Shown: one piece after another, positions 1 to 64,000 of the stretch | How positions within the stretch are numbered: position 1 is the first letter of the stretch | Layout of the letters: every line of letters starts with the position of its first letter | Source: Microbispora sp. ZYX-F-249 | GTDB lineage: Bacteria; Actinomycetota; Actinomycetes; Streptosporangiales; Streptosporangiaceae | NCBI RefSeq assembly: GCF_039649665.1 | Contig: NZ_JBDJAW010000043.1 | Span: 1 to 64,000 of the forward strand | Length of the DNA stretch: 64,000 nucleotides | Reading direction: 5' to 3' | Program-made: the position numbers and the translations under genes | Notes under the pieces: generated by a model | The model's database searches: none | Told to the model about the DNA's origin: nothing | What the model saw: the letters and a program-made list of their open reading frames with translations, nothing else

Positions 1-133
1 CGCCTGCCAGTTCCACAACCGCGACCGCTACCACAACCCCGACCGCTACACCCGCCAAAGGGTCGGCACAGACCGCTGGGCCTTCACCTACCACCCGGCC
101 CGCCCAGCCCGGACCAGGCGGCTGCGAACCTGA
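1..133 (+). CDS. C-terminal end of a probable HNH-type nuclease (partial)
   Basis: An open frame enters from the left edge and ends at TGA 131-133. The 43 residues begin ACQFHNRDRYHNPD and continue to a DRWAFTY stretch and a basic Arg-rich tail. This pattern of a Cys-x2-His followed by a short aromatic segment resembles the tails of actinobacterial HNH endonuclease-domain proteins. The HNH core itself would lie outside the window, so the assignment is only a likeness. No start or upstream context is visible. Confidence 0.45.
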   Translation, partial: ACQFHNRDRYHNPDRYTRQRVGTDRWAFTYHPARPARTRRLRT

Positions 134-181
134 CATGTAGCGGAGGACACGGATCAGGGCCGGCGAATGAGGGCAGGCGGA

Positions 182-1072
182 TCAGAGCCAGTCGCCGTTC
201 TGGCCGACGGCGAGCAGGCGGTTCATGGTCTCCGGGGACCAGGTCCGGTCGGGCACGCGGTGGACGGCCCGGGACCTGCGCTGGGACTCCAGGTCGGGGA
301 ACAGGGCGAGCGAGACCTGACGCGCGGCGTCGACCACGAGCGGGGCCACCTTCTCCAGGGGAGTCCGGGCGTCGCCGACCAGGGAGATGCTGGCGACCGG
401 CCCCTCGTGGCCGCGCACGGCGGCGGCGACGCAGGAGATGTCGGGGAAGCACTCCCCTCGCTCGAAGGCGAGACCCCGGCGCTGCCGGATGCGGTTGAGC
501 TCCTGGTGCAGGGTGCCGATGTCGCCGATCGTCCGGTTGGTCAGGCGGCTGATGTGCCCGTCGATGAGCGCCTCGACCTGCTCGGGTTCCAGCCAGGCGA
601 GGATCGCCTTGCCGAGGGCGGTGCAGTGGGCGGGAGCCCGGCCCCCGACGCGGGACGGCACCGACAGAGCGAACCGCCCGCCGACCTTGTCGAGGTAGAA
701 GACCTCGGCACCGTCGAGCACGGCGAGGTGGACGACCATCCCGGTCCTGATCTGCAGGTTGTGCAGCAGCGGCGCGGCCGCCTCGCGGATCTCGCCGTGG
801 CTGCCGTCCCGGCCGCCGAGCCCGAGTGCCCGCTTGCCCAGGCTGTAGCCGAACGACGTGTGGTCCAGCCAGTTCAGCCGTACGAGCTGGTCGAGGATGC
901 GATGAGCCGTCGAGCGCGGGAGGTGCGTGCAGCGCGCCACGTCCTCGAGGGTGAGACGAGTGGAGCGACCGGTGAACGCGTCCATGATCAGCGTCATCCG
1001 TTCGACCATCGACGGCGGCAGCTCTCGCCGCGCGGGCGTCGTCGCCTCCTGCTCGGCCCGGAGAGCGGTCAT
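182..1072 (-). CDS. IclR family transcriptional regulator
   Basis: DNA-binding regulator of 296 residues, the usual IclR length. The N-terminal winged helix-turn-helix covers about residues 20-75 (LTLEDVARCTHLPRSTAHRI). The effector-binding domain follows to about residue 265, with the family-typical APAHCTALGKAILA and ERGECFPDISCVAAAV segments. The ATG at 1072 is chosen because GGGAGG lies 4 bases upstream; a TTG or GTG a few codons earlier is possible. It is divergent from the LLM flavoenzyme gene at 1290 and probably controls that gene or itself from the shared 217-bp intergenic region. The effector is unknown. Confidence 0.9.
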   Translation of the reverse strand: MTALRAEQEATTPARRELPPSMVERMTLIMDAFTGRSTRLTLEDVARCTHLPRSTAHRILDQLVRLNWLDHTSFGYSLGKRALGLGGRDGSHGEIREAAAPLLHNLQIRTGMVVHLAVLDGAEVFYLDKVGGRFALSVPSRVGGRAPAHCTALGKAILAWLEPEQVEALIDGHISRLTNRTIGDIGTLHQELNRIRQRRGLAFERGECFPDISCVAAAVRGHEGPVASISLVGDARTPLEKVAPLVVDAARQVSLALFPDLESQRRSRAVHRVPDRTWSPETMNRLLAVGQNGDWL

Positions 1073-1221
1073 CACACCTCCCAAAACTGAAATGAATTCT
1101 TGCTTCGGAATGTAGCAACGCTCAGCGCCCCTGAAAAGGGGGGAAGAGACATCCCCTTATGTTGCCCTCTGTCCGGTTCCGGTCAGCGGGACGAGCGGCG
1201 GCAGGGGCGTGCCCCTCCACT

Positions 1222-1233
1222 AGAAAGATTTCT
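1222..1233. promoter_or_regulatory. Possible IclR operator
   Basis: The perfect inverted repeat AGAAA-GA-TTTCT lies in the divergent IclR/LLM region, 56 bp before the LLM start. Short AT-rich palindromes of this kind are used by several IclR proteins. Assignment rests on position and symmetry only. Confidence 0.3.
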
Positions 1234-1289
1234 GCCACGCGTGTTTCCCGACGTGAGGCCCTGTTCCCGATCGATGTGGAGGTGCGCCG

Positions 1290-2171
1290 GTGCGGATCGG
1301 CATCGTCAGTCCTGTGGTGGTCCGGCTGCCCGGGGTCCACTCCGATTGGGAGCGCGAGGCAGGAGTGGAGGATCTGGCCCGGATCGCCGAGACCGCCGAC
1401 CGGCTGGGCTACCACCACCTCACCTGCAGCGAGCACGTGGCCGTCCCGGCCGGCATCGCCGCCGAGCGCGGCGCCGTCTACTGGGATCCGCTGGCGACCT
1501 TCGGCTACCTCGCCGCCCGCACGCGGCGGATCCGGCTGGTCACCCAGGTGCTGGTGCTCGGCTACCACCACCCTCTCGCCATCGCGAAGCGGTACGGCAC
1601 GCTCGACCGCGTCAGCGGCGGACGGCTCACGCTGGGCCTGGGCGTGGGCAGCCTCAAGGAGGAGTTCGAGCTGCTCGGCGCGCCGTTCGAGGGCCGGGGA
1701 GCACGGGCCGACGAGGCCATCGAGGCCCTGCGCGCCTCGCTCTCGGAGCGGGAGCCGCGGTTCCACGGCGAGTTCTACGACTTCTCGGGATTCGTGGTGG
1801 AGCCGCACGCCGTGCAGCCGCGGGTGCCACTGTGGATCGGCGGCCGCACCTCACGGTCGCTGCTACGGGCCGCGACCTACGGCGACGGGTGGGTGCCGTT
1901 CGGACTGCCCCTGGACACGCTCGCGTCGATGGTTCGCGAGGCGGACCTGCCGGACGCCTTCGACGTCGTCCTGTCCGCCGGACGCCCGGTGGACCCCCTC
2001 GGCGCTCCCGACGCCGCACGGCGCGCGCTGGAGCGGGTGCGCGACGCCGGCGCGACCGTGACCGGCGTCACCGTCGCCGCGACGTCGGCGGAGCACTACC
2101 GGGAGCAGTTGGAGGCGCTGCACGCCCTCGCGACCGCGATGGGCGCCGACTTCGGGAGGACCGATGGCTGA
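1290..2171 (+). CDS. LLM class (F420-type) flavin-dependent oxidoreductase
   Basis: Luciferase-like TIM-barrel oxidoreductase of 293 residues, close to the F420-dependent members (about 280-330). The N-terminus MRIGIVSPVVV, the GYHHLTCSEHV segment, the conserved GRLTLGLGVGSLKEEF stretch near residue 120 and PLWIGG near residue 190 are family hallmarks. Whether it uses F420 or FMN cannot be decided from sequence. GTG 1290 is supported by GGAGG about 8 bases upstream. The gene overlaps the following SnoaL-like gene by 8 bases, so they form an operon. Substrate unknown; an oxidation or reduction in a catabolic route is likely. Confidence 0.88.
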   Translation: MRIGIVSPVVVRLPGVHSDWEREAGVEDLARIAETADRLGYHHLTCSEHVAVPAGIAAERGAVYWDPLATFGYLAARTRRIRLVTQVLVLGYHHPLAIAKRYGTLDRVSGGRLTLGLGVGSLKEEFELLGAPFEGRGARADEAIEALRASLSEREPRFHGEFYDFSGFVVEPHAVQPRVPLWIGGRTSRSLLRAATYGDGWVPFGLPLDTLASMVREADLPDAFDVVLSAGRPVDPLGAPDAARRALERVRDAGATVTGVTVAATSAEHYREQLEALHALATAMGADFGRTDG

Positions 2172-2676
2172 CACGGCGATGACCGGGACCGACGCCGAAC
2201 GGCGGCTGGCCCGCCTGGAGGAGCGGGTCCGGATGCTGGAGGACGAGCGGGAGGTGACCCGGCTCATCCTCTCCTACGGCCCCCTGGTGGACAGCGGCAG
2301 CGCGGACGAGGTCGCCGAGCTGTGGGAGCCCGACGGCGTCTACGACGTGGACGAGCTGCTGATGCGCGGGCGGAAGCAGATCGCCGCCATGGTCCGCTCC
2401 GACGCCCATCAGGGCTGGATCGCGGGCGGCTGCGCGCACTTCAACGGCGCGCCGCACGTCACGGTGTCCGGCGACGAGGCGACCGCGATCGGCTACTCGC
2501 TGATGGTGGTGAACCGGCCCGAGGGCTTCACGCTGCGCCGGGCCACGGCCCACCACTGGACTCTGCGCCGCGGCCCGGAGGGCTGGCGGGTGGTCAACCG
2601 CACCGCGCGCGTGCTCGACGGGCGGCCGGAGTCCCCGCGGCTGCTGGCGGACGGCGTGGCCGGGAGGCCCGCGTGA
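2164..2676 (+). CDS. SnoaL-like / NTF2-fold protein
   Basis: 170-residue protein with an N-terminal helix (RLEERVRMLEDEREV) followed by a SnoaL/NTF2-like alpha+beta cone with the motif ELWEPDGVYDVDEL. Such domains act as small hydratases, isomerases or cyclases, or as ligand-binding partners. GGAGG precedes ATG 2164. It overlaps the upstream LLM gene and shares a GTGA overlap with the next SnoaL-like gene, so translation is probably coupled. The specific reaction is unknown. Confidence 0.8.
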   Translation: MADTAMTGTDAERRLARLEERVRMLEDEREVTRLILSYGPLVDSGSADEVAELWEPDGVYDVDELLMRGRKQIAAMVRSDAHQGWIAGGCAHFNGAPHVTVSGDEATAIGYSLMVVNRPEGFTLRRATAHHWTLRRGPEGWRVVNRTARVLDGRPESPRLLADGVAGRPA

Positions 2677-3080
2677 ACGACCGTGACCTGATCGCCGAGC
2701 GGCTGGCCCGGCTCGCCGCGGCGCTCGACCGGCGCGACTGGGACGCGATCGCGGGCATCTTCACCCCGGACGCCACCGGCTACCGCCGCAGGGGACGTGC
2801 GGAGATCGTCGCCACGATCCGGGCGCATCTCGGCGGCTGTGGCCCCTCCCAGCACCTGCTGGGCAACCACCGCGTCGAGATCGACGGCGACCGGGCCAGG
2901 TCGCTGACGTACGCGCGGGTCTACCACCAGGGCGCCGGGGCGTACGAGGGCCGCTTCTACGAGTGCTTCGGCGAATACGACGACCACTGGGAGCGCACGA
3001 GCGAGGGCTGGATGCTCACGTCCCGGGTGTTCGACATGACGATGTCGGCCGGCGACTTCGGGGTTCTCCAGCCCGGCTGA
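2673..3080 (+). CDS. SnoaL-like / NTF2-fold protein, second copy
   Basis: 135-residue NTF2-fold protein. GTG 2673 overlaps the preceding TGA (GTGA), which sets the start. The core LDRRDWDAIAGIFTPDATGY near residue 20 and a C-terminal WERTSEGWMLTSRVFDMTM strand match SnoaL_4-type domains. It sits directly after another SnoaL-like gene and an LLM flavoenzyme, so the three products probably act on one substrate series. Not a close copy of its neighbour; the pair may be two subunits or two steps. Confidence 0.78.
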   Translation: MNDRDLIAERLARLAAALDRRDWDAIAGIFTPDATGYRRRGRAEIVATIRAHLGGCGPSQHLLGNHRVEIDGDRARSLTYARVYHQGAGAYEGRFYECFGEYDDHWERTSEGWMLTSRVFDMTMSAGDFGVLQPG

Positions 3081-3187
3081 GCCCCGGTGCCGCCCGGTAG
3101 GGTGGGGGCATGCTTTGACGTCCGCCCGGTGCTCGGGCCCCTCCGCGGTTCTCCTTCGCTCATCCACGCTGACTCGAAGGAGAATCG

Positions 3188-4114
3188 ATGACCACCTCAT
3201 TCCGCATCGAGGTTCCCCGCGCGTTCGCCGCCTCCTACGGCGCGCACGGCGCCGAGGAGCGCGCCTGGATCGCCGGGCTGCCCCGCCTGGGCGGCGAGTT
3301 CCTGGAACGCTGGGGGCTGCGGCCCGACGGCCCCGCGGCCCACGGCATGGCGTCGCTGGTCGTGCCCGTGCTGCGGGCCGACGGGACACCCGCCGTGCTC
3401 AAACTGCAGCGGCTCCGGGAGGAGACCGCCGGCGTGGCCGACGGCCTGCGGGCGTGGAACGGCGACGGTGTCGTGCGCCTGCTGGACCATGACGAGCGGA
3501 GCGGCACGCAGCTGCTGGAACGGCTCGACGCGGCCCGGCCCCTGTCCTCGGTGGCCGACGACATCACGGCCCTGGAGATCCTGGCCGAGCTGCTGGCCCG
3601 CCTGACCTCGGTGCCCGCGCCCGAGGGGGTGCGGGGGCTGGCCGGGATCGCCGCCGCCATGCTCGACCAGGTCCCGCGGGCCGTACGCGCACTGCGCGAC
3701 CCCGGCGAGCGGCGGCTGGTGCACGCCTGCGCGTCGGCGGTGGCCGAGCTGGCCGGTGAGCCCGGCGACCGCCTGCTGCATTGGGACCTGCACTACGACA
3801 ACGTCCTCGCCGGGGAGCGCGAACCCTGGCTCGCCATCGATCCGGAACCGCTGGCCGGCGATCCCGGATTCGAGCTCCTGCCCGCCTTGGACAACCGGTG
3901 GGACGAGGTGGCGGCCACCGGCGACGTCGCCCGCGCGGTGCTCCGCCGCTTCGACCTGCTGACCGAGGTCGTCGGACTCGACCGGCGGCGGGCGGCCGGC
4001 TGGACCCTCGGCCGGGTGCTGCAGAACGCGTTGTGGGACGTGGACGACGGCAAGACGGCACTGGACCCCGTGCAGGTCGCCATCGCCACGACCCTGCTCC
4101 TTCGGCGACGCTAG
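3188..4114 (+). CDS. APH(6)/hydroxyurea-type phosphotransferase
   Basis: 308-residue small-molecule kinase of the aminoglycoside 6-phosphotransferase / hydroxyurea kinase family. The ATP-site Lys is probably in PAVLKLQRL (about residue 63). The catalytic loop HWDLHYDNVL is near residue 200 and the metal-binding IDPEPLAGDPGFEL follows at about 218. Family members modify streptomycin or hydroxyurea, but many chromosomal copies have no known resistance role. ATG 3188 has AAGGAGA upstream. It is a single gene, convergent with the SDR gene whose stop lies 10 bp away. Confidence 0.85.
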   Translation: MTTSFRIEVPRAFAASYGAHGAEERAWIAGLPRLGGEFLERWGLRPDGPAAHGMASLVVPVLRADGTPAVLKLQRLREETAGVADGLRAWNGDGVVRLLDHDERSGTQLLERLDAARPLSSVADDITALEILAELLARLTSVPAPEGVRGLAGIAAAMLDQVPRAVRALRDPGERRLVHACASAVAELAGEPGDRLLHWDLHYDNVLAGEREPWLAIDPEPLAGDPGFELLPALDNRWDEVAATGDVARAVLRRFDLLTEVVGLDRRRAAGWTLGRVLQNALWDVDDGKTALDPVQVAIATTLLLRRR

Positions 4115-4123
4115 CCGGACGTC

Positions 4124-4930
4124 TCAGGGCCGGTCGGGCATGTTGGTCCAGCCCTTGCCGTCGGCCCGGCCGTACCACCCGGACGCGGCGAGCGTGCCGC
4201 CGTCCACGGGGATGGTGTGGCCGGTGACGAACCGGGCCTCGTCGGAGGCGAGGAACTCCACGACGGCGGCGTAGTCGTCGGGCTCGCCGAACCGGCCGAG
4301 CGGCACCCACAGCGGGACCAGCCCCGGGTCTCGCCCGCGCAGCATCGCGCTCGCCGGCGTCTGCTCCGTGTCGGCGAGGTCGGGCGCGATCGCGTTGACC
4401 CGCACGCCGTACCGGCCGACCTCCACGGCGAGGCTCCTGGTGAAGGCCGACACCCCCGCGTTGTACGCCGAGTAGACGGCGTGGCCGGGGATGCCGCGGA
4501 ACGCCTCCACGGTGGAGTTGTTCACCACGCAGCCGGAGCCCTGCTCGACCATCACCGGCAGGATGGCGTGGGTCAGCGTGAACACGTGCCGGAGGTTCAG
4601 CTCGTACAGCCGCTGCCACTGGGCGGGGGTGCTGCGCAGGAACGTCCTGGCGGCCGGGCGGAAGTCGCCCACGTTGTTGATCAGCACGTCCACCCGGCCG
4701 CCGCCCGCGTCCAGCGCGGCGTCCCGTACGCGGTCGGCGGTCTCCTCGTCACTTGCGTCGCCGATCGCCGTGACGCAGCGCCCGCCGGCGGCCTCGATGT
4801 CGCGGCGGGCCCGCTCGGCCGCCTCCGCGTCGATGTCGTTGAGCACCACCAGGTCGCCGCGGCGGGCGAGCCTGCGGCTGACCGCGCCGCCGATGCCCAG
4901 CGCGCCCCCGGTCACCACGGAGACGGTCAT
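4124..4930 (-). CDS. SDR family oxidoreductase with altered catalytic Lys
   Basis: 268-residue Rossmann-fold short-chain dehydrogenase. TGGALGIG near residue 7 and NNVG near 85 mark the NAD(P) site. The active-site segment reads VYSAYNAGV: Tyr153 is present, but the usual Lys four residues later is Asn157. The position 13 before Tyr holds Thr140, preceded by Ser139. It may be a divergent enzyme or a non-catalytic member. ATG 4930 has a GGGAGG-type site and overlaps the end of the SnoaL-like gene by 4 bases, so LLM-SnoaL-SDR form one operon read leftwards. Confidence 0.85.
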   Translation of the reverse strand: MTVSVVTGGALGIGGAVSRRLARRGDLVVLNDIDAEAAERARRDIEAAGGRCVTAIGDASDEETADRVRDAALDAGGGRVDVLINNVGDFRPAARTFLRSTPAQWQRLYELNLRHVFTLTHAILPVMVEQGSGCVVNNSTVEAFRGIPGHAVYSAYNAGVSAFTRSLAVEVGRYGVRVNAIAPDLADTEQTPASAMLRGRDPGLVPLWVPLGRFGEPDDYAAVVEFLASDEARFVTGHTIPVDGGTLAASGWYGRADGKGWTNMPDRP

Positions 4931-5409
4931 CGCTCCCCCTCCCTGCCGCGTACGCGCCGCACCGGCCTGGTCTCGATCCAGTCGATCCGCACCTCGCGGC
5001 GGGCGATGCGCCAGGCGCCGTCGTGCCGCCGGTAGGTGTCGGCGTACCGCAGGTGCCAGACCAGGTCGGACGGCCCGTCAGCCCGTACGGACAGGTGATG
5101 GGCCACGCAGGCCACCGCGCCCGTGGCGGTGCCGGGCTCCGGCCCGGCGTCGAAGACCTGCCCGGCGATCGCGTGGAAGGTCATGGTGAGGTCCCGCAGC
5201 GCGCCCATCGCGCCGGCGATCTCGTCGTGGCCCGTACGCGCGGCGACCGGGTCGAGCGCGCGCGGCGGATCCGGTAGCACGAGCACCCCGCCGGGGGTGA
5301 ACAGCCCGGTCAGGCGCGGGATGTCGCGCCGGTCGGCGTACCACGCGTACCGGGCGACGAGGTCGGCCAGCGCGACGGCGTCGGCCGTGTCCAGGGTCAT
5401 CGTGCTCAT
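4927..5409 (-). CDS. SnoaL-like / NTF2-fold protein
   Basis: 160-residue SnoaL-like domain protein, with LVARYAWYADRRDIPRLTGL near residue 18 and a C-terminal YRRHDGAWRIARREVRIDW strand. Related in fold to the two SnoaL-like proteins at 2.2-3.1 kb. It sits between an LLM flavoenzyme gene (8 bp upstream) and an SDR gene (4-base overlap), so the reaction is probably a hydration or isomerisation step in the same route. ATG 5409 is used; ATG 5400 is also possible. Confidence 0.78.
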   Translation of the reverse strand: MSTMTLDTADAVALADLVARYAWYADRRDIPRLTGLFTPGGVLVLPDPPRALDPVAARTGHDEIAGAMGALRDLTMTFHAIAGQVFDAGPEPGTATGAVACVAHHLSVRADGPSDLVWHLRYADTYRRHDGAWRIARREVRIDWIETRPVRRVRGREGER

Positions 5410-5416
5410 CCCGTGC

Positions 5417-6361
5417 TCACCTCGGGGTCAGCCCGAGGCGGGCGGCGCAGGCCGACAGCTCGTCCGTCGCCGCCGCGAGGTCGGCCGTCGGGGTGGGGGA
5501 AAGCAGGATCCGGCCGGCGCCCAGGGAGGCCAGCGAGGCGGCCTTCTCCGGGGTGATGCGGGAGACCAGGTGACCGAGCGTGAGCTCCAGCGCTCCGGGG
5601 TCGCGCCCGCACGCCTCGGCCTCGGCGCGCATCACGCCGAGCAGCCTGCGCAGGTCGTCTCCCACGACGCCGAGCGGCTGGAAACCGTCGCCCAGGCGTC
5701 CGGCGCGCCGGGCCGCCGCGACGCTGTGCCCGCCGATGTGGACCGGCACGGTCCCGCGGACCGGCTTGGGGTAGGTCATCGCGCCGTCGAAGTGGAAGAA
5801 CTCGCCATGGTGGTCGACGCCGTGGTCGACGCCGTGGTCGACGCCGTGGTCGACGCCGTGGTCGACGCCGTGGTCGACGCCGTCCGGGCCGCCACCCGCC
5901 CACAGCGCGCGCATCACGCGGATCTGCTCGTCGGCCCGGCGGCCCCGGGTGGCGAAGTCGGTGCCGCAGGCCTCGATCTCCTCCTTCATCCAGCCCATGC
6001 CCACGCACACCCGCAGGCGCCCGCCGGACAGCGCGTCCACGGTCGCCAGGCGCTTGGCCAGCACGACCGGATGGTGGTTGGGCAGCACCAGGACACCGGT
6101 CGCCAGCCCGATCCGGCTCGTACGGCCGGCCAGGAAGGCGAGCAGGTCGAGCGGGTCGGGGATGTCGCAGTCGTCGGGCAGTTCCATCCGGCCCGAGCTG
6201 TCGTAGGGGTAGACGCTGGAGTAGCGGCTGATCACGACCGTGTGCTCGACCACCACGACGGACTCGAACCCGCACGCCTCGGCGTGCCGGGCGAAGCCCG
6301 CGATCCACTCGGGGTCGGCTGTCGTGTTCGCCGCAACCGGGGCCAGCACGGCGTATTTCAT
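5417..6361 (-). CDS. LLM class (F420-type) oxidoreductase with GVDH repeat loop
   Basis: 314-residue luciferase-like monooxygenase/F420 oxidoreductase. The start MKYAVLAPVAANT fits the family, so ATG 6361 is preferred to GTG 6373. Family motifs include GFESVVVVEHT, GRLRVCVGMGWMKEE near residue 115, and HGEFFHF with TYPKP near 190. Just before HGEFF an unusual insert of six GVDH repeats is encoded by a 12-bp tandem repeat. It is the first gene of a leftward LLM-SnoaL-SDR operon that mirrors the LLM-SnoaL set at 1.3-3.1 kb. Substrate unknown. Confidence 0.87.
   Translation of the reverse strand: MKYAVLAPVAANTTADPEWIAGFARHAEACGFESVVVVEHTVVISRYSSVYPYDSSGRMELPDDCDIPDPLDLLAFLAGRTSRIGLATGVLVLPNHHPVVLAKRLATVDALSGGRLRVCVGMGWMKEEIEACGTDFATRGRRADEQIRVMRALWAGGGPDGVDHGVDHGVDHGVDHGVDHGVDHHGEFFHFDGAMTYPKPVRGTVPVHIGGHSVAAARRAGRLGDGFQPLGVVGDDLRRLLGVMRAEAEACGRDPGALELTLGHLVSRITPEKAASLASLGAGRILLSPTPTADLAAATDELSACAARLGLTPR
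5812..5883. repeat. 12-bp tandem repeat, six copies
   Basis: Six perfect copies of GGTCGACGCCGT in a row, inside the LLM oxidoreductase gene and in frame. They encode (GVDH)n on the minus strand. Copy-number change would add or remove four residues without breaking the frame. Confidence 0.95.
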
Positions 6362-6509
6362 CGCTCCGCTCACGCCGGGACGCTATCGGCGCGGCCCGGG
6401 GCCGGACCGTGCTTCTCCCGATGACCGGGACGCTCCCCCACCCGCGCCGTGACCCATTCATGACCTTGATAGCCTGCCTGCTCCGAAAGGCACGGGGATC
6501 GGGGGCCCG

Positions 6510-7117
6510 ATGGGGGAAGGGCGGCGGGTACGGCTCGGTGCGCCGCTCGACACGGCCGGGATCGTCCTCGCCACGGCCTTCTTCTGCCTGTCGCTCACGC
6601 CGTCGCTGCTGCCCCGCCCCTGGACGCTGCGGGGGATCATCGCGGGCGTGCTGTCCGCCACCGGATACCTGGTGGGCGTGATCGCCGGCGCGCGCGTACG
6701 CCCGGCCGCGGCCCGGATCCCGGTTCACACCATGACGCGGACCAGGGTGCGGTGGCGCGCGGGGTGGAACCGCACGGGACGGCGGCGGGTCCGGCGCGGG
6801 CGCTGGGCCGTCTCCTCGGGCGATGGTTCCCCGCGACGGCCGCGCAGTTCGCCGCGGGGCACCGGCCCGCACTGCTGGTCTTCGAGGAGAGCCTGGGGGC
6901 GTTCGGCGCGGAGTCGGCGTTCGGCGGCGACCGGGACCTGCGCGAGCCCGTCTACCGGGACGGCGAGACCGTGCGCTTCGCCAACCGGCCCTCGGACCTG
7001 GACGTCCCGGCGTCGCCGTGGAAGCGGCCGCGGGTCGTCTACCTGCAGCATCCCTCGGACCCGAACGTGTGGTGGACGCGCCGGCGGGGCACGGCCACGA
7101 CCACGACGGCGAGGTGA
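6510..7117 (+). pseudogene. Decayed alpha/beta-hydrolase (Abhydrolase_9 type)
   Basis: Frame 6510 onward encodes MGEGRRVRLG and then a membrane segment containing FFCLSLTPSLLPRPW, typical of the N-terminal membrane domain of this roughly 500-residue family. A second frame (about 6752-7117) carries pieces of the catalytic domain: RPALLVFEESLGAFGAESAFGG and SPWKRPRVVYLQHPSDPNVWW. The middle of the gene is missing, the two parts are in different frames, and about 35 residues between FGG and PVYRDGETVRFA appear deleted. The nucleophile elbow reads FEESLG where FGESLG is expected. A broken remnant rather than a working gene. Confidence 0.75.
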
Positions 7118-7155
7118 TCGCCGCGTGGGCGCGGATCGCGCACCGCGACACCGGT

Positions 7156-7746
7156 TCAGGCCTCCAGTGAGTCGATCCAGGCGAGCAGCCGGGCCCCCTC
7201 ACGCGTCATGATCCCGGGGTCGCGCAGGGCGTTGGCCAGCAGCGACATGCCCTGGTAGGCGCCCACCAGGGTCAGCGCGAGGCCGTCGGGCTCGGGCAGG
7301 CCGAGCTCGCGGAATTGCTGCTCGACCCAGTCGAGCAGCAGCCGGATGACCTTGCCCGCCTCCGCGTCCAGGCCACCCTCGTCGCGTTTGTCCAGCTCGG
7401 CGGCGAGCGTGCCGGTCGGGCAGCCGTACCGTGCCGCGACGTCGCGCTGGCCGACCCACGCCTCCACGAGCCCCTTGAGCCGATCGCGCGGGTCCGGCAG
7501 CCGCTCCAGCCGCTCGGTGAGCTCCCCGAGGTGCCGGGCGTGCTCGTCCAGCGCGGCGGCGACGAGCTCGTCCTTGGTCTTGAAGTAGTAGTAGACGTTG
7601 CCCACGGGGACGTCGGCGGCGCGGGCGATGTCGGCGATGGTCGTGCGCTCGGCGCCCTGCCGGTGCACGACCTCGGCGGCGGCGGCCGTCAGCCGCCGCC
7701 GCTTGGCGCTCGCGGCCCGCACCCGGGCACTCGTCGAGTCAGTCAC
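7156..7746 (-). CDS. TetR family transcriptional regulator
   Basis: 196-residue repressor-type protein. The helix-turn-helix spans about residues 25-60 (TTIADIARAADVPVGNVYYYFKTKDEL) and the C-terminal ligand domain contains YGCPTGTLAAEL, as in LmrA/YxaF-like TetR proteins. GTG 7746 is the start. A perfect 20-bp palindrome covers the start codon, pointing to autorepression. A palindrome with the same arms lies before the haloalkane dehalogenase operon at 50.5 kb, so that operon is a predicted target. Confidence 0.9.
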   Translation of the reverse strand: MTDSTSARVRAASAKRRRLTAAAAEVVHRQGAERTTIADIARAADVPVGNVYYYFKTKDELVAAALDEHARHLGELTERLERLPDPRDRLKGLVEAWVGQRDVAARYGCPTGTLAAELDKRDEGGLDAEAGKVIRLLLDWVEQQFRELGLPEPDGLALTLVGAYQGMSLLANALRDPGIMTREGARLLAWIDSLEA

Positions 7747-7756
7747 CCGACTGACT
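7737..7756. promoter_or_regulatory. TetR operator, palindrome over the tetR start
   Basis: Perfect inverted repeat AGTCAGTC-ACCC-GACTGACT covering the GTG start of the TetR gene. The same arms recur at 50497-50516 with only one spacer base changed (GCCC). Confidence 0.75.
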
Positions 7757-7773
7757 ATAGGTGGTGCTCCGCG

Positions 7774-9045
7774 TCACCAGTTGGCCGGCAGTCCCGGCGT
7801 CGTGGGGGGCAGGGGGCGGTTCTTCGGGTGGATGACGTACACGACCCCGCCGCTGCCGGTGCTGCGGAGCCAGACGTTCTCGAAGTTGGCCCGCGGGTAG
7901 ACGTGGCGCACCGCGTCATTGTCCGGCGAGGCGGGGTCGTTGGCGATCACGTCACCGTCGGCGGTGAAGCCGACGATGACCATGAGGTGACCGTTGGTGC
8001 TGTATCCCGCGCCGGGCAGCTCCTCCGCCTTGAACGACTGGGAGGTGACCACCGGGATGCCGGCCCGGATCAGCCGCTCCATCTCGGTCAGCGAGCGGAG
8101 CCGGGTGACGAAGCCCTCCAGCCCGTACCGGCCCGCGTACGCGGTGTTGAACGGCCAGTTCCCCGCGCCCTCGTAGGCGTAGTCGTAGGTGTACCGGGCG
8201 GCGTAGTCGACCTCGGGGTCGGGGTCGGAGGGGTTCACCCAGGAGGTCTCCTGCTTACTGGGCCACTTGCCCCAGTAGCCGAGCACCATGGTGGTCGAGG
8301 TCGGGCTGCACCACGCCTCTCCCCCGCCGTCCCACTCGGGATAGTGGCCCTCGTGGACGTTCTGGGAGCGGCGGGGCACGGGCAGCTCCACGCCCCAGGC
8401 GATGCCGCCGGGGCTCACCGGGACGGTCTGCCGGTCCGGCACGGCCGACGCCATCGCGCCGAGCGCGCGCACGACCGGCTTCGCGGCCGAGCCCGGCGCA
8501 CGGTAGAGCGTGACGCGCAGCTGGTAGGAGGTGATCGCCTTGCCCGCCGCGGCCACGAACGTGTCGACCGAGACGGTGCCGTCGGCGTCCCGCTGCCCGG
8601 ACAGCGACGTGCGGCGGATGTCCTCGTCGCCGTACGCCCAGCGGCCGAGCACGTACCACTTGGTCTGCCCGGCGGCGTGGCGGCCGCGCATCTCGACCTG
8701 CAGCCAGCTGCCCGCGGGCACGTCGGCGTTCCAGGAGGCCACCAGCTCGGTGGCGGCGAACCCGATGGGCCGCTCGGCGCCGGTCCACCGGGCGTACTCC
8801 CAGGTCTTCGTGCCGAGCGCGTCGGTGTAGGAGATCGTGCCCACGGGGGCGGCGAAGGACAGGGTGTTCCCCGCCTTCACGCCCTCGCGCAGGCCGGGGC
8901 CGAAACGGGCCCGCTGGTAGACGACGTCGACGGCGGACGCCGGGGGGTTGGCCGCCGCGTCGGCGGCCCTGGCGGGGACGGTGAGGGCGGAGGACGTCAG
9001 GAGGGCGGACAGGAACACGGGCAGGAACACGCTCGGCACACGCAT
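7774..9045 (-). CDS. Secreted C39-family-like cysteine peptidase
   Basis: 423-residue exported protein with a Sec signal peptide (about residues 1-27, ending ARA). A beta-rich region of about 200 residues is followed by a papain-like C39_2 domain. The likely catalytic Cys is in GGEAWCSPTS (about residue 244), the His in NGHLMVIVGF (about 353) and the Asp in VIANDPASPDN (about 367). Unlike the C39 domains of bacteriocin exporters it stands alone with no transporter, so a role in degrading or trimming extracellular peptides is more likely. ATG 9045 has GAGGTGA upstream. Confidence 0.82.
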   Translation of the reverse strand: MRVPSVFLPVFLSALLTSSALTVPARAADAAANPPASAVDVVYQRARFGPGLREGVKAGNTLSFAAPVGTISYTDALGTKTWEYARWTGAERPIGFAATELVASWNADVPAGSWLQVEMRGRHAAGQTKWYVLGRWAYGDEDIRRTSLSGQRDADGTVSVDTFVAAAGKAITSYQLRVTLYRAPGSAAKPVVRALGAMASAVPDRQTVPVSPGGIAWGVELPVPRRSQNVHEGHYPEWDGGGEAWCSPTSTTMVLGYWGKWPSKQETSWVNPSDPDPEVDYAARYTYDYAYEGAGNWPFNTAYAGRYGLEGFVTRLRSLTEMERLIRAGIPVVTSQSFKAEELPGAGYSTNGHLMVIVGFTADGDVIANDPASPDNDAVRHVYPRANFENVWLRSTGSGGVVYVIHPKNRPLPPTTPGLPANW

Positions 9046-9125
9046 GGCTCACCTCGGGGTGTCGTCGGCGTCCCCGACGCTAGATACCTGCCGCCCTCCC
9101 GCGCATCGGCAGGAATACGTATCCG

Positions 9126-10292
9126 TTACCGGCGTTCGCGGGGCAGGCCCAGCACGCGCTCGCTGATGATGTTGCGCTGGATCTCGTTGGAGCCGGCATA
9201 GATGGTGTCGGACCGGGAGAACAGGTAGAGCCGCTGCTCGTCGCTCAGGTCGTACGGCGGGCCGTCGGCGACCATGCCGGCCGCGCCGAGCACGTCCATG
9301 GCCAGCTCGCCGAGCTCGCGGTGCCATACGCCCCACACCAGCTTGGAGATGGACGACTCCGGGCCGGGCGCGCCCGCCGCGATGCCCGCCATCGTGCGCA
9401 CGGCGTTGAGGCGCATGGCCTCCAGGCCGATCCAGGAGCGGACGAGCCGGTCGCGCAGCAGGGGGTCGTCGACGGCGCCCGTCCTGCGGGCCAGCGCGAT
9501 GACCGCCTCCAGCTCGCGGCGGAAGCCCACCTGCTGGCCGAGCGTGGCCACGCCGCGCTCGAAGCCGAGCGTCGCCATGGCGATCTTCCAGCCGTCGCCG
9601 GGCGCGCCCACGATGTTCGCCGCGTCCGTCACCGCGCCGTCGAAGAACACCTCGTTGAACTCGCTGGTCCCCGTCATCTGCACGATGGGACGGATCTCCA
9701 CGCCGTCCTGCCGCATGGGCACGAGCAGGTAGGACAGGCCGTGATGCCGCGCCGACCCCGGCTCGGTGCGGCAGACCACGAAGCACCAGTCGGCCTCCAT
9801 GGCCAGGGAGGTCCACACCTTCTGGCCGGTGACCCGCCAGCGGTCGCCGTCCAGCTCGGCACGGGTCTGCACGCCGGCCAGGTCGGACCCGGCGTTCGGC
9901 TCGGAGTAGCCCTGGCACCACAGCTCCCGGGCGGCCACGATCGGCGGCAGGAAGCGGGCGCGCTGCTCGTCGGTGCCGAACGCGATGATCGTCGGGCCGA
10001 GCAGGTTCTCCCCGATGTGACCGACCCGGGCGGGCGCGCCGGCCAGCGCGTACTCCTCGTGGAAGACGACCTGCTCCTCGACGCTCGCGCCCCGTCCGCC
10101 ATACTGCTCGGGCCAGCCCAGGCAGGTCCAGCCCGCCTCGGCCATGTGCCGTTCCCAGGCCAGCCGTACGTCGAACGCCTCGTGCTCGCGGCCGGGCCCG
10201 CCCAGGCCCCGGGCACCGGCGAACGCGCCCGACAGGTTGTCCTCCAGCCAGGCCCGTGCCTCTGCCCTGAACGTCTCAGTCACAGCTGACAC
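9126..10292 (-). CDS. Acyl-CoA dehydrogenase family protein
   Basis: 388-residue FAD-linked acyl-CoA dehydrogenase, full length. Substrate/FAD-binding segments include CQGYSEPNAGSDLAG near residue 130 and RVTGQKVWTSLA near 155. The C-terminal motif is YAGSNEIQRNIISERVLGLPRE. The position that holds the base Glu in short-chain enzymes (YEGTNQIQ) is Ala here, as in many actinobacterial FadE proteins where the base lies elsewhere. It is divergent from a second, shorter acyl-CoA dehydrogenase gene, with an 18-bp inverted repeat between them. A beta-oxidation-type step on an unusual acyl chain is likely. Confidence 0.9.
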   Translation of the reverse strand: MSAVTETFRAEARAWLEDNLSGAFAGARGLGGPGREHEAFDVRLAWERHMAEAGWTCLGWPEQYGGRGASVEEQVVFHEEYALAGAPARVGHIGENLLGPTIIAFGTDEQRARFLPPIVAARELWCQGYSEPNAGSDLAGVQTRAELDGDRWRVTGQKVWTSLAMEADWCFVVCRTEPGSARHHGLSYLLVPMRQDGVEIRPIVQMTGTSEFNEVFFDGAVTDAANIVGAPGDGWKIAMATLGFERGVATLGQQVGFRRELEAVIALARRTGAVDDPLLRDRLVRSWIGLEAMRLNAVRTMAGIAAGAPGPESSISKLVWGVWHRELGELAMDVLGAAGMVADGPPYDLSDEQRLYLFSRSDTIYAGSNEIQRNIISERVLGLPRERR

Positions 10293-10293
10293 T

Positions 10294-10311
10294 CTACCAA
10301 ACGGTTGTTAG
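10294..10311. promoter_or_regulatory. Inverted repeat between divergent acyl-CoA dehydrogenases
   Basis: CTACCAAACGGTTGTTAG is symmetric at 14 of 18 positions and fills most of the 29-bp gap between the two divergent starts. A TetR-type repressor site controlling both genes is plausible. Confidence 0.5.
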
Positions 10312-10321
10312 AATAAGGGCC

Positions 10322-11395
10322 ATGTTCACCACCGACGAGCAGGAAGAGCTGCGGCGCACCGTACGCGCCCTGCTCGAGCGCAACCCCGCGGCCCGCCCGG
10401 CGCCCGACGAGACGCCGGAGTACGACGAGACCGTCTGGCGGCTGCTCGCCGACCAGGTGGGGGCCTTCGGCCTGGCCGTTCCCGAGGAGCACGGCGGAGC
10501 CGGCTTCTCCTACGCCGAGACGCACGTGGTGTGCGAGGAGCTGGGCCGCGCCCTCGCCACGGTGCCCTACCTGGGCTCGGCCGTGCTCACCGCCGACGCG
10601 CTGCTGACCTGCGGCGCGACCGGCGACCTTCCCGGGATCGCCGGCGGCGGCCTCGTCGGCGCACTCGCCTGGGCCGAGGGCGGCACGTGGGATCCGGCGG
10701 CGATCCGCGCCCGCGTGGCCGACGGCCTGCTCACGGGTGTCAAGGAGCACGTGCTCGACGGCGCCCGCGCCGGCCTGTTCGTCGTGCCCGCCCTCACCCC
10801 CGAGGGCGGCCTCGGCATGTACGCCGTCGAGTCCACCGCTCCGGGTGTGCGGGCCGAGACGCTGGTCACGCTGGACCGGACCCGGCCGCAGGCGCGCGTG
10901 ACGTTCGACGGCGCCCCGGCGCGGCTCCTGAGCACCGACGGGCACGGCGTGCTGGAACGCCTGCTCGCGGTGGCCGCGACCGCGCTGAGCGCCGAACAGC
11001 TCGGCGGAGCGTCCCGCTGCCTGGAGATCACGCTGGAGTACGTGAAGACAAGGGAGCAGTTCGGCCGGCCGATCGGCTCGTTCCAGGCGGTCAAGCACCG
11101 CCTGGCCGACCTCTACGTGCTGGTCGAGTCGGCCAGGTCGATGAGCTACGACGCGGCCCGCGCGCTCGCCGGGGACGCCGCCGACCTGCCGGTGCGGGCC
11201 GCGGCGGCGCAGGCGTACTGCGCCGAGGCGTTCTCCGCGGTGGCGGCCGAGACCATCCAGCTGCACGGCGGCATCGGCTTCACCTGGGAGCACGAGGCGC
11301 ACCTGTACTTCAAGCGGGCCCACTCGGCGGCGAAGCTGTTCGGTGACGCCGCCTGGCACCGGGCCCGCCTCGCCCCCGCCGTCCTCGGCGGCTGA
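10322..11395 (+). CDS. Acyl-CoA dehydrogenase family protein
   Basis: 357-residue acyl-CoA dehydrogenase of the shorter actinobacterial FadE type. Conserved regions include FGLAVPEEHGGAGFSYAE near residue 50, the TREQFGRPIGSFQAVKHRLADL helix near 245 and LHGGIGFTWEHEAHLYFKRA near 320, where the acidic residues are candidates for the catalytic base. Proteins of this type often pair with a second FadE in alpha2beta2 enzymes for steroid-like or branched chains. The divergent FadE at 9126-10292 is the obvious partner candidate, but that is inference. Confidence 0.9.
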   Translation: MFTTDEQEELRRTVRALLERNPAARPAPDETPEYDETVWRLLADQVGAFGLAVPEEHGGAGFSYAETHVVCEELGRALATVPYLGSAVLTADALLTCGATGDLPGIAGGGLVGALAWAEGGTWDPAAIRARVADGLLTGVKEHVLDGARAGLFVVPALTPEGGLGMYAVESTAPGVRAETLVTLDRTRPQARVTFDGAPARLLSTDGHGVLERLLAVAATALSAEQLGGASRCLEITLEYVKTREQFGRPIGSFQAVKHRLADLYVLVESARSMSYDAARALAGDAADLPVRAAAAQAYCAEAFSAVAAETIQLHGGIGFTWEHEAHLYFKRAHSAAKLFGDAAWHRARLAPAVLGG

Positions 11396-11452
11396 TCCGC
11401 CCGTACGCGTGCGGGATCATGGGAAGGGCGATAAACCAGGAGGGACAGGCGG

Positions 11453-13748
<2,296 letters not shown>

Positions 13749-13887
13749 TCAGCGGAACCGTACAGGTCACGCCCGATCGCCCGGAACGCCCCGCTAAACC
13801 TCCTAAATCACACGCGTTTGGCCGCTTTACCGACATTTTGCGAATTCTCGCCCAATGCGCCCGAATAGTCATGGCACGCTGATTCGC

Positions 13888-14799
13888 ATGTTCGCCCGAA
13901 AGCTTTCTCTTGGTGTTTCCATGACCGCCTTTGCCCTGGTCACGGGGGTGGCGTCACCGGTTCTCGCCCCTCCCGCCCTGGCCTCTCCCGGCGTGGTGCA
14001 GCACGTTTCCGGGCACGCGTACGCGCCGCCGCGCGTGCACGGGCGGGCCGTCTATCTGTGGGACGCCACGACCGGGCAGGACCTCCTGGACAAGAACGCC
14101 GGCAAGCGCATGCCGGTCGCGAGCCTGACCAAGATCATGACCGCGTACATCGTGCTGCGGGAGGCGAACCTCGACGACGAGGTCAAGGTCAAGCGCGAGG
14201 ACCTCGAGTACGCCTGGAACAACGACGGCACGACGGCCGACCTCGAACCCGGCGACACCCTGCCGGTCGGCGACCTGCTGTACGCGTTGATGCTCCCCTC
14301 CGGCGCGGACGCCGCGCACGCCCTGGCCCGCGCGTACGGCCCCGGGGTGCCCGGCTTCGTGGACAAGATGAACGCCACCGCGCGCGAACTCGGCCTCAAC
14401 GACACCCTCTACGTCAACGCCGACGGGCTGCCGACCTCACGCGGCGACGGCTACTCCACCGCCCGCGACCAGGCGAGGCTCGCGGAGATCGCACTCCGGA
14501 ACCCCGTGTTCACCGAGATCACCTCGACGCGCCACCACGCGACCGAGGACGGCCGGTACGACTGGTACAACACCAACCACATGCTCGGCCTGCCGGGCGC
14601 CATCGGTGTGAAGACCGGATCCACGAACGCCGCCGGGTTCTGCCTGGCCTTCGCGGCCGACCGGGGAGGCCGCCGGCTGATCGGGATCATCCTCGGCGAG
14701 AACGTCGCGAGCCGCCGCTGGGACACCGCGGAGAGGCTGCTCGACTGGGCATCCGAGTCCTGGGCATCCGAGTCCTGGGCATCCGAGTCCGACCGCTGA
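13888..14799 (+). CDS. dacA: D-alanyl-D-alanine carboxypeptidase (S11/PBP5-like)
   Basis: Secreted penicillin-binding carboxypeptidase that trims the terminal D-Ala of peptidoglycan stem peptides. ATG 13888 gives a classic signal peptide (MFARKLSLGVSMTAFALV...ALA). The active-site motifs are SLTK near residue 77, SGA (LPSGADAAHALA) near 136 in place of the usual SxN, as in other actinobacterial members, and KTGS near 240. About 303 residues, with no obvious membrane anchor. The last residues are a (WASES)3 repeat. An in-frame ATG at 13855 would put a non-signal stretch ahead of the signal peptide and is less likely. Confidence 0.9.
   Translation: MFARKLSLGVSMTAFALVTGVASPVLAPPALASPGVVQHVSGHAYAPPRVHGRAVYLWDATTGQDLLDKNAGKRMPVASLTKIMTAYIVLREANLDDEVKVKREDLEYAWNNDGTTADLEPGDTLPVGDLLYALMLPSGADAAHALARAYGPGVPGFVDKMNATARELGLNDTLYVNADGLPTSRGDGYSTARDQARLAEIALRNPVFTEITSTRHHATEDGRYDWYNTNHMLGLPGAIGVKTGSTNAAGFCLAFAADRGGRRLIGIILGENVASRRWDTAERLLDWASESWASESWASESDR
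14746..14790. repeat. 15-bp tandem repeat, three copies
   Basis: Three perfect copies of TGGGCATCCGAGTCC at the very 3' end of the carboxypeptidase gene, in frame, encoding WASES three times before the final DR and stop. Confidence 0.95.
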
Positions 14800-14972
14800 G
14801 CCGGCGTACGCCCGGCGTACGACGAGGGAGCGGGCCCGCGCAATACCCCGGCGGGCCAGAAAACAGGGCCTTCCCCGATCGGTCAATCCCGGTTAAGTTC
14901 CCGATCAGTGTCCATCGGGGGGCCTGTCAACTGGAACCGTTCGGACCGTCATTGGACCCGGAGGAGAGCCCA

Positions 14973-16535
14973 ATGCGCGCCTCGCTCGGCATGCGGGCCG
15001 TCGTCGCCACCGCGGCGTCCGCCCTCGTGCTTCCCCTCCTGCCGGCCGCGCCGGCCAACGCCGACCCCGATCCGGCGCGAATCGCGCAGACCGTGGTCGC
15101 GTCCGCGGTGAAGAAGCACCTGCGCAAGCTGCAGGACATCGCGAACGCCAACGGCGGCACCCGCGCCGCCGGCACTCCCGGCTTCGTCGCCTCCCGCGAC
15201 TACGTCGCCGGTGCGCTGAAGAAGGCCGGCTACACGGTGACCCTGCAGGAGTTCGACTTCCCGTTCTTCAAGGAGAACTCCACCGCGGTCCTGCAGCGGA
15301 CCGCGCCCTCCGCCAAGACGTACGCGGCCACCCCGCCGGACGGCAGCACCGTCGGCGACTTCGCCACGATGACCTACTCCGGGTCGGGCGACGTGACGGC
15401 GGCCGTCCGGGGCGTCGACCTCGTGCTGCCGCCGGGAGCGGAGGCCAACACGTCGACCTCCGGCTGCGAGGCCGCCGACTTCGCCGGCTTCCCCGCCGGC
15501 GCGGTCGCGCTGGTGCAGCGCGGCACCTGCACCTTCCAGGTCAAGGCGGAGAACGCGCAGGCCGCCGGCGCCTCGGCCGTGATCATCATGAACGAGGGCC
15601 AGGCCGGCCGCACCGCCACCCTGCAGGGCACTTTGGGCGAGCCCACCGTGCACGTCCCCGTCGTGGGCGTGAGCTTCGCGGTCGGCGAGGAGCTGTCCGC
15701 GGCGGGCACGTCCGTGCGGGTGAAGACCGACACCACGAGCGAGATCCGCAAGACCCACAACGTGATCGCCGACTCCCGGTGGGGAGATCCGAACAAGGTG
15801 GTGCAGCTCGGGGCGCACCTGGACAGCGTGCTGGCGGGTCCCGGCATCAACGACAACGGCTCCGGCAGCGCCGCGATCCTTGAGGTCGCCACCACGCTCG
15901 GCAAGATCCCGACCAGGAACAAGCTGCGTTTCTCCTTCTGGAGCGCGGAGGAGCTGGGCCTGCTCGGCTCCGAGCACTACGTCGCGAGCCTGTCCCCCGC
16001 CGACCTGGCGAAGATCAGGGTGTACCTGAACTTCGACATGATCGGCTCCCCGAACTACGCCCTGAAGATCTACGACGGCGACGACTCCGACGCCACCGGC
16101 GCCGGCCCCGGTCCCGCGGGCTCCGACGAGATCGAGAAGCTCTTCGAGAAGTACTTCGACACGATCCGTCAGAGCCACAACGGCACCGACTTCGACGGCC
16201 GGTCGGACTACGGTCCCTTCATCGCGGCGGGCATCCCGTCCGGCGGCCTGTTCACCGGCGCGGAGGGCGTCAAGACGCCGCAGGAGCAGACGTTGTTCGG
16301 CGGCACCGCCGGCGAGGCGTACGACCCCTGCTACCACCAGGCCTGCGACACCATCGCCAACGTCAACGACAAGGCGCTCGCCCTGAACACCGGCGCGATC
16401 GCCACCGCCGCCGTGGTCTACGCCTTCAGCCGGGACCTGCCCGGCCCGGACAGCCGCACCACCGCGGCGGCCGCGCGCACCGCCGCCGCCCCGGCGGCCC
16501 ACGCCGGTGGAGCGCACGGCGTGCCCGCCCAGTGA
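14973..16535 (+). CDS. Secreted M28 zinc aminopeptidase with PA domain
   Basis: 520-residue exported aminopeptidase of the Streptomyces griseus SGAP type. A signal peptide (about 1-31, ending ANA) is followed by an M28 N-terminal part, an inserted PA domain (about 125-235, with FPAGAVALVQRGTCTFQVKA) and the catalytic core. Zinc ligands are visible in order: His in LGAHLDS (about 280), Asp in INDNGSG (about 292), Glu in WSAEELG (about 324), Asp in NFDMIG (about 354) and His in CYHQACD (about 454). It releases N-terminal residues from peptides outside the cell. GGAGGAG precedes ATG 14973. Confidence 0.92.
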   Translation: MRASLGMRAVVATAASALVLPLLPAAPANADPDPARIAQTVVASAVKKHLRKLQDIANANGGTRAAGTPGFVASRDYVAGALKKAGYTVTLQEFDFPFFKENSTAVLQRTAPSAKTYAATPPDGSTVGDFATMTYSGSGDVTAAVRGVDLVLPPGAEANTSTSGCEAADFAGFPAGAVALVQRGTCTFQVKAENAQAAGASAVIIMNEGQAGRTATLQGTLGEPTVHVPVVGVSFAVGEELSAAGTSVRVKTDTTSEIRKTHNVIADSRWGDPNKVVQLGAHLDSVLAGPGINDNGSGSAAILEVATTLGKIPTRNKLRFSFWSAEELGLLGSEHYVASLSPADLAKIRVYLNFDMIGSPNYALKIYDGDDSDATGAGPGPAGSDEIEKLFEKYFDTIRQSHNGTDFDGRSDYGPFIAAGIPSGGLFTGAEGVKTPQEQTLFGGTAGEAYDPCYHQACDTIANVNDKALALNTGAIATAAVVYAFSRDLPGPDSRTTAAAARTAAAPAAHAGGAHGVPAQ

Positions 16536-16559
16536 GCCGTACACGGTAGCCGCACACGC

Positions 16560-16594
16560 GGGCCCCGCCGGACGTGGAGCGTCCGGCGGGGCCC
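16560..16594. terminator. Strong hairpin terminator between convergent genes
   Basis: Perfect 15-bp stem (GGGCCCCGCCGGACG pairing with its complement at 16580-16594) with loop TGGAG. It lies between the convergent aminopeptidase and LPMO genes and can act in both directions. No U-tract, as is common in high-GC actinomycetes. Confidence 0.85.
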
Positions 16595-16607
16595 CGCCAT
16601 GTGGCCG

Positions 16608-17279
16608 TCAGCCCGTGAAGTTCACGTCGCTGCAGAAGAAGAACGTCTGGTCCATGTGGGAGGCCTGCCAGATCGTGTAGACCACGGCCCGGCCGCTGCG
16701 GCCGGAGGTGCTGAGGTTGACCGAGTAGTACTGCCCGGGGGCGTACCTGCCGGTCTTAGTGAGCAGCTGAAGGTCGTTCCAGCCGACCGCCTGGCGGGTC
16801 GGGTCGAAGCCCTGCCTGGTGACGTAGACGAGCAGGTAGTCGGCGCCGTGCCCGGCCTGGTCCCACAGCTTGATCGTGAAGTTGTTGCGGACGTCCGTCG
16901 CCTTCCACGCGCCGGGGACGTCCATGGCGTTGTACCGGCCGTTCTCCGCGTGGCCGCCGCTGCACAGCTGGCCGTTCGGGATCGAGGTCTGGAAGTTGCC
17001 GCCGAGGTTCATGCGGTAGAGGCCGTTCCAGTTCCACATGGCGGTGGTGTCGGCCTGCCACGCCTGCCAGCACATCGGGTCCTGCTGGGCCATGGACGGG
17101 TTCTGGAAGTCGCTGCCCCAGCGCTGCCAGCAGCCGTAGTTGCGGGAGGCCGGGTCCACGATCGACCCGTGGGCGGAGGCCACGCCCGCCCAGGTGACCA
17201 GGCAGGTGATCGACGCGGTCAGCAGGGCCGTGAGGCGCAGGGCCCAGCGGCGGATCCGGGAATGTGAATGCGCGTGCAC
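16608..17279 (-). CDS. AA10 lytic polysaccharide monooxygenase
   Basis: 223-residue secreted copper enzyme of the AA10 (chitin/cellulose-active) family. The signal peptide ends ...GVASA after residue 36, so the mature protein starts with His37 (HGSIVDPASRNYGCW), the N-terminal half of the copper histidine brace. The second brace His cannot be fixed with certainty; candidates lie in LCSGGHAENGRY and in ASHMDQTFFFC. There is no carbohydrate-binding module. It oxidatively cuts crystalline polysaccharide; whether chitin or cellulose is not readable here. Confidence 0.92.
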   Translation of the reverse strand: MHAHSHSRIRRWALRLTALLTASITCLVTWAGVASAHGSIVDPASRNYGCWQRWGSDFQNPSMAQQDPMCWQAWQADTTAMWNWNGLYRMNLGGNFQTSIPNGQLCSGGHAENGRYNAMDVPGAWKATDVRNNFTIKLWDQAGHGADYLLVYVTRQGFDPTRQAVGWNDLQLLTKTGRYAPGQYYSVNLSTSGRSGRAVVYTIWQASHMDQTFFFCSDVNFTG

Positions 17280-17468
17280 TGTTGGGTCTCCATCTTCCGG
17301 TGGGGGGTTCCGGGCCAGATGGGGAGCGCTCCCTGACGCGCGATGCTAGTTCACCGCTTTTTGTTTGACTACTCGACCAACTACGGTCAAGGCTCCAACG
17401 TCTCCGACCTCGCGTTTCACCGCGACGGCCAAGGGGAGCATCGTGCACGTTTCATCCCGCGATGCCGG

Positions 17469-18350
17469 TCACCTCCTGGCGGGAGGGGCGTTCTGCCCCT
17501 GCTCCGACTTCGCCAGGAACGGCGAGCGGCCGAGGATGACGATGCCCGCCACGAGCGCCACCAGACCGCCGACCGCGCCCGCGAGGGCCGGCGGATCGAC
17601 GTGCAGCCGCTCGCCGAAGATCGCCACTCCCAGGACGATGCCGATGATCGGCTCGGTCGCGGTGGTGGCGGGCAGCGAGATCCGCAGCGGCGCGGCGTCG
17701 AAGGCGCTCTGGTTCAGCAGGATGCCGGTCGCGGCGATCACGGGCAGCAGGTAGGGCTGCCAGGAGGTGAACAGCGCGGCCGGTCCCCGCGCCAGGGTCA
17801 GCAGGGACCCGCGGGTCAGCGCGTCCTGAAGGCCGTACAACGCCCCCGCCGCCCCGGCGAGCAGCATCGCCTTGGCCTGCAGCGGCATCCGCAGCGCCAC
17901 CGCGACCATGCCCGCACCCACGCCCGCCACGATGAGCACCGCGGCCCAGAGCATGGTGTCCGACGCCGGCATCCCGCCGCCATGGGGACGCCCGGCCAGG
18001 AGGAAGACGGCGACGCCGCCGCTGACCAGCACCGCCCCCACCCACTCCGCGGCCCCCAGGCGCTCCTGGTAGATCAGGGCCGCCGAGGCGAGGGCGAAGA
18101 TGAGGTTGGTCGCCAGGAGCGGCTCCACGGAGGCCACGTCGGCGCCCCGCAGGGCCAGCCCGCCGAGCACCTGCCCGCCGACCATCGCGGCGATCCCGGC
18201 GAGCCAGATCGGCTTGCGCGCCAGGTCGAACAGCAGCCGGACGTGCAGCATCTCGCCCAGCGGCTCGGTGTAGGCGACGTGCTGCTGTGCGACCCAGCCC
18301 AGCCCGAGGAACGCCGCGGCCGCGAGGCCGAGAACCACCGTGACGATCAC
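17469..18350 (-). CDS. DMT (EamA-like) membrane transporter
   Basis: About 293 residues with 9-10 predicted membrane helices, including LGLAAAAFLGLGWVAQQHVAY at the N-terminus and GAVGGLVALVAGIVIL near the C-terminus. Two EamA-like halves are seen, the second with ATTATEPIIGIVLGVAIFGERL. Members export metabolites or drugs; the substrate is unknown. GTG 18350 is preferred because GAGGG lies about 10 bases upstream and the protein then begins directly with helix 1. ATG 18443 would add 31 polar residues. Divergent from the TetR gene at 18525, which may repress it. Confidence 0.8.
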   Translation of the reverse strand: MIVTVVLGLAAAAFLGLGWVAQQHVAYTEPLGEMLHVRLLFDLARKPIWLAGIAAMVGGQVLGGLALRGADVASVEPLLATNLIFALASAALIYQERLGAAEWVGAVLVSGGVAVFLLAGRPHGGGMPASDTMLWAAVLIVAGVGAGMVAVALRMPLQAKAMLLAGAAGALYGLQDALTRGSLLTLARGPAALFTSWQPYLLPVIAATGILLNQSAFDAAPLRISLPATTATEPIIGIVLGVAIFGERLHVDPPALAGAVGGLVALVAGIVILGRSPFLAKSEQGQNAPPARR

Positions 18351-18524
18351 GGCGCCGGTGCCCTCGGCATCATGATCGGTCACTCCCCTCGACGCCCGGG
18401 TCCGCCATACGTATCCGGCCATCCCCAGTGACAGCGACCTCATGTCCCGGATATGCTTTTTGGGCAGTCGTCCAAGGCGTCCGCCCAGGGCGGTCGTACG
18501 AAATCTGAAGGGAGCACGTGAGAG

Positions 18525-19118
18525 ATGGCGGAGGCGTCCGCGGACCGGGGCAGGACCACGCGGCAGCGGTTGCTCGCCGCGGCGGCGGCCCTGATCGCCG
18601 AGGTCGGCTGGGGTGGCGTCAGCACGCGGATGGTGGCCGAGCGGGCCGGCGTCGCCCCCGGGGTCGTGCACTATCACTTCGCGTCCCTGACCGACCTGCT
18701 GATCGCGGCCTCGACGGGCGCCGCGCGCGGGATGCTGGAGGAGCTGACCGGGCGGCTGACGGAGCAGCCCGGCCCCGAGGCCGGTGTCGAGTGGCTGCTG
18801 GGCGAGCTGTCGCGGTACACGGGAACCGATCCGGCCTCGCTGCTGATCGTGGAGATGTACCTCGCGGCCGCCCGGCTGCCCGATCTCCGGGAGCAGTTGC
18901 AGGAGATCGTCGCCGTCTCCCGCGCCCGCATCGCCGCCTGGCTGCGCGGCAGAGGACACGCGGGCGACGCCGAGGCGGCCGCCGCGGTCCTCGTCGCGGC
19001 GGTGGACGGCCTGATGCTCCACCGCGGCCTCGACCCCGCTCTCGACCTCACCGCTCTGGCCGGGCCGCTGCGGGCCATGGTGCGCACCGGCGGACACGAG
19101 AAGGGATCAAGCGCATGA
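18525..19118 (+). CDS. TetR family transcriptional regulator
   Basis: 197-residue regulator. The HTH covers about residues 10-55 (GGVSTRMVAERAGVAPGVVHYHFASLTDLL) and the C-terminal domain is all helical, as usual for TetR. It overlaps the following FAD monooxygenase gene by 4 bases (ATGA) and is divergent from the DMT transporter gene, so it probably controls one or both. Together they look like a drug- or metabolite-responsive efflux/modification set. Confidence 0.9.
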   Translation: MAEASADRGRTTRQRLLAAAAALIAEVGWGGVSTRMVAERAGVAPGVVHYHFASLTDLLIAASTGAARGMLEELTGRLTEQPGPEAGVEWLLGELSRYTGTDPASLLIVEMYLAAARLPDLREQLQEIVAVSRARIAAWLRGRGHAGDAEAAAAVLVAAVDGLMLHRGLDPALDLTALAGPLRAMVRTGGHEKGSSA

Positions 19119-20266
19119 GAGCGATCATCTGCGGTGCCGGGATAGCCGGGACCGCCCTGGCATGGCACCTGGAACGCGCGGGCTGGGACGTCGAACTGGC
19201 CGAGCGCGCCCCGGCGTTCCGCGAGGGCGGATACATGATCGACTTCTACGGCCCCGGACTCGAGGCGGCCGGCCGGATGGGCCTGCGCCCCCGGCTGGAG
19301 GAGGTCCGCCACCCGGTGCACGAGATCGGCTACGTCGACGGTGCCGGGCGCCAGACCAGCCGCCTCGCCGTCGAGGCGGGGTACGCCGACGTGGTCAGCC
19401 TGCTGCGGGGCGACCTCGCCCGCGTGCTCGCCGAGCAGGTGCGCGCGCCGGTCCGGTACGGCACGACGGTCGCGGCCGTCGGCCAGGGTGACGAAGGCGT
19501 CCGCGTCGAGCTCACCGACGGCAGCCGCCACGAGGTGGACCTGCTGGTCGGCGCCGACGGCGTGCACTCACGGGTCAGGGAGCTGGTCTTCGGTCCCGAG
19601 GACCGCTTCATCCGCTACCTCGGCCATCACGTGGCCGCGTACGTGGTCGAGGACGAGGAGCTCAGCCGGCGGGTGGGCGCGCGCTACCGGATGCTGACCG
19701 TGCCGGGTCTCATGGCCGGAGCCTACGCGGTGGGCGGGGACCGGCTCGCCCTGCTGTTCCTGCGCCGCGAGCCCGATCCCGCCGTCCCCGCCGACCCGGC
19801 CGGCTCGCTGCGCCGCCACTTCGGCGGCCTCGGCTGGATCCTGCCCGAGGTGCTGGACAGATGCCCGCAGCCGCCCGAGCTCTACTACGACCAGGTGACG
19901 CAGGTCGAGGCCCCACACTGGAGCAGCGGCCGGGTGGTCCTGCTCGGCGACGCCTGTCAGGCGGTCTCCCTGTTCGCCGGGCACGGCGCGTCCCTCGCGA
20001 TCGCCGCGGCATGGGTGCTCGCCGGCGAGCTCCGCGCGGCCTCCTCGGGCGACCTGTCCCCCGCCCTCGACCGGTACGCCGAACGCATGCGGCCGGTCGT
20101 CGCCGACGTCCAGTCGTTCGGCCGGCGGTTCCTCCCCTGGATGGCGCCGTCCAGCCGCCTGCGCATCACGGCCCGCGACTGGCTGCTGCGGCTGGCCTCC
20201 CTCCCCGGAGCCGACCGGCTGTTCCTGAACTCCCTGAGCCCCGGCGGCCACCGCCTCATCACCTGA
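19115..20266 (+). CDS. FAD-dependent monooxygenase (TetX-like/PHBH fold)
   Basis: 383-residue flavoprotein monooxygenase. The N-terminal GAGIAGTALAWHLERAGWDVELAER binds the FAD ADP moiety. The DG motif is LLVGADGVHSRVRELVF near residue 150, and the GD motif is VVLLGDACQAVSLFAGHGASLAIAAAWVLAGEL near 275. Enzymes of this group hydroxylate aromatic or polyketide compounds using NAD(P)H and O2; TetX inactivates tetracycline. The actual substrate is unknown. ATG 19115 overlaps the TetR stop codon. A 10-bp inverted repeat with a 35-bp gap (20267-20276/20312-20321) follows the stop. Confidence 0.88.
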   Translation: MRAIICGAGIAGTALAWHLERAGWDVELAERAPAFREGGYMIDFYGPGLEAAGRMGLRPRLEEVRHPVHEIGYVDGAGRQTSRLAVEAGYADVVSLLRGDLARVLAEQVRAPVRYGTTVAAVGQGDEGVRVELTDGSRHEVDLLVGADGVHSRVRELVFGPEDRFIRYLGHHVAAYVVEDEELSRRVGARYRMLTVPGLMAGAYAVGGDRLALLFLRREPDPAVPADPAGSLRRHFGGLGWILPEVLDRCPQPPELYYDQVTQVEAPHWSSGRVVLLGDACQAVSLFAGHGASLAIAAAWVLAGELRAASSGDLSPALDRYAERMRPVVADVQSFGRRFLPWMAPSSRLRITARDWLLRLASLPGADRLFLNSLSPGGHRLIT

Positions 20267-20277
20267 CGGACCGCGGG

Positions 20278-20326
20278 GTGACGCACCGGTAACGGCCATT
20301 TATTCCGGATGCCGCGGTCCGGAAAC
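20278..20326 (+). promoter_or_regulatory. Possible GlnR box before the Nit1C operon
   Basis: GTGAC at 20278, GTAAC at 20289 and GAAAC at 20322 are all in an 11-bp register, matching the spacing of GlnR half-sites (GTnAC-N6-GAAAC). The positions at 20300 and 20311 do not match, so the site would be partial. It ends 23 bp before the first Nit1C gene. Confidence 0.4.
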
Positions 20327-20349
20327 CCCGCCGGACTGAAGTGGCCGTC

Positions 20350-21681
20350 ATGGAATCGGTGGCGGAAATCAGCACACCGCGGATCGCCGGGGCGCACTAT
20401 CCCGTCGCGGTCGTCGGAGGCGGCCAGGCCGGGCTGTCGGTCAGCCACTGCCTGAGCCGGCGCGGCATCGAGCACGTCGTCGTCGAGGCGGAGCGAGTCG
20501 GCCACGAGTGGCGCGAGCGCCGCTGGGACTCCTTCTGCCTGGTGACCCCCAACTGGCAGTGCGACCTGCCGGGCTTCCCCTACCGCGGGCCCGACCCCGA
20601 CGGTTTCATGGTCCGCGAGGAGATCGTCCGCTACCTGGAGGACTACGCCGCCTCCTTCGGGCCCCCGCTCGCCGAGGGCGTGCGCGTCACCCGCTTACGC
20701 AGGGCCGCGAGCGGGACGTTCGAACTCGTGACCACCGCCGGGGACCTCACCGCCGACCAGGTCGTGGTGGCCACCGGCCCCTACCACGCGGCGTCCGTCC
20801 CCCGGCTGGCCGAACGACTGCCCGCGGGGATCACGCAGATCCACTCCTCGCGGTACCGCCGTCCCGCGCGGCTTCCCCGGGGCGCGGTCCTCGTGATCGG
20901 CACCGGGCAGTCGGGCTGCCAGATCGCCGAGGATCTGCATCTGGCCGGGCGCCAGGTCCACCTCGCCGTCGGGAGCGCGCCCCGGGTCGCCCGTTTCTAC
21001 CGGGGCAGGGACTGCGTGGCGTGGCTGCACGACATGGGCCACTACGCCAAAAGCATCGACGAGTTCGACGACGCGGACGCCGTACGCCTGCGGGCCAACC
21101 ACTACGTCACCGGGCGCGATGGCGGGCGCGACATCGACCTGCGGGCCTTCGCCCGCGACGGGATGCGCCTGTACGGCCGGCTGACCGGCGCGACCGGCAC
21201 GACGCTGGAGTTCGCGGGCGACCTCAAGGACAACCTCGACCGGGCCGACGCCGTGGCCGAGGGGATCAAGGACGCCATCGACGCGTACATCGCCACGCGC
21301 GGCGTCGACGCCCCCGCCGAGCCCCGCTACGTGCCGGTCTGGGAACCGGGCGAGCCGGTACGCGCCCTCGACCTGGCGGCGGCCGGGATCACCTCGGTCG
21401 TCTGGGCGACCGGGTTCACCCGCGACCACCGCTGGATCGAGATCCCCGCCTTCGACGGCCGGGGCTATCCGATGCACTGGCGCGGCGTCACGAGCTGTCC
21501 CGGGCTCTACTTCCTCGGGCTGCCCTGGCAGCACACCTGGGGCTCCGGCCGGTTCGAGGCGGTGGGCCGGGACGCCGAGTTCCTGGCCGGCCACATCGAG
21601 GCATCCCGGCGGCTCGCCGACGTCTGCGGCGCGCTGACCGGCACGCCCGCCGAACTGTCCCCCGCACTCCCGGTCGGGTGA
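20350..21681 (+). CDS. nitH: MSMEG_0569-family flavin-dependent oxidoreductase (NitH)
   Basis: 443-residue two-dinucleotide-domain flavoprotein. FAD motif [15 protein letters not shown] is near residue 25, the NAD(P) motif [17 protein letters not shown] near 182, and [15 protein letters not shown] near 355 is typical of this family. It is a core member of the Nit1C cluster, linked in other bacteria to cyanide or nitrogen-starvation use. ATG 20350 is chosen; GTG 20341 is possible and neither has a clear ribosome site. First gene of a long rightward operon, 5 bp before the amidohydrolase gene. Confidence 0.85.
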
Positions 21682-21686
21682 GTCCC

Positions 21687-22514
21687 ATGGTCCGCGACAT
21701 GGTCTTCGACGCGCACCGCCACATCGGCGTGCTGCCCGCGCATCCCTTCTACGGCGGCCCCGCGGTGAACCCCGACGTCACCGCGCGGGCCACGGTCAAG
21801 CAACTGATCGCCGACCTCGACGCGGAGGGCACCGAGCGTGCGCTGGTGCTGCCCAACTACGGCGTGCCCGACCCGGCGGTCGCCTTCGCCCTCAACGATC
21901 TCGTGCTGGAGGCCGCGCAGGCCGACGACCGGATCCGCGCCGGGCTGTGGGTCTCGCCGCTGCCCCGCGACGAGGAACGCACCGCCCGCGCCCTCGGCCT
22001 GGCGGGCGAGCGGGGCGTGCGGGCGCTGAAGCTGAGCTTCCTGCTCGGCGGGCGCCCCGCCGACCCCGCCTGCCGTCCGGGGCTCGACCGGATCTTCGCG
22101 GCGGCCGAACGCCACGGCCTGGTCGTCCACGTCCACACCTCCCCCGGCGCCGCCTCGGACGTCGACGAGGTCGGGCACCTGGTCGAGTGGTACGCCGACC
22201 GCGTGCCGGTGCACCTCGTGCACTTCGGCGGCGGGATGAGCGGCCACATCAAGCTGGCCGGTTCCCGGTTCTTCGACTGGATCGCGGCCGGCAAGCGCGT
22301 CTACACCGATCTGTCCTGGGCCATCGGCTTCGCACCCTACTGGCTGGCCCGGGAGATCGAGCGGCGCGGCCTCGGCCACGACCGCGTGCTGTTCGCCAGC
22401 GACCAGCCGTGGGGCGACTTCGCGGGCGAGCACGCCCGGATGCACGCCGCGGCCGGGGACGGCGAGCTGGGCGCGCTCGTCTTCCACGACACCTTCGCCT
22501 CCCTCTACGACTGA
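21687..22514 (+). CDS. Amidohydrolase-family TIM-barrel protein in Nit1C operon
   Basis: 275-residue metal-dependent hydrolase-fold protein (amidohydrolase_2 type). The N-terminal metal motif is DAHRHIG, followed by VVHVHTSPG near residue 148, VHFGGGMSGH near 175 and SDQPWGD near 235. Members hydrolyse or decarboxylate small acids. It lies 5 bp after nitH and 26 bp before nitB, so it is part of the operon, although it is not one of the usual core Nit1C genes. It may process the cluster's product or substrate; that is inference. Confidence 0.8.
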   Translation: MVRDMVFDAHRHIGVLPAHPFYGGPAVNPDVTARATVKQLIADLDAEGTERALVLPNYGVPDPAVAFALNDLVLEAAQADDRIRAGLWVSPLPRDEERTARALGLAGERGVRALKLSFLLGGRPADPACRPGLDRIFAAAERHGLVVHVHTSPGAASDVDEVGHLVEWYADRVPVHLVHFGGGMSGHIKLAGSRFFDWIAAGKRVYTDLSWAIGFAPYWLAREIERRGLGHDRVLFASDQPWGDFAGEHARMHAAAGDGELGALVFHDTFASLYD

Positions 22515-22540
22515 CCCACCTCTACCCGAAGGAGCAGCAG

Positions 22541-23056
22541 ATGTCCGTCGACATGACCGACCTCGAGAAGAAGAGCATCGAGGAGATCCCCCACCCGTCC
22601 CTGCCCGAGGGCTCCAGCATCTACGGCAGCACCAAGGTGTTCCCCGACTACAAGGCCGAGAACGGCGAGTCGTACTTCACGCTCGTCCACGGCATCGCGC
22701 ACGAGTCGTCGGTCAGTTTCGTGGCCGTGCTGCAGGCCACCCGGGCGCTGCGCAAGGGCTTCGAGACCGCCATCTACTTCTACGGCCCGGGCTCGCTGAA
22801 CTGCCTGGCCACCCGCGGCTTCCCGACGACCGGCAACTCGGCGTTCCCGGGCGAGCACAACATCAACAACCAGCTCAAGACGTTCATCGCCGAGGGCGGG
22901 AAGGTCTACTGCTGCCGCTTCGGCCTGTCCCTGCACGGCGCCCGCGAGGAGGACCTCATCGAGGGCGTGATCCCGACGCATCCGCTGGACGTGCAGGACG
23001 CCCTGATCCACTACGCCCGCAAGGGCGCCGTCATCAACTCCACCTACCAGCTGTAG
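22541..23056 (+). CDS. nitB: MSMEG_0572/Sll0783-family nitrogen starvation protein (NitB)
   Basis: 171-residue protein of the MSMEG_0572/Sll0783 family, the marker protein of the Nit1C cluster. Conserved stretches are GSSIYGSTKVFPDYK, FETAIYFYGPGSLNC with LATRGFPTTGNSAFPGEHN, and VYCCRFGLSLHG. It looks like a DsrE-type fold with conserved Cys residues, but its biochemical role is unknown. In Synechocystis the homologue is induced by nitrogen starvation and needed for normal polyhydroxybutyrate build-up. AGGAG precedes ATG 22541. The radical SAM gene starts 4 bp after its stop. Confidence 0.88.
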   Translation: MSVDMTDLEKKSIEEIPHPSLPEGSSIYGSTKVFPDYKAENGESYFTLVHGIAHESSVSFVAVLQATRALRKGFETAIYFYGPGSLNCLATRGFPTTGNSAFPGEHNINNQLKTFIAEGGKVYCCRFGLSLHGAREEDLIEGVIPTHPLDVQDALIHYARKGAVINSTYQL

Positions 23057-23060
23057 TGCC

Positions 23061-24125
23061 GTGACCGTCGATCTGCGGATCATGACCCGCGCCGAGCTGG
23101 CCCTGCGCGGCGTGGCCTTCGACACGCCCGTACGGCGGCCGGACGGCGCGGGGCCCAGCGGCGACGGCCACGTCCTCGTCGACGGCGCCGGCGCGGCCCT
23201 GCCCGTCGCCCCGGACAGCCCTTACACCGTGCGCGACGGCACGGTCTGGCTCGGCGACCAGGACACCGGCGTCTCCCTCGTCCCCGTGCGGCGGCCGAGG
23301 TTCTACGACCTGACCACCGCCGACGGCGTGCCCTACGAGAAGATCGCCCGCCTGCACGGCGCGGACGTGCTCGCCACGACCGTCGTCCAGACATGCGTCC
23401 GGTACGGCGAGGCCGACCGCTGCCGTTTCTGCACCATCGAGGAGTCGCTGCGGTCGGGCGCCACGGTGGCCGCCAAGACGCCCGCCCAGCTCGCCGAGGT
23501 GGCGGAGGCGGCGGTGCGGCTCGACGGCGTTCGGCAGATGGTGATGACCACCGGAACGACCACCGGGCCCGATCGCGGCGCGCGCACCCTGGCGCGGTGC
23601 GTGCGCGCCGTGCTGGACGCCGTGCCGCACCTGCCGATCCAGGTGCAGTGCGAACCGCCGGGCGACCTGGCCTGGATCGGCGCGCTGCGCGAGGCCGGGG
23701 CCACCGCGATCGGCATCCACGTGGAGTCGCTGGACGAGGAGGTCCGGCGGCGCTGGATGCCGGGCAAGTCGTCGGTGCCGCTGGTCGAGTACGAGGCCGC
23801 GTGGGACGAGGCGGTCCGGGTGTTCGGGCGCAACCGCGTCTCGACGTACCTGCTGGTGGGGCTGGGCGAGGACCCCGACGAGCTGATCGCGGGCGCGGGC
23901 CGGCTCATCGGGCGCGGCGTCTACCCCTTCGTGGTCCCGTTCCGCCCGATGCGGGGCACGCTCGCCGCCCGCGACGGGATCGGGCCTCCCGGCGCCGGCC
24001 TGCTGACGTACGTCACCGAGGGCGTGGCGGCGCTGCTGCGCGCGGCCGGCATGCGCGGCGCGGACCAGGGGGCGGGCTGCGCGGCCTGCGGCGCGTGCGG
24101 CGTGCTGAGCGCGGCGGGCGGGTGA
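23061..24125 (+). CDS. nitD: MSMEG_0568-family radical SAM protein (NitD)
   Basis: 354-residue radical SAM enzyme. The cluster motif is the non-standard C112-x8-C121-x2-C124 (TCVRYGEADRCRFC), followed by a TIM-barrel part with QVQCEPPGDLAWI and GIHVESLDEE. A C-terminal Cys-rich segment, GCAACGACG, may hold a second cluster. The chemistry in Nit1C is not established. GTG 23061 follows nitB by 4 bp; the stop is 7 bp before the next gene. Biotin synthase-like enzymes are the nearest general relatives. Confidence 0.88.
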   Translation: MTVDLRIMTRAELALRGVAFDTPVRRPDGAGPSGDGHVLVDGAGAALPVAPDSPYTVRDGTVWLGDQDTGVSLVPVRRPRFYDLTTADGVPYEKIARLHGADVLATTVVQTCVRYGEADRCRFCTIEESLRSGATVAAKTPAQLAEVAEAAVRLDGVRQMVMTTGTTTGPDRGARTLARCVRAVLDAVPHLPIQVQCEPPGDLAWIGALREAGATAIGIHVESLDEEVRRRWMPGKSSVPLVEYEAAWDEAVRVFGRNRVSTYLLVGLGEDPDELIAGAGRLIGRGVYPFVVPFRPMRGTLAARDGIGPPGAGLLTYVTEGVAALLRAAGMRGADQGAGCAACGACGVLSAAGG

Positions 24126-24132
24126 GGCGCCG

Positions 24133-25587
24133 ATGTACCTCGACGGGAACCCGCGGGCAGCGGCATCGGCCGATCCGCCCGACATCCTCGCGCTGCTCGG
24201 CGACCACAGCACGCTGGCCCGGCGGCCCGGCCTCCGGATCGAGCAGGCCGCGGACGCCGCGGCCCTGCGCGCCTACCGGCGGCTGCGGCACGAGGCGTTC
24301 GTCCGGGAGCAGGGGCTGTTCGACGGGCACGACCTCGACGACAGGGACGACGATCCGCGCACGGTCACGCTGGTGGCGAGGGACCCGGCGGGCACGGTCG
24401 TCGGCGGCGTGCGCCTCGGGCCCGCCTGCGACGGCCCCGACATCGGCTGGTGGACGGGCGGGCGTCTCGTGGTGGCGCCCGCCGCGCGCGGCGCCGGCGG
24501 CGCCGGCGCGGCGCTGGTGCGGGCCGCGTGCGCCCGCGCCGAGGCGGAGGGGGTGCTGCGGTTCGAGGCGACGGTGCGGGCCGGGGCCGAGACGTTCTTC
24601 CGCCGCCTGGGCTGGACGCGGGTGCGGCCGGTGACGGTCTCGGGCGCGCCCCACGTGCTGATGCGCCACCCGATCGGCCGGATCGCGGCCCAGGCCGCGG
24701 CGGCGAAGTCGGCGCTCGGCCCGCTGCTCGCCGCCCTCGCCGGGCGGGATCCGCACGCCCTCGGCGGCCCGGGCTTCACCGGCGACGACGCGGCGCCGGT
24801 GCCCGGCGGCGATGTCGTCGCCGCCTGCGACGCGATCGTGCCGTCCATGGTCGAACGCGACCCGGAGTGGGCCGGCTGGTGCTCCGTCCTGGTCAACCTC
24901 AACGACCTGGCCGCGATGGGCGCCGCCCCGGCGGGGCTGCTCGACGCGCTCGCCGCCCCCGACGCCGCGCACGCCGCCCGGGTGCTGGACGGCCTCGCGC
25001 GGGCCGCCCGCGCGTACAACGTGCCGGTGCTGGGCGGGCACACGCAGCTCGGGGTGCCGGCCGCGCTGTCGGTGACGGCGCTCGGCCGCGCCGCGCGTCC
25101 CGTGCCGGGCGGCGGCGGGCGCCCCGGTCATGCCGTGCGCCTCACGGCGGACCTCGGCGGCGGCTGGCGGGCCGGATACCGGGGCCGCCAATGGGACTCG
25201 ACCACCTCCCGCCGTACGGACGAGCTGCGCGCGATGCTCGGCGCGGTCGCGGCCGGCGCGCCCGCCGCCGCCAAGGACGTGTCGATGGCCGGGATCGCCG
25301 GCACGCTCGGCATGCTGGCCGAGGCGAGCGGCTGCGCGGCCGTGCTGGACGTGGCCGCGGTGCCGCGCCCGGCCGCCGCCGCCGCCATGGGCGACTGGCT
25401 CACCTGCTTCCCCGGCTTCGCGATGCTCACGGCGGACGAGCCGGGCGCGCCGGCGCCTCCGGCGGGACCGGCCGCCTCGGCGGTGTGCGGGGAGCTGACC
25501 ACCGGCCGGGGCGTCTCGCTGCGCTGGCCCGACGGACAGGTCACGGAGGCCGTCGCCGGCCCGGTGACCGGATTGGGGACCGCGTGA
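24133..25587 (+). CDS. Fused GNAT acetyltransferase / AIR synthase-like protein (NitE-NitF)
   Basis: 484-residue fusion. Residues about 30-185 are a GNAT domain of the MSMEG_0567/Sll0786 type (RRLRHEAFVREQGLFDGHD, then RLVVAPAARGAGGAGAALV as acetyl-CoA loop). Residues about 195-484 are an AIR synthase (PurM)-like ATP-binding domain of the Sll0787 type (GFTGDDAAPVPGGD, VNLNDLAAMGAAPAGLLD, CFPGFAML). In cyanobacteria these are two genes; here one chain would couple acetylation and ATP-dependent activation. ATG 24133 begins 7 bp after nitD, and the 3' end overlaps the nitrilase start (GTGA). Confidence 0.87.
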   Translation: MYLDGNPRAAASADPPDILALLGDHSTLARRPGLRIEQAADAAALRAYRRLRHEAFVREQGLFDGHDLDDRDDDPRTVTLVARDPAGTVVGGVRLGPACDGPDIGWWTGGRLVVAPAARGAGGAGAALVRAACARAEAEGVLRFEATVRAGAETFFRRLGWTRVRPVTVSGAPHVLMRHPIGRIAAQAAAAKSALGPLLAALAGRDPHALGGPGFTGDDAAPVPGGDVVAACDAIVPSMVERDPEWAGWCSVLVNLNDLAAMGAAPAGLLDALAAPDAAHAARVLDGLARAARAYNVPVLGGHTQLGVPAALSVTALGRAARPVPGGGGRPGHAVRLTADLGGGWRAGYRGRQWDSTTSRRTDELRAMLGAVAAGAPAAAKDVSMAGIAGTLGMLAEASGCAAVLDVAAVPRPAAAAAMGDWLTCFPGFAMLTADEPGAPAPPAGPAASAVCGELTTGRGVSLRWPDGQVTEAVAGPVTGLGTA

Positions 25588-26435
25588 GCGCCCTGCGCAT
25601 GGCGGCGGTGTCCGCCGGGTTCGGCCGCGACCTCGAGGAGGACTTCGCGATCGCCGAACGCCTCATCAAGGAGGCCCGCAACGAGGACGTGCGGCTTCTC
25701 GCGCTGCCCGAGGCGTGCCTCGGCGGTTACCTGCTCAGCCTCGACGGCGACGCGGCGGACGCCGGGCCGCCCCCGCTCGCCGTGGACGGTCCCGAGATCC
25801 GGCGGCTGGCCGCGCTGGCCGGCGACATGGTCGTGGTCGCGGGCTACTGCGAGGACGGCGGCGACGCCCGTTACAACAGCGTGGTGTGCGTCAGCGGCGA
25901 CGGCGTGCTGGGCAACCACCGCAAGGTCCACCAGCCGCTCGGCGAGAACGCCAGCTACGCCTCGGGCGACGGCTTCCACGCCTTCGACACGCCCGTCGGC
26001 AGGATCGGCATGATGATCTGCTACGACAAGGCGTTCCCGGAGTCCGCCCGTGCGCTGGCCCTCGACGGCGCGCAGATCGGAGTGTGCGTGTCGGCCTGGC
26101 CGGGCTCGCGGACGAACGCGGCGCGGGACCTGGAGCGTGACCGCTGGAAGCGGCGCTTCGACCTGTTCGACCGGGCCCGGGCGCTGGAAAACCAGATCGT
26201 GTGGCTGTCGGCCAACCAGGCGGGCACGTTCGGGTCGCTGCGCTTCGTCGGCAGCGCGAAGGTCGTGGACCCCGGTGGCGAGATCGTCTCGGCGACGGGT
26301 GTCGGGCCCGGCACGGCGGTCGCCGAGGTCGACGTGCCGCGGGCGCTGGAGACCGCGCGCCGGTCGATGGGCCACCTGCGCGACCGCCGTCCGGAGACCT
26401 ACGGGGCGGCGGGGCAGGCGGGGCACGCGGGGTGA
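25584..26435 (+). CDS. nitC: Nitrilase-superfamily hydrolase, active copy (NitC)
   Basis: 283-residue carbon-nitrogen hydrolase with the full catalytic set: Glu43 in LPEACLGGY, Lys114 in HRKVHQP and Cys146 in MMICYDKAFPE. It would hydrolyse a nitrile or amide; in Nit1C clusters the nitrilase is tied to cyanide assimilation or nitrogen scavenging. It is shorter than the 330-350 residues of Nit6803-type nitrilases. GTG 25584 overlaps the previous TGA. The next gene is a close paralogue that keeps only the Lys. Confidence 0.88.
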   Translation: MSALRMAAVSAGFGRDLEEDFAIAERLIKEARNEDVRLLALPEACLGGYLLSLDGDAADAGPPPLAVDGPEIRRLAALAGDMVVVAGYCEDGGDARYNSVVCVSGDGVLGNHRKVHQPLGENASYASGDGFHAFDTPVGRIGMMICYDKAFPESARALALDGAQIGVCVSAWPGSRTNAARDLERDRWKRRFDLFDRARALENQIVWLSANQAGTFGSLRFVGSAKVVDPGGEIVSATGVGPGTAVAEVDVPRALETARRSMGHLRDRRPETYGAAGQAGHAG

Positions 26436-27268
26436 GCGTCCTGCGGATCGCCGCGGCGGCCGCCCACTTCGGCCGCGATCTCGCCTTCGACCTGGCCCGC
26501 ATCGCCAAGGTGATCGGCGATGCCCGCGCCGCGGGCGCCCGGCTGCTCGTGCTGCCCGACGCCGCGCTCGGCGGCTACCTCGCCGACCTGCGCCGGCCGG
26601 ACCCCGACGCGCTGCCGCCCGCGCTGAAGCCGGACGACCCGGTGATCGCGCGGGTGGCGGCGCTGGCCGCCGAGATGGTGGTGTGCGTCGGCTTCTGCGA
26701 GGACGGCGGCGACGTCCGGTACAACGCGGCCGTGTGCGTCAGCGGCGACGGCGTGCTCGGCCTGCACCGCAAGGTGCACCTGCCCGCGGGCGAGACCGCG
26801 GCCTACGGTCCGGGCGACCGGTTCGACGCCTTCGACACCCCGGCCGGGCGGCTCGGCATGCTGATCGACTACGACAAGACCTTCCCGGAGTCGGCCCGCA
26901 GCCTCGCGCTCGACGGCGCGCAGATCCTGGCGTGCCTGTCGGCGTGGCCCGCCAGCGTCACCAACCGCGCGCCCCGGATGGCCCAGGACCGGCAGTCGCG
27001 GCTCTTCGACCTGTACGACCAGGCGCGGGCCGCGGAGAACCAGGTCGTGCTCGCCTCCTCCAACCAGACCGGCGTGATGGGCGGCATGCGTTTCCTGGGC
27101 CAGGCCAAGGTCGTCGGGCCGGGCGGGGACGTGCTCGCCCGCACCTGGTCGAAGGCCGGGCTGGCCGTGGCCGAGCTCGACGTCGCCGCCGAGATCGACC
27201 GCGCCCGGCGGATCCTGCGTCACCTCGACGAGCGCAGGCCCGACGTCTACCGGGAGGCGCGCGGGTGA
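26432..27268 (+). CDS. Nitrilase-like pseudoenzyme, tandem paralogue of NitC
   Basis: 278-residue paralogue of the preceding nitrilase, collinear with it. At the catalytic positions Glu43 is Asp (LPDAALGGY) and Cys146 is Asp (MLIDYDKTFPE), while Lys114 (HRKVHLP) is kept. Without the nucleophilic Cys it should not make the thioimidate/acyl-enzyme, so it is probably non-catalytic. It may form a hetero-oligomer with NitC or bind ligand. The frame is intact with no stops and keeps structural motifs such as YCEDGGDVRYN-like FCEDGGDVRYN, so it is under selection rather than decaying. GTG 26432 overlaps the nitC stop. Confidence 0.88.
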   Translation: MSVLRIAAAAAHFGRDLAFDLARIAKVIGDARAAGARLLVLPDAALGGYLADLRRPDPDALPPALKPDDPVIARVAALAAEMVVCVGFCEDGGDVRYNAAVCVSGDGVLGLHRKVHLPAGETAAYGPGDRFDAFDTPAGRLGMLIDYDKTFPESARSLALDGAQILACLSAWPASVTNRAPRMAQDRQSRLFDLYDQARAAENQVVLASSNQTGVMGGMRFLGQAKVVGPGGDVLARTWSKAGLAVAELDVAAEIDRARRILRHLDERRPDVYREARG

Positions 27269-28347
27269 GGATCGCGCTGCTCAGCTACTCGACCAGGCCC
27301 CGCGGCGGGGTCGTGCACACCCTCGCCCTCGCCGAGGCGCTCGCGGCGGCGGGACAGCACGTGACGGTGTGGACGCTCGGCCGGGGCGGCGATTCGGGGT
27401 TCTTCCGCCCGGTCGCCCCGGCCGTGCGGCTGTGCGTCGTGCCGTTCCCCGACATTCCCGGGGAGGGCGTCGGCCCGCGCGTGCTGCGGTCGATCGCGGT
27501 GCTGCGCAGGGCGTTCGCCCCGGAGGCGGCGTCCTACGACGTCGTCCACGCCCAGGACTGCATCAGCGCCAACGCGGCCGGCCGGTGCGTGCGGACCGTC
27601 CACCACGTCGACCACTTCACCACGCCCGAGCTGGCCGCCTGCCACGAGCGCGCCATCGTGACGCCGTACGCGCACGTCTGCGTGTCGGAGGCGGTGGCGG
27701 CCGAGCTCGCGGCCGGGTGGGGCATCACGGCGGCGGTGATCCCCAACGGCGTCGCGTACGAGCGCTTCGCGTCCGCTGATCCGGTCGCCACCGGGATGTG
27801 GCGCAGGCGGCTCGGGTCGTACGTCCTGACGGTCGGCGGCATCGAGCCGCGCAAGGGCTCGCTCGACCTGCTGGAGGCGTACGCGCTGCTGCGGGAGGCA
27901 CGGCCGGACGTCCGGCTGGTGATCGCCGGGGGTGAGACGCTCTTCGACTACCGGGACTATCGGGCGCGGTGGGAGGCCAGGGCGGCGGAGCTGGGCGTCG
28001 AGCCGGCGGTGCTCGGCCCTGTCTCCGACGCGGACCTGCCGCCGCTCGTGACGGGCGCGGGCGCCTTCGCGTTCCCGTCGGTCAAGGAGGGCTTCGGGCT
28101 CGCCGCGATGGAGGCCCTGGCGGCGGGCGTCCCCCTGGTGGTGCGCGATCTGCCCGTCCTGCGTGAGGTCTTCGGCTCCGCCGCGCGCTTCGCCGCCACT
28201 CCCGGGGCCCTCGCCGCCGAGCTCGCCCACGCCCTCGGCCACACCGATCCCGGCAGGCGGGCGGCGGGGCGGGAGCTCGCCGCGCGCCACACCTGGACGG
28301 CCGCCGCCGAACGGCACATCGCGCTGTACGAGACGCTCGGGCCGTAG
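27265..28347 (+). CDS. MSMEG_0565-family glycosyltransferase (GT4 fold)
   Basis: 360-residue GT-B glycosyltransferase. The N-terminus MRIALLSYSTRPRGGVVHTLALAEAL, the hinge TVGGIEPRKGSLDLLEAY near residue 195 and the donor-site segment SVKEGFGLAAMEALAAGVPLVV near 280 are typical of GT4. It belongs to the Nit1C-linked MSMEG_0565 family, suggesting that a glycosylated product or intermediate is made. GTG 27265 overlaps the preceding stop by 4 bases. The acceptor is unknown. Confidence 0.87.
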   Translation: MRIALLSYSTRPRGGVVHTLALAEALAAAGQHVTVWTLGRGGDSGFFRPVAPAVRLCVVPFPDIPGEGVGPRVLRSIAVLRRAFAPEAASYDVVHAQDCISANAAGRCVRTVHHVDHFTTPELAACHERAIVTPYAHVCVSEAVAAELAAGWGITAAVIPNGVAYERFASADPVATGMWRRRLGSYVLTVGGIEPRKGSLDLLEAYALLREARPDVRLVIAGGETLFDYRDYRARWEARAAELGVEPAVLGPVSDADLPPLVTGAGAFAFPSVKEGFGLAAMEALAAGVPLVVRDLPVLREVFGSAARFAATPGALAAELAHALGHTDPGRRAAGRELAARHTWTAAAERHIALYETLGP

Positions 28348-28356
28348 GCTCGGAAC

Positions 28357-28983
28357 GTGGCGATCAGACCCTTCGACGCGGTGCTGTGCGACTTCGACGG
28401 TGTCGTGAAATTCCAGGATCTTGAGCAGCAGGCGGAGGTCGAGCGGGCGTACGGGGTGGAGCCGGGAACGGTGGCGCGGGTGACCGGCGGGTCCGCGCTG
28501 GTGGTCCCGGCCCTGACCGGGCTGGTGACCCGCGAGGAGTGGCTGGCGTCGGCCGTTCCCGTCCTCGCCGAGCTGGTCGGCTCGTCCGCGCGGGCGAGCG
28601 CGCTGACCGCCGACTGGCTGGCGGCCCGCACGTGGGCGGACGAGGAGGTGCTCGCGCTGCTCAGGCGGGCCCGCGCCCGCGTCCCCGTCGTGCTCGTCAG
28701 CAACGCCACCTCGGAGCTGGCCGCCCACCTGCGTGAGCTGGAGCTGCACGACGCCTTCGACCACGTCGTCAGCAGCTACGACGTGGGGGTGGCCAAGCCC
28801 GACCCGCGGATCTTCGAGATCGCCGCGGGCCGCGCCGGCGTCCCCGCCCGGCGCTGCCTGTTCGTCGACGACCTGGCCGAGAACGTCGGCGCGGCGAGGG
28901 TGCTCGGCATGACCGGGGTCGTCTACCGCGCCCCGGCGGACCTGGCGGCGGCGCTGCTCCCACTGCTCGGCGAGGCTCCCTGA
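28357..28983 (+). CDS. HAD-superfamily hydrolase
   Basis: 208-residue HAD phosphatase/dehalogenase-like protein. Motif I is CDFDGVVKF (nucleophile Asp near residue 12), motif II LVSNATSEL near 118, and motifs III/IV VAKPDPRIFE near 148 with FVDDLAENV near 170. GTG 28357 starts 9 bp after the glycosyltransferase stop, so it can be read from the Nit1C operon. It might remove a phosphate from a cluster product; that is inference. It overlaps the VOC gene by one base. Confidence 0.85.
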   Translation: MAIRPFDAVLCDFDGVVKFQDLEQQAEVERAYGVEPGTVARVTGGSALVVPALTGLVTREEWLASAVPVLAELVGSSARASALTADWLAARTWADEEVLALLRRARARVPVVLVSNATSELAAHLRELELHDAFDHVVSSYDVGVAKPDPRIFEIAAGRAGVPARRCLFVDDLAENVGAARVLGMTGVVYRAPADLAAALLPLLGEAP

Positions 28984-29708
28984 TGGCGGTGCGCCGGGTG
29001 CTGGCCTTCATCGACAGGCCCCGGGAGCGGTTCGGGGAAGCCGCCGCGTTCTGGACGGCCGTGACCGGCACGCGCCTGTCGCCGCGGCGGGGCGACTGCG
29101 GGGAGTTCGCCACGCTGCTGCCGGAGACCGGTGACGCGTGCGTGAAGATCCAGGCGGTGGGCGACGGGGGCGGCGCCCACCTCGATCTGGAGGTGGACGA
29201 CGTCCGCGCCGCGACGACCCGGGCCGTGGCGCTCGGCGCCGCCGTCGCCGGCGACCACGGCGACTGGGCCGTGCTGCGCTCCCCGGAGGGCAGGGCGTTC
29301 TGTCTCGTCCCCGGAGAGGGGACGACGCGGCGGCCGCCCGTCTTCGCCGGAACCCGCCTCGACCAGGTCTGCCTCGACATCGCCCCCGGCGCGTACGAGG
29401 AGGAGGTGGCCTTCTGGGCGGCGCTGACCGGGTGGCCGCCGCGCCGGGGGTCGCTGCCCGAGTTCACGGTGCTGGCGATGCCGGGGATGCCGGTGCGGAT
29501 CCTCCTGCAGCGGCTCGGCGAGGGGCCCGGCCGGTCCGCCCACGTCGACCTGGCCTGCGCCGACCCCGACACCGCCCGCGTACGGCACGAGCGGCACGGC
29601 GCGGTGCTCGTGGCGCGGGGGCGGCACTGGCTCGTCATGCGCGACCCGGTGGGCGGCGTCTACTGCCTCACGCGCCGGGACCCGGTGACCGGCTCGCTGC
29701 CGGGGTGA
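28983..29708 (+). CDS. Two-domain VOC (glyoxalase-like) protein
   Basis: 241-residue protein with two vicinal-oxygen-chelate repeats (about 5-110 and 120-235). Each has the pattern of an N-terminal strand, an FWxAxTG helix (AAFWTAVTGTRLSPRRG and VAFWAALTGWPPRRG) and a strand ending in a conserved hydrophobic segment. Such proteins bind metal and act in detoxification or bind drugs. ATG 28983 overlaps the HAD stop by one base, making it the likely last gene of the operon. Confidence 0.82.
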   Translation: MAVRRVLAFIDRPRERFGEAAAFWTAVTGTRLSPRRGDCGEFATLLPETGDACVKIQAVGDGGGAHLDLEVDDVRAATTRAVALGAAVAGDHGDWAVLRSPEGRAFCLVPGEGTTRRPPVFAGTRLDQVCLDIAPGAYEEEVAFWAALTGWPPRRGSLPEFTVLAMPGMPVRILLQRLGEGPGRSAHVDLACADPDTARVRHERHGAVLVARGRHWLVMRDPVGGVYCLTRRDPVTGSLPG

Positions 29709-29711
29709 CGA

Positions 29712-30287
29712 TCAGGCGGCGGGGCGCAGGTGCCGCAGCGCGGCCGACAGCCGCTCCAGCTCGGCCACCATCGTGTCCGCCGCCCCGTTCATGACGTCGT
29801 TGGGCCGCAGGCGGCCCTCCTCGTCGAGGAGCTGGGCGACGAAGGGGATCGAGACCGCGTCGAACACCGGCACCATCTTCAGCGTGGTGACGACCTGCTT
29901 GAGCATCTGCACGGCCCGCGTGCCCGCGGACACGCCGCCGTAGCTGACGAACCCGGCCGGCTTGTACTGCCACTCGTGGTGCAGGTAGTCGAGGGCGTTC
30001 TTGAGAACGGCGTTGAAGCCGTAGTTGTACTCCGGCGTGACGAACACGAACGCGTCGCCGCGTTCGACGGTCGCGCTCCATTCTTTGGTGTGCTGGTGGA
30101 CGTACTGCCGGAGCCGGGGGTGGTTCGGCTCGTCCAGGAACGGCAGGTTCACCTCCGCCAGGTCGACGAGCTCGACCTCGAAGGCGTCCTGGGCGGCCGC
30201 GCGGTCGCGGAACCACTCCGCCACCGGTAGCCCGACCCGCCCGGGACGCGTGCTGGCGATGATGATCTGCAGAACTGGCTTAGCCAC
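29712..30287 (-). CDS. NAD(P)H-dependent FMN reductase
   Basis: 191-residue flavodoxin-fold reductase of the YieF/ArsH-like NADPH-dependent FMN reductase family. The FMN phosphate loop is IIIASTRPGRVGLPV near residue 10, the isoalloxazine loop VTPEYNYGFNAVLKNALDYL near 85, and the SYGGVSAGTRAV loop near 115. It reduces quinones, FMN or azo compounds in the cytoplasm. GTG 30287 has GGGGGAA upstream. Convergent with the VOC gene, 3 bp apart. Confidence 0.9.
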   Translation of the reverse strand: MAKPVLQIIIASTRPGRVGLPVAEWFRDRAAAQDAFEVELVDLAEVNLPFLDEPNHPRLRQYVHQHTKEWSATVERGDAFVFVTPEYNYGFNAVLKNALDYLHHEWQYKPAGFVSYGGVSAGTRAVQMLKQVVTTLKMVPVFDAVSIPFVAQLLDEEGRLRPNDVMNGAADTMVAELERLSAALRHLRPAA

Positions 30288-30574
30288 AATTCCCCCAAAC
30301 AGCTAATAAGCGGACAGAACCCACCTAACGGTACGCTCTGATCGGCAGGGAACACCGATCGGGGCGCGCCGATTCCCAAGGCGGCCCCGTCCTCTGCGGC
30401 CACGCCGCGGAGCCCCAGGAGGAGAGCCCACCGCGATACTCCCCCTGTCGTAGAGCTCCTGCCCGCTACGACCGGCGAGGTAGCCGAGACAGTCGTCCCT
30501 GGGCCGACGACGGCGGGGAGTCCGTCGCGCGAGCATTGCCGCTGATCGATCCTCTTCGAAAGGACGAAGCGACG

Positions 30575-31189
30575 ATGCTGTTCGTTGAGCTGCTGGTGCC
30601 CCGGGGTGTCTTCGATGAGCAACAGCGCCGAAGCCTCGCCGGGCGGCTGACCGCACGGCGCCTGTTGTCGGCCGCGCGGGGAGAGACGATGGCTGCCGAT
30701 CCTGGCGTGATCGACCTGTTCGACTCGCTCACCCACACGGTGGTGCGCGAGGAGGAGATATGGAGCGTCGGCGGGCGGCTGCTCGACCCCTCGCAGGGCC
30801 CCTGGTACGTGGTGAACGTGATCGTCGGGATGTGGGGGAAGGAGATGAGCGAGCACCTCGTCTCACGCGTCACCGCGGAACTGGCGGAGGCGGAAGGAAA
30901 TCCCGAGCCGCGGGCCGTGGTGCACGTGATCAGCCTTGCCCAGGGCGGTTACGGGCTGCGCGGGCGGGCCCAGCACTCCTCCGACGTCCTGCGACTGATC
31001 GAGCAGGCCAAGACCAGCCCTGCGGCTCCGGTCGCCGCCGACGTGATCGTCGATCCGGTCTGCGGCGCGGCCGTCCCGCTCACGGACGCTGTCATCCTGG
31101 AGCGCGGCGGGAAGACCTATGGCTTCTGCTGCACCCACTGCCGCGGGCACTTCGTCAAGCAGTCGACCGACGCCGCGGCGTCCTCATGA
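30575..31189 (+). CDS. Tautomerase-like domain fused to a YHS metal-binding domain
   Basis: 204-residue protein. ATG 30575 is preferred because AAAGGA lies upstream; a TTG at 30536 would add 13 residues. Residues 1-140 resemble tautomerase/4-OT-like proteins (MLFVELLVPRGVFDEQQRR), lacking an N-terminal Pro. Residues about 155-200 form a YHS/TRASH-type domain (VDPVCGAAVPLTDAVILERGGKTYGFCCTHCRGHF) with four Cys that could bind a metal. This combination is unusual. It stands alone between an FMN reductase gene and an acyl-CoA dehydrogenase gene; function unknown. Confidence 0.65.
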   Translation: MLFVELLVPRGVFDEQQRRSLAGRLTARRLLSAARGETMAADPGVIDLFDSLTHTVVREEEIWSVGGRLLDPSQGPWYVVNVIVGMWGKEMSEHLVSRVTAELAEAEGNPEPRAVVHVISLAQGGYGLRGRAQHSSDVLRLIEQAKTSPAAPVAADVIVDPVCGAAVPLTDAVILERGGKTYGFCCTHCRGHFVKQSTDAAASS

Positions 31190-31286
31190 CGCTCTTCGAG
31201 GTGGCCCTCGGCCACGCCGGGTTGTGTGCCCGGGAAGGCCGATGGGCGTGCCGATAGACGCGGCCGGCACACCCCTCGGCACAACC

Positions 31287-32426
31287 TCAGCGGGCGAGGT
31301 GGCGGCTGATGACGAGGCGCTGGATCTGGTTGGTGCCCTCGAAGATCTGCATGATCTTCGCCTCGCGCATGTAGCGCTCGACGCGGAACTCCCGCGTGTA
31401 GCCGTATCCGCCGAAGACCTGGACCGCGTCGGTGGTGACCCGCATCGCGGTGTCGGTCGCGACCAGCTTGGCGACGCTGGCCTGCCTGCCGTACGGCAGG
31501 CCGGCGTCGCGGCGGCGGGCCGCGTCGAGGTAGGTCGCCCGGGCGCAGTCCACGCCCGCGGCCATGTCGGCGAGCAGGAAGCCGAGCCCCTGATGGTCGA
31601 TGATCTTCTTGCCGAACGTCTCGCGCTCCTTGGCGTACGCGACGGCCTCGTCGAGCGCGGCCTGGGCGAGGCCGACGGCGCAGGCGGCGATGCCCAGCCT
31701 GCCGGAGTCGAGCGCGCCGAAGGCGATGGGCAGGCCCTGGCCCTCCGCGCCGATGAGGCGGTCGGCCTCGATCGGCACGCCGTCCCAGTGGGCGGTGGTG
31801 GTGGGAATGGCGTGCAGGCCCATCTTCTCCTCGGGACGGCCGAAGGTCAGGCCCTCGGCGGCGCCCGGGGCGAGGAAGCAGGACACGCCCCGGCTGCCCT
31901 CGCCCGTCCGGGCGAACAACGCGTAGAAGTCGGCCCGGCCGCCGTGGGTGATCCACGCCTTCGTACCGGTGATCCGGTAGCCGTCCTCCGTCTTGTCGGC
32001 CCTGCAGGTCAGGGCCGCCGCGTCCGACCCGGCCTGGGGCTCGGACAGGCTGTAGCCGCCGATCAGCCGCCCGGCGAGCATGTCCGGCAGCCAGCGCTCC
32101 CGCTGCTCGGGCGTGCCGTACGTCGCGACGGGGAAGCAGGACAGCGTGTGCACGCTCACGGCGACCGCGACGGCGGCCCACCGCGCGGCCAGCTCCTCGA
32201 TCACCTGGAGATACACCTCGTACGGCTGGCCGCCGCCGCCGTGCTCCTCCGGATAGGGCAGGCCGAGGAGCCCGGCCGCGCCGAGCGTGGCGAACAGGCC
32301 CTCGGGGTAGGTCTCGGCCCGTTCGTGCTCGTCGACCCGGCGGGCGAGTTCCTTGTCGGCGATCTCACGCGTCAGCTCGATGAGGTCCCGGGCGTCCTGT
32401 CCGGGCAGCAGACGGTCGACAGTCAC
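31287..32426 (-). CDS. Short/branched-chain type acyl-CoA dehydrogenase
   Basis: 379-residue acyl-CoA dehydrogenase with the canonical catalytic Glu in MQIFEGTNQIQRLVISRHLAR near residue 365. Other hallmarks are YSLSEPQAGSDAAAL near 125, FGRPEEKMGLHAIPT near 185 and RETFGKKIIDHQGL near 265. GTG 32426 overlaps the stop of the ferredoxin oxidoreductase gene by 4 bases, so the two are co-translated. The oxidoreductase can turn 2-oxoacids to acyl-CoAs that this enzyme then desaturates, a good match for aromatic or branched-chain amino acid breakdown. Confidence 0.92.
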   Translation of the reverse strand: MTVDRLLPGQDARDLIELTREIADKELARRVDEHERAETYPEGLFATLGAAGLLGLPYPEEHGGGGQPYEVYLQVIEELAARWAAVAVAVSVHTLSCFPVATYGTPEQRERWLPDMLAGRLIGGYSLSEPQAGSDAAALTCRADKTEDGYRITGTKAWITHGGRADFYALFARTGEGSRGVSCFLAPGAAEGLTFGRPEEKMGLHAIPTTTAHWDGVPIEADRLIGAEGQGLPIAFGALDSGRLGIAACAVGLAQAALDEAVAYAKERETFGKKIIDHQGLGFLLADMAAGVDCARATYLDAARRRDAGLPYGRQASVAKLVATDTAMRVTTDAVQVFGGYGYTREFRVERYMREAKIMQIFEGTNQIQRLVISRHLAR

Positions 32427-35400
32427 GGCACCTCCACCAGTGCGGGGTCGTCCAGCCGGGCGAGCAGGGCCGCCGCGCGGTCGCGGAACTCCGCGACACG
32501 GGCGAGCTTCACGCCCTCGTAGCCGCGGATCACGTCCGGCAGTGCGGCGATCTCGGCGACGGTCTGAGCGGTCGCCGGGGTGAGCCGCTCGATCGCGCGC
32601 CGTACCAGCTCGCGGTACTCCCCGACCAGCGTACGCTCCACGCGGCGGACGGCGGCGTGCCCGAACACGTCGAGGGCGGTGCCGCGCAGCACGCGGGCGG
32701 CCCGCAGCCCGCGGAACACGACATCGGCGGACCGGCGCAGCCTGATCTTGCGCCGCAGGCCCATCGCCCGCAGCAGCGGCGGGTGCAGCAGCACCGACAC
32801 GGCCGCGCCGGGGCCGAACTCCCGCTCGCGCCGGGCCCGCTCCACGGGGTCGAGGTGCAGCCGGGCGACCTCGTACTCGTCCTTGTACGCCATGAGCTTG
32901 TGCAGCCCCCGGGCGTAGGCGAGCCCGATCCGCGCGCCGGCCTCCTCCCCCGCCCGCCCGGCGGCCAGCGCGGCCACCCGGCGCACGTCACGCGCGTACG
33001 AGCGGGCGTAGGCCGCGTTCTGGTAGCCGGTCAGGTCGGCGATCCGCACGGCGAGCGTCTCCTCGAGCGCTCCGGTCCCGGCCGCCTCGCGCAGGGCGGC
33101 GACGCCGACCGGCACGGCGGGAGGGGCCGGGGGGATCGCGGCCCGGAAGACGGCCTCGCGGTCGATCACGGCGGCCCGTCCCCACCGGAATGCCGCCAGG
33201 TTCCGCTCCACCGCCGCCTTGTTGAGCCGGATGGCCCGCTCGATCGCGCCGGCCGAGATCGGGATGCAGCCGTGCTGGTAGGCCGCGCCGACGAGCACGA
33301 GGTTGGCGGGCATGTGGTCGCCGAACAACGCCTCGGACAGCGCGCCGGCGTCCACCTGGAGGCAGGCCTCGGGCAGGGTGGCCGACGCGATGCGGGCGAC
33401 CGCGTCCTCGGGCCCGGACAGGGCGGCGCGGCCGGTGACCATGGCGGCGGTCGGCACGATCGCGGTGTTCACGACGGCGACCGTACGGCCGGGCGAGGCG
33501 ACGGCGAGCGTGTCGTCCGCGGCGGCGGTGAGCACGTCGAAGCAGACGAGGACGTCGGCGGTGCCGCGGGCGGCGCGGACCGACCCGCCGATCGGGTGCG
33601 GGGACACGCGCACGTCGCTGACGACGGGACCGCCCTTCTGCGCCAGCCCGGTCTGGTCGAGCCCGGCGGCGTGCAGGCCGTCGAGGTGGGCGGCCATCTG
33701 CAGGATCTGCGAGACGGTGACCACTCCGGTGCCGCCGATGCCGGGCATCCGCAGCAGCACCGAGCGCTCCGGGAACCGCGGCGCCGGCTCGGTCAGCGCC
33801 ACCGGCGGCTCGGGCACGGTACGCGACGCCGCGGGACGGGGCTCGACGAGCAGGAACGACGGGCAGTCGCCCTTGAGGCAGCTCAGGTCGGAGTTGCACG
33901 ATGCCTGGTGGATGCGGGTCTTGCGGCCGAACTCGGTCTCCACCGGCTGCACCGACAGGCAGGTCGAGGCGTCCCCGCAGTCGCCGCAGCCCTCGCACAC
34001 GCGCTCGTTGACCACGACCCTGGCCCTCGGCGTGGGCAGTTTTCCGCGTTTGCGCAGCCGCCGCTCCTCGGCCGCGCACCGGTCGTCGTGGATGAGCACG
34101 GTCACCCCGTCGATCGCCGCGAGTTCCTTCTCCACCGCCGGGAGGTCGTCGCGGTGCCGTACGGACGCGATCGGCGCCAGCCGCACGCCCCGGTAGGTCT
34201 CCGGCTCCGGGGTGGTGACCACGACGCGGCGCACGCCCTCGGCCGCGAGCCACCGCGTCAGCGCCGGGACGTCGAGGCGGCCCTCGGCGCGCTGCCCGCC
34301 GGTCATCGCCACCGCGTCGTTGTAGAGCAGCTTGTACGTCATCGAGACGCCGGCGGCGACGGCGGCGCGCACGGCGAGCGAGCCGGAGTGGTGGAAGGTG
34401 CCGTCGCCGAGGTTCTGGGTGAAGTGGCGGTCGGAGGTGAAGGGGGCGAGGCCGAACCACTGGGCGCCCTCGCCTCCCATCTGCGTCATGCCGATCCGCC
34501 TGCCGCGTCCGTCGCCGTCCAGGGCGATCATGGCGTGGCAGCCGATGCCCGGGCCGACCAGCGTGTCGTCGGAGGCCCGCGTGGAGGCGTTGTGCGGGCA
34601 GCCCGAGCAGAAGTACGGCGTGCGGACGGCGGCCAGAGGGAGCATGACGCGACGCCTCGCGGGGGCGGGCGACAGGATCGCCGCCCGGCGGGGCAGGCGG
34701 TCGGGGCCGAAGCAGGTGGCGAGCGCCCCGGCCACGTCCTCGCCGCCGAGCGTGCCGCGCGCCGTCAGCAGTTCCCGGCCGACGACGTCGGGCCGCCGGC
34801 CGGTGTCGTACAACGCCTGCTTGAGGTGCCCCTCCAGGAACGGCACCTTGTCCTCGACCACGAGCACCCGGTCGAGCCCGGCGGTCATGGCGGCGAGGTC
34901 GTCGTAGGCGAGCGGGAAGGGCATGGCGAGCCGGATCAGCCGCAGGCCGAGGTGGTCCATCGCGGCCTCGTCCAGGCCGAGGTCGGCCAGGGCGCGCAGG
35001 ACCACGGCGTAGGAGGCGCCGGACGCGAGCACGCCCGTCGTGGCCCCCGGCGCGTCGTGGGTGATCCGGTTGAGGCCGTGCGCGCGGGCGTACTCACGGG
35101 CCAGGCCGAGTCTGCGGGTGAGCATGTCGTGCTCGGCGTCGAGCGAGGCCGGGCCGACCAGGGTGGGCGGCGCTCCCCGCTCCGCGCGGTCCGGCACCGG
35201 GACGCCGGACCGGATGGTTTCGCGCAGCCGCCCGAGGTCGACGGTGGCGGAGGCGTCGGCGACGTCGGCCACGATCTTCAGGCCGGCCCACAGACCGGTG
35301 GCCCGCGACAGCGCCACCGCGTGCAGCCCGAGTTCGACGACCTCCGCCACGGAGCCGGGGGCGAGCAGCGGCATCGACAGGCTCTGGCACATCGGCTCGC

Positions 35401-35887
35401 AGGAGCTGGGCACGGTCGACGACTTGCTGCCCGGGTCGTCGCCGATCCAGGCCACCGCCCCGCCGAGCGGCGCGGTGCCGGCGACGTTGCCGTGCCGGAT
35501 CGCGTCCGCGGCCCGGTCGAGGCCCGGGTTCTTCCCGTACCAGAAGCCGGTCACCCCCTCGTGCCGGCGGCCCGGCACCTGCGCGAGCAGCTGCGTGCCC
35601 GCCACCGCCGTGGCCGCCAGCTCCTCGTTGAGGCCGGGCCGGGCCACCACCCCCGCCTCCTCCAGGAATCGCGCGGCCCGTGCCATCTCCAGGTCGACGC
35701 CGCCCAGCGGCGAACCGGGATATCCGGAGACGAACACCCGCGTGTCGAGGCCGCGCGCGGCGTCGAGGCGGCGCTGCTCCAGGGTGAGCCGGACGAGGGC
35801 CTGGACGCCGGAGATCAGCACGGTGCCGTTCTCGGCCGCGTACTTGTCGTCGAGCGAGACGGCCGGTGAGGACACGGGCGAGGACAC
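32423..35887 (-). CDS. Fused indolepyruvate/2-oxoacid ferredoxin oxidoreductase
   Basis: 1154-residue single-chain indolepyruvate ferredoxin oxidoreductase. Order: pyrimidine-binding domain (FVSGYPGSPLGGVD near residue 47), central region, TPP domain (PYFCSGCPHNAST near 425 to LLYNDAVAMTGGQ near 515), an Fe-S region rich in Cys (CEGCGDCGDASTC to CLKGDC, about 632-676), then a gamma-type domain (MPGIGGTGVVTVSQIL near 715). It oxidises aryl or branched 2-oxoacids to acyl-CoA with ferredoxin. GTG 35887 is fixed by AGGAGG 5 bases upstream. A longer reading back to 36397 crosses the divergent Lrp gene and is rejected. Confidence 0.92.
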   Translation of the reverse strand: MSSPVSSPAVSLDDKYAAENGTVLISGVQALVRLTLEQRRLDAARGLDTRVFVSGYPGSPLGGVDLEMARAARFLEEAGVVARPGLNEELAATAVAGTQLLAQVPGRRHEGVTGFWYGKNPGLDRAADAIRHGNVAGTAPLGGAVAWIGDDPGSKSSTVPSSCEPMCQSLSMPLLAPGSVAEVVELGLHAVALSRATGLWAGLKIVADVADASATVDLGRLRETIRSGVPVPDRAERGAPPTLVGPASLDAEHDMLTRRLGLAREYARAHGLNRITHDAPGATTGVLASGASYAVVLRALADLGLDEAAMDHLGLRLIRLAMPFPLAYDDLAAMTAGLDRVLVVEDKVPFLEGHLKQALYDTGRRPDVVGRELLTARGTLGGEDVAGALATCFGPDRLPRRAAILSPAPARRRVMLPLAAVRTPYFCSGCPHNASTRASDDTLVGPGIGCHAMIALDGDGRGRRIGMTQMGGEGAQWFGLAPFTSDRHFTQNLGDGTFHHSGSLAVRAAVAAGVSMTYKLLYNDAVAMTGGQRAEGRLDVPALTRWLAAEGVRRVVVTTPEPETYRGVRLAPIASVRHRDDLPAVEKELAAIDGVTVLIHDDRCAAEERRLRKRGKLPTPRARVVVNERVCEGCGDCGDASTCLSVQPVETEFGRKTRIHQASCNSDLSCLKGDCPSFLLVEPRPAASRTVPEPPVALTEPAPRFPERSVLLRMPGIGGTGVVTVSQILQMAAHLDGLHAAGLDQTGLAQKGGPVVSDVRVSPHPIGGSVRAARGTADVLVCFDVLTAAADDTLAVASPGRTVAVVNTAIVPTAAMVTGRAALSGPEDAVARIASATLPEACLQVDAGALSEALFGDHMPANLVLVGAAYQHGCIPISAGAIERAIRLNKAAVERNLAAFRWGRAAVIDREAVFRAAIPPAPPAVPVGVAALREAAGTGALEETLAVRIADLTGYQNAAYARSYARDVRRVAALAAGRAGEEAGARIGLAYARGLHKLMAYKDEYEVARLHLDPVERARREREFGPGAAVSVLLHPPLLRAMGLRRKIRLRRSADVVFRGLRAARVLRGTALDVFGHAAVRRVERTLVGEYRELVRRAIERLTPATAQTVAEIAALPDVIRGYEGVKLARVAEFRDRAAALLARLDDPALVEVP

Positions 35888-36049
35888 GCGAACCTCCTGG
35901 GATCGAGGGGTGACCCACAGCACACCAACGCCCACGGCGTCCGCGCAAGCATCGCGCGGCAAGCCGCCCGGAAAACGCAAAAAGATGGGGAATCGCGCCC
36001 GGAACGCTACTGTTCTTTGCGCCGATGACGGTTGGAGAGGGACATGCCC

Positions 36050-36529
36050 ATGGCGGAGATCGACGACATCGACCACCGGCTGCTGCGCCTGCTGCGCGAG
36101 GACGGGCGCAGGACCTTCTCGGAGATGGCCGCCGAGATCGGGTTGTCGGTGGCCGCGGTGAAGCGGAGGGTCGACCGCCTGCGGGAGATCGGCGTCATCA
36201 CGGGCTTCACCGTGCGGATCGACTACGCCAAGCTCGGCTGGGGCATCGAGGCGTTCACCGAACTGCGCTACCCCGGCACCACCCCGGTCGGCAAGATCGT
36301 CCGTACCGCCACGGATGTGCCGGAGGTGCAGGAGGTGTTCACGATCGCCGGCGACCCGGACGCGCTCATCCACGTCCGCGTCCGCGACCTCGGCCATCTC
36401 CAGCAGGTCATCGACCGGCTGCGCCGCGCCGGCGACGTGACCGGCACCAAGACCCTGCTCGTGCTGGGGTCGTGGACCCGCGACGTCGGGCCGGTCGAGG
36501 ACCTCAGTCGTCGTCCCCTCGGGAGCTGA
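36050..36529 (+). CDS. Lrp/AsnC family transcriptional regulator
   Basis: 159-residue regulator starting MAEIDDIDHRLLRLL. The HTH is at about 20-50 (RTFSEMAAEIGLSVAAVKRRVDRL) and the RAM ligand domain follows. Start ATG 36050 is chosen for GGAGAGG 9 bases upstream; ATG 36044 is possible. It is divergent from the ferredoxin oxidoreductase/acyl-CoA dehydrogenase operon and probably controls it in response to an amino acid, as is usual for this pairing. Its 3' end overlaps the kinase gene on the other strand by 26 bp. Confidence 0.9.
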   Translation: MAEIDDIDHRLLRLLREDGRRTFSEMAAEIGLSVAAVKRRVDRLREIGVITGFTVRIDYAKLGWGIEAFTELRYPGTTPVGKIVRTATDVPEVQEVFTIAGDPDALIHVRVRDLGHLQQVIDRLRRAGDVTGTKTLLVLGSWTRDVGPVEDLSRRPLGS

Positions 36530-38036
36530 AGCCGGCGGAGTTCACGAAGTCGATCAGCGGGCCGTCGGCGAGCCTGCCCGTCCGATGCGCCCGCTGCAGC
36601 TTGATGAGCAGGTCGCGGACGCGCCGCGCGGCCTTGTCGCCCCTGCCCCTGCCCTCGGCGAGGTCCCTGGCCGTCTTCCTGATGGCGTCGTGGGCTTCGC
36701 GGGCCAGCTTCGGCTCGATGCCGCCCCGGCTCTCCTGCGCCTGCACGGCGTGGTCGAAGGCGGCCAGCCACTCCATGTAGCCGCGGTAGACGCGTCGCGT
36801 CGCGGACGGCGTGGGAGACGGCCTCGGTGACGGCCTGAAGGACGGTGTCCTGGACGGCCGGGGCGACGGACTCGCCGAGGCCTTCCTCGACGGGCCGGGT
36901 GACGTCTCGGCGCGGGTGGCCGCCGGCGACTGGGCCGCGACCGCGGGTTCGGCCCGCCCGCCGCCGTCGGACAGCGCCGCCACCCCGATCGTGATCACGG
37001 CGAGCCCCGCCACCGCGGCGCCGAGCCGGATCAGCGTCCGCCGTTCGGGCGACCGCGGAGTACGGCCGGCCGGGACGGCGGGCGGCGGGGCGTCGAGCAG
37101 GGCCGTGTCGCCCGCACGCGCACCACCCGGATACGGCCCGTGCGCCGGGGCCGCCCCGGTCTCCCACGCCACCGGCCCGCCTTCCCACGCCGCCGAGCCG
37201 CCTTCGCGCCCCGGCTGCGTCGCGGAGAGGGCGACGGTCGCCAGGACCCGGCGCGCGACCTCCGCGTCGGCGGGCCGTGCGGCGGGGTCCTTCGCCAGCA
37301 GCGCCATGATCAGGCGTTCCAGCTCGGCGGGGATGTCGGGCCGGTGCCGGCCGGGCGGCACCGGGGCCTGGTGCATGTGCTGATACACCAGCTCGGGGGC
37401 CGACCCGGTGAACGGCGGGTGCCCGCACAGCAGCTCGTAGCAGACGCACCCCAGCGCGTAGAGGTCGCAGGCGGCCCCGCCGCCCCGGCCGTCGATCTGT
37501 TCCGGCGCGAGATACGCGGCGGTGCCGACGACGGTGCCCACCATCGTCAGCCGCGCCGCCTCGGTCGCCACCTGGGCGACGCCGAAGTCGACCACCTTGA
37601 GCACGCCGCTCGCGGTGCGGTGCAGGTTGGCGGGTTTGACGTCCCGGTGCACGACCCCGGCGCGGTGGGCGGCGTCCAGCCCCGCGGCGGCCTGGCTCAT
37701 GAGGTCGCACGCCTCCGCCACGCCGTACCGGCCCCGGTCGAGCAGCTCCGCGGCCAGGCTGCGGCCGGTCAGCAGCTCCATCACCAGGTAGGGCCGCGCG
37801 TCCTGCTCGCCGACGTCCAGCACCGTCACCACGTTCGGATGGACGACGCGGGCGGCGGCGCGTGCCTCGCGGGCGAAGCGTTCCCGTGAGGCGACCCCGG
37901 CGACCTGCGGCGCGAGGATCTTGACCGCCACGGGGCGGTGGGCACGCAGGTCCCGGCCCCGCCAGACCTCGCCCATCCCGCCCTGGCCGATCAGCTCCTC
38001 CAGCTCGTAACGACCGCCGAGCGTGGACGGCACCAC
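36504..38036 (-). CDS. Transmembrane Ser/Thr protein kinase (PknB-like)
   Basis: 510-residue receptor-type kinase. The Gly-rich loop IGQGGMGEVW is near residue 15, Lys in VAVKIL near 37, the catalytic loop VVHRDVKPANLH near 129, DFGVAQ near 150 and the APE motif LAPEQI near 177. After a Pro/Ala linker there is one membrane helix (about 330-352), then a Ser/Pro-rich stalk and a roughly 100-residue extracellular helical domain with no PASTA repeats. GTG 38036 is preferred to ATG 38153 because GGGGAGG lies 8 bases upstream. Signal and targets unknown. Confidence 0.88.
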   Translation of the reverse strand: MVPSTLGGRYELEELIGQGGMGEVWRGRDLRAHRPVAVKILAPQVAGVASRERFAREARAAARVVHPNVVTVLDVGEQDARPYLVMELLTGRSLAAELLDRGRYGVAEACDLMSQAAAGLDAAHRAGVVHRDVKPANLHRTASGVLKVVDFGVAQVATEAARLTMVGTVVGTAAYLAPEQIDGRGGGAACDLYALGCVCYELLCGHPPFTGSAPELVYQHMHQAPVPPGRHRPDIPAELERLIMALLAKDPAARPADAEVARRVLATVALSATQPGREGGSAAWEGGPVAWETGAAPAHGPYPGGARAGDTALLDAPPPAVPAGRTPRSPERRTLIRLGAAVAGLAVITIGVAALSDGGGRAEPAVAAQSPAATRAETSPGPSRKASASPSPRPSRTPSFRPSPRPSPTPSATRRVYRGYMEWLAAFDHAVQAQESRGGIEPKLAREAHDAIRKTARDLAEGRGRGDKAARRVRDLLIKLQRAHRTGRLADGPLIDFVNSAGFSSRGDDD

Positions 38037-38163
38037 GTCCCGCACCTCCCCATAGCGACTCGGGCCCAGATGATCGGGAGCCAACCTATCCTCTCGGGCA
38101 GGCCGGGCGGGAACGGCCGGACCGCCGGACGCCTTCCCCGGCGGCGACGGCACGGGCGGCCGC

Positions 38164-39858
38164 TCAGGCGCGTAACTCGGGGAACTCGTCGTCCCGCCAC
38201 TCCCTCGACGGCGGGGTCCCCTCCTGCGCCGCGGAGGTCTCCCTGGCCCGCAACTCGCCCCGGCGGATCTTCCCCGAGATCGTCTTGGGCAGGTCGGCGA
38301 ACTCGATCCGGCGCACCCGCTGGTACGGCGCGAGCCTCTCGCGGGCGTGCCGCAGGATGGCCGCGGCGGTCTCCCGGTTCGGCTCCCAGCCCGCGGCGGG
38401 CACCACGTACGCCTTGGGCACGGCGAGGCGAATGGGGTCCGGGGCGGGGACGACCGCCGCCTCCGCCACGGCGGGATGCTCGATGAGCACGCTCTCCAGC
38501 TCGAACGGCGAGATCTTGTAGTCGGACGCCTTGAACACGTCGTCGGTGCGTCCCACGAAGGTGATCGAGCCGTCGGCGTCCCGGACCGCGACGTCCCCCG
38601 TGTGGTAGAGCCCGCCGGCCATGGCCTCCTCGTCGCCGTCCAGGTATCCGGTCATCAGGTTGACCGGACGGGCGGCGAGGTCGAGGCAGATCTCGCCCTC
38701 GTCCGCCGGCCGGCCGGTCACCGGATCGACGATCACGACCGGGACGCCGGGAAGGGGGCGGCCCATCGAGCCGGCCTTCACCGGCGTGCCGGGCGTGTTG
38801 GCGATCAGCGCGGTCGTCTCGGTCTGGCCGTACCCGTCGCGGACGGTCAGCCCCCACGCCCGCTCCACCTGGGCGATGACCTCGGGGTTCAGCGGCTCCC
38901 CCGCGGCGACCGCCTCACGCAGGCGGCCCGGCCCGTCCCCGAGGTCGGCCTGGATGAGCATCCGCCACACGGTCGGCGGCGCGCAGAACGTGGTCACCTC
39001 CGCCCGGCGGATCAGCGCGAGCAGGGCGGCGGCGTCGAAGCGGGAGTAGTTGTGCACGAAGACCGTCGCCTCGGCGTTCCACGGTGCGAACAAGCAGCTC
39101 CAGGCGTGCTTGGCCCAGCCGGGTGAGCTGATGTTGAGGTGGACGTCGCCCGGCCGCACCCCGGCGAAGTACATCGTCGTCAGGTGCCCCACCGGATAGG
39201 ACACCTGGGTGTGCCGCACGAGCTTGGGCCTGCTGGTCGTCCCCGAGGTGAAGTACAGCAGCAGCGGGTCGCCGGGAGAGGTCCGGGCCTCGTACGGCTC
39301 CGGATCCGGCATCGCGTACGCGTCGCCGTACCGGAGCCAGCCGGTCGCCTCGCCCACGCAGACGCGGCCGTAATCGCCCGGGACGCCGTCGAACTTGTGC
39401 GTGTCGGCCGCGTTGGCGACGACGTGCCGGACGCGTCCCCGGCGCACGCGGTCGGCGAGGTCCGCCGTGCCGAGGGCGGTGGTCGCCGGCATGATCACCG
39501 CGCCGAGCTTCATCACGGCCAGCATCGACTCCCACAGCTCGACCTGGTTGCCGAGCATGAGCAGCACGTGGTCGCCCGTGCCGACCCCCTGTGCGGCCAG
39601 CCAGGCGGCCACCCGGTCGGAGCGGCGGGCCATCTCGTCGAAGGAGTGACGCCGCTCGGAGCCGTCCTCCTCCACGATCCACAGGGCCGTGCGGTCGTTG
39701 CCCCGGGCGATGACGTCGAACCAGTCCGTGGCCCAGTTGAACCTGTCGCCGAACACCGGCCACGCGAACTCACGCGCCGCCCGCTCGGGGTCCTCCCGTA
39801 AGCGGAGCAGCAGGTCGCGGGCTTCCCGGAAGGCGTGGGTGCCGGTCGTCTCGCTCAC
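38164..39858 (-). CDS. AMP-forming acyl-CoA synthetase
   Basis: 564-residue ANL-superfamily ligase. The P-loop is LLYFTSGTTSRPKLVRHT near residue 200, then GYGQTETT near 340, GLYHTGD near 440 and the C-terminal catalytic Lys in TISGKIRRGEL near 528. It resembles medium-chain acyl/benzoate-type synthetases: the acid is adenylated and moved to CoA. GTG 39858 is favoured because GAGGAG lies 6 bases upstream; GTG 39891 would add 11 residues. Two GTCAAG direct repeats lie 40-73 bp before the start. Confidence 0.92.
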   Translation of the reverse strand: MSETTGTHAFREARDLLLRLREDPERAAREFAWPVFGDRFNWATDWFDVIARGNDRTALWIVEEDGSERRHSFDEMARRSDRVAAWLAAQGVGTGDHVLLMLGNQVELWESMLAVMKLGAVIMPATTALGTADLADRVRRGRVRHVVANAADTHKFDGVPGDYGRVCVGEATGWLRYGDAYAMPDPEPYEARTSPGDPLLLYFTSGTTSRPKLVRHTQVSYPVGHLTTMYFAGVRPGDVHLNISSPGWAKHAWSCLFAPWNAEATVFVHNYSRFDAAALLALIRRAEVTTFCAPPTVWRMLIQADLGDGPGRLREAVAAGEPLNPEVIAQVERAWGLTVRDGYGQTETTALIANTPGTPVKAGSMGRPLPGVPVVIVDPVTGRPADEGEICLDLAARPVNLMTGYLDGDEEAMAGGLYHTGDVAVRDADGSITFVGRTDDVFKASDYKISPFELESVLIEHPAVAEAAVVPAPDPIRLAVPKAYVVPAAGWEPNRETAAAILRHARERLAPYQRVRRIEFADLPKTISGKIRRGELRARETSAAQEGTPPSREWRDDEFPELRA

Positions 39859-39897
39859 GCGGAACTCCTCATCGTCGAAGCGGTCCGTCACGGCTTT

Positions 39898-39931
39898 CTG
39901 TCAAGGCCGGCGCCGTCTGTCAAGACCGGCG
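39898..39931. repeat. Direct repeat with GTCAAG core before the acyl-CoA synthetase
   Basis: CTGTCAAGGCCGGCG and CTGTCAAGACCGGCG (one mismatch) are spaced 19 bp apart. The GTCAAG core is shared with the inverted-repeat array at 40734-40779, suggesting one regulator for both promoters. Confidence 0.55.
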
Positions 39932-39960
39932 GGGACGCGCGGGGCGAGGCCGGATTGTCC

Positions 39961-40731
39961 TCATTCGGTGCTGCGGGCCGGGGAGGTCCAGGAGCCGGCC
40001 GCGCGGAGTTCCTCCAGGCGCTCGCGGGCCTCGGACAGCGCTATGAGCACGTGGGGATCACCGGGCGCCCGGCCGGCGAGGTCCTCGTACAGCTCGATCC
40101 GCCGGCGGCACAGGCCGGCCTGCAGGTCGCGGTGCTCCTGCTCGCCGACGCCGCCCGCCATCGTCTGCAGCAGGGACTCGGCCTGGTCGATCAGCTCGGC
40201 GCGTTCATTCGCGCTCATGGGCGGCAGGCCGGCGTGGGGAGACTCGTCGCCGAGCTCTTCCCGGTTGCCCAGCCACACGTTCAGATTCCCGATCACCTCG
40301 GCGAGGTGGTCGGCGCTGTCCAGCACCTCGGCCGCGCGTTCCGGCAACAGCCAGGCGTACAGCAGGCGGCGGCGGAAGTCCCGCTCGGCGTCGGCGTACC
40401 GCTCATGCGCGGCCTGCCGGCTGACCGTTCTGCGACCGGCCCTGCCCAGGGCGACGCCTATGCGTTCCCAGCTGACGTTCCTCAGCCGCTCGTAGATCAC
40501 GGCGAAGGTCAGCAGACGCTGCGCGTCCTCGACCAGCCTGGCGGCCTCCTCGACGAGCAGGACCTCGTCCGAGCCGGGCCGGTTGGTCGGCACCAGCGCG
40601 GCGGTCTTGTCCGCCAGAACACGCCCCCGTTCCGAGAGGGCCAGCCGGGCGAGCCCCGCCCATGAGTAGTTCGCCGACCCGAGCGCACGCGGATCGTCGT
40701 GCCGTCCGGGGGGAGGGGCAGACTCGGTCAC
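39961..40731 (-). CDS. Unknown protein, helical, with a possible HTH
   Basis: 256-residue, mostly helical protein with no membrane segment and no family I can name. SWERIGVALGRAGRRTVSRQAAHERYADAE (about residues 87-116) resembles the helix-turn-helix found in actinobacterial DNA-binding helpers. The GTG at 40731 is only 2 bases from a GTCAAG-N5-CTTGAC palindrome, so self-control is possible. It occupies the place where jetD is expected downstream of jetC but shows no Toprim-like or DUF2399-like features. Confidence 0.65.
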   Translation of the reverse strand: MTESAPPPGRHDDPRALGSANYSWAGLARLALSERGRVLADKTAALVPTNRPGSDEVLLVEEAARLVEDAQRLLTFAVIYERLRNVSWERIGVALGRAGRRTVSRQAAHERYADAERDFRRRLLYAWLLPERAAEVLDSADHLAEVIGNLNVWLGNREELGDESPHAGLPPMSANERAELIDQAESLLQTMAGGVGEQEHRDLQAGLCRRRIELYEDLAGRAPGDPHVLIALSEARERLEELRAAGSWTSPARSTE

Positions 40732-40733
40732 AG

Positions 40734-40779
40734 GTCAAGCCAACCTTGACACCGGAAGAGGTGTCAAGGATGTCTTGAC
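40734..40779. promoter_or_regulatory. Operator array, nested GTCAAG/CTTGAC palindromes
   Basis: Two 17-bp inverted repeats GTCAAG-N5-CTTGAC (40734-40750 and 40763-40779), centred 29 bp apart, with a perfect 10-bp-arm inverted repeat CCTTGACACC/GGTGTCAAGG between them (40744-40769). The array lies between the end of jetC and the start of the unknown gene. Confidence 0.7.
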
Positions 40780-40803
40780 GTCGAGGTGCGGCGCAGGCCG
40801 TGG

Positions 40804-43800
40804 TCACACACCCGCCTCCACGTCGTCGGGCTCCTCGTCGCCTTCGGCGGCGAGGAGGGTACCCTCGGTGAGGGCGGGAGCGCGGCGGCTCGGCCGGAAA
40901 CCGAGCAGCGTCTCGGCCAGTTCCTCGTTGCCGGCGAACCCGGCGTCGGCGTCGATGGTCTGGTCGCCGTCCCAGAGCATCAGCATCGCCGAGACCGCGT
41001 GGGCGCTCTTGTCATGGTGCATGTCGTAGTGCGCGGCCATCGGCACGGTGTCGAAGTGGATCCACAGGTCGTGGCCGGTCATGAACAGGTCGAGACCGAA
41101 CTTCACGGTCAGGCCCAGCAGCTCGGGCTTGTACCGGTCGTCGATGCCGGCGAACGCCTCGTCCAGCGCGATCACGCGCGGGCAGGTGGGCTTGGCGGAC
41201 GAGTAGAGGGCGTTGGCCGCCGCGAACAGCGGGAGGTGGATGGCCGCCGACTTCTCCCCACCGGACATCTCCTCGTGCTTGGCCCGGGTGAGCTTCACCT
41301 CCTTCTCCCCCGGCACGGCGAGCACCAGCTCGAAGCCGTACCAGGTGCGGTAGTCGAGCACGTCGGCCAGGGCCTGCCGGTACGTGGCGCGCGGGTGCGC
41401 GGCGCGGTAGCCGCGGATCATCTCCCGCAGCAGACCGCGCAGCTCGGCCAGCCCGGCCGCGCCGAGCCCGTGCGCGTCCCGGTCGAGGAGCCGCGCGACC
41501 GCGACCTGCCGGTCGTTCAGCCTGTCGGAACGGCCCCAGCGGATGCCGATCCTGGTGCCGGACGACATGGGCCGCGACCGGGTGTCCTCGTTCATCCCGC
41601 GCACGAGGTCGCGCGCGGTGCGGACCCGGTCGTGCACCTGCCGGGCGAGCGCGGTGAGCAGTTCGTCCTCCAGCACCGTCCGCTCCCGCTCCTCGAGCAG
41701 CACGCCCTGTTCCCGGACCCGGCCGGCGACGCGCCGGGCGAACGCGGCGACGGGATTGCGGCCTCCCTCGTCGCTGACGTAGACCATCACGACGCCGGTG
41801 GGGTCGTGCTCCAGGCGGTAGTCCTCGGCGCAGCCGTCGAGCGCGTCCTGGAAGGTCCGCAGCGAGGCCGACAGCCGGCTCGCGGAGCTCTTGAGCGCGC
41901 TCTCCCCCGGCACGCGGATGTCCGCCATCTCCGCGGCGAAGGCGTCCAGCAGGGCGGCGACCTCTCCTGGCAGCACCCGGCCGACGAGGGCGGCGGGATC
42001 GGGCGGCGGCCCGCCCCCCTCCCCGGCGATGGCGTGGGCGGACAACTCCGCCGCCACCGACGCGGCCGCCTCCGCGGGCTCGGGCCAGCCGACGTGGGCG
42101 GGCCACGGCTCGGTGGCGGCGACGCCGAGCAGCGGGCGCAGCTCCAGGTGCGCGTACGGCCCGAACGACGCGGCGTGCTCGAAGAGGTGCCCGAGGGCCT
42201 GACCGAGCGATGCCTGACCGTGCTTGAGGTCGTTCTCGGCGACGATCAGCGCCCGGTCCTCCCGCGCCGCCGCGGCGGCGTGCTCCTCGCACCGCCGGCG
42301 GACCTCGGCGAGGTGGCGCTCGGCCTCCTCCACCTGGGCGAGCACCTCGCGCAGCGGCGCGTCGAGGGCCTCCTCACCCGCCCTGAGCTCCTCGGCGTCG
42401 GCCCGGTGCTCCCGTTCCTTGTCCTGCAGAACGCGGGAGTCCGCGTCGTGCCGCTCGCGCTGCCGCGCGATCGCGGCCTGCCGGGAGGCCAGGTCCCGCT
42501 CCTCGGACGCGGCCCGCTCACGGCCGTCGTGCAGCCGCTGTGCCGTCGCGAGGAAGTCGTCGACGGCCCGCGCGACCGCGTCGACCTCCTGCTCGGCGAC
42601 GGGCATGCTCCGTTCGGCCGCGACCTGCCGCAGCCGCCGGCGGGCCGCGTCGACCTGGGCCACGGCGGCGTCGAGGTCGCGGCGGCGGCCGGCCAGCGCC
42701 GCCCGCGCCTGGGCCAGCAGCGCGGACTCGCGCGACACACGGGCGAGGGCCGCGGCGACCGCCGTGGCGGGCGGAAGCTCCCGCCGTGCCCGGGCGAAGT
42801 CCTCCAGGCGGCGGTTGGCGCGCGCCAGGTCCCGCTCGGCGGCCTCGTGCGCCCGGCTCGTCTCGCCGATCATCTCGTCGTACTCGGCGAGTCTGGCCGC
42901 GCGGCGGTTGGCCCGGTTCGTGGCGCCGATGTATTCGGGCGACGGCTTGGGCCGGGCGCCGACGAGGAGACCGAGACCGAACTGGGCCCCGCGGGTCACC
43001 ACCGGCACCGGTCCACCCGGTCGATCCCGGTGGGGCGTGATCGTGTCGGCGACCGCGACCGACCGCAGCACGTCCACGACGACCGCCGCCGGAACGAGGT
43101 CCTGCTCCTCCGGCACGAGCACGTCGGCGAGCGTGGGGCCGGCCGGGCGGCTCTCCTCGGGGAGCGGGAGCAGGTAGCCGTCGGGCTCCGGCGCGGCGAG
43201 GGCGTCGAGGGTGTGCCGCGCCTGCGGGTGCACCCAGGCGGTCAGCAGTCCCGCGCCGTACAGGGCTCCTTCGAGCCCGGCCGCCTCCTCCGCGCCGAGG
43301 CCGTCGGCGAAGCGGACGAGCCGCCACAGGGGCGCCCCCAGGCGTCCGTCGCGGTCCGCCGTCCGGCGGTCGTCGTGCGGCGGCGCCTCGTCGCGCTCCG
43401 CCGCGATCTCCTCCCGCTCGCGGCGCAGGCGGACGAGCTCGGCGGCGAGGTCGCGGACCCGGGCGGACAGGCGTTCCGCGGACCTGGCCGCCTCCGTGCG
43501 CCGTTCCTCGGTCCGCACGCCGTAGACCTCGGCCGGGGACGGCGCCCCGGCGTCACCGGCGTGGCCGAGGGCCTCGGCCAGCGCCTCCACGTCCGCCGGC
43601 CCGGCCACGGCCTCGTCGTATCCGGGCCGCTCGTCCCCCGTGTGCTCGTCCTCCCTGAGGTCCTTCTCCACCGGCGCCGGCGGACCTGCCCAGCGGGCGG
43701 CCCAGGCGTCGAGGGCCTCCCGCGCGTCGCGGCGCGCCGTCGCCAGCGCGGCGTCGGCGTCCTCGCACCGCCGTTCCCGTTCCTCGACGTCCTTGTCGGC

Positions 43801-45180
43801 CTTGTCACGGTCGGTCTCGGCCCGGAGCCGGTCCCGCTCCGCCCCGGTCACCCCGGCGATCTCGTCGCGCACCTTCGCGACGTCGTCCCGGCGGGCGGCG
43901 GCCCGGGCCCTCGCCGTCGTGAGCAGGTCCTCCCCCGTGTCGGCCGGGCCGTCCCCGTCGTGGGAGATTCCGGCCCGCTCCGCCGCGTCCGCGAGGTCCG
44001 TGGCGTGGCGGACGATCGCCGCCCTCGCGCCCTCCAGCCGCTCCGCGAGCTCGCCCGCCTCCCCTTCGAGGGCGGCCAGGTGATCGGCGGCGTCCGCCAG
44101 CCGGGCCCGCTCCCGCTCGATCTCCTCGCCCGTCTTGGCGGTCTGACGGCGGCGCAGGTCAAGCTCGCCCCGGGCGCGGTAGGCGTCGTCCGCGCGCAAC
44201 GCGGCGAGGCGGCGCTCCAGGCCCTCCCGCTCGGTCTCCGCCGCGGCGGCGGCCGCCGCCGCGGTCTCGCGTGCGGCCGCGGCCGTCCTGCGCGTCTCCT
44301 CGGCCCGCACCAGCGTGCGGGCGTGGTCCACCGCGCCGTCCATCTCCGTCTGGATGCGGGACAACCGGGCCTTCGCGTGGGTGCGCAGATAGGCGACGTA
44401 GTCGGTCAGGAACGCGCGTACGGCCTCGTCCGCGACGGCGAAGTCGTCGAACTGCTTCTGCACCGCCGCGAGGTTCTCGAAGTCGCGGGCCGCCTGGTCG
44501 ACGAGCTCCTCGTCGAGAGGGCTGAGACCCGAGGTGAGCGTGGCGGACACCTTGTCGGGGTCGAGGTCCTTGGCCAGCAGCGGGCGGCGCAGCGCCAGGA
44601 GCAGGTCGAGGAGCTGGGTGTAACGCTCCCTGCCCAGCCCGAACAGCCGGGCGTCCACCGCGTCGCGGTACTGCGTGGCGGTCTCGCTGTGGGCGTCCGG
44701 CCCGAGTACGGCCTTGAGCTGCCGCTCGGTGAGCGGCCGGGAGTCGGGCGCCAGCAGGCCGAAGTCGACGCCGAGCCGCTTGTCGGTGACGAAGAACGAG
44801 GTGCGCACGCCGTCGCGGTGCCGGTGCGCGCGGATGCCGATGACGAGGGTGACCGTCTCGTCGGTCTCGGCGGGCTCCGCCCCGATCTCCCGCCGGGCGA
44901 ACTCCATCCACACGTAGCCGTACTCGGCCTCCTGCCCCCGGTAGAGCAGGTTGGACTTCATCGTCCGGTTCTCGCCGCTGAACGGGTCGAGCCGCCGGGC
45001 GTCGGCCACGCCGTCGAGGATGAACGGGAAGAGCACCTCGAGCGCCTTGGTCTTGCCCGAGCCGTTGTGCCCGCGCAGGACCAGGCGCCCGTCGGCGAAG
45101 GCGAACTCCTCGTCGACGTAGTCCCAGACGTTGACCACACCGGCTCTGCTGGGCTGGAACCGGTCGCTCGGCGGCGTCAT
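40804..45180 (-). CDS. jetC: SMC-like ATPase of type II Wadjet (JetC, TIGR02680)
   Basis: 1458-residue SMC-family ATPase. Walker A GHNGSGKTKALEVLF is near residue 40. A long coiled coil (about 280-1200, very rich in Glu, Arg and Ala) has a hinge region in the middle. The signature EEMSGGEKSAAIHLPLF is near 1305 and Walker B VIALDEAFAGIDDR near 1340. This matches the TIGR02680 family, the motor of Wadjet type II, which extrudes DNA loops and defends against plasmids. ATG 45180 overlaps the jetB stop by 4 bases. No jetD gene follows. Confidence 0.9.
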   Translation of the reverse strand: MTPPSDRFQPSRAGVVNVWDYVDEEFAFADGRLVLRGHNGSGKTKALEVLFPFILDGVADARRLDPFSGENRTMKSNLLYRGQEAEYGYVWMEFARREIGAEPAETDETVTLVIGIRAHRHRDGVRTSFFVTDKRLGVDFGLLAPDSRPLTERQLKAVLGPDAHSETATQYRDAVDARLFGLGRERYTQLLDLLLALRRPLLAKDLDPDKVSATLTSGLSPLDEELVDQAARDFENLAAVQKQFDDFAVADEAVRAFLTDYVAYLRTHAKARLSRIQTEMDGAVDHARTLVRAEETRRTAAAARETAAAAAAAAETEREGLERRLAALRADDAYRARGELDLRRRQTAKTGEEIERERARLADAADHLAALEGEAGELAERLEGARAAIVRHATDLADAAERAGISHDGDGPADTGEDLLTTARARAAARRDDVAKVRDEIAGVTGAERDRLRAETDRDKADKDVEERERRCEDADAALATARRDAREALDAWAARWAGPPAPVEKDLREDEHTGDERPGYDEAVAGPADVEALAEALGHAGDAGAPSPAEVYGVRTEERRTEAARSAERLSARVRDLAAELVRLRREREEIAAERDEAPPHDDRRTADRDGRLGAPLWRLVRFADGLGAEEAAGLEGALYGAGLLTAWVHPQARHTLDALAAPEPDGYLLPLPEESRPAGPTLADVLVPEEQDLVPAAVVVDVLRSVAVADTITPHRDRPGGPVPVVTRGAQFGLGLLVGARPKPSPEYIGATNRANRRAARLAEYDEMIGETSRAHEAAERDLARANRRLEDFARARRELPPATAVAAALARVSRESALLAQARAALAGRRRDLDAAVAQVDAARRRLRQVAAERSMPVAEQEVDAVARAVDDFLATAQRLHDGRERAASEERDLASRQAAIARQRERHDADSRVLQDKEREHRADAEELRAGEEALDAPLREVLAQVEEAERHLAEVRRRCEEHAAAAAREDRALIVAENDLKHGQASLGQALGHLFEHAASFGPYAHLELRPLLGVAATEPWPAHVGWPEPAEAAASVAAELSAHAIAGEGGGPPPDPAALVGRVLPGEVAALLDAFAAEMADIRVPGESALKSSASRLSASLRTFQDALDGCAEDYRLEHDPTGVVMVYVSDEGGRNPVAAFARRVAGRVREQGVLLEERERTVLEDELLTALARQVHDRVRTARDLVRGMNEDTRSRPMSSGTRIGIRWGRSDRLNDRQVAVARLLDRDAHGLGAAGLAELRGLLREMIRGYRAAHPRATYRQALADVLDYRTWYGFELVLAVPGEKEVKLTRAKHEEMSGGEKSAAIHLPLFAAANALYSSAKPTCPRVIALDEAFAGIDDRYKPELLGLTVKFGLDLFMTGHDLWIHFDTVPMAAHYDMHHDKSAHAVSAMLMLWDGDQTIDADAGFAGNEELAETLLGFRPSRRAPALTEGTLLAAEGDEEPDDVEAGV

Positions 45181-46598
45181 CGCTCCTCCTCCTGCGCCGG
45201 CGCGTGCTCCCACGCCGACGGGTCCTTCTGTGGGGCCGGCGCGGGCAGCGCCACCAGCGCCAGCTGGCCGCCCGAGGTCCGGGTGGGCAGGGCGGCGCGG
45301 ATGTTGCGATACCGCAGCGCGGCGGGCAGGACGAGCACGCCGCCGGGCACCGGCCTGAGCAGCATCAGGTCCGCGAGGAAGGCGACGACCGCGTCGAGCA
45401 GCCCCCGTGCGTCCTGCTGCCAGGCGGTGGTGAACGAGGCCGCCCCGAACTCGTCGTACAGCTCGGTCGTCATCGACTCGAGGCGGCCGCGCTCCACGAA
45501 CGGCGCCTCGGCGGGCGCGGGCCGGTCGCCGGGGGAAACCGGCTCCGCCTCCGCGGCGGACCAGGCGAGTTCGGAGACGACGCCGTCGCGGGGCAGGCCT
45601 GTGTCCATCCGCGCGACGAGGCCCGCCTGATCGGCGGCGAGCGCGGGGACGGGCAGCCGCTCCGGGACGTGCTCGGGGTCCTCCAGCAGGTCGGCGATCT
45701 TCGCCAGCAGGAGGCCGGCGGCCCGGCTCACCGCGTTGCCCCGGCCCGGGAACGGCCGGTCGGTGAACACGCCGCCCGGGTCGGCGAGCATGACGCCCTC
45801 CGCGCGCCGTTCCAGGGCCAGCCCGGTGAACCGGACGAGGTCCTCGGCGAGGCACGGGGACCGCAGCGCGTCGGCCACCTCGGGGTCGACGTCCGCGTAG
45901 TACACCACGGGGAACTCGGTGAGCAGCCGCCTGGCCCTGCGGACGGGGTTCGCGTGCGGCGGCTCGTGCACCAGGCCGGCCGCGCTGGTGAGGTGCTGGA
46001 CGGGCCGGGCCGGCTTGAACAGCACCGCGCAGATGTCGTGGTCGATGTCGTACAGCGCGTCGCCGCGCTCGGTGTCGCGCGCCCACCACTCCAGGCTGCC
46101 GTCGGACAGCCGGAGCGCGCCGCGGTCCACCAGCCAGCCCAGCACGTCGACGACGGCGGCCTTGTGCGAGCCGATCGCGGGGTCGAAGCCGAGACCGCCG
46201 ACGGAGTTGGCCAGCGGCGTGAAGGTCCGCACCAGGTCCGCCAGGCTGATCTCGATGCGGGAGCGCTGGAACGACCCGAGCACCAGGCACAGGTAGGCCA
46301 GCCGCCGGCGGTCGAACGGCTTGCCCTTGCGGGAGAAGATCGAGCGCTGCGTCTCGTCCAGGACGTCGAGATGGCGGACCAGCCGCACGTGGTGGGTCGT
46401 GGCGATCAGCGTGTAGCCGAGCAGCTCGCGGAAGTCGCGCGTCATCTCGTCGGCCCACCGCAGCACCTGGTCGAGCACGCCGGGGCGCGGCCGCTCCTTG
46501 GTGATCAGGTCGCAGGTCAGCACCCGGCGGACCGCCTGCTGGTAGGAGCCGAGGTCGGCGGCGGAGACGCCGACGGCGGCCCGGGCGCGAGTCGTCAC
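45177..46598 (-). CDS. jetB: Wadjet type II JetB (TIGR02678/DUF2398)
   Basis: 473-residue kite-like (MukE-type) subunit expected to bind the SMC-like JetC. The N-terminal region QQAVRRVLTCDLITKERPRPGVLDQVLRWADEM and the segment SRKGKPFDRRRLAYLCLVLGSFQRSR (read as two parts) are characteristic of DUF2398. The C-terminus contains AALRYRNIRAALPT. GTG 46598 overlaps the jetA stop (GTGA) and its own stop overlaps jetC, so the three subunits are translated together. Confidence 0.88.
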   Translation of the reverse strand: MTTRARAAVGVSAADLGSYQQAVRRVLTCDLITKERPRPGVLDQVLRWADEMTRDFRELLGYTLIATTHHVRLVRHLDVLDETQRSIFSRKGKPFDRRRLAYLCLVLGSFQRSRIEISLADLVRTFTPLANSVGGLGFDPAIGSHKAAVVDVLGWLVDRGALRLSDGSLEWWARDTERGDALYDIDHDICAVLFKPARPVQHLTSAAGLVHEPPHANPVRRARRLLTEFPVVYYADVDPEVADALRSPCLAEDLVRFTGLALERRAEGVMLADPGGVFTDRPFPGRGNAVSRAAGLLLAKIADLLEDPEHVPERLPVPALAADQAGLVARMDTGLPRDGVVSELAWSAAEAEPVSPGDRPAPAEAPFVERGRLESMTTELYDEFGAASFTTAWQQDARGLLDAVVAFLADLMLLRPVPGGVLVLPAALRYRNIRAALPTRTSGGQLALVALPAPAPQKDPSAWEHAPAQEEER

Positions 46599-48139
46599 CG
46601 GGAACCCCCCGCCCGCGAACCCGCCACCGGCGTCCGCCCGGCGATCTCGACCCGGAACCCGGGCAGGTGGAGCAGCCCCCGCGCGGTGCGCACCGCGCTC
46701 CCGCGGTCGGACGGCACGAGCCGGATCATCACGGCGTCGTCGGCGCCGGACCCCCTCCTCAGGCGGCCGGCGACGACCGTGCGTCCCTCCAGCGCCCGTG
46801 TCATCAGCTTCAGCAGGACCCTGGTCTCCGCGTCGTCGAGCTCCCGGCCGTGCGCGCCCATCCCCACCAGGTGCCCGGCGGCCTCGCGCTCGGCCGCGCG
46901 CTCCGCGGCCTGCTCGCGGCGCAGCGCCGCCCGCGCGCCGGGGTTGCCGCGCACCGGCGTGGGCACGCCCGTCGTGGGCGCCTTGCCGCTGCGGAAGAGC
47001 GTGACCGACACCTCCACTCCCGGCGCGTCCCACCACGTGTTCCTGGGCGAGATCTGTTCGGTGTCCTCGTGGGCCGCGCCCAGGTGCCGCGCGCTGCGCA
47101 GGTTGAACGCCGCGCCCATCAGCGCGTGGGCGGCGCCCTCGTCCGGTGCGTTCCAGACCCACTCGGCCAGGTGCCGCAGCTGGGTCGCCCGGTTGACGCC
47201 GCCGCGCTGCGCCTCCGAGATCTGACGCAGCAGCGCGATCACCCCGGACACCGCGATACGCGTCGCGTTGCGCAGCTCCCCCGCGCGGGACTCCTCCGGC
47301 CCCTCGGGCGCGAACCACGCCCGCAGCACGGACCAGCGGCGGCGCCAGTCCTCCAGCCGCTCGTGGCGGTCCATGAAGGGCCGCTCGTCCGCCGCCGCCG
47401 CGCGGTCGAGCAGGGAGGCGAGGCCGCTCGTCTCGACGTCGCGTACGGCCGCGGCCAGCCGGGGAAGATAGCGGTCGAGCTCCGCCATGAACTCGGACAT
47501 GTGCGTCAGCAGCGCGTTCTTGTAGCGCAGGAAGGTCTCGGGAGAGGCGTCGGTGGAGCGGATGATCTCGCCGAGCGTCACGTGGAAGTGCGCGGAGCGG
47601 CGTCCCATGTCCTCCATCACCGAGTCCAGCCGGGACAGCCGGCGGTAGACCTGCTCGCCCTGCCCCGCGCGGTTGGCCGCCGCCAGCGCCTTGAGGTCCT
47701 CCAGGATGTCGGAGAAGACCAGCCGCGACAGGTTCGCGTCCTGGATGCGGGCGGCGAGCAGGCCCTCGACCGAGGTGTACGCCCAGTAGCCGAGCTCGCT
47801 GAACTGGTAGACCGACTGCCTGTTGCGGTAGCGGACGAGGTTGCCGGCCCGCGAGGCGTCGTCGAACCGGTGCACCACCCCGTCCTCGTACAGGGCGTCC
47901 AGCCGGTCACGCAGGTTGCCGTCGAAGGTGGGCACCTCGTCGTGGAGCCGGGCGAGCTCGGTGAGGGCCCCCTGCACCTCGCCCGCGTCCACCTGGACCC
48001 GGTGCACCTCCCGCAGCCGGTCCATGGCCCGCAGCACCCACAGGTAGGCCACATGGTCGTCACGCCTGGTGAAGTTGAACAGCCTGAACCGATCGCTGAT
48101 CGCCGGCGAGTCGAGGTCAAGCGCCCTGCGTTCCGCCAT
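46595..48139 (-). CDS. jetA: Wadjet type II JetA (TIGR02677/DUF2397)
   Basis: 514-residue kleisin-like (MukF-type) subunit. It starts MAERRALDLDSPAISDRFRL, and the N-terminal winged-helix part contains DHVAYLWVLRAMDRLREVH. The long helical middle includes LSRLDSVMEDMGRRSAHFHVTL, typical of DUF2397. It should bridge JetB and JetC. ATG 48139 is chosen over an in-frame TTG at 48151 because the TTG lies inside a palindrome. First gene of a leftward jetABC operon isolated by a strong terminator upstream. Confidence 0.88.
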   Translation of the reverse strand: MAERRALDLDSPAISDRFRLFNFTRRDDHVAYLWVLRAMDRLREVHRVQVDAGEVQGALTELARLHDEVPTFDGNLRDRLDALYEDGVVHRFDDASRAGNLVRYRNRQSVYQFSELGYWAYTSVEGLLAARIQDANLSRLVFSDILEDLKALAAANRAGQGEQVYRRLSRLDSVMEDMGRRSAHFHVTLGEIIRSTDASPETFLRYKNALLTHMSEFMAELDRYLPRLAAAVRDVETSGLASLLDRAAAADERPFMDRHERLEDWRRRWSVLRAWFAPEGPEESRAGELRNATRIAVSGVIALLRQISEAQRGGVNRATQLRHLAEWVWNAPDEGAAHALMGAAFNLRSARHLGAAHEDTEQISPRNTWWDAPGVEVSVTLFRSGKAPTTGVPTPVRGNPGARAALRREQAAERAAEREAAGHLVGMGAHGRELDDAETRVLLKLMTRALEGRTVVAGRLRRGSGADDAVMIRLVPSDRGSAVRTARGLLHLPGFRVEIAGRTPVAGSRAGGSR

Positions 48140-48150
48140 CCGGCCCCCCA

Positions 48151-48165
48151 ATCCGTGTCACGGAT
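48151..48165. promoter_or_regulatory. Palindromic operator before jetA
   Basis: Perfect 15-bp palindrome ATCCGTG-T-CACGGAT, 11 bp upstream of the jetA ATG. A further half-site ATCCGTG lies at 48177-48183, 26 bp away. Position suggests repression of the Wadjet operon. Confidence 0.6.
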
Positions 48166-48198
48166 CCCTGCCGGGAATCCGTGTCGCACCCGCCCGAT

Positions 48199-48240
48199 CG
48201 CGGAGTCCCGCCCGCCACGAGAGGCGGGCGGGGCTCCGCG
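48199..48240. terminator. Strong hairpin terminator after the dehalogenase operon
   Basis: 18-bp stem (17 Watson-Crick pairs plus one G-T) with loop ACGAGA. It lies 123 bp beyond the dhaA stop and separates that operon from jetABC. Confidence 0.85.
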
Positions 48241-48362
48241 TGCCGAGGAAGACCGTATTGGAGGGCACCGACAGTTGCGACCTGTCCCGGCGTCCACGCC
48301 CGACGTCGCCTCCGATTCCCGGCAGCGGGCCCGGAACCCTTGTCGGCCGTGGACGCGGAGCG

Positions 48363-49220
48363 TCAGCGGAGCGCGTGCGCCTTCGCCCAGTCCACTATGG
48401 CCGCGGCGATCAGCTCGGGGTGGTCTTCGGGCGTGTGGTGCCCCGCGACCTCGTCGAACCGCCGGATCTCGAGGGCGGCCATGGTGGCCGCGCACCAGTC
48501 GATCATGTCCTCGTGCACCATCGTGCCGGGTCCGGGCGCGAAGGCGAGCAGGAGTTTCGGCACCTCCGGACTGGCGGCCAGCCACTCGTCGTACGCCTCC
48601 ACGCGTGCCACCACGTCGGCCGGCTCACCACCGAGCGGCATCGAACGGGCCCATCGCAGCAGCGGCAGGCGACTCTCCCTGGTCGGGTACGGCTTGCGGT
48701 AGACGGCCAGGTCGTCCTGGTCCATGGGGCCGGCGACGGTGCCCGGCAGTCCCTTCAGGAAGGCGTCGTCGTCCAGGATCATCTTCTCGCCGACGCCCTC
48801 CGTCTTGATCGCCGCGAACAGCTCCCGGCCGCCATCGGGGAACTCCTCCCAGCTCATCGGCTTGACGATGGTCTCGGTGAAGGCGATCCCGCGTACCCGA
48901 TCCGGATGACGGGAGGCCCAGTCGAAGGCCAGGGCGCCGCCCCAGTCGTGCCCGACGAGGACCACGTCGCGAAGGTCGAGGGCGTCGAACCAGGCGTCCA
49001 GATAGCGGGCGTGATCCGCGAAGGTGTACGCGATGTCGGGCTTGCCGGACTCACCCATGCCGATCAGATCGGGGGCCAGGCGGCGGCCCTCGCCGACCGC
49101 GGGGATCACGTGCCGCCACAGGTGGGACGAGGTGGGGTTGCCGTGCAGGAACACCGTCGGCGCCCCGGAGCCGGTGTCCCGATAGTGGATGGTGGAGCCG
49201 AGGACGTGCTGAACAGGCAT
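48363..49220 (-). CDS. dhaA: Haloalkane dehalogenase (HLD-II, DhaA-like)
   Basis: 285-residue alpha/beta-hydrolase that cleaves carbon-halogen bonds to give alcohol and halide. Halide-binding Asn is in FLHGNPTSSHLW and Trp in GHDWGG. The nucleophile Asp is in VGHDWGGALAFDWA (about residue 94), the acid Glu in GIAFTETIVKP (about 114, as in DhaA) and the His in AGHHTPEDHPE (about 262). The set is complete, so it should be active. ATG 49220 has AAAGG upstream. Last gene of an NmrA-PPOX-dhaA operon with TetR-type operators. Confidence 0.88.
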   Translation of the reverse strand: MPVQHVLGSTIHYRDTGSGAPTVFLHGNPTSSHLWRHVIPAVGEGRRLAPDLIGMGESGKPDIAYTFADHARYLDAWFDALDLRDVVLVGHDWGGALAFDWASRHPDRVRGIAFTETIVKPMSWEEFPDGGRELFAAIKTEGVGEKMILDDDAFLKGLPGTVAGPMDQDDLAVYRKPYPTRESRLPLLRWARSMPLGGEPADVVARVEAYDEWLAASPEVPKLLLAFAPGPGTMVHEDMIDWCAATMAALEIRRFDEVAGHHTPEDHPELIAAAIVDWAKAHALR

Positions 49221-49231
49221 GACAGAGCCTT

Positions 49232-49609
49232 TCAAAGGTTGAGCTTCGTGATGCGATCGACCGCGATCTCGATGACGATCCGCCCGGGTGGGTCGGGCGG
49301 CGCCGTGCCGTACCGCCCGGCGTAGCGGCGCGCCGCCTCGCCGACGCGGCCCGGGTCGTCGTGCACGGTCGCGGAACCTTCGAGCGTGACCCAGCGGAAC
49401 CCGTCCACCTGACAGAGCGCCGCCCGGCCGCCGGAGGCGGCGGCCAGGTTGCGGGCCTTGACCGAGGAGGCCACGGTCAGCACGCGGGCCAGGCCCGCTC
49501 GGGGATCCCAGGTGAAGCGCACGGCCACCACGTGCGGCGAGCCGTCAGGGCGGAGGGTGGTCAAGGTCGCCACCGCCGGCTCGGCCAGGAACGCCTCGAT
49601 CGGGCTCAC
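49232..49609 (-). CDS. PPOX-class (F420-type) oxidoreductase
   Basis: 125-residue split-barrel protein of the pyridoxamine oxidase-like F420-dependent family. VATLTTLRPDGSPHVVAVRFTWD near residue 14 and SSVKARNLAAASGGRAALC near 48 are typical. The usual cofactor is F420 or FMN. GTG 49609 overlaps the stop of the NmrA-like gene by 4 bases, and its stop is 11 bp before dhaA, which fixes the operon. It may reduce the product or substrate of the dehalogenase. Confidence 0.85.
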   Translation of the reverse strand: MSPIEAFLAEPAVATLTTLRPDGSPHVVAVRFTWDPRAGLARVLTVASSVKARNLAAASGGRAALCQVDGFRWVTLEGSATVHDDPGRVGEAARRYAGRYGTAPPDPPGRIVIEIAVDRITKLNL

Positions 49610-50421
49610 CGGAAGGCGGCCACGTTGCGTACGGCCCAGTCGGCGAAGGACCGGGGAGCGCGGCCGAGGACGCGTTCGACGTCCGGACCGGCCCGCCGCT
49701 CGGCCTCCAGCGGCTCCCCCAGGATGGCGAGCGTCCCCTCCACCACCTGCTCGGGCATGAAGTGCAGCATCTGCGCCCGCGCCTCCTCCCGGGTCTGCTC
49801 GGTGAATCGCACCGGCGTGCCCAGCGCGTCCCCGATCGCCGCCGCGCGTTCCCGCGGCGTGGTCGGGGCGGGGCCGGTCAGTTCGTAGACGCGGCCCGCG
49901 TGCCCGTCCTCGCGCAGGACGGCCGCGGCGACCTCGGCGATGTCGTCCGGGTCGACGGTCGGCAGGCCGACGTCGCCGAACGGAGCGGCGATGGTACGGC
50001 CGCCGCGTACGGACTCGGCCCAGGCGTAGGCGTTGGAGTGGAAGCCGCCGGGCCGCAGGATCGTCCACTCCAGGCCGGACCGGCGCACCGCGTCCTCGAA
50101 GGCGGCGGGGTGGCCGTAGAACTGCGGCCTGGTCCCCGCTCCCTGGGAGGACAGCAGGACGACCCGGCGTACCCCGCCGGCCCGGGCGGCGTCGAGGATC
50201 GCCTGCGGGTCCTGACCGGCCACCAGCAGGAACAGCGCGTCCGCTCCGTCGAGGGCGTCCTTCAGCCCGGCGGGGTCCTCCAGGTCGGCCCGCACGTGCC
50301 GTACGCCCTCGGGCAGTGCGGCGGCCCGCCGGGAGACGGCGGTCACCCGCTCGCCCGCGGCGGCGAGCAGCGCCACCAACCGGCCCCCGACGTTTCCGGT
50401 GGCGCCCGTCACGACAATCAT
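49606..50421 (-). CDS. NmrA-like NAD(P)H-binding protein
   Basis: 271-residue Rossmann-fold protein of the atypical SDR/NmrA type. The nucleotide motif VVTGATGNVGGRLVALL is at the N-terminus, RRVVLLSSQGAG is near residue 85, and LEWTILRPGGFHSNAYAW near 118 is a family hallmark. Members are NADPH sensors or quinone reductases. First gene of the dhaA operon; two TetR-type palindromes lie 14-33 and 76-95 bp before its ATG, so it is probably derepressed by a TetR ligand. Confidence 0.88.
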   Translation of the reverse strand: MIVVTGATGNVGGRLVALLAAAGERVTAVSRRAAALPEGVRHVRADLEDPAGLKDALDGADALFLLVAGQDPQAILDAARAGGVRRVVLLSSQGAGTRPQFYGHPAAFEDAVRRSGLEWTILRPGGFHSNAYAWAESVRGGRTIAAPFGDVGLPTVDPDDIAEVAAAVLREDGHAGRVYELTGPAPTTPRERAAAIGDALGTPVRFTEQTREEARAQMLHFMPEQVVEGTLAILGEPLEAERRAGPDVERVLGRAPRSFADWAVRNVAAFR

Positions 50422-50434
50422 GGTCGCTCCAATA

Positions 50435-50454
50435 AGTTAGTTGGCTGACTTACT
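50435..50454. promoter_or_regulatory. TetR operator, weaker copy before the dhaA operon
   Basis: AGTTAGTT-GGCT-GACTTACT matches the 20-bp operator design at 14 of 20 positions. It lies 14 bp upstream of the NmrA-like start and 62 bp (centre to centre) from the stronger copy at 50497. Confidence 0.6.
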
Positions 50455-50496
50455 GGGAGCAACCGTAGCGGTCGGGGGTCCGCTTGTCGACTCCCA

Positions 50497-50516
50497 GTCA
50501 GTCGCCCGACTGACTC
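50497..50516. promoter_or_regulatory. TetR operator, strong copy before the dhaA operon
   Basis: Perfect inverted repeat AGTCAGTC-GCCC-GACTGACT. It differs from the palindrome over the TetR gene at 7737-7756 by one spacer base only. Confidence 0.75.
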
Positions 50517-50532
50517 ACTTTCCCGGTAGCGC

Positions 50533-51354
50533 TCAGTCCTTCACCGCGCCGGCGGTGACGCCCGCGGCGACGTATCGCTGCGCGATGACGAGGAGGACCG
50601 TGGCCGGGATCGAGGCGACGACCGCGGTGGCCATGATGGCGTTCCACTGCTGGTTGTTGTTGCCGATGTAGTGGTAGATGCCGAGCGTGATCGGCTGGTG
50701 GCCGCCGCCCTGGTCGAGTGTGGAGGCGAAGACGAAATCCGACCACGCCCACAGGAACGCGAACAGCGACACCGTGATGACCGAGTTGCGGCTCACCGGC
50801 AGCACGACCGACCAGAACGTGCGCAGCACGCCCGCGCCGTCCACCCGGGCCGCCTGCAGCAACTCCTCGGGGATGCCGGACATGAACGCGGCGAGGATCA
50901 GCACCGCGAACGGCACCGCCAGAGTGGAGTCCGCCACGATCAGCCCCGGCACGGTGTTGAGCACACCCGTGGCGAGGAAGATGGCGTAGAACCCCATCGC
51001 CATGATCACGCCGGGGATCATCTGGGCGATCAGCAGCAGGAAGCCCAGCACGCCGCCGCCGCGCGGGCGCAGCTTCGCCAGCGAGTACGCCGCCGGCACC
51101 GCGATCACCAGCGTCAGTGCCACGGTGCCCAGCCCGACGACCAGGCTCACCCCGAGGTACGGCAGCTGCTGCTCCAGGACCGCGCGGTACCCCTCGAGCG
51201 TCCCGTCCACCGGGAACCAGTACGGCGGCGTCTTGCGCATGTCCTGGTCCCGGGTGAAGGACACGTTGATCATCCAGTAGACGGGGAACAGCATGAGGGC
51301 GGTGAACACCACGCCCAGGCCGGTCCGCCACCAGCCACGCCCGGTCGTCCTCAT
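50533..51354 (-). CDS. Sugar ABC transporter permease (MalG type)
   Basis: 273-residue inner-membrane permease with about six helices. The EAA loop, EELLQAARVDGAGVLRTFWSVVLPVSRNSVI (about 180-210, read in parts), contacts the ATPase. ATG 51354 overlaps the stop of the partner permease gene. It works with the permease at 51351-52340 and the binding protein at 52454-53731. There is no ATPase gene here, so a shared MsiK-type ATPase is likely. Confidence 0.92.
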   Translation of the reverse strand: MRTTGRGWWRTGLGVVFTALMLFPVYWMINVSFTRDQDMRKTPPYWFPVDGTLEGYRAVLEQQLPYLGVSLVVGLGTVALTLVIAVPAAYSLAKLRPRGGGVLGFLLLIAQMIPGVIMAMGFYAIFLATGVLNTVPGLIVADSTLAVPFAVLILAAFMSGIPEELLQAARVDGAGVLRTFWSVVLPVSRNSVITVSLFAFLWAWSDFVFASTLDQGGGHQPITLGIYHYIGNNNQQWNAIMATAVVASIPATVLLVIAQRYVAAGVTAGAVKD

Positions 51355-52340
51355 GCCGCCCCCTGCCGTCGCTGCGCGCGGATGTAGACGAGACCGAAGA
51401 CCAGCGCGATCACGATCAGCAGGTTGCCGACCGCCGCGCCCGGCCCGAAGGAGGGCAGCAGATTGCCGAAGCCCAGCCGGTAGGACCAGGTGGCGAGCGT
51501 CGTGGACGCGTCGCTGGGCCCGCCCTTCGTCATGATCCAGATGATGTCGAACACCTTCAGCGTGTAGACCAGCCCGAGCAGCAGCGTGATCGCCGAGACC
51601 GGCCGCAGCAGCGGGAACGTCACCCTCCAGAACCGCTGCCAGCCGGTCGCGCCGTCCAGCTCGGCCGCCTCGTGGATGTGGGACGGGATCGCCTGCAGGC
51701 CGCTGTACAGCACGACGAGGTTGAACGGGATCCCGATCCAGATGTTGGCGATGGTCACCGACCACAGCGACCAGTCCGGCGACGTCAGCCAGTTGACCGG
51801 GTCGATCCCCACCGCCGCGAGCACCGCGTTGACCACGCCCGACTCGCTGTTGAGCATCCACGACCACGTCGAGGACGACACGATCAGCGGCAGCAGCCAC
51901 GGCACCAGGAACAGCGCGCGCAACGTCGCCGACAGCCGGAAGCTCCGGGTGAAGAACACGGCCAGGGCGAGCCCGATGGTGAACTGGAAGGCCAGCGACA
52001 CCACGGTGAACACCACCGTGTGCCACAGCGCCGGCCCGAACGTCGCGTCGCGGACGACCTTCGCGTAGTTGGCGAGCCCGGTGAACGGCGCGTCCCCCTG
52101 CACGAACGACCGCACCGTGTAGTCGCGCAGGCTCAGGTCGACGTTGCGGTACAGCGGGTAGACGTAGAACGCGAGCAGGTAGACGACCATCGGCGCGAGG
52201 AACGCCCAAGCCGCCCACCGGCCCGATCGCCGTGCGGGCGCGCGGTGGGCGCTGCCGGCCCCCTGGGAACGTGGCGCCGGGACCCGCACCCGCCGGCTCT
52301 CCCCGGCGCGCGGAGGCGGCGTCTGTGTTGCGTGTTTCAT
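51351..52340 (-). CDS. Sugar ABC transporter permease (MalF type)
   Basis: 329-residue permease with a 40-residue polar Arg/Pro-rich N-terminal tail, then six helices starting WAFLAPMVVYLLAFYVYPLY. The EAA motif HEAAELDGATGWQRFWRVTFPLL is at about 220-242. ATG 52340 has AAGGAAAG upstream. It pairs with the MalG-type permease whose start overlaps its stop. The neighbouring glycosidases suggest that the cargo is an arabinose- or plant-glycan-derived oligosaccharide. Confidence 0.92.
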   Translation of the reverse strand: MKHATQTPPPRAGESRRVRVPAPRSQGAGSAHRAPARRSGRWAAWAFLAPMVVYLLAFYVYPLYRNVDLSLRDYTVRSFVQGDAPFTGLANYAKVVRDATFGPALWHTVVFTVVSLAFQFTIGLALAVFFTRSFRLSATLRALFLVPWLLPLIVSSSTWSWMLNSESGVVNAVLAAVGIDPVNWLTSPDWSLWSVTIANIWIGIPFNLVVLYSGLQAIPSHIHEAAELDGATGWQRFWRVTFPLLRPVSAITLLLGLVYTLKVFDIIWIMTKGGPSDASTTLATWSYRLGFGNLLPSFGPGAAVGNLLIVIALVFGLVYIRAQRRQGAA

Positions 52341-52392
52341 GCTTTCCTTCGTCTGACGAGAGGGCGGGCCCGGACGCTCCGGGCCCGCGCGC

Positions 52393-52448
52393 CGCGCCTG
52401 CTGAGCCGCGCCTGATGAACCGTGCCTGATGAACCGTGCCTGATGAAC
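52393..52448. repeat. 14-bp tandem repeats between ABC genes
   Basis: Two exact copies of CGTGCCTGATGAAC (52421-52448), one copy with a single change (52407-52420) and a more diverged one (52393-52406). They lie in the gap between the binding-protein stop and the permease start. Not a multiple of three, so not coding. Confidence 0.85.
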
Positions 52449-52453
52449 CGCGC

Positions 52454-53731
52454 CTACTGGATCGCGCTCGCCGCCGTGGCCTGGGCGGCCGTCAGCGCCT
52501 CCTGCGGCGGCTGCGACCCGCTCAGCGCGGCCTGCATCGCCTTCCACATGGGCTCGGAGATCTTCGGGTACTTCGTGCCGAGATCATCGCTGGTGCGGCC
52601 CTTGGCCGCCTTGACCGCCTCCACCCACACCTTCAGCTCGGCATTCCGCTCGACCTGCGTGGCCTGGACCTCCTCGGTCGGCGCGATGTACGACAGCGTC
52701 GTCGTGGTGGTCAGCGAGTTGCCGGTGCTGGCCAGGCACGTCACCAGCTTCTGCGAGGCGACGTAACGGGCGATGTCCTTCTGCACGGGCACGCTGACGA
52801 ACTCGCCTCCGGTCGGCGCCGGGGCGGTGCCGCCACCCTTGGCGGGGATCGGGATGATGCCGTACTCGAAACCGGTCTTCTTGGCGTTGGCCAGCTGCCA
52901 GGTGCCGTTCTCGCCGAACGCGAAGTCGCCGGTCGCGAACTCCTGCCAGCTCGTGGTCTGGGTGTTGTTGATCACCGAGGTGGGGGCGTACCCCTTCTTC
53001 ACCCAGTCGGTCCACAGCGACAGCGCCGCCACGCCCTCCGGCGAGTCCAGCTTGGTGAGGTTCGCGCCCGCGCCCCAGAACCACGGCAGGAACTGGAAGC
53101 TGCCCTCCTCGGTGCCGATGGCGGAGAACGTGATGCCCTTCTTGCCCGCCGCCTTCACCTTCTCCAGCGCCGCCGTCAGCGACGCCCAGTCCTTCACCGC
53201 GGCCGCGTCCACCCCGGCCTTCTTCAGCACCTCCTTGTTGTAGTAGAGGGCGAGGGTGTTCGCCCCGATCGGGACGCCGTACGTCTTGCCGCCGATCTGG
53301 CCCGCGGCCAGCAGGTTCGGCGAGACGGCCGAGGTGTCGATCTTCGTCTCGTCGGTCGAGGTCAGCACGCCCGCCTCGGCCAGCGTCGAGACGACCGGGT
53401 TGTCCACGATCAGCACGTCCGGCGAGTTGCCCTGCTGGGCCGCCAGCAGCGCCTTGTTGGTCAGGTCGGTGGTGTCGTAGGCGGTCCGCTTGACGGTCAC
53501 CCCCGCCTGCGTGCCGCACTGGGTGAGCAGCTTCACCCAGTCGGAGGAGTCGTCGAACTGCGGGTACGGGTCCCAGATCGTGTAGGTCCCGCCGCCCGCG
53601 GCCCGGCCCGCGCCCGCCGGGGCGCCGCCGTCACCGCCGGACGACCCGGAGCACGCGGTGAGCCCACCCGCGACGGCGAGGACCACCAGGCCCAGGCCGG
53701 CGGCGCGCCGGCCCCTGTCGAGGCTTTCCAT
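52454..53731 (-). CDS. Sugar ABC transporter substrate-binding lipoprotein
   Basis: 425-residue extracellular solute-binding protein of family 1. The lipobox LTAC is at about residue 27, preceded by a hydrophobic signal and followed by a Gly/Ser linker. The mature protein shows YTIWDPYPQFDDS, then SPDVLIVDNPVVSTLAEAG and FGENGTWQLANAKKTG, typical of maltose-type binding proteins. AGGAAG precedes ATG 53731. First gene of a binding protein-permease-permease set read leftwards, beside glycosidase genes. Confidence 0.92.
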   Translation of the reverse strand: MESLDRGRRAAGLGLVVLAVAGGLTACSGSSGGDGGAPAGAGRAAGGGTYTIWDPYPQFDDSSDWVKLLTQCGTQAGVTVKRTAYDTTDLTNKALLAAQQGNSPDVLIVDNPVVSTLAEAGVLTSTDETKIDTSAVSPNLLAAGQIGGKTYGVPIGANTLALYYNKEVLKKAGVDAAAVKDWASLTAALEKVKAAGKKGITFSAIGTEEGSFQFLPWFWGAGANLTKLDSPEGVAALSLWTDWVKKGYAPTSVINNTQTTSWQEFATGDFAFGENGTWQLANAKKTGFEYGIIPIPAKGGGTAPAPTGGEFVSVPVQKDIARYVASQKLVTCLASTGNSLTTTTTLSYIAPTEEVQATQVERNAELKVWVEAVKAAKGRTSDDLGTKYPKISEPMWKAMQAALSGSQPPQEALTAAQATAASAIQ

Positions 53732-53761
53732 AGCGTTCTTCCTTTCGATGTCCGGCGCGGC

Positions 53762-55468
53762 TCAGGTCAGCTGGATGTAGTCCAGCTCGGCGTAGCCGGT
53801 GCCGCCGGCGAAGTTGGGGGACCCCTTGGCCAGGCGGATCACGTTGTAGCCCGCCCGCAGGTTGACCGTGGTGCCGACGGTGGCGCCGAACTGGCCCCAG
53901 GCCGCGGTGGGCGGGTAGCTGACCGTCGTCCAGGCGCCGCCGTTGTAGGCAAGGCCCTGCGTCGCGGTCGCCCCGGTGGCGTTGGCGTAGCCGATGGTCA
54001 TCGTGTACGCGCGGGCCGTCGGCACGTTCACCACGAAGTCGACGTAGCTGTCGGTGCTGTGCGTGCTCGTGTTGTTGTCGATGCGGCCGACGTAGCCGCC
54101 CTCGGACGCGCTGGAGCTCGTGAGCCGCTGGGCGCGGAAGACGGCGGCGTTCTCCGCCTCGTACCGCTGCTGGTAGGACGGCACCCCGCTCACCGGCTGG
54201 ATCACCAGGTTGTAGGCGCTCGTCGCCGACATGTTCGGCACCGAGACGCTGATCTGCCCGTTGCTCACGGTGTACGTGCTCGTCGAGACGGTCGTGGGCG
54301 CGGTCACGGCGGTGAAGCGGCCGCTCGCGGGGGTCGACTGCAGGGTGACCCGGACCGAGGAGCCCAGTGCGCCGATGCCGGTGACGCGGACCGTGTTGGT
54401 GCCGGACTCGTTGCCGAAGACCACGTTGACGATCTTGCGGGTGGCGTCGTAGGAGGCGAAGCCGTCCAGCCCGGTCTGGGTGGCGGGGGTCGTCGTCACC
54501 ATGCGGCCGGCCATGTCGCCGTACCACTTGTACAGCCACCACGTGCCGGTGGGCTGGCTGTTGTTGACGACCAGCCCGTTCAGTGTGCCGTACTCGTACC
54601 AGAACGCCCGGTGCGCGGACTCGACGCCGCCGCGCTCCAGCTTGGCCACGTAGCTGGCGATCCGGCCGGGGACGTCGACCTCGCTCGTCGCGGCGTACTC
54701 GTTGATGGAGATGCGCCGGGGGCTGATGCCGAGCGAGCTTTCCAGCGCGCGGTAGTCGGCGATGTGCGCGGCGATGGCGGTGGGGTCGCCCAGCTCGTGC
54801 CAGCAGATGACGTCGGGCAGCGTGCCCGTGGCCTTGGCACTGCTCAGGAAAGACGACAGCCAGGAGCGGTTGTAGTAGGAGGTGCTCGGGCCGACGATCG
54901 GCGTCGTGCTGTCGAGCGCCCGCACGGCCCGGTAGGTGCGCGTCCAGCCGTCGTTGAAGGACCCGGCGGCGGAGGTGTTCCACGTCCAGTCGGGCTCGTT
55001 CCACAGCTCCCACCCGATGACGTTGGTCACCGAGGTCGCGTTGAGACGGGCGCGGACCATGGTGTCGACCTTGGCCAGCCAGTCGTTCCAGCTCACCCAC
55101 CCGTACGGGAAGTTCGGGTAGATGTCCGGCATCCGGATGAACTCCCCGGCGCCGACGCGGGTGGCCTGCGGGGCCACGAGCAGTGAGTCGCCTCCGGGCG
55201 GCTGGCCGTTGGGCCGCTGTCCCACGCCGGGGGCGGGCTGGGTCAGCGAGTTGAGTTTCAGCGGCAGCAGCGTGGAGTCGGCCGGGCGGCCGTTCTCCGC
55301 CAGGCCGTACAGGCCGCCGGCGGCGACATGGGTGACGGGCCGGAAGGGCTGGGCGACGTTCACCGTGAGGGTGGCGCCCGCCGCGCCGGCGGGCGTCAGG
55401 GGGACGAGCGCCGTGGTCAGGGACACGGCCAGCGCGGACAGCAGGACCGCGCTTCGGGGTCTGCGCAT
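53762..55468 (-). CDS. Secreted GH-A clan glycosidase (GH39-like) with CBM6/35
   Basis: 568-residue secreted glycoside hydrolase. After the signal peptide (about 1-29, ending GAAG) comes a TIM barrel with acid/base Glu in GWELWNEPDWTW (about residue 161) and nucleophile Glu in RISINEYAAT (about 256), spacing as in clan GH-A. A small beta domain follows, then a C-terminal CBM6/CBM35 module from about 430 (QRYEAENAAVFRAQ to GYAELDYIQLT). GH39 or a related family is likely, with an exo- or endo-arabinosidase/xylosidase-like activity. It lies 30 bp upstream of the binding-protein gene. Confidence 0.8.
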   Translation of the reverse strand: MRRPRSAVLLSALAVSLTTALVPLTPAGAAGATLTVNVAQPFRPVTHVAAGGLYGLAENGRPADSTLLPLKLNSLTQPAPGVGQRPNGQPPGGDSLLVAPQATRVGAGEFIRMPDIYPNFPYGWVSWNDWLAKVDTMVRARLNATSVTNVIGWELWNEPDWTWNTSAAGSFNDGWTRTYRAVRALDSTTPIVGPSTSYYNRSWLSSFLSSAKATGTLPDVICWHELGDPTAIAAHIADYRALESSLGISPRRISINEYAATSEVDVPGRIASYVAKLERGGVESAHRAFWYEYGTLNGLVVNNSQPTGTWWLYKWYGDMAGRMVTTTPATQTGLDGFASYDATRKIVNVVFGNESGTNTVRVTGIGALGSSVRVTLQSTPASGRFTAVTAPTTVSTSTYTVSNGQISVSVPNMSATSAYNLVIQPVSGVPSYQQRYEAENAAVFRAQRLTSSSASEGGYVGRIDNNTSTHSTDSYVDFVVNVPTARAYTMTIGYANATGATATQGLAYNGGAWTTVSYPPTAAWGQFGATVGTTVNLRAGYNVIRLAKGSPNFAGGTGYAELDYIQLT

Positions 55469-55613
55469 GAACGACCTCGCTCTTTCTGTAGCTCAGGTGG
55501 GGGGTAGAGCAGGAGGTGAAGCGGGACCGTCCCTCCCCGAGCCGGCGGACGCCGTGGACGGTCCCCATGCGGGCGGGCCGGACCGGAACTCTGCCGGGGC
55601 CGGCCCGCCGCGG

Positions 55614-57572
55614 TCATCCGGCGGCGGCGACCGGGATCCAGACCCGCATCGGGCCCTCGCTCCGGTTGCCCCACAGGAAGTACGGCACCGCCGTGAGCGT
55701 GAGCGGCGTGACCGCCCGCTCCCGTCCGGGTGCGGCGGTGTACAGCGAATCGCCGGCGTCGGCGACCAGTCCGCGGGCGGTGAGGACGACCGGGACGTCC
55801 GGCAGGTCCTGCCGGTGACCCGCCGTGATCGGAGCCCCGGGGTCGAGCCGCACGTCCTCCAGGACCGTGCCCGGCGGCAGGTCGGCCTGCTCCAGGCAGT
55901 ACACGAGCGGGCCGCGCGCCAGGGCGACGCACCCGCGCACCGCGTCGACCCGTGGGTGGGCGGCCACCTGCCGGACGGACATGTCCAGGTCGAGGACGAC
56001 GGTCGTGCCCGGCGTCCAGGCGCGGGTCAGCCGGACGTAACCGTCCCGAACGGGCGCCCGGACCGGTTCACCGTCGACGCTCACCGTGTACGCGGCGCAC
56101 CAGGCGGGCACGCGCAGCGCGAGTGCCCAGGGCGCGTCGGCCTCGGAGGTCACGGAGGTCACGGCCAGCTCGACGCGTCCCTGCCAGGGGTAGGCCGTGC
56201 GCATCTCCACGCGGCGCCCGTCAGGGGTGGTCAGGGTGGCGTCGCCGTACAGGTGGATCTGCAGGCCGCCCTCGTCGGCGGTCGCCAGGTAACCGGGCAG
56301 CGAGGCCATGAGACGGGCGATGTTCGGCGGGCAGCAGGCGCACGAGTACCAGGGCAGGCGGCGCGCCGCCGCCTCCTCGCCCGTGCTCGCGTGCCCGGTG
56401 CGCACGTGCAGGGGGTTGGAGTAGAAGAAGTGCCTGCCGTCGGACGACACGGCGGCGGCGACCGCGTTGTACAGCACCCGTTCCATCTCGTCGGCGTAGC
56501 GGGCCCGGCCGGTCGCGAGCAGCAGCCGCCAGTTCCACTGGAAGCTCGCGATCGCCGCGCAGGTCTCGCCGTAGGCCCGGTCGGGCGGCAGCTCGTACGG
56601 GTCGCCGTAGGCCTCCTCGCGGTGGCGCGAGCCGTGCGCGCCGGTGACGTAGGTCCGCGAGCGGAAGGCGTCGGCCCACAGCCGCTCCGCCACGTCCAGC
56701 AGCGCCAGGTCGCCGGTCTCCACGGCGACGTCGACCACCCCGGCCAGCAGGTACAACTGCCGTACGGCATGCCCGGTGACCTCGCGGACCTCGCGTACCG
56801 GCTGGTGGTCCTGGTAGTAGCGGGGGCCGAACCGGCCATGGCCGAGCAGGCCGCGCCCGCGCAGGTCGAGGAAGCGCCGCGCCAGGTCCAGGTACGGCCG
56901 GTGGCCGGTCACCCGGTACAGCTCGGCGAGGGCGGTCTCGACCTCGGGGTGCCCGCAGACCTCCTCCACTCCGTCCGGGCCGAACCGCTCGACCAGCAGG
57001 TCGGCGAACCTCCGGGCGACGGTCAGCAGCTCGGGGCTCACCCCGGCGCGGGCCGCGGCCACCGCCGCCTGGAAGAGGTGGCCCGCGCAGTACAGCTCGT
57101 GGCTCCAGTCGGGCCTGGCCCACCGCTCCTGCGGCGCGACGACGGTGAAGTAGGAGTTGAGGTAGCCGTCCGCCCGCTGGGCGCGGGCGAGCAGCGCGGT
57201 CGTGCCGTCGACGAACGACCGCAGGCCGGCGTCCTCGGGCGAGGTCGCGAGCTGCCAGGCCGCCGCCTCCAGCGTCTTGTGGACGTCGGAGTCCGCGAAC
57301 CACATGCCGGCGAACTCGTCCTCGGACTCGCCCGCGGCGGCGCGGAGGTTGCCGATGTTGCCGCTGCCGTGGAGGTTGTCCACGCAGTGCGGCAGCGTGT
57401 CCTCGGCGTTGCGCCGCCGCCACCGCCCGAGCAGACCGCCCGCCCCCAACCGGGCCTGGCCGAGGCCGAGCGGCCGCAACGCGGACAGGGCGCCCGGAGT
57501 CGGGGTGACGGGCCCGGCGGTCTCGAGGCCGGGTGCGTCCGGGACGGTGTCTGACAGCTTCTGCTGGGTCAT
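55614..57572 (-). CDS. GH127 family glycosidase (beta-L-arabinofuranosidase type)
   Basis: 652-residue GH127 enzyme without a signal peptide, so cytoplasmic. The zinc/catalytic set of this family is visible: Glu and Cys in YGETCAAIASF (about residues 337-339) and the Cys pair in WYSCACCPPNIARL (about 412-418), where one Cys acts as nucleophile. The N-terminal CVDNLHGSGNIGN also fits. GH127 releases beta-L-arabinofuranose from plant glycoprotein sugars. ATG 57572 begins MTQQKLSD. It is divergent from the LacI gene, which probably represses it. Confidence 0.88.
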   Translation of the reverse strand: MTQQKLSDTVPDAPGLETAGPVTPTPGALSALRPLGLGQARLGAGGLLGRWRRRNAEDTLPHCVDNLHGSGNIGNLRAAAGESEDEFAGMWFADSDVHKTLEAAAWQLATSPEDAGLRSFVDGTTALLARAQRADGYLNSYFTVVAPQERWARPDWSHELYCAGHLFQAAVAAARAGVSPELLTVARRFADLLVERFGPDGVEEVCGHPEVETALAELYRVTGHRPYLDLARRFLDLRGRGLLGHGRFGPRYYQDHQPVREVREVTGHAVRQLYLLAGVVDVAVETGDLALLDVAERLWADAFRSRTYVTGAHGSRHREEAYGDPYELPPDRAYGETCAAIASFQWNWRLLLATGRARYADEMERVLYNAVAAAVSSDGRHFFYSNPLHVRTGHASTGEEAAARRLPWYSCACCPPNIARLMASLPGYLATADEGGLQIHLYGDATLTTPDGRRVEMRTAYPWQGRVELAVTSVTSEADAPWALALRVPAWCAAYTVSVDGEPVRAPVRDGYVRLTRAWTPGTTVVLDLDMSVRQVAAHPRVDAVRGCVALARGPLVYCLEQADLPPGTVLEDVRLDPGAPITAGHRQDLPDVPVVLTARGLVADAGDSLYTAAPGRERAVTPLTLTAVPYFLWGNRSEGPMRVWIPVAAAG

Positions 57573-57652
57573 TCCTGATCTCTCGTGTCGTGACGCGGGA
57601 CGTGCGAGACTCCGCCGGGGACGACCGGGCGGAAGGAAACCTAGGAAAATAA

Positions 57653-57666
57653 GGAAAACGGTTGCC
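57653..57666. promoter_or_regulatory. Possible LacI-type operator
   Basis: GGAAAACGGTTGCC has the central CG and near-symmetry of LacI-family sites (10 of 14 symmetric). It lies in the divergent GH127/lacI region. Confidence 0.45.
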
Positions 57667-57672
57667 GGAAAG

Positions 57673-57701
57673 CTATCAACGGCCTCCCGGGCCGTCAATA
57701 G
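57673..57701. promoter_or_regulatory. Inverted repeat upstream of lacI
   Basis: Arms CTATCAACGGCC and GGCCGTCAATAG (10 of 12 pairing) around TCCCG, directly beside the LacI-type site. Either a second operator or a hairpin. Confidence 0.45.
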
Positions 57702-57793
57702 CGGGTTTCGCCCGCGTTACACGGGGTCGCCGACATCGGAACGGTCCGGCGATACAGTGGTCTGAGGCAACGCCATCGGAAAGTGGAGGAAAC

Positions 57794-58810
57794 GTGGGAA
57801 AACTGGAGCGTCACGCCACGATCGCCGACGTCGCGGCACTGGCCGGGGTGTCGGTGGGCACGGCCTCCAAAGCGCTCAACGGACGAGGATCACTGCGGGA
57901 GGAGACCCGCATGCGCGTCCGTGAGGCCGCACGGCAGCTCAGTTTCGAGGCGAACGCCGGTGCCCGCAGCCTGCACTCCGGACGCACCTACACCGTCGGA
58001 ATGATCACGACGGACACGATCGGGCGGTTCAGCATCCCCGTGCTGATCGGCGCGGAGGACGCGCTGGGCGCCGGGGAGATGTCGGTCTTCCTCTGCGACG
58101 GACGGGACGACCCGATCCGCGAGCAGTACTACGTCAGGACGCTCCTCAGCCGCCGGGTGGACGGGATCATCGTGACCGGCCGGCGGACCGAGGCACGCGC
58201 GCCGATCGCCGCGGACCTGCCCGTGCCCGTGGTGTACGCGTTCATCAGTTCGGCCGACCCCGGCGACTGCTCGGTGGTCCCGGACGAGGCGGGCGGCGCC
58301 CGAAAGGCGGTCGAGCACCTGCTGGCCGTCGGCCGCACCCGGATCGCGCACGTCACCGGGCCGGAGCATCACAACTCCGCCCGGGTGCGCGCGGCGGCGG
58401 CGCTGGAGCGGCTGGCGCAGGACGGGCTGGAGGTGGCCGCGCCGCCGCTGTTCGGCGGCTGGAGCGAGGCATGGGGACGCCAGGCCGTCGGCATCCTGCT
58501 GGCGGGGCGGGCGGAGTTCGACGCGGTCTTCTGCGGCAGCGACCAGATCGCCCGGGGCGTGTGCGACGCGCTGCGCGCCGCCGGCCGGCGGGTGCCGCAG
58601 GACGTCGCTCTCGTCGGCTTCGACAACTGGGACGTCATGACCGAGGGCTGCCAGCCGCCGCTGACGAGCGTGGACATGAACCTCGAGGGCCTGGGCCGGG
58701 CGGCGGCCGAGATGCTCCTGGCCGCCATCAACGGCTCCCCCTCCCCCGGCCGGCATGCCCTGCCCTGCCACCTCGTCGTACGCGAGTCGAGCGCCGTCCC
58801 GCTTCCGTGA
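57794..58810 (+). CDS. LacI family transcriptional regulator
   Basis: 338-residue repressor. The HTH at the N-terminus reads ATIADVAALAGVSVGTASKALNG, followed by the hinge helix and a periplasmic-binding-protein-like ligand domain with DGIIVTGRRT, HVTGPEHHNSARVRA and VALVGFDNWDVMTEGCQPPLTSVDMNLEGLG. GTG 57794 has GGAGG upstream. It is divergent from the GH127-GH39-ABC set and almost certainly controls it in response to an arabinose-type sugar. Confidence 0.92.
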   Translation: MGKLERHATIADVAALAGVSVGTASKALNGRGSLREETRMRVREAARQLSFEANAGARSLHSGRTYTVGMITTDTIGRFSIPVLIGAEDALGAGEMSVFLCDGRDDPIREQYYVRTLLSRRVDGIIVTGRRTEARAPIAADLPVPVVYAFISSADPGDCSVVPDEAGGARKAVEHLLAVGRTRIAHVTGPEHHNSARVRAAAALERLAQDGLEVAAPPLFGGWSEAWGRQAVGILLAGRAEFDAVFCGSDQIARGVCDALRAAGRRVPQDVALVGFDNWDVMTEGCQPPLTSVDMNLEGLGRAAAEMLLAAINGSPSPGRHALPCHLVVRESSAVPLP

Positions 58811-58834
58811 GCGGCGCGGCACGAAGGCCTGGGG

Positions 58835-58865
58835 TTGCATCCGGTACCCAGGTACAGGCTTACCG
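58835..58865 (+). promoter_or_regulatory. MerR-type promoter/operator
   Basis: A -35-like TTGCAT, an 18-bp near-palindrome CCGGTACCCAGGTACAGG (14 of 18 symmetric) and a -10-like TTACCG, with a 19-bp spacer as used by MerR activators. It lies 7 bp before the ATG of the following gene. Confidence 0.6.
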
Positions 58866-58872
58866 TCGACGC

Positions 58873-59259
58873 ATGACCCGAGACATCGTCATCGACCAGA
58901 AATGGGTGCCGTCCGCGTGCACGCTGCCCACCGCCGAGCAGCCGCTGCGGCTGGCCGAGTTCGACGCGTTGTTCGCCGAGGCGGTCCGGGCGGTCCGGCG
59001 CGAAGAGCGTGAGCGACTGCGGCTGGAACTCGTCCCCGCCCCCGAGCACGCCGCGCGAGCCGCCGGGCTGACCGTCCGGGAGAACGGCTGCTGCTCCTTC
59101 TTCACCTTCACCCTGACCGTCGCCGACGGCGGCCTGACGCTGGACGTGAGGGTTCCGCCCGAGCACGTCGAGGTGCTGGACGCGCTGCAGGCCCGCGCCG
59201 AGACGGCTCGCGAGAGCAACCGCACCGGTGCGCCCGCCGGGGTGAGGAGGCCGGCGTGA
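58873..59259 (+). CDS. Unknown small protein paired with MerR
   Basis: 128-residue cytoplasmic protein with ENGCCSFFTFTLTV near the middle, a Cys pair that could bind metal or sense thiols. The rest is acidic and helical. I do not recognise the family. It follows a MerR-type promoter and overlaps the MerR gene by 4 bases (GTGA), so it is the first gene of a two-gene operon and the likely output of that regulator. ATG 58873 gives a nearly leaderless message. Confidence 0.75.
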   Translation: MTRDIVIDQKWVPSACTLPTAEQPLRLAEFDALFAEAVRAVRREERERLRLELVPAPEHAARAAGLTVRENGCCSFFTFTLTVADGGLTLDVRVPPEHVEVLDALQARAETARESNRTGAPAGVRRPA

Positions 59260-59726
59260 AGCAGGACCTCGTGCTGCGGGGCCAAGGCGGGTCGTACCTG
59301 CGCAGTGGGCAGGTGGCCGAACTGGCCGGGGTCAACATCCAGACCCTGCGCTACTACGAAAGGCGCGGCCTGATCGCCGAACCGGCGCGCAGCCCCGGCG
59401 GCCACCGCGCCTACCCGCCCGAAACCGTCACCCTGCTGACGGTGATCAAAGCCGCGCAGCGGCTCGGGTTCACCCTGGAGGAGGTGGCCGAGTTGCTCGA
59501 CACCGGCAGGCGCCGCCACCCCACCCCGGATCTGCGGGCCCGCGCTCAGGCGAAGATCGCCGAGGTGGACGCGAAGATCGCCGATCTGACCACGATCCGC
59601 CACGCGCTGACCCGGGTGGTCACCGCCGGATGCGACAGCCTGACTCACTGCACCTGCCCCGACTGCCCGCTGCCCTTCGCCGACCTGGCCGGCGGCCGCA
59701 CCCCCGAGGAGACAGCTGACCTGTGA
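59256..59726 (+). CDS. MerR family metal-type regulator
   Basis: 156-residue MerR regulator. The winged HTH (YLRSGQVAELAGVNIQTLRYYERRGLIAEPARSPGGHR, read in parts) is at about residues 13-50, then a dimerisation helix. The C-terminal CDSLTHCTCPDC cluster could bind a metal such as Zn, Cu or Hg. GTG 59256 overlaps the preceding stop. It probably acts on the promoter at 58835-58865 and controls its own operon. Confidence 0.9.
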   Translation: MKQDLVLRGQGGSYLRSGQVAELAGVNIQTLRYYERRGLIAEPARSPGGHRAYPPETVTLLTVIKAAQRLGFTLEEVAELLDTGRRRHPTPDLRARAQAKIAEVDAKIADLTTIRHALTRVVTAGCDSLTHCTCPDCPLPFADLAGGRTPEETADL

Positions 59727-59938
59727 GCATCCACGACCGCCGCCGTACGCCGGTCGCGGTCCCGTCGGCGCTTCCGGCGGGGCGGCCGGCGGAGCCGGTC
59801 GCGGTGTCGCTCACCGCCGCCGCTCATGCGTCGAAGGACCGCCCGCAGCGGCGGTGGGGGGTGCGGCCCAGGCCCGTCCGGCTGCGGATGCGGCGGCTGC
59901 TGACCCTGTGATCACTCGGACGGCACGGGAATGCGAGG

Positions 59939-60694
59939 TCAGGCCACCTTGGCGGACGGCGCGGTCCACGTGTTGCAGGTGCCGGGGTCGGCGGTTGCGA
60001 AGCCCTGCCCGGCCCAGTAGGTGATCGATTTCCTGCTCCCGGTGTTCTTGCCCGCCCACTCACGCATGTAGGCGAGCATGTCGTCCCAGTCCTCGCGGCC
60101 ACGGTGCAGGGACTTCCAGGCACTCCCGACGAAGGCGCTCGCGAGGCAGAGGTTCTGCAGGTTGTGTCGCCGGTACCGCTCGGCCGATTCCGCCTTGTTG
60201 CTGTGAGGAAGCTCGTCCAGGGCCCGGGTGATGCCGGCGAGGTTCTGAACGTGCTCGCCGTAAAGCGAGGTCGTCAGGAGGAACAGGAACAGGTCGCCGG
60301 CACCAAGGAGGTCCTTGTCCAACACGATCTGCATCACGCGGGAGGAGTCACAGTAGTAGCCGCCCCAGTCGTTCCACTTCGTCCCGCAAAATCTCGCCGG
60401 CGCCTTGGTGGCGTACACGACCTTGGGTGTGGACCACTTCAGTCGCGCCGCCGTGAATTGCCCGGCCCAGGTCCGGTTGAGACAGGTGAGGACCCCGTTG
60501 AGATGACTTCTCGCCGACTTCGGATCGAGCCTCTTGATGGGCTTTTCCGCACAGGCGGTGGTGGGCAGGGCCCCTGCCTTGTACAGCGCGTTCTGCGTCA
60601 GCGTCTTGCTTTTCACGGGGCGGGCCGCGGCGGAAGCCACCGGAACGAGCACCACCGCCACGGCGGAGGTGAGCGCGATCATGGTCTGTTTCAC
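59939..60694 (-). CDS. Secreted degenerate zinc-metallopeptidase-like protein
   Basis: 251-residue exported protein (signal peptide about 1-22, ending ASAAA). The fold resembles neutral zinc metallopeptidases (PF04228 type): FCGTKWNDWGGYYCDSSRV, IVLDKDLL and a YGEHVQNLAG helix. The normal HExxH (as in AHEYGHHVQNL) reads SLYGEHVQNL here, so the first His and the Glu are lost. It is probably not an active protease. Four or more Cys suggest disulphides. GTG 60694 start; ATG 60682 possible. Not linked to a neighbour. Confidence 0.65.
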   Translation of the reverse strand: MKQTMIALTSAVAVVLVPVASAAARPVKSKTLTQNALYKAGALPTTACAEKPIKRLDPKSARSHLNGVLTCLNRTWAGQFTAARLKWSTPKVVYATKAPARFCGTKWNDWGGYYCDSSRVMQIVLDKDLLGAGDLFLFLLTTSLYGEHVQNLAGITRALDELPHSNKAESAERYRRHNLQNLCLASAFVGSAWKSLHRGREDWDDMLAYMREWAGKNTGSRKSITYWAGQGFATADPGTCNTWTAPSAKVA

Positions 60695-60959
60695 GTGCGA
60701 CGAGACTACAGCTCACACAAAGCCGCGAGCAGAGCGATTCTAGACATTTCCCGAATCATGCTGCGGCTTGTGACAGCGCGTATACCCATGCTCGTGTCCG
60801 GCCGTTCCACGAGTTCCGGGCACTTGCGACGTTTCCGGCGAGGCGCGCCGTCGAGAACCACCAGGTTGAAGAGACATTCCACCGGAGGGAAAGAAACCAC
60901 ATCAGGCCGCGTCCGGCACCGTTGGCTCTCATGCGATTACTCCATGTAATCTCCTGGCC

Positions 60960-61466
60960 ATGACAACGATCAATCGGGGGACGCTCCTGGAGTTGGTCCG
61001 CAATCGCCCCCTGCTCGCGGCGGAGCTCCTCGGGGACGCCCTGGCCGCCGGCGACGAAGAGCCCGCCGATGGGGGAACCCTCCTGCGGCGATTCCCCCGG
61101 CCGGAACTCACCGGCACGGACGAGCCCGCCTTGGCCGCCCGCTACCGCGAGATCGTGGCCGACGCGCGCCGAACCCGTGCCCACCGGGCGGAGACAGTGT
61201 TCGAGGGGTTGATCGCGTTCCTGCGTGCCCGCATCGCCGAGGATCTCAACCAGCTGGACAGGTCCGCCGACGCCGGGGAGCCGGACTCGCACAAAGTGGA
61301 GCGGGATCTGACCGCGAAGCGGGACCGCGTGGATTTTCTGGAGTCGGTGCTCGTCGGCGAGCTCTACTTGGCGCTCGAGGAACACGCCCAGGCGGAGCAC
61401 CTGCTGAAGCTGGAGGCATCGGCGTACAACTGGCACACCGACTACCAGGACAAATGGCGGCCATGA
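60960..61466 (+). CDS. Unknown helical protein
   Basis: 168-residue protein with no recognised domain. It is helical and charged, with ARYREIVADARRTRAHRAETVFEGLIAFLRARI and VERDLTAKRDRVDFLESVL (read in parts) suggesting a coiled-coil bundle. No signal peptide or membrane segment. ATG 60960. The surrounding DNA is less GC-rich than the rest of the window and has few conserved neighbours, so this may be an accessory region. Confidence 0.55.
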   Translation: MTTINRGTLLELVRNRPLLAAELLGDALAAGDEEPADGGTLLRRFPRPELTGTDEPALAARYREIVADARRTRAHRAETVFEGLIAFLRARIAEDLNQLDRSADAGEPDSHKVERDLTAKRDRVDFLESVLVGELYLALEEHAQAEHLLKLEASAYNWHTDYQDKWRP

Positions 61467-61638
61467 GGCACGGCCGTCTGCCCGTCGACCGGGCGGGTGT
61501 GAGCAGCGGGCGCATGCCGACCGGAGTCCTCGCGCCACCCCCCAGACCACCGGGACGGAGCGCGGCGGTGACGACGACGTCGCTTCGAGACCACAGGTTG
61601 GTTGTGACCATCTCGGCGAGCAGCACATACTGGATGGA

Positions 61639-61866
61639 ATGAAACCAGCCAGCGGCGCGTCCCGCCGTCACCTGCCCACAAGTCCCTTCAAGCCCCCGCC
61701 TCCTGCCCCGCCTGTCGAGCAGTTCAGCGTGAACGACCAGGTCACCCATGATCGGTACGGTCTCGGTGTGGTCGTGGACGTAGAGGAGGGGGTCGCTGTG
61801 ATCGTCGATTTCCGGTCACAGCAGGAACGAATCCCGACCCCATACAAGAAGCTGCACAAGCTCTGA
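61639..61866 (+). CDS. Small actinobacterial protein with SH3/Tudor-like domain
   Basis: 75-residue protein. After a Pro-rich start, FSVNDQVTHDRYGLGVVVDVEEGVAVIVDF is the pattern of a small beta barrel also seen at the C-terminus of PcrA/UvrD helicases and in stand-alone actinobacterial proteins. It probably binds protein or nucleic acid. ATG 61639. A hairpin (61908-61928) follows the stop. Confidence 0.7.
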   Translation: MKPASGASRRHLPTSPFKPPPPAPPVEQFSVNDQVTHDRYGLGVVVDVEEGVAVIVDFRSQQERIPTPYKKLHKL

Positions 61867-61907
61867 GAGAGCTGCGCCGTAGGGAAGCGCGTCGCACGAG
61901 TACGGCT

Positions 61908-61928
61908 CCGCCGGCGGTATGCCGGCGG
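61908..61928. terminator. Hairpin after the small SH3-like gene
   Basis: CCGCCGGC and GCCGGCGG form an 8-bp stem with loop GGTAT, 42 bp after the stop codon. Confidence 0.55.
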
Positions 61929-62072
61929 GCGTCCACGCGCCGGCGCCCTCCCTCGCGGCCAGAATCCGAATCTCCAGCCGCCCTCGCGAGAAGCGCACCT
62001 GCCCGGAATGGGCAGCGGCGCCTTGCAGGATCGACGAGGTGCGGCACGAGGGAGCGTCTGCCCGGACATGAG

Positions 62073-62105
62073 TCGGGGCCCGCGCTCGACGAGCGCGGAC
62101 CCCGA
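62073..62105. terminator. Terminator of the cold-shock gene
   Basis: 14-bp stem (one G-T pair) with loop CGACG, about 19 bp beyond the stop codon of the cold-shock gene. Confidence 0.8.
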
Positions 62106-62123
62106 ATCAGATGCGGGCCTGCG

Positions 62124-62327
62124 TCAGGCGGGCACGATGTTCTCGGCCTGGGGGCCCTTCTGGCCCTGGGTGATGTCGAACGACACCTTCTGGCCCTCGT
62201 GGAGCTCGCGGTAACCCCGGGCGGCGATGTTCGAGTAGTGGGCGAAGACGTCGGGGCCGCCGCCCTCCTGCTCGATGAAGCCGAAGCCCTTTTCCGCGTT
62301 GAACCACTTCACGGTTCCGATAGCCAT
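62124..62327 (-). CDS. cspA: Cold-shock protein, CspA family
   Basis: 67-residue single cold-shock domain. RNP1 KGFGFI is near residue 15 and RNP2 DVFAHYS near 27, starting [14 protein letters not shown]. It binds single-stranded RNA and DNA as an RNA chaperone. ATG 62327 has GGAG upstream; the open frame reaches back further but that part is leader. A terminator-like hairpin lies in the leader about 100 bp before the start, and a terminator follows the gene. Confidence 0.95.
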
Positions 62328-62425
62328 GTGAATCTCCTTTATCAGGGACCGAAGCGAAATCCGCACTGCGCAGATTCCGTGTCGCCGGATGAGGCCCCCT
62401 CCGGAGATGGCCGGGAAAACAGAAA

Positions 62426-62456
62426 TGCGCCTGAAGGTCACATACCGTCAGGCGCA
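62426..62456 (-). promoter_or_regulatory. Hairpin with U-tract in the cspA leader region
   Basis: TGCGCCTGA and TCAGGCGCA form a perfect 9-bp stem with a 13-base loop. Read on the minus strand it is followed by TTTCTGTTTT, the layout of an intrinsic terminator. It sits 98 bp upstream of the cspA start, so it may be an attenuator or a terminator of an upstream transcript. Confidence 0.5.
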
Positions 62457-63148
62457 CACAAGTTTCATGGGTACCACAACTGCAACGTTCTGAACGCTAC
62501 CACACGCCCTGGGGTGACGCGTGCAGATCTTTGCTGTCCCTTCCGCGAGCCGGGCGGTTCAGGATGCCGGGCAGCGGTGGCGCGCGTCGCGGTTCGGGGA
62601 GCAGCAGACGACGGCTCAGGTGACGAACCGGCCGGCACGCAGCCAAATCCCCCGCTGCACGTCCAGCCGGCGGACAGGGCCTCCCCCGCGTTCTCCAGTC
62701 GCAGCCCAGGCCCGAGCGCGCCTCGTAGTCCGGCCGCAGGCACTGTGACTCGGCCGCGCGATAGCGCTCGAATCCGGTAGCAGTGGCAAGTGCATGAGAC
62801 TCTCGGGCCTGGTCGTTACAGTGGGACGCGGTCCCTGCCTGCTATCACCGGGCAGGGGCCGCACCCGGCCTCGTCGAGCGGGTTGCCGAAGCCTGATGAT
62901 CACCGCTCCTCCCGGATCCTGCCCGGACGCCGGGCAGTCGTGGTGGCCCAGAATCTGTAGCGCGCCCCGATCGGACAGCGACGAGATCTCACCGCATCCG
63001 ACGCTTCCGAGGTCGCTTTCCCCCTTACCCCCTACGACGGCCAGAGATGGGATGCGTCCTTTTCCAGACGGAAACACCACGCCACAATGCAAAGAGGTGG
63101 ATCGTCGGCGGATCGGTGGCGGGCGTGCCGCGGCCGGGGAGGGACGAT
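62457..63148. other. No gene seen in this stretch
   Basis: About 690 bp with open frames on both strands, but none has homology-like content, a ribosome site or good codon use. A small inverted repeat, CCCTGCC/GGCAGGG (62833-62857), is the only structure noted. Base composition is less extreme than in the main genes. The region probably holds the promoter of the small membrane protein gene at 63149. Confidence 0.5.
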
Positions 63149-63514
63149 ATGTCACAGAAGTGGAAGATCTCGATCATCGTGTTGGCGGCGGTCGGAGTGA
63201 TCTCCACGCCTCTGATCTGGCTATTGGACGATCCCAATGCGGGGCAGCTCACCGGAGCCTCCATCCAAGCCGCCGTCGGCATAGCAGCTCTGGTCTGGGC
63301 GCTGTTTCAACACCCCTTTCAGCACCCACAGAAAGGTACGAAGGACACGGCCGTGGGAACCGGAAAGGCCCGCGCGACCGGTGGAGGGACGGCCATCGCG
63401 GGCATCAAGCGCCCACAGGGCCGGGGAAGCGGGTCGGCGAGGGCGGAAAACACCGGGAACGCCACCGCTGACGGCGACGGCAGCAGCGCCGTCAGCGGCA
63501 TCGACTACAGCTGA
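63149..63514 (+). CDS. Small membrane protein next to a STAND NTPase
   Basis: 121-residue protein with two membrane helices (about 5-25 and 37-52, IVLAAVGVISTPLIWLL and AAVGIAALVWALF) and a C-terminal Gly/Ala/Ser/Asn-rich tail (ARATGGGTAIAGI and ARAENTGNATADGDGSSAVSGI). The tail resembles the low-complexity stretch at the start of the next protein. ATG 63149 has GGGGAGGG upstream. Its stop is 37 bp before the NTPase start, so they are likely one operon. Confidence 0.7.
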   Translation: MSQKWKISIIVLAAVGVISTPLIWLLDDPNAGQLTGASIQAAVGIAALVWALFQHPFQHPQKGTKDTAVGTGKARATGGGTAIAGIKRPQGRGSGSARAENTGNATADGDGSSAVSGIDYS

Positions 63515-63551
63515 CAGGCTGGCCTGACCAAGCGGAGGAAGGAATGGTCGC

Positions 63552-64000
63552 GTGGCCAGGGAAGACAGACACCCGGAGCGCGCCGTAAAAGCCGCCGCTT
63601 CTGTGGCGGCGACTGATACTGGAGACGCCATGGCCGCGTCCGGGGCTACGGCAGTCACCGGCTACCGCGGTCCGGAACCGGGATCTGACGGCGTCCCCGC
63701 TGTCCCGGTGCGGGTGTCCAACACCGGAGACGCGAACGCGGCCGAGCAAGCGGTGGCCAACACCGGCTACATCGGCGCATTGACCATCGTGCAGCAGCGG
63801 GGGCCCCGTCAGCCGGCCTCCTGGCCGCACCAGGTCGGTGTCATCCCCTCCCGGGCACAGTCCTTTCAGCACCGCAGCGAAGCGGAGAAGCTGAGGACGA
63901 TGGTCGAGGGCGGCGGCACCGCAGTACTGAGTCAAGTCCTGACCGGCATGGGCGGGGTGGGCAAGACCCAGCTCGCCGCCGATTACGCTCTCGCCGCATG
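63552..64000 (+). CDS. STAND/NB-ARC NTPase, 5' part (runs off the window)
   Basis: The first 149 residues of a larger protein. A Gly/Ala/Asn-rich stretch (SNTGDANAAEQAVANTGYIG) leads into WPHQVGVIPSRAQSFQHR and then the Walker A LTGMGGVGKTQLAADYA, the start of an NB-ARC-type NTPase that in actinobacteria is normally followed by tetratricopeptide repeats. GTG 63552 is fixed by AGGAAGGA 9 bases upstream. STAND proteins act as sensors in signalling or anti-phage defence; which applies here cannot be seen because the gene is cut. Confidence 0.75.
   Translation, partial: MAREDRHPERAVKAAASVAATDTGDAMAASGATAVTGYRGPEPGSDGVPAVPVRVSNTGDANAAEQAVANTGYIGALTIVQQRGPRQPASWPHQVGVIPSRAQSFQHRSEAEKLRTMVEGGGTAVLSQVLTGMGGVGKTQLAADYALAA

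Follow-up and report, generated by a model that had tools for sequence, protein, structure and literature searches.

The closest described systems to the locus considered here are the Nit1C cluster (genes NitBCDEFGH) and the MSMEG_0565–0572 ("gpr") operon of M. smegmatis. Nit1C is described as confined to subfamily-1 nitrilases plus its other genes (Podar et al., 2005, PMC1199592). In medium lacking nitrogen, GlnR drives a more than 500-fold induction of the gpr operon, as measured via MSMEG_0572, and the operon confers resistance to peroxide (PMC6039565). It contains two C-N hydrolases, MSMEG_0566 and MSMEG_0571, both listed as raised under nitrogen limitation (PMC4617892, PMC4222082), with MSMEG_0566 treated as a putative aliphatic amidase (PMC6039565). 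A further proposal reads the UGA of MSMEG_0571 as a selenocysteine codon that connects MSMEG_0571 with the flavoprotein (PMC6039565).

Here we analyze a stretch of 64,000 nt from Microbispora sp. ZYX-F-249 (assembly GCF_039649665.1, contig NZ_JBDJAW010000043.1, positions 1 to 64,000, forward strand; hereafter the window), in which two adjoining C-N hydrolase genes, A and B, lie in an operon with genes of these systems (Table 1). Genomes and loci used for comparison carry our own handles (G and L numbers, respectively), given where they must be told apart.

Table 1. Features of the operon and its upstream region, in positions of the window.
Feature	Positions	Strand	Evidence and remarks
GlnR-box-like site GTGACGCACCGGTAAC	20278..20293	+	first base 63 bases before first operon gene
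MSMEG_0569 family flavin-dependent oxidoreductase (Nit1C ORF7/NitH)	20341..21681	+	TIGR04046 646.8 bits, cut-off 498.35
Amidohydrolase (Amidohydro_2)	21684..22514	+	PF04909 68.3 bits
MSMEG_0572/Sll0783 family protein (NitB, DsrE-like)	22550..23056	+	TIGR04044 254.7 bits, cut-off 109.85
MSMEG_0568 family radical SAM protein (NitD)	23061..24125	+	TIGR04043 489.1 bits, cut-off 303.7
GNAT + AIR-synthase-like fusion, MSMEG_0567 family (NitE+NitF)	24133..25587	+	TIGR04045 90.4 bits, TIGR04050 484 bits, both above cut-off
Gene A: C-N hydrolase with E43, K114, E121, C146	25584..26435	+	PF00795 139 bits; model pLDDT 91; putatively active partner
Gene B: nucleophile-less paralogue, D43/K114/E121/D146	26432..27268	+	PF00795 119 bits; model pLDDT 92
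MSMEG_0565 family glycosyltransferase	27265..28347	+	TIGR04047 441.8 bits, cut-off 259.85
HAD-family hydrolase, possibly next gene of transcript	28357..28983	+	PF00702 62.9 bits

An earlier note on this DNA, made from the sequence alone, had called the operon a Nit1C cluster. The radical SAM, GNAT, AIR-synthase, NitB-like and flavoprotein genes of Nit1C are indeed together in one operon here, whereas a pair of C-N hydrolases, one of them without the cysteine, takes the place of the nitrilase, the GNAT and AIR-synthase genes are fused, and NitG (TIGR04042; 0570 family) has no match in the organism's own genome. TIGR04042 is above its cut-off in 11 of the 22 related genomes tested. Because the subfamily-1 nitrilase on which the definition of Podar et al. 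rests is missing, the operon is Nit1C-like rather than strict Nit1C, and the earlier assignment stands for the shared genes and falls for the defining nitrilase and NitG. The likeness to the gpr operon lies in the families of MSMEG_0565, 0567, 0568, 0569 and 0572 (glycosyltransferase, GNAT/AIR-synthase, radical SAM, flavoprotein and NitB) accompanied by two C-N hydrolases in one operon; the differences are that A and B adjoin in the window, that the 0570 gene is missing and that an amidohydrolase has been added. Judged by its gene families, the operon is thus a Nit1C-like one of the MSMEG_0565–0572 type. Two related genomes (G298 and G695) have the order NitB-A-NitG-FMO-rSAM-GNAT/AIR-B-GT, which corresponds to 0572 through 0565 with A at 0571 and B at 0566; G074 and G648 keep this order from NitB to the glycosyltransferase without a NitG match, and in G624, of the same family, B adjoins the flavoprotein instead. 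B therefore stands at the MSMEG_0566 place by gene order in related genomes, not by M. smegmatis sequence. The HAD-family gene is found beside the glycosyltransferase in L001, L006, L120 and L203 and is absent from the other rows compared. A TIGR04043 gene without an A or B match in the same stretch occurs in 15 stretches of other lineages within the phylum (L090–L104), some cut by contig ends; none of their genomes has TIGR04048 above its cut-off.

Genes A and B encode 283 and 278 residues, respectively, both start at GTG, and the start of B overlaps the stop of A by 4 bases (GTGA). The active-site residues given in the earlier note (Glu43, Lys114 and Cys146 in A; Asp43, Lys114 and Asp146 in B) are correct in place and letter, and the frame of the second gene is, as it had said, intact. 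The Glu-Lys-Cys catalytic triad is accordingly present in A and absent from B, and a further glutamate, Glu121, is found in both. A and B are 58% identical, and the two other matches to B in the genome (37% and 34% identical) have Glu-Lys-Glu-Cys at the four positions. At codon 146 the change from TGC to GAC takes two base changes, which excludes a single misread.

By domain, both proteins belong to the nitrilase superfamily, as each exceeds the CN_hydrolase gathering score of 23.2 (Table 1). The earlier note had proposed an alignment of both proteins with Nit6803-type nitrilases. A and B score 32 and 30.4 bits against the TIGR04048 profile, whose curated cut-off is 502.6, and we reject both as nitrilases of this type. 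TIGR04048 is above its cut-off neither in the whole of the organism's own genome nor in 67 other actinobacterial genomes (same phylum, selected for carrying radical SAM or A/B genes), 7 of which have weaker matches of 218–266 bits. No NCBIfam family is above its cut-off for A or B; the best match for both is N-carbamoylputrescine amidase (117 bits for A and 104 for B, cut-off 410). A, called the active nitrilase in the earlier note, is a putative enzyme, a C-N hydrolase closest to the carbamoylputrescine-amidase/PH0642 branch. The AlphaFold2 models of A and B have nearly identical secondary elements, and the first solved folds returned by Foldseek for the model of B are the PH0642 amidase (6ypa/1j31) and the Medicago N-carbamoylputrescine amidase (5h8l), with TM-scores of 0.80–0.88 at 26–27% identity. 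The natural forms of these two amidases have cysteine at the column where B has aspartate, their Cys-to-Ala/Ser forms being engineered.

Among 235 distinct relatives of A and B, column 146 is cysteine in 125, aspartate in 110 and no other residue in any. Glu43, Lys114 and Glu121 are present in all 125 Cys rows; in the Asp rows Lys114 is kept in 110 of 110 and Glu121 in 109 (Asp in the remaining one), and position 43 is Asp in 101, Gly in 7, His in 1 and Gln in 1, so that the Asp43 ascribed to the second gene holds for the window's B and not for the clade as a whole. The set was obtained from 292 extracted rows by merging duplicates and removing 10 that were unusable (three pieces of the frameshifted L025, two pieces cut at contig edges, a row containing an unknown base and four rows extracted past the true stop). 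Part of it comes from a scan of bacterial genomes for B with short patterns that include the Asp motif, which gave 80 loci, the best 80 of 384 relatives; since the patterns contain that motif and the best 80 of 384 were kept, the scan favors the Asp form, and the whole-protein surveys at phylum and class level that enlarged the set beyond these loci do not. An A-type neighbor is present at each of these 80 loci, frameshifted in L025 (Streptomyces sp. P3), where the amidohydrolase and radical SAM genes also have frame breaks, probably through sequencing indels, and B is intact. For every one of the 33 B genomes in one whole-protein survey, and for G374, the residues of B were read directly; in an order-wide survey (39 B genomes) they were read in G000, G409, G633 and six others, and the rest were assigned by identity.

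As a count of Cys and Asp rows splits the proteins by the very residue in question, we left columns 43 and 146 out of a separate tree, in which 36 Asp and 70 Cys rows (106 in total) are separated by one branch with support of 90. In a larger tree with outgroups, thinned from 235 to 165 rows plus 2 outgroups and carrying long-branch warnings, the Asp rows form one clade (support 94) with one C-to-D change. The best BLAST match labels 113 rows as B, namely the 110 Asp rows and 3 Cys rows (L089, L113 and L119) that are placed outside the Asp clade. Both outgroup paralogues, as well as single-copy relatives from other families, have Glu-Lys-Glu-Cys, from which cysteine would be the ancestral state. 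No Cys146 occurs within the B clade on either tree, and recurrent loss of the cysteine was rejected in favor of the single change seen on both. The earlier note had suggested looking for the Asp146 form in other actinobacterial clusters and had named homologues that restore Cys146 as the mark of a sequencing error; the form was found in 110 distinct proteins of one clade, and no such homologue lies inside it. The change from Cys to Asp is genuine and ancient, and it is found across many families of Actinomycetota.

B is under purifying selection. Its median pairwise dN/dS is 0.21, compared with 0.25 for A (maxima 0.69 and 0.71; 3780 of 3828 pairs from 88 loci, restricted to dS of 0.1–1.2), and dN is lower in B than in A for 3548 of the 3780 pairs, which are non-independent and share history. 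Scattered stops in B were not found, the stops of flagged rows lying at the gene end (codon 274 in G511), and the order-wide survey reported one TGA within the match of G936, G937, G938 and G941. Scattered stops with dN/dS near 1 had been proposed as the sign of simple decay; this combination was not found. A lone sequence lacking the nucleophile could be mistaken for a pseudogene in decay or for an error of sequencing, but this explanation, to which we give next to no credence, is refuted by the 110 distinct sequences in one clade, the two-base codon change, the open frames and a dN/dS of about 0.2 with slower change than in A. What had been put forward as a non-decaying, cysteine-less paralogue beside a cysteine-type partner is therefore borne out.

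Columns that are at least 98% fixed number 60 in A and 99 in B, and 50 of them carry one residue common to the two proteins. At eight sites B is fixed for a residue that differs from that of A (C146D, A150T, W188Q, R191L, F195Y, L201A, M262L and D267E), four of them on helix 187–203 of the model (p=0.0006, the helix having been picked after the list was seen; p=0.0016 when ten sites are admitted under looser criteria), which may lie at the dimer face. Together with the slower change, these B-only fixed sites and the overall conservation indicate that B has been kept and specialized with its Lys-Glu-Asp site retained. Such a strictly conserved pocket is also compatible with an active enzyme, in which Asp146, working together with Lys114 and Glu121, would serve as general base (or as nucleophile), replace the Cys146–Glu43 pair and carry out a separate step of the pathway. 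We regard this altered chemistry as a real if not the likeliest possibility. It fits the retention of Lys114, Glu121 and Asp146 and the relaxation of residue 43 alone, taken as the base serving the cysteine and expected to relax if Asp146 had assumed both roles, and it fits the larger number of fixed columns and B's own fixed residues near the site and on helix 187–203. Against it, we know of no member of the nitrilase superfamily with an aspartate nucleophile, and B is nearly always accompanied by A.

That association is seen in 68 of 70 genomes with B (32 of 33 in one survey, 35 of 36 further genomes, and G374), and in the window's order 38 genomes have both genes, 1 has B only, none has A only and 306 have neither. 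The 46 four-base overlaps between A and B among 106 loci are accompanied by 8 other overlaps, 27 gaps of at most 60 bases, 4 of 61–300 and 21 of more than 300 bases. The rate of B over 93 loci covaries most with that of A (0.46, the other genes giving 0.11–0.33; six other operon genes were compared, with the amidohydrolase left out and the distances corrected for the average over five other genes), and A's own top partner is the GNAT-AIR protein (0.52, above B). This covariation suggests a tie between A and B, the pairs being non-independent and the two genes homologous neighbors.

The first exception, G419 (98% complete), has an intact B with neither an A match at E<=1e-60 nor a radical SAM match, and the persistence of this orphan with Asp43, Lys114, Glu121 and Asp146 intact is a further point for an aspartate-based enzyme. 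Nine otherwise fixed columns are changed in it; B genes that have an A show 14 such changes in L086, 8 in L166 and 6 in L136 (most B of like divergence have 0–4), so the nine are not unique and carry little weight. The orphan B gene (L149, 9342–10205) lies, by our ORF reading, between chromate-transporter-like and aldose-epimerase-like genes, with no other operon marker in 19.5 kb. The second exception, G778, has an intact B in a cluster without A, radical SAM and GNAT-AIR genes, on a gapped contig that may be misassembled; at this locus (L202, 4081–7166) the amidohydrolase is fused to a piece of NitB and the glycosyltransferase is shortened, through internal deletion or misassembly.

An A-type (Cys) gene without B occurs in 20 genomes (16 of one survey, together with G121, G100, G143, where the A-like and radical SAM genes are on separate contigs, and G381, counted by presence, linkage aside), and B is therefore not generally required for keeping A. 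This argues against B being solely a component for structure or assembly, whether in A or in the cluster of enzymes, with pocket residues kept only for the fold, a role we consider improbable. The 50 fixed columns that the two proteins share, the clustering of B-specific changes on one helix and the A–B rate covariation would all agree with it, but a clade-wide aspartate with Lys114 and Glu121 unchanged appears stricter than a structural role would need. Of 34 B genomes, 31 have the flavoprotein (TIGR04046) above cut-off, versus 4 of 20 A-only genomes (Fisher p=1.6e-7), and 15 of the 20 A-only genomes belong to one family (f90). A direct link between B and TIGR04046 was dropped, as the A-only genomes are mostly of this family and another oxidoreductase is present in L152 and L153 and also in L086, which has B. 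Read from translations, this is a FAD-dependent-looking protein of ~500–550 residues in the flavoprotein slot (L152, 10018–11616, and L153, 9995–11608, both A-only; L086, ~5700–7160). Three A-only clusters, L150, L159 and L089, carry the flavoprotein, and no remnants of B were found in them.

The explanation we favor, at slightly less than even confidence, is that B is a nucleophile-less partner of A with a kept ligand pocket, and we rank such a ligand-binding partner slightly above the Asp-based enzyme. An early duplicate of A would have lost the Cys nucleophile in a single C-to-D change, been freed from the strict need for Glu43 and been retained as A's partner in the Nit1C-like operon. B would most likely sit in a mixed oligomer with A, or act on A's substrate or product; its invariant Lys114/Glu121/Asp146 site would bind a pathway compound without cleaving it, and ligand-bound B, having no hydrolase activity of its own, may tune or protect A's reaction. 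The single Asp clade, the retention of Lys114 and Glu121, the low dN/dS, the helix sites, the co-occurrence and rate covariation with A and the overlapping frames all point toward such a partner. The B genes without A in G419 and G778, the 21 loci at which the genes are far apart, A's stronger covariation with GNAT-AIR and the conserved pocket itself count against it.

The operon would probably be under nitrogen control. The M. smegmatis GlnR motif is given as Gn2AC-n6-GnAAC-A (PMC3662644), and the site upstream of the operon (Table 1) is the sole plus-strand match to GTNACN6G[AT]AAC in the 64 kb. A minus-strand match, GTAACGCGGGCGAAAC, lies around 57705. The upstream site is the same in L005 and L008 and is represented by half-sites with a changed spacer in L006 and L007; it was not found in L009. 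Within the 200 bases upstream, 12 of 118 clusters have the strict pattern and the other 106 have none, compared with 0.24% of mononucleotide shuffles. GlnR may control the operon in Microbispora as well.

In the open-access literature (subscription papers being outside our scope) we found no description of a cysteine-less nitrilase partner or pseudo-nitrilase. B is a conserved pseudoenzyme-like paralogue within a superfamily and an operon type that are already known. The cysteine of this superfamily is regarded as essential, and a lineage-wide Cys-to-Asp twin marks a subunit of a new kind or else new chemistry. The gene at the MSMEG_0566 position, called an aliphatic amidase in nitrogen-starvation studies, may not act as one. 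Genomes that naturally carry A and B, A only or an orphan B provide ready comparisons for working out what the Nit1C/gpr pathway does. We think it unlikely that B founds a branch of the nitrilase superfamily that depends on aspartate, in which Asp146 replaces both the Cys nucleophile and the Glu base to catalyze a new reaction; if true, this reaction would belong to a nitrogen-starvation pathway of wide distribution.
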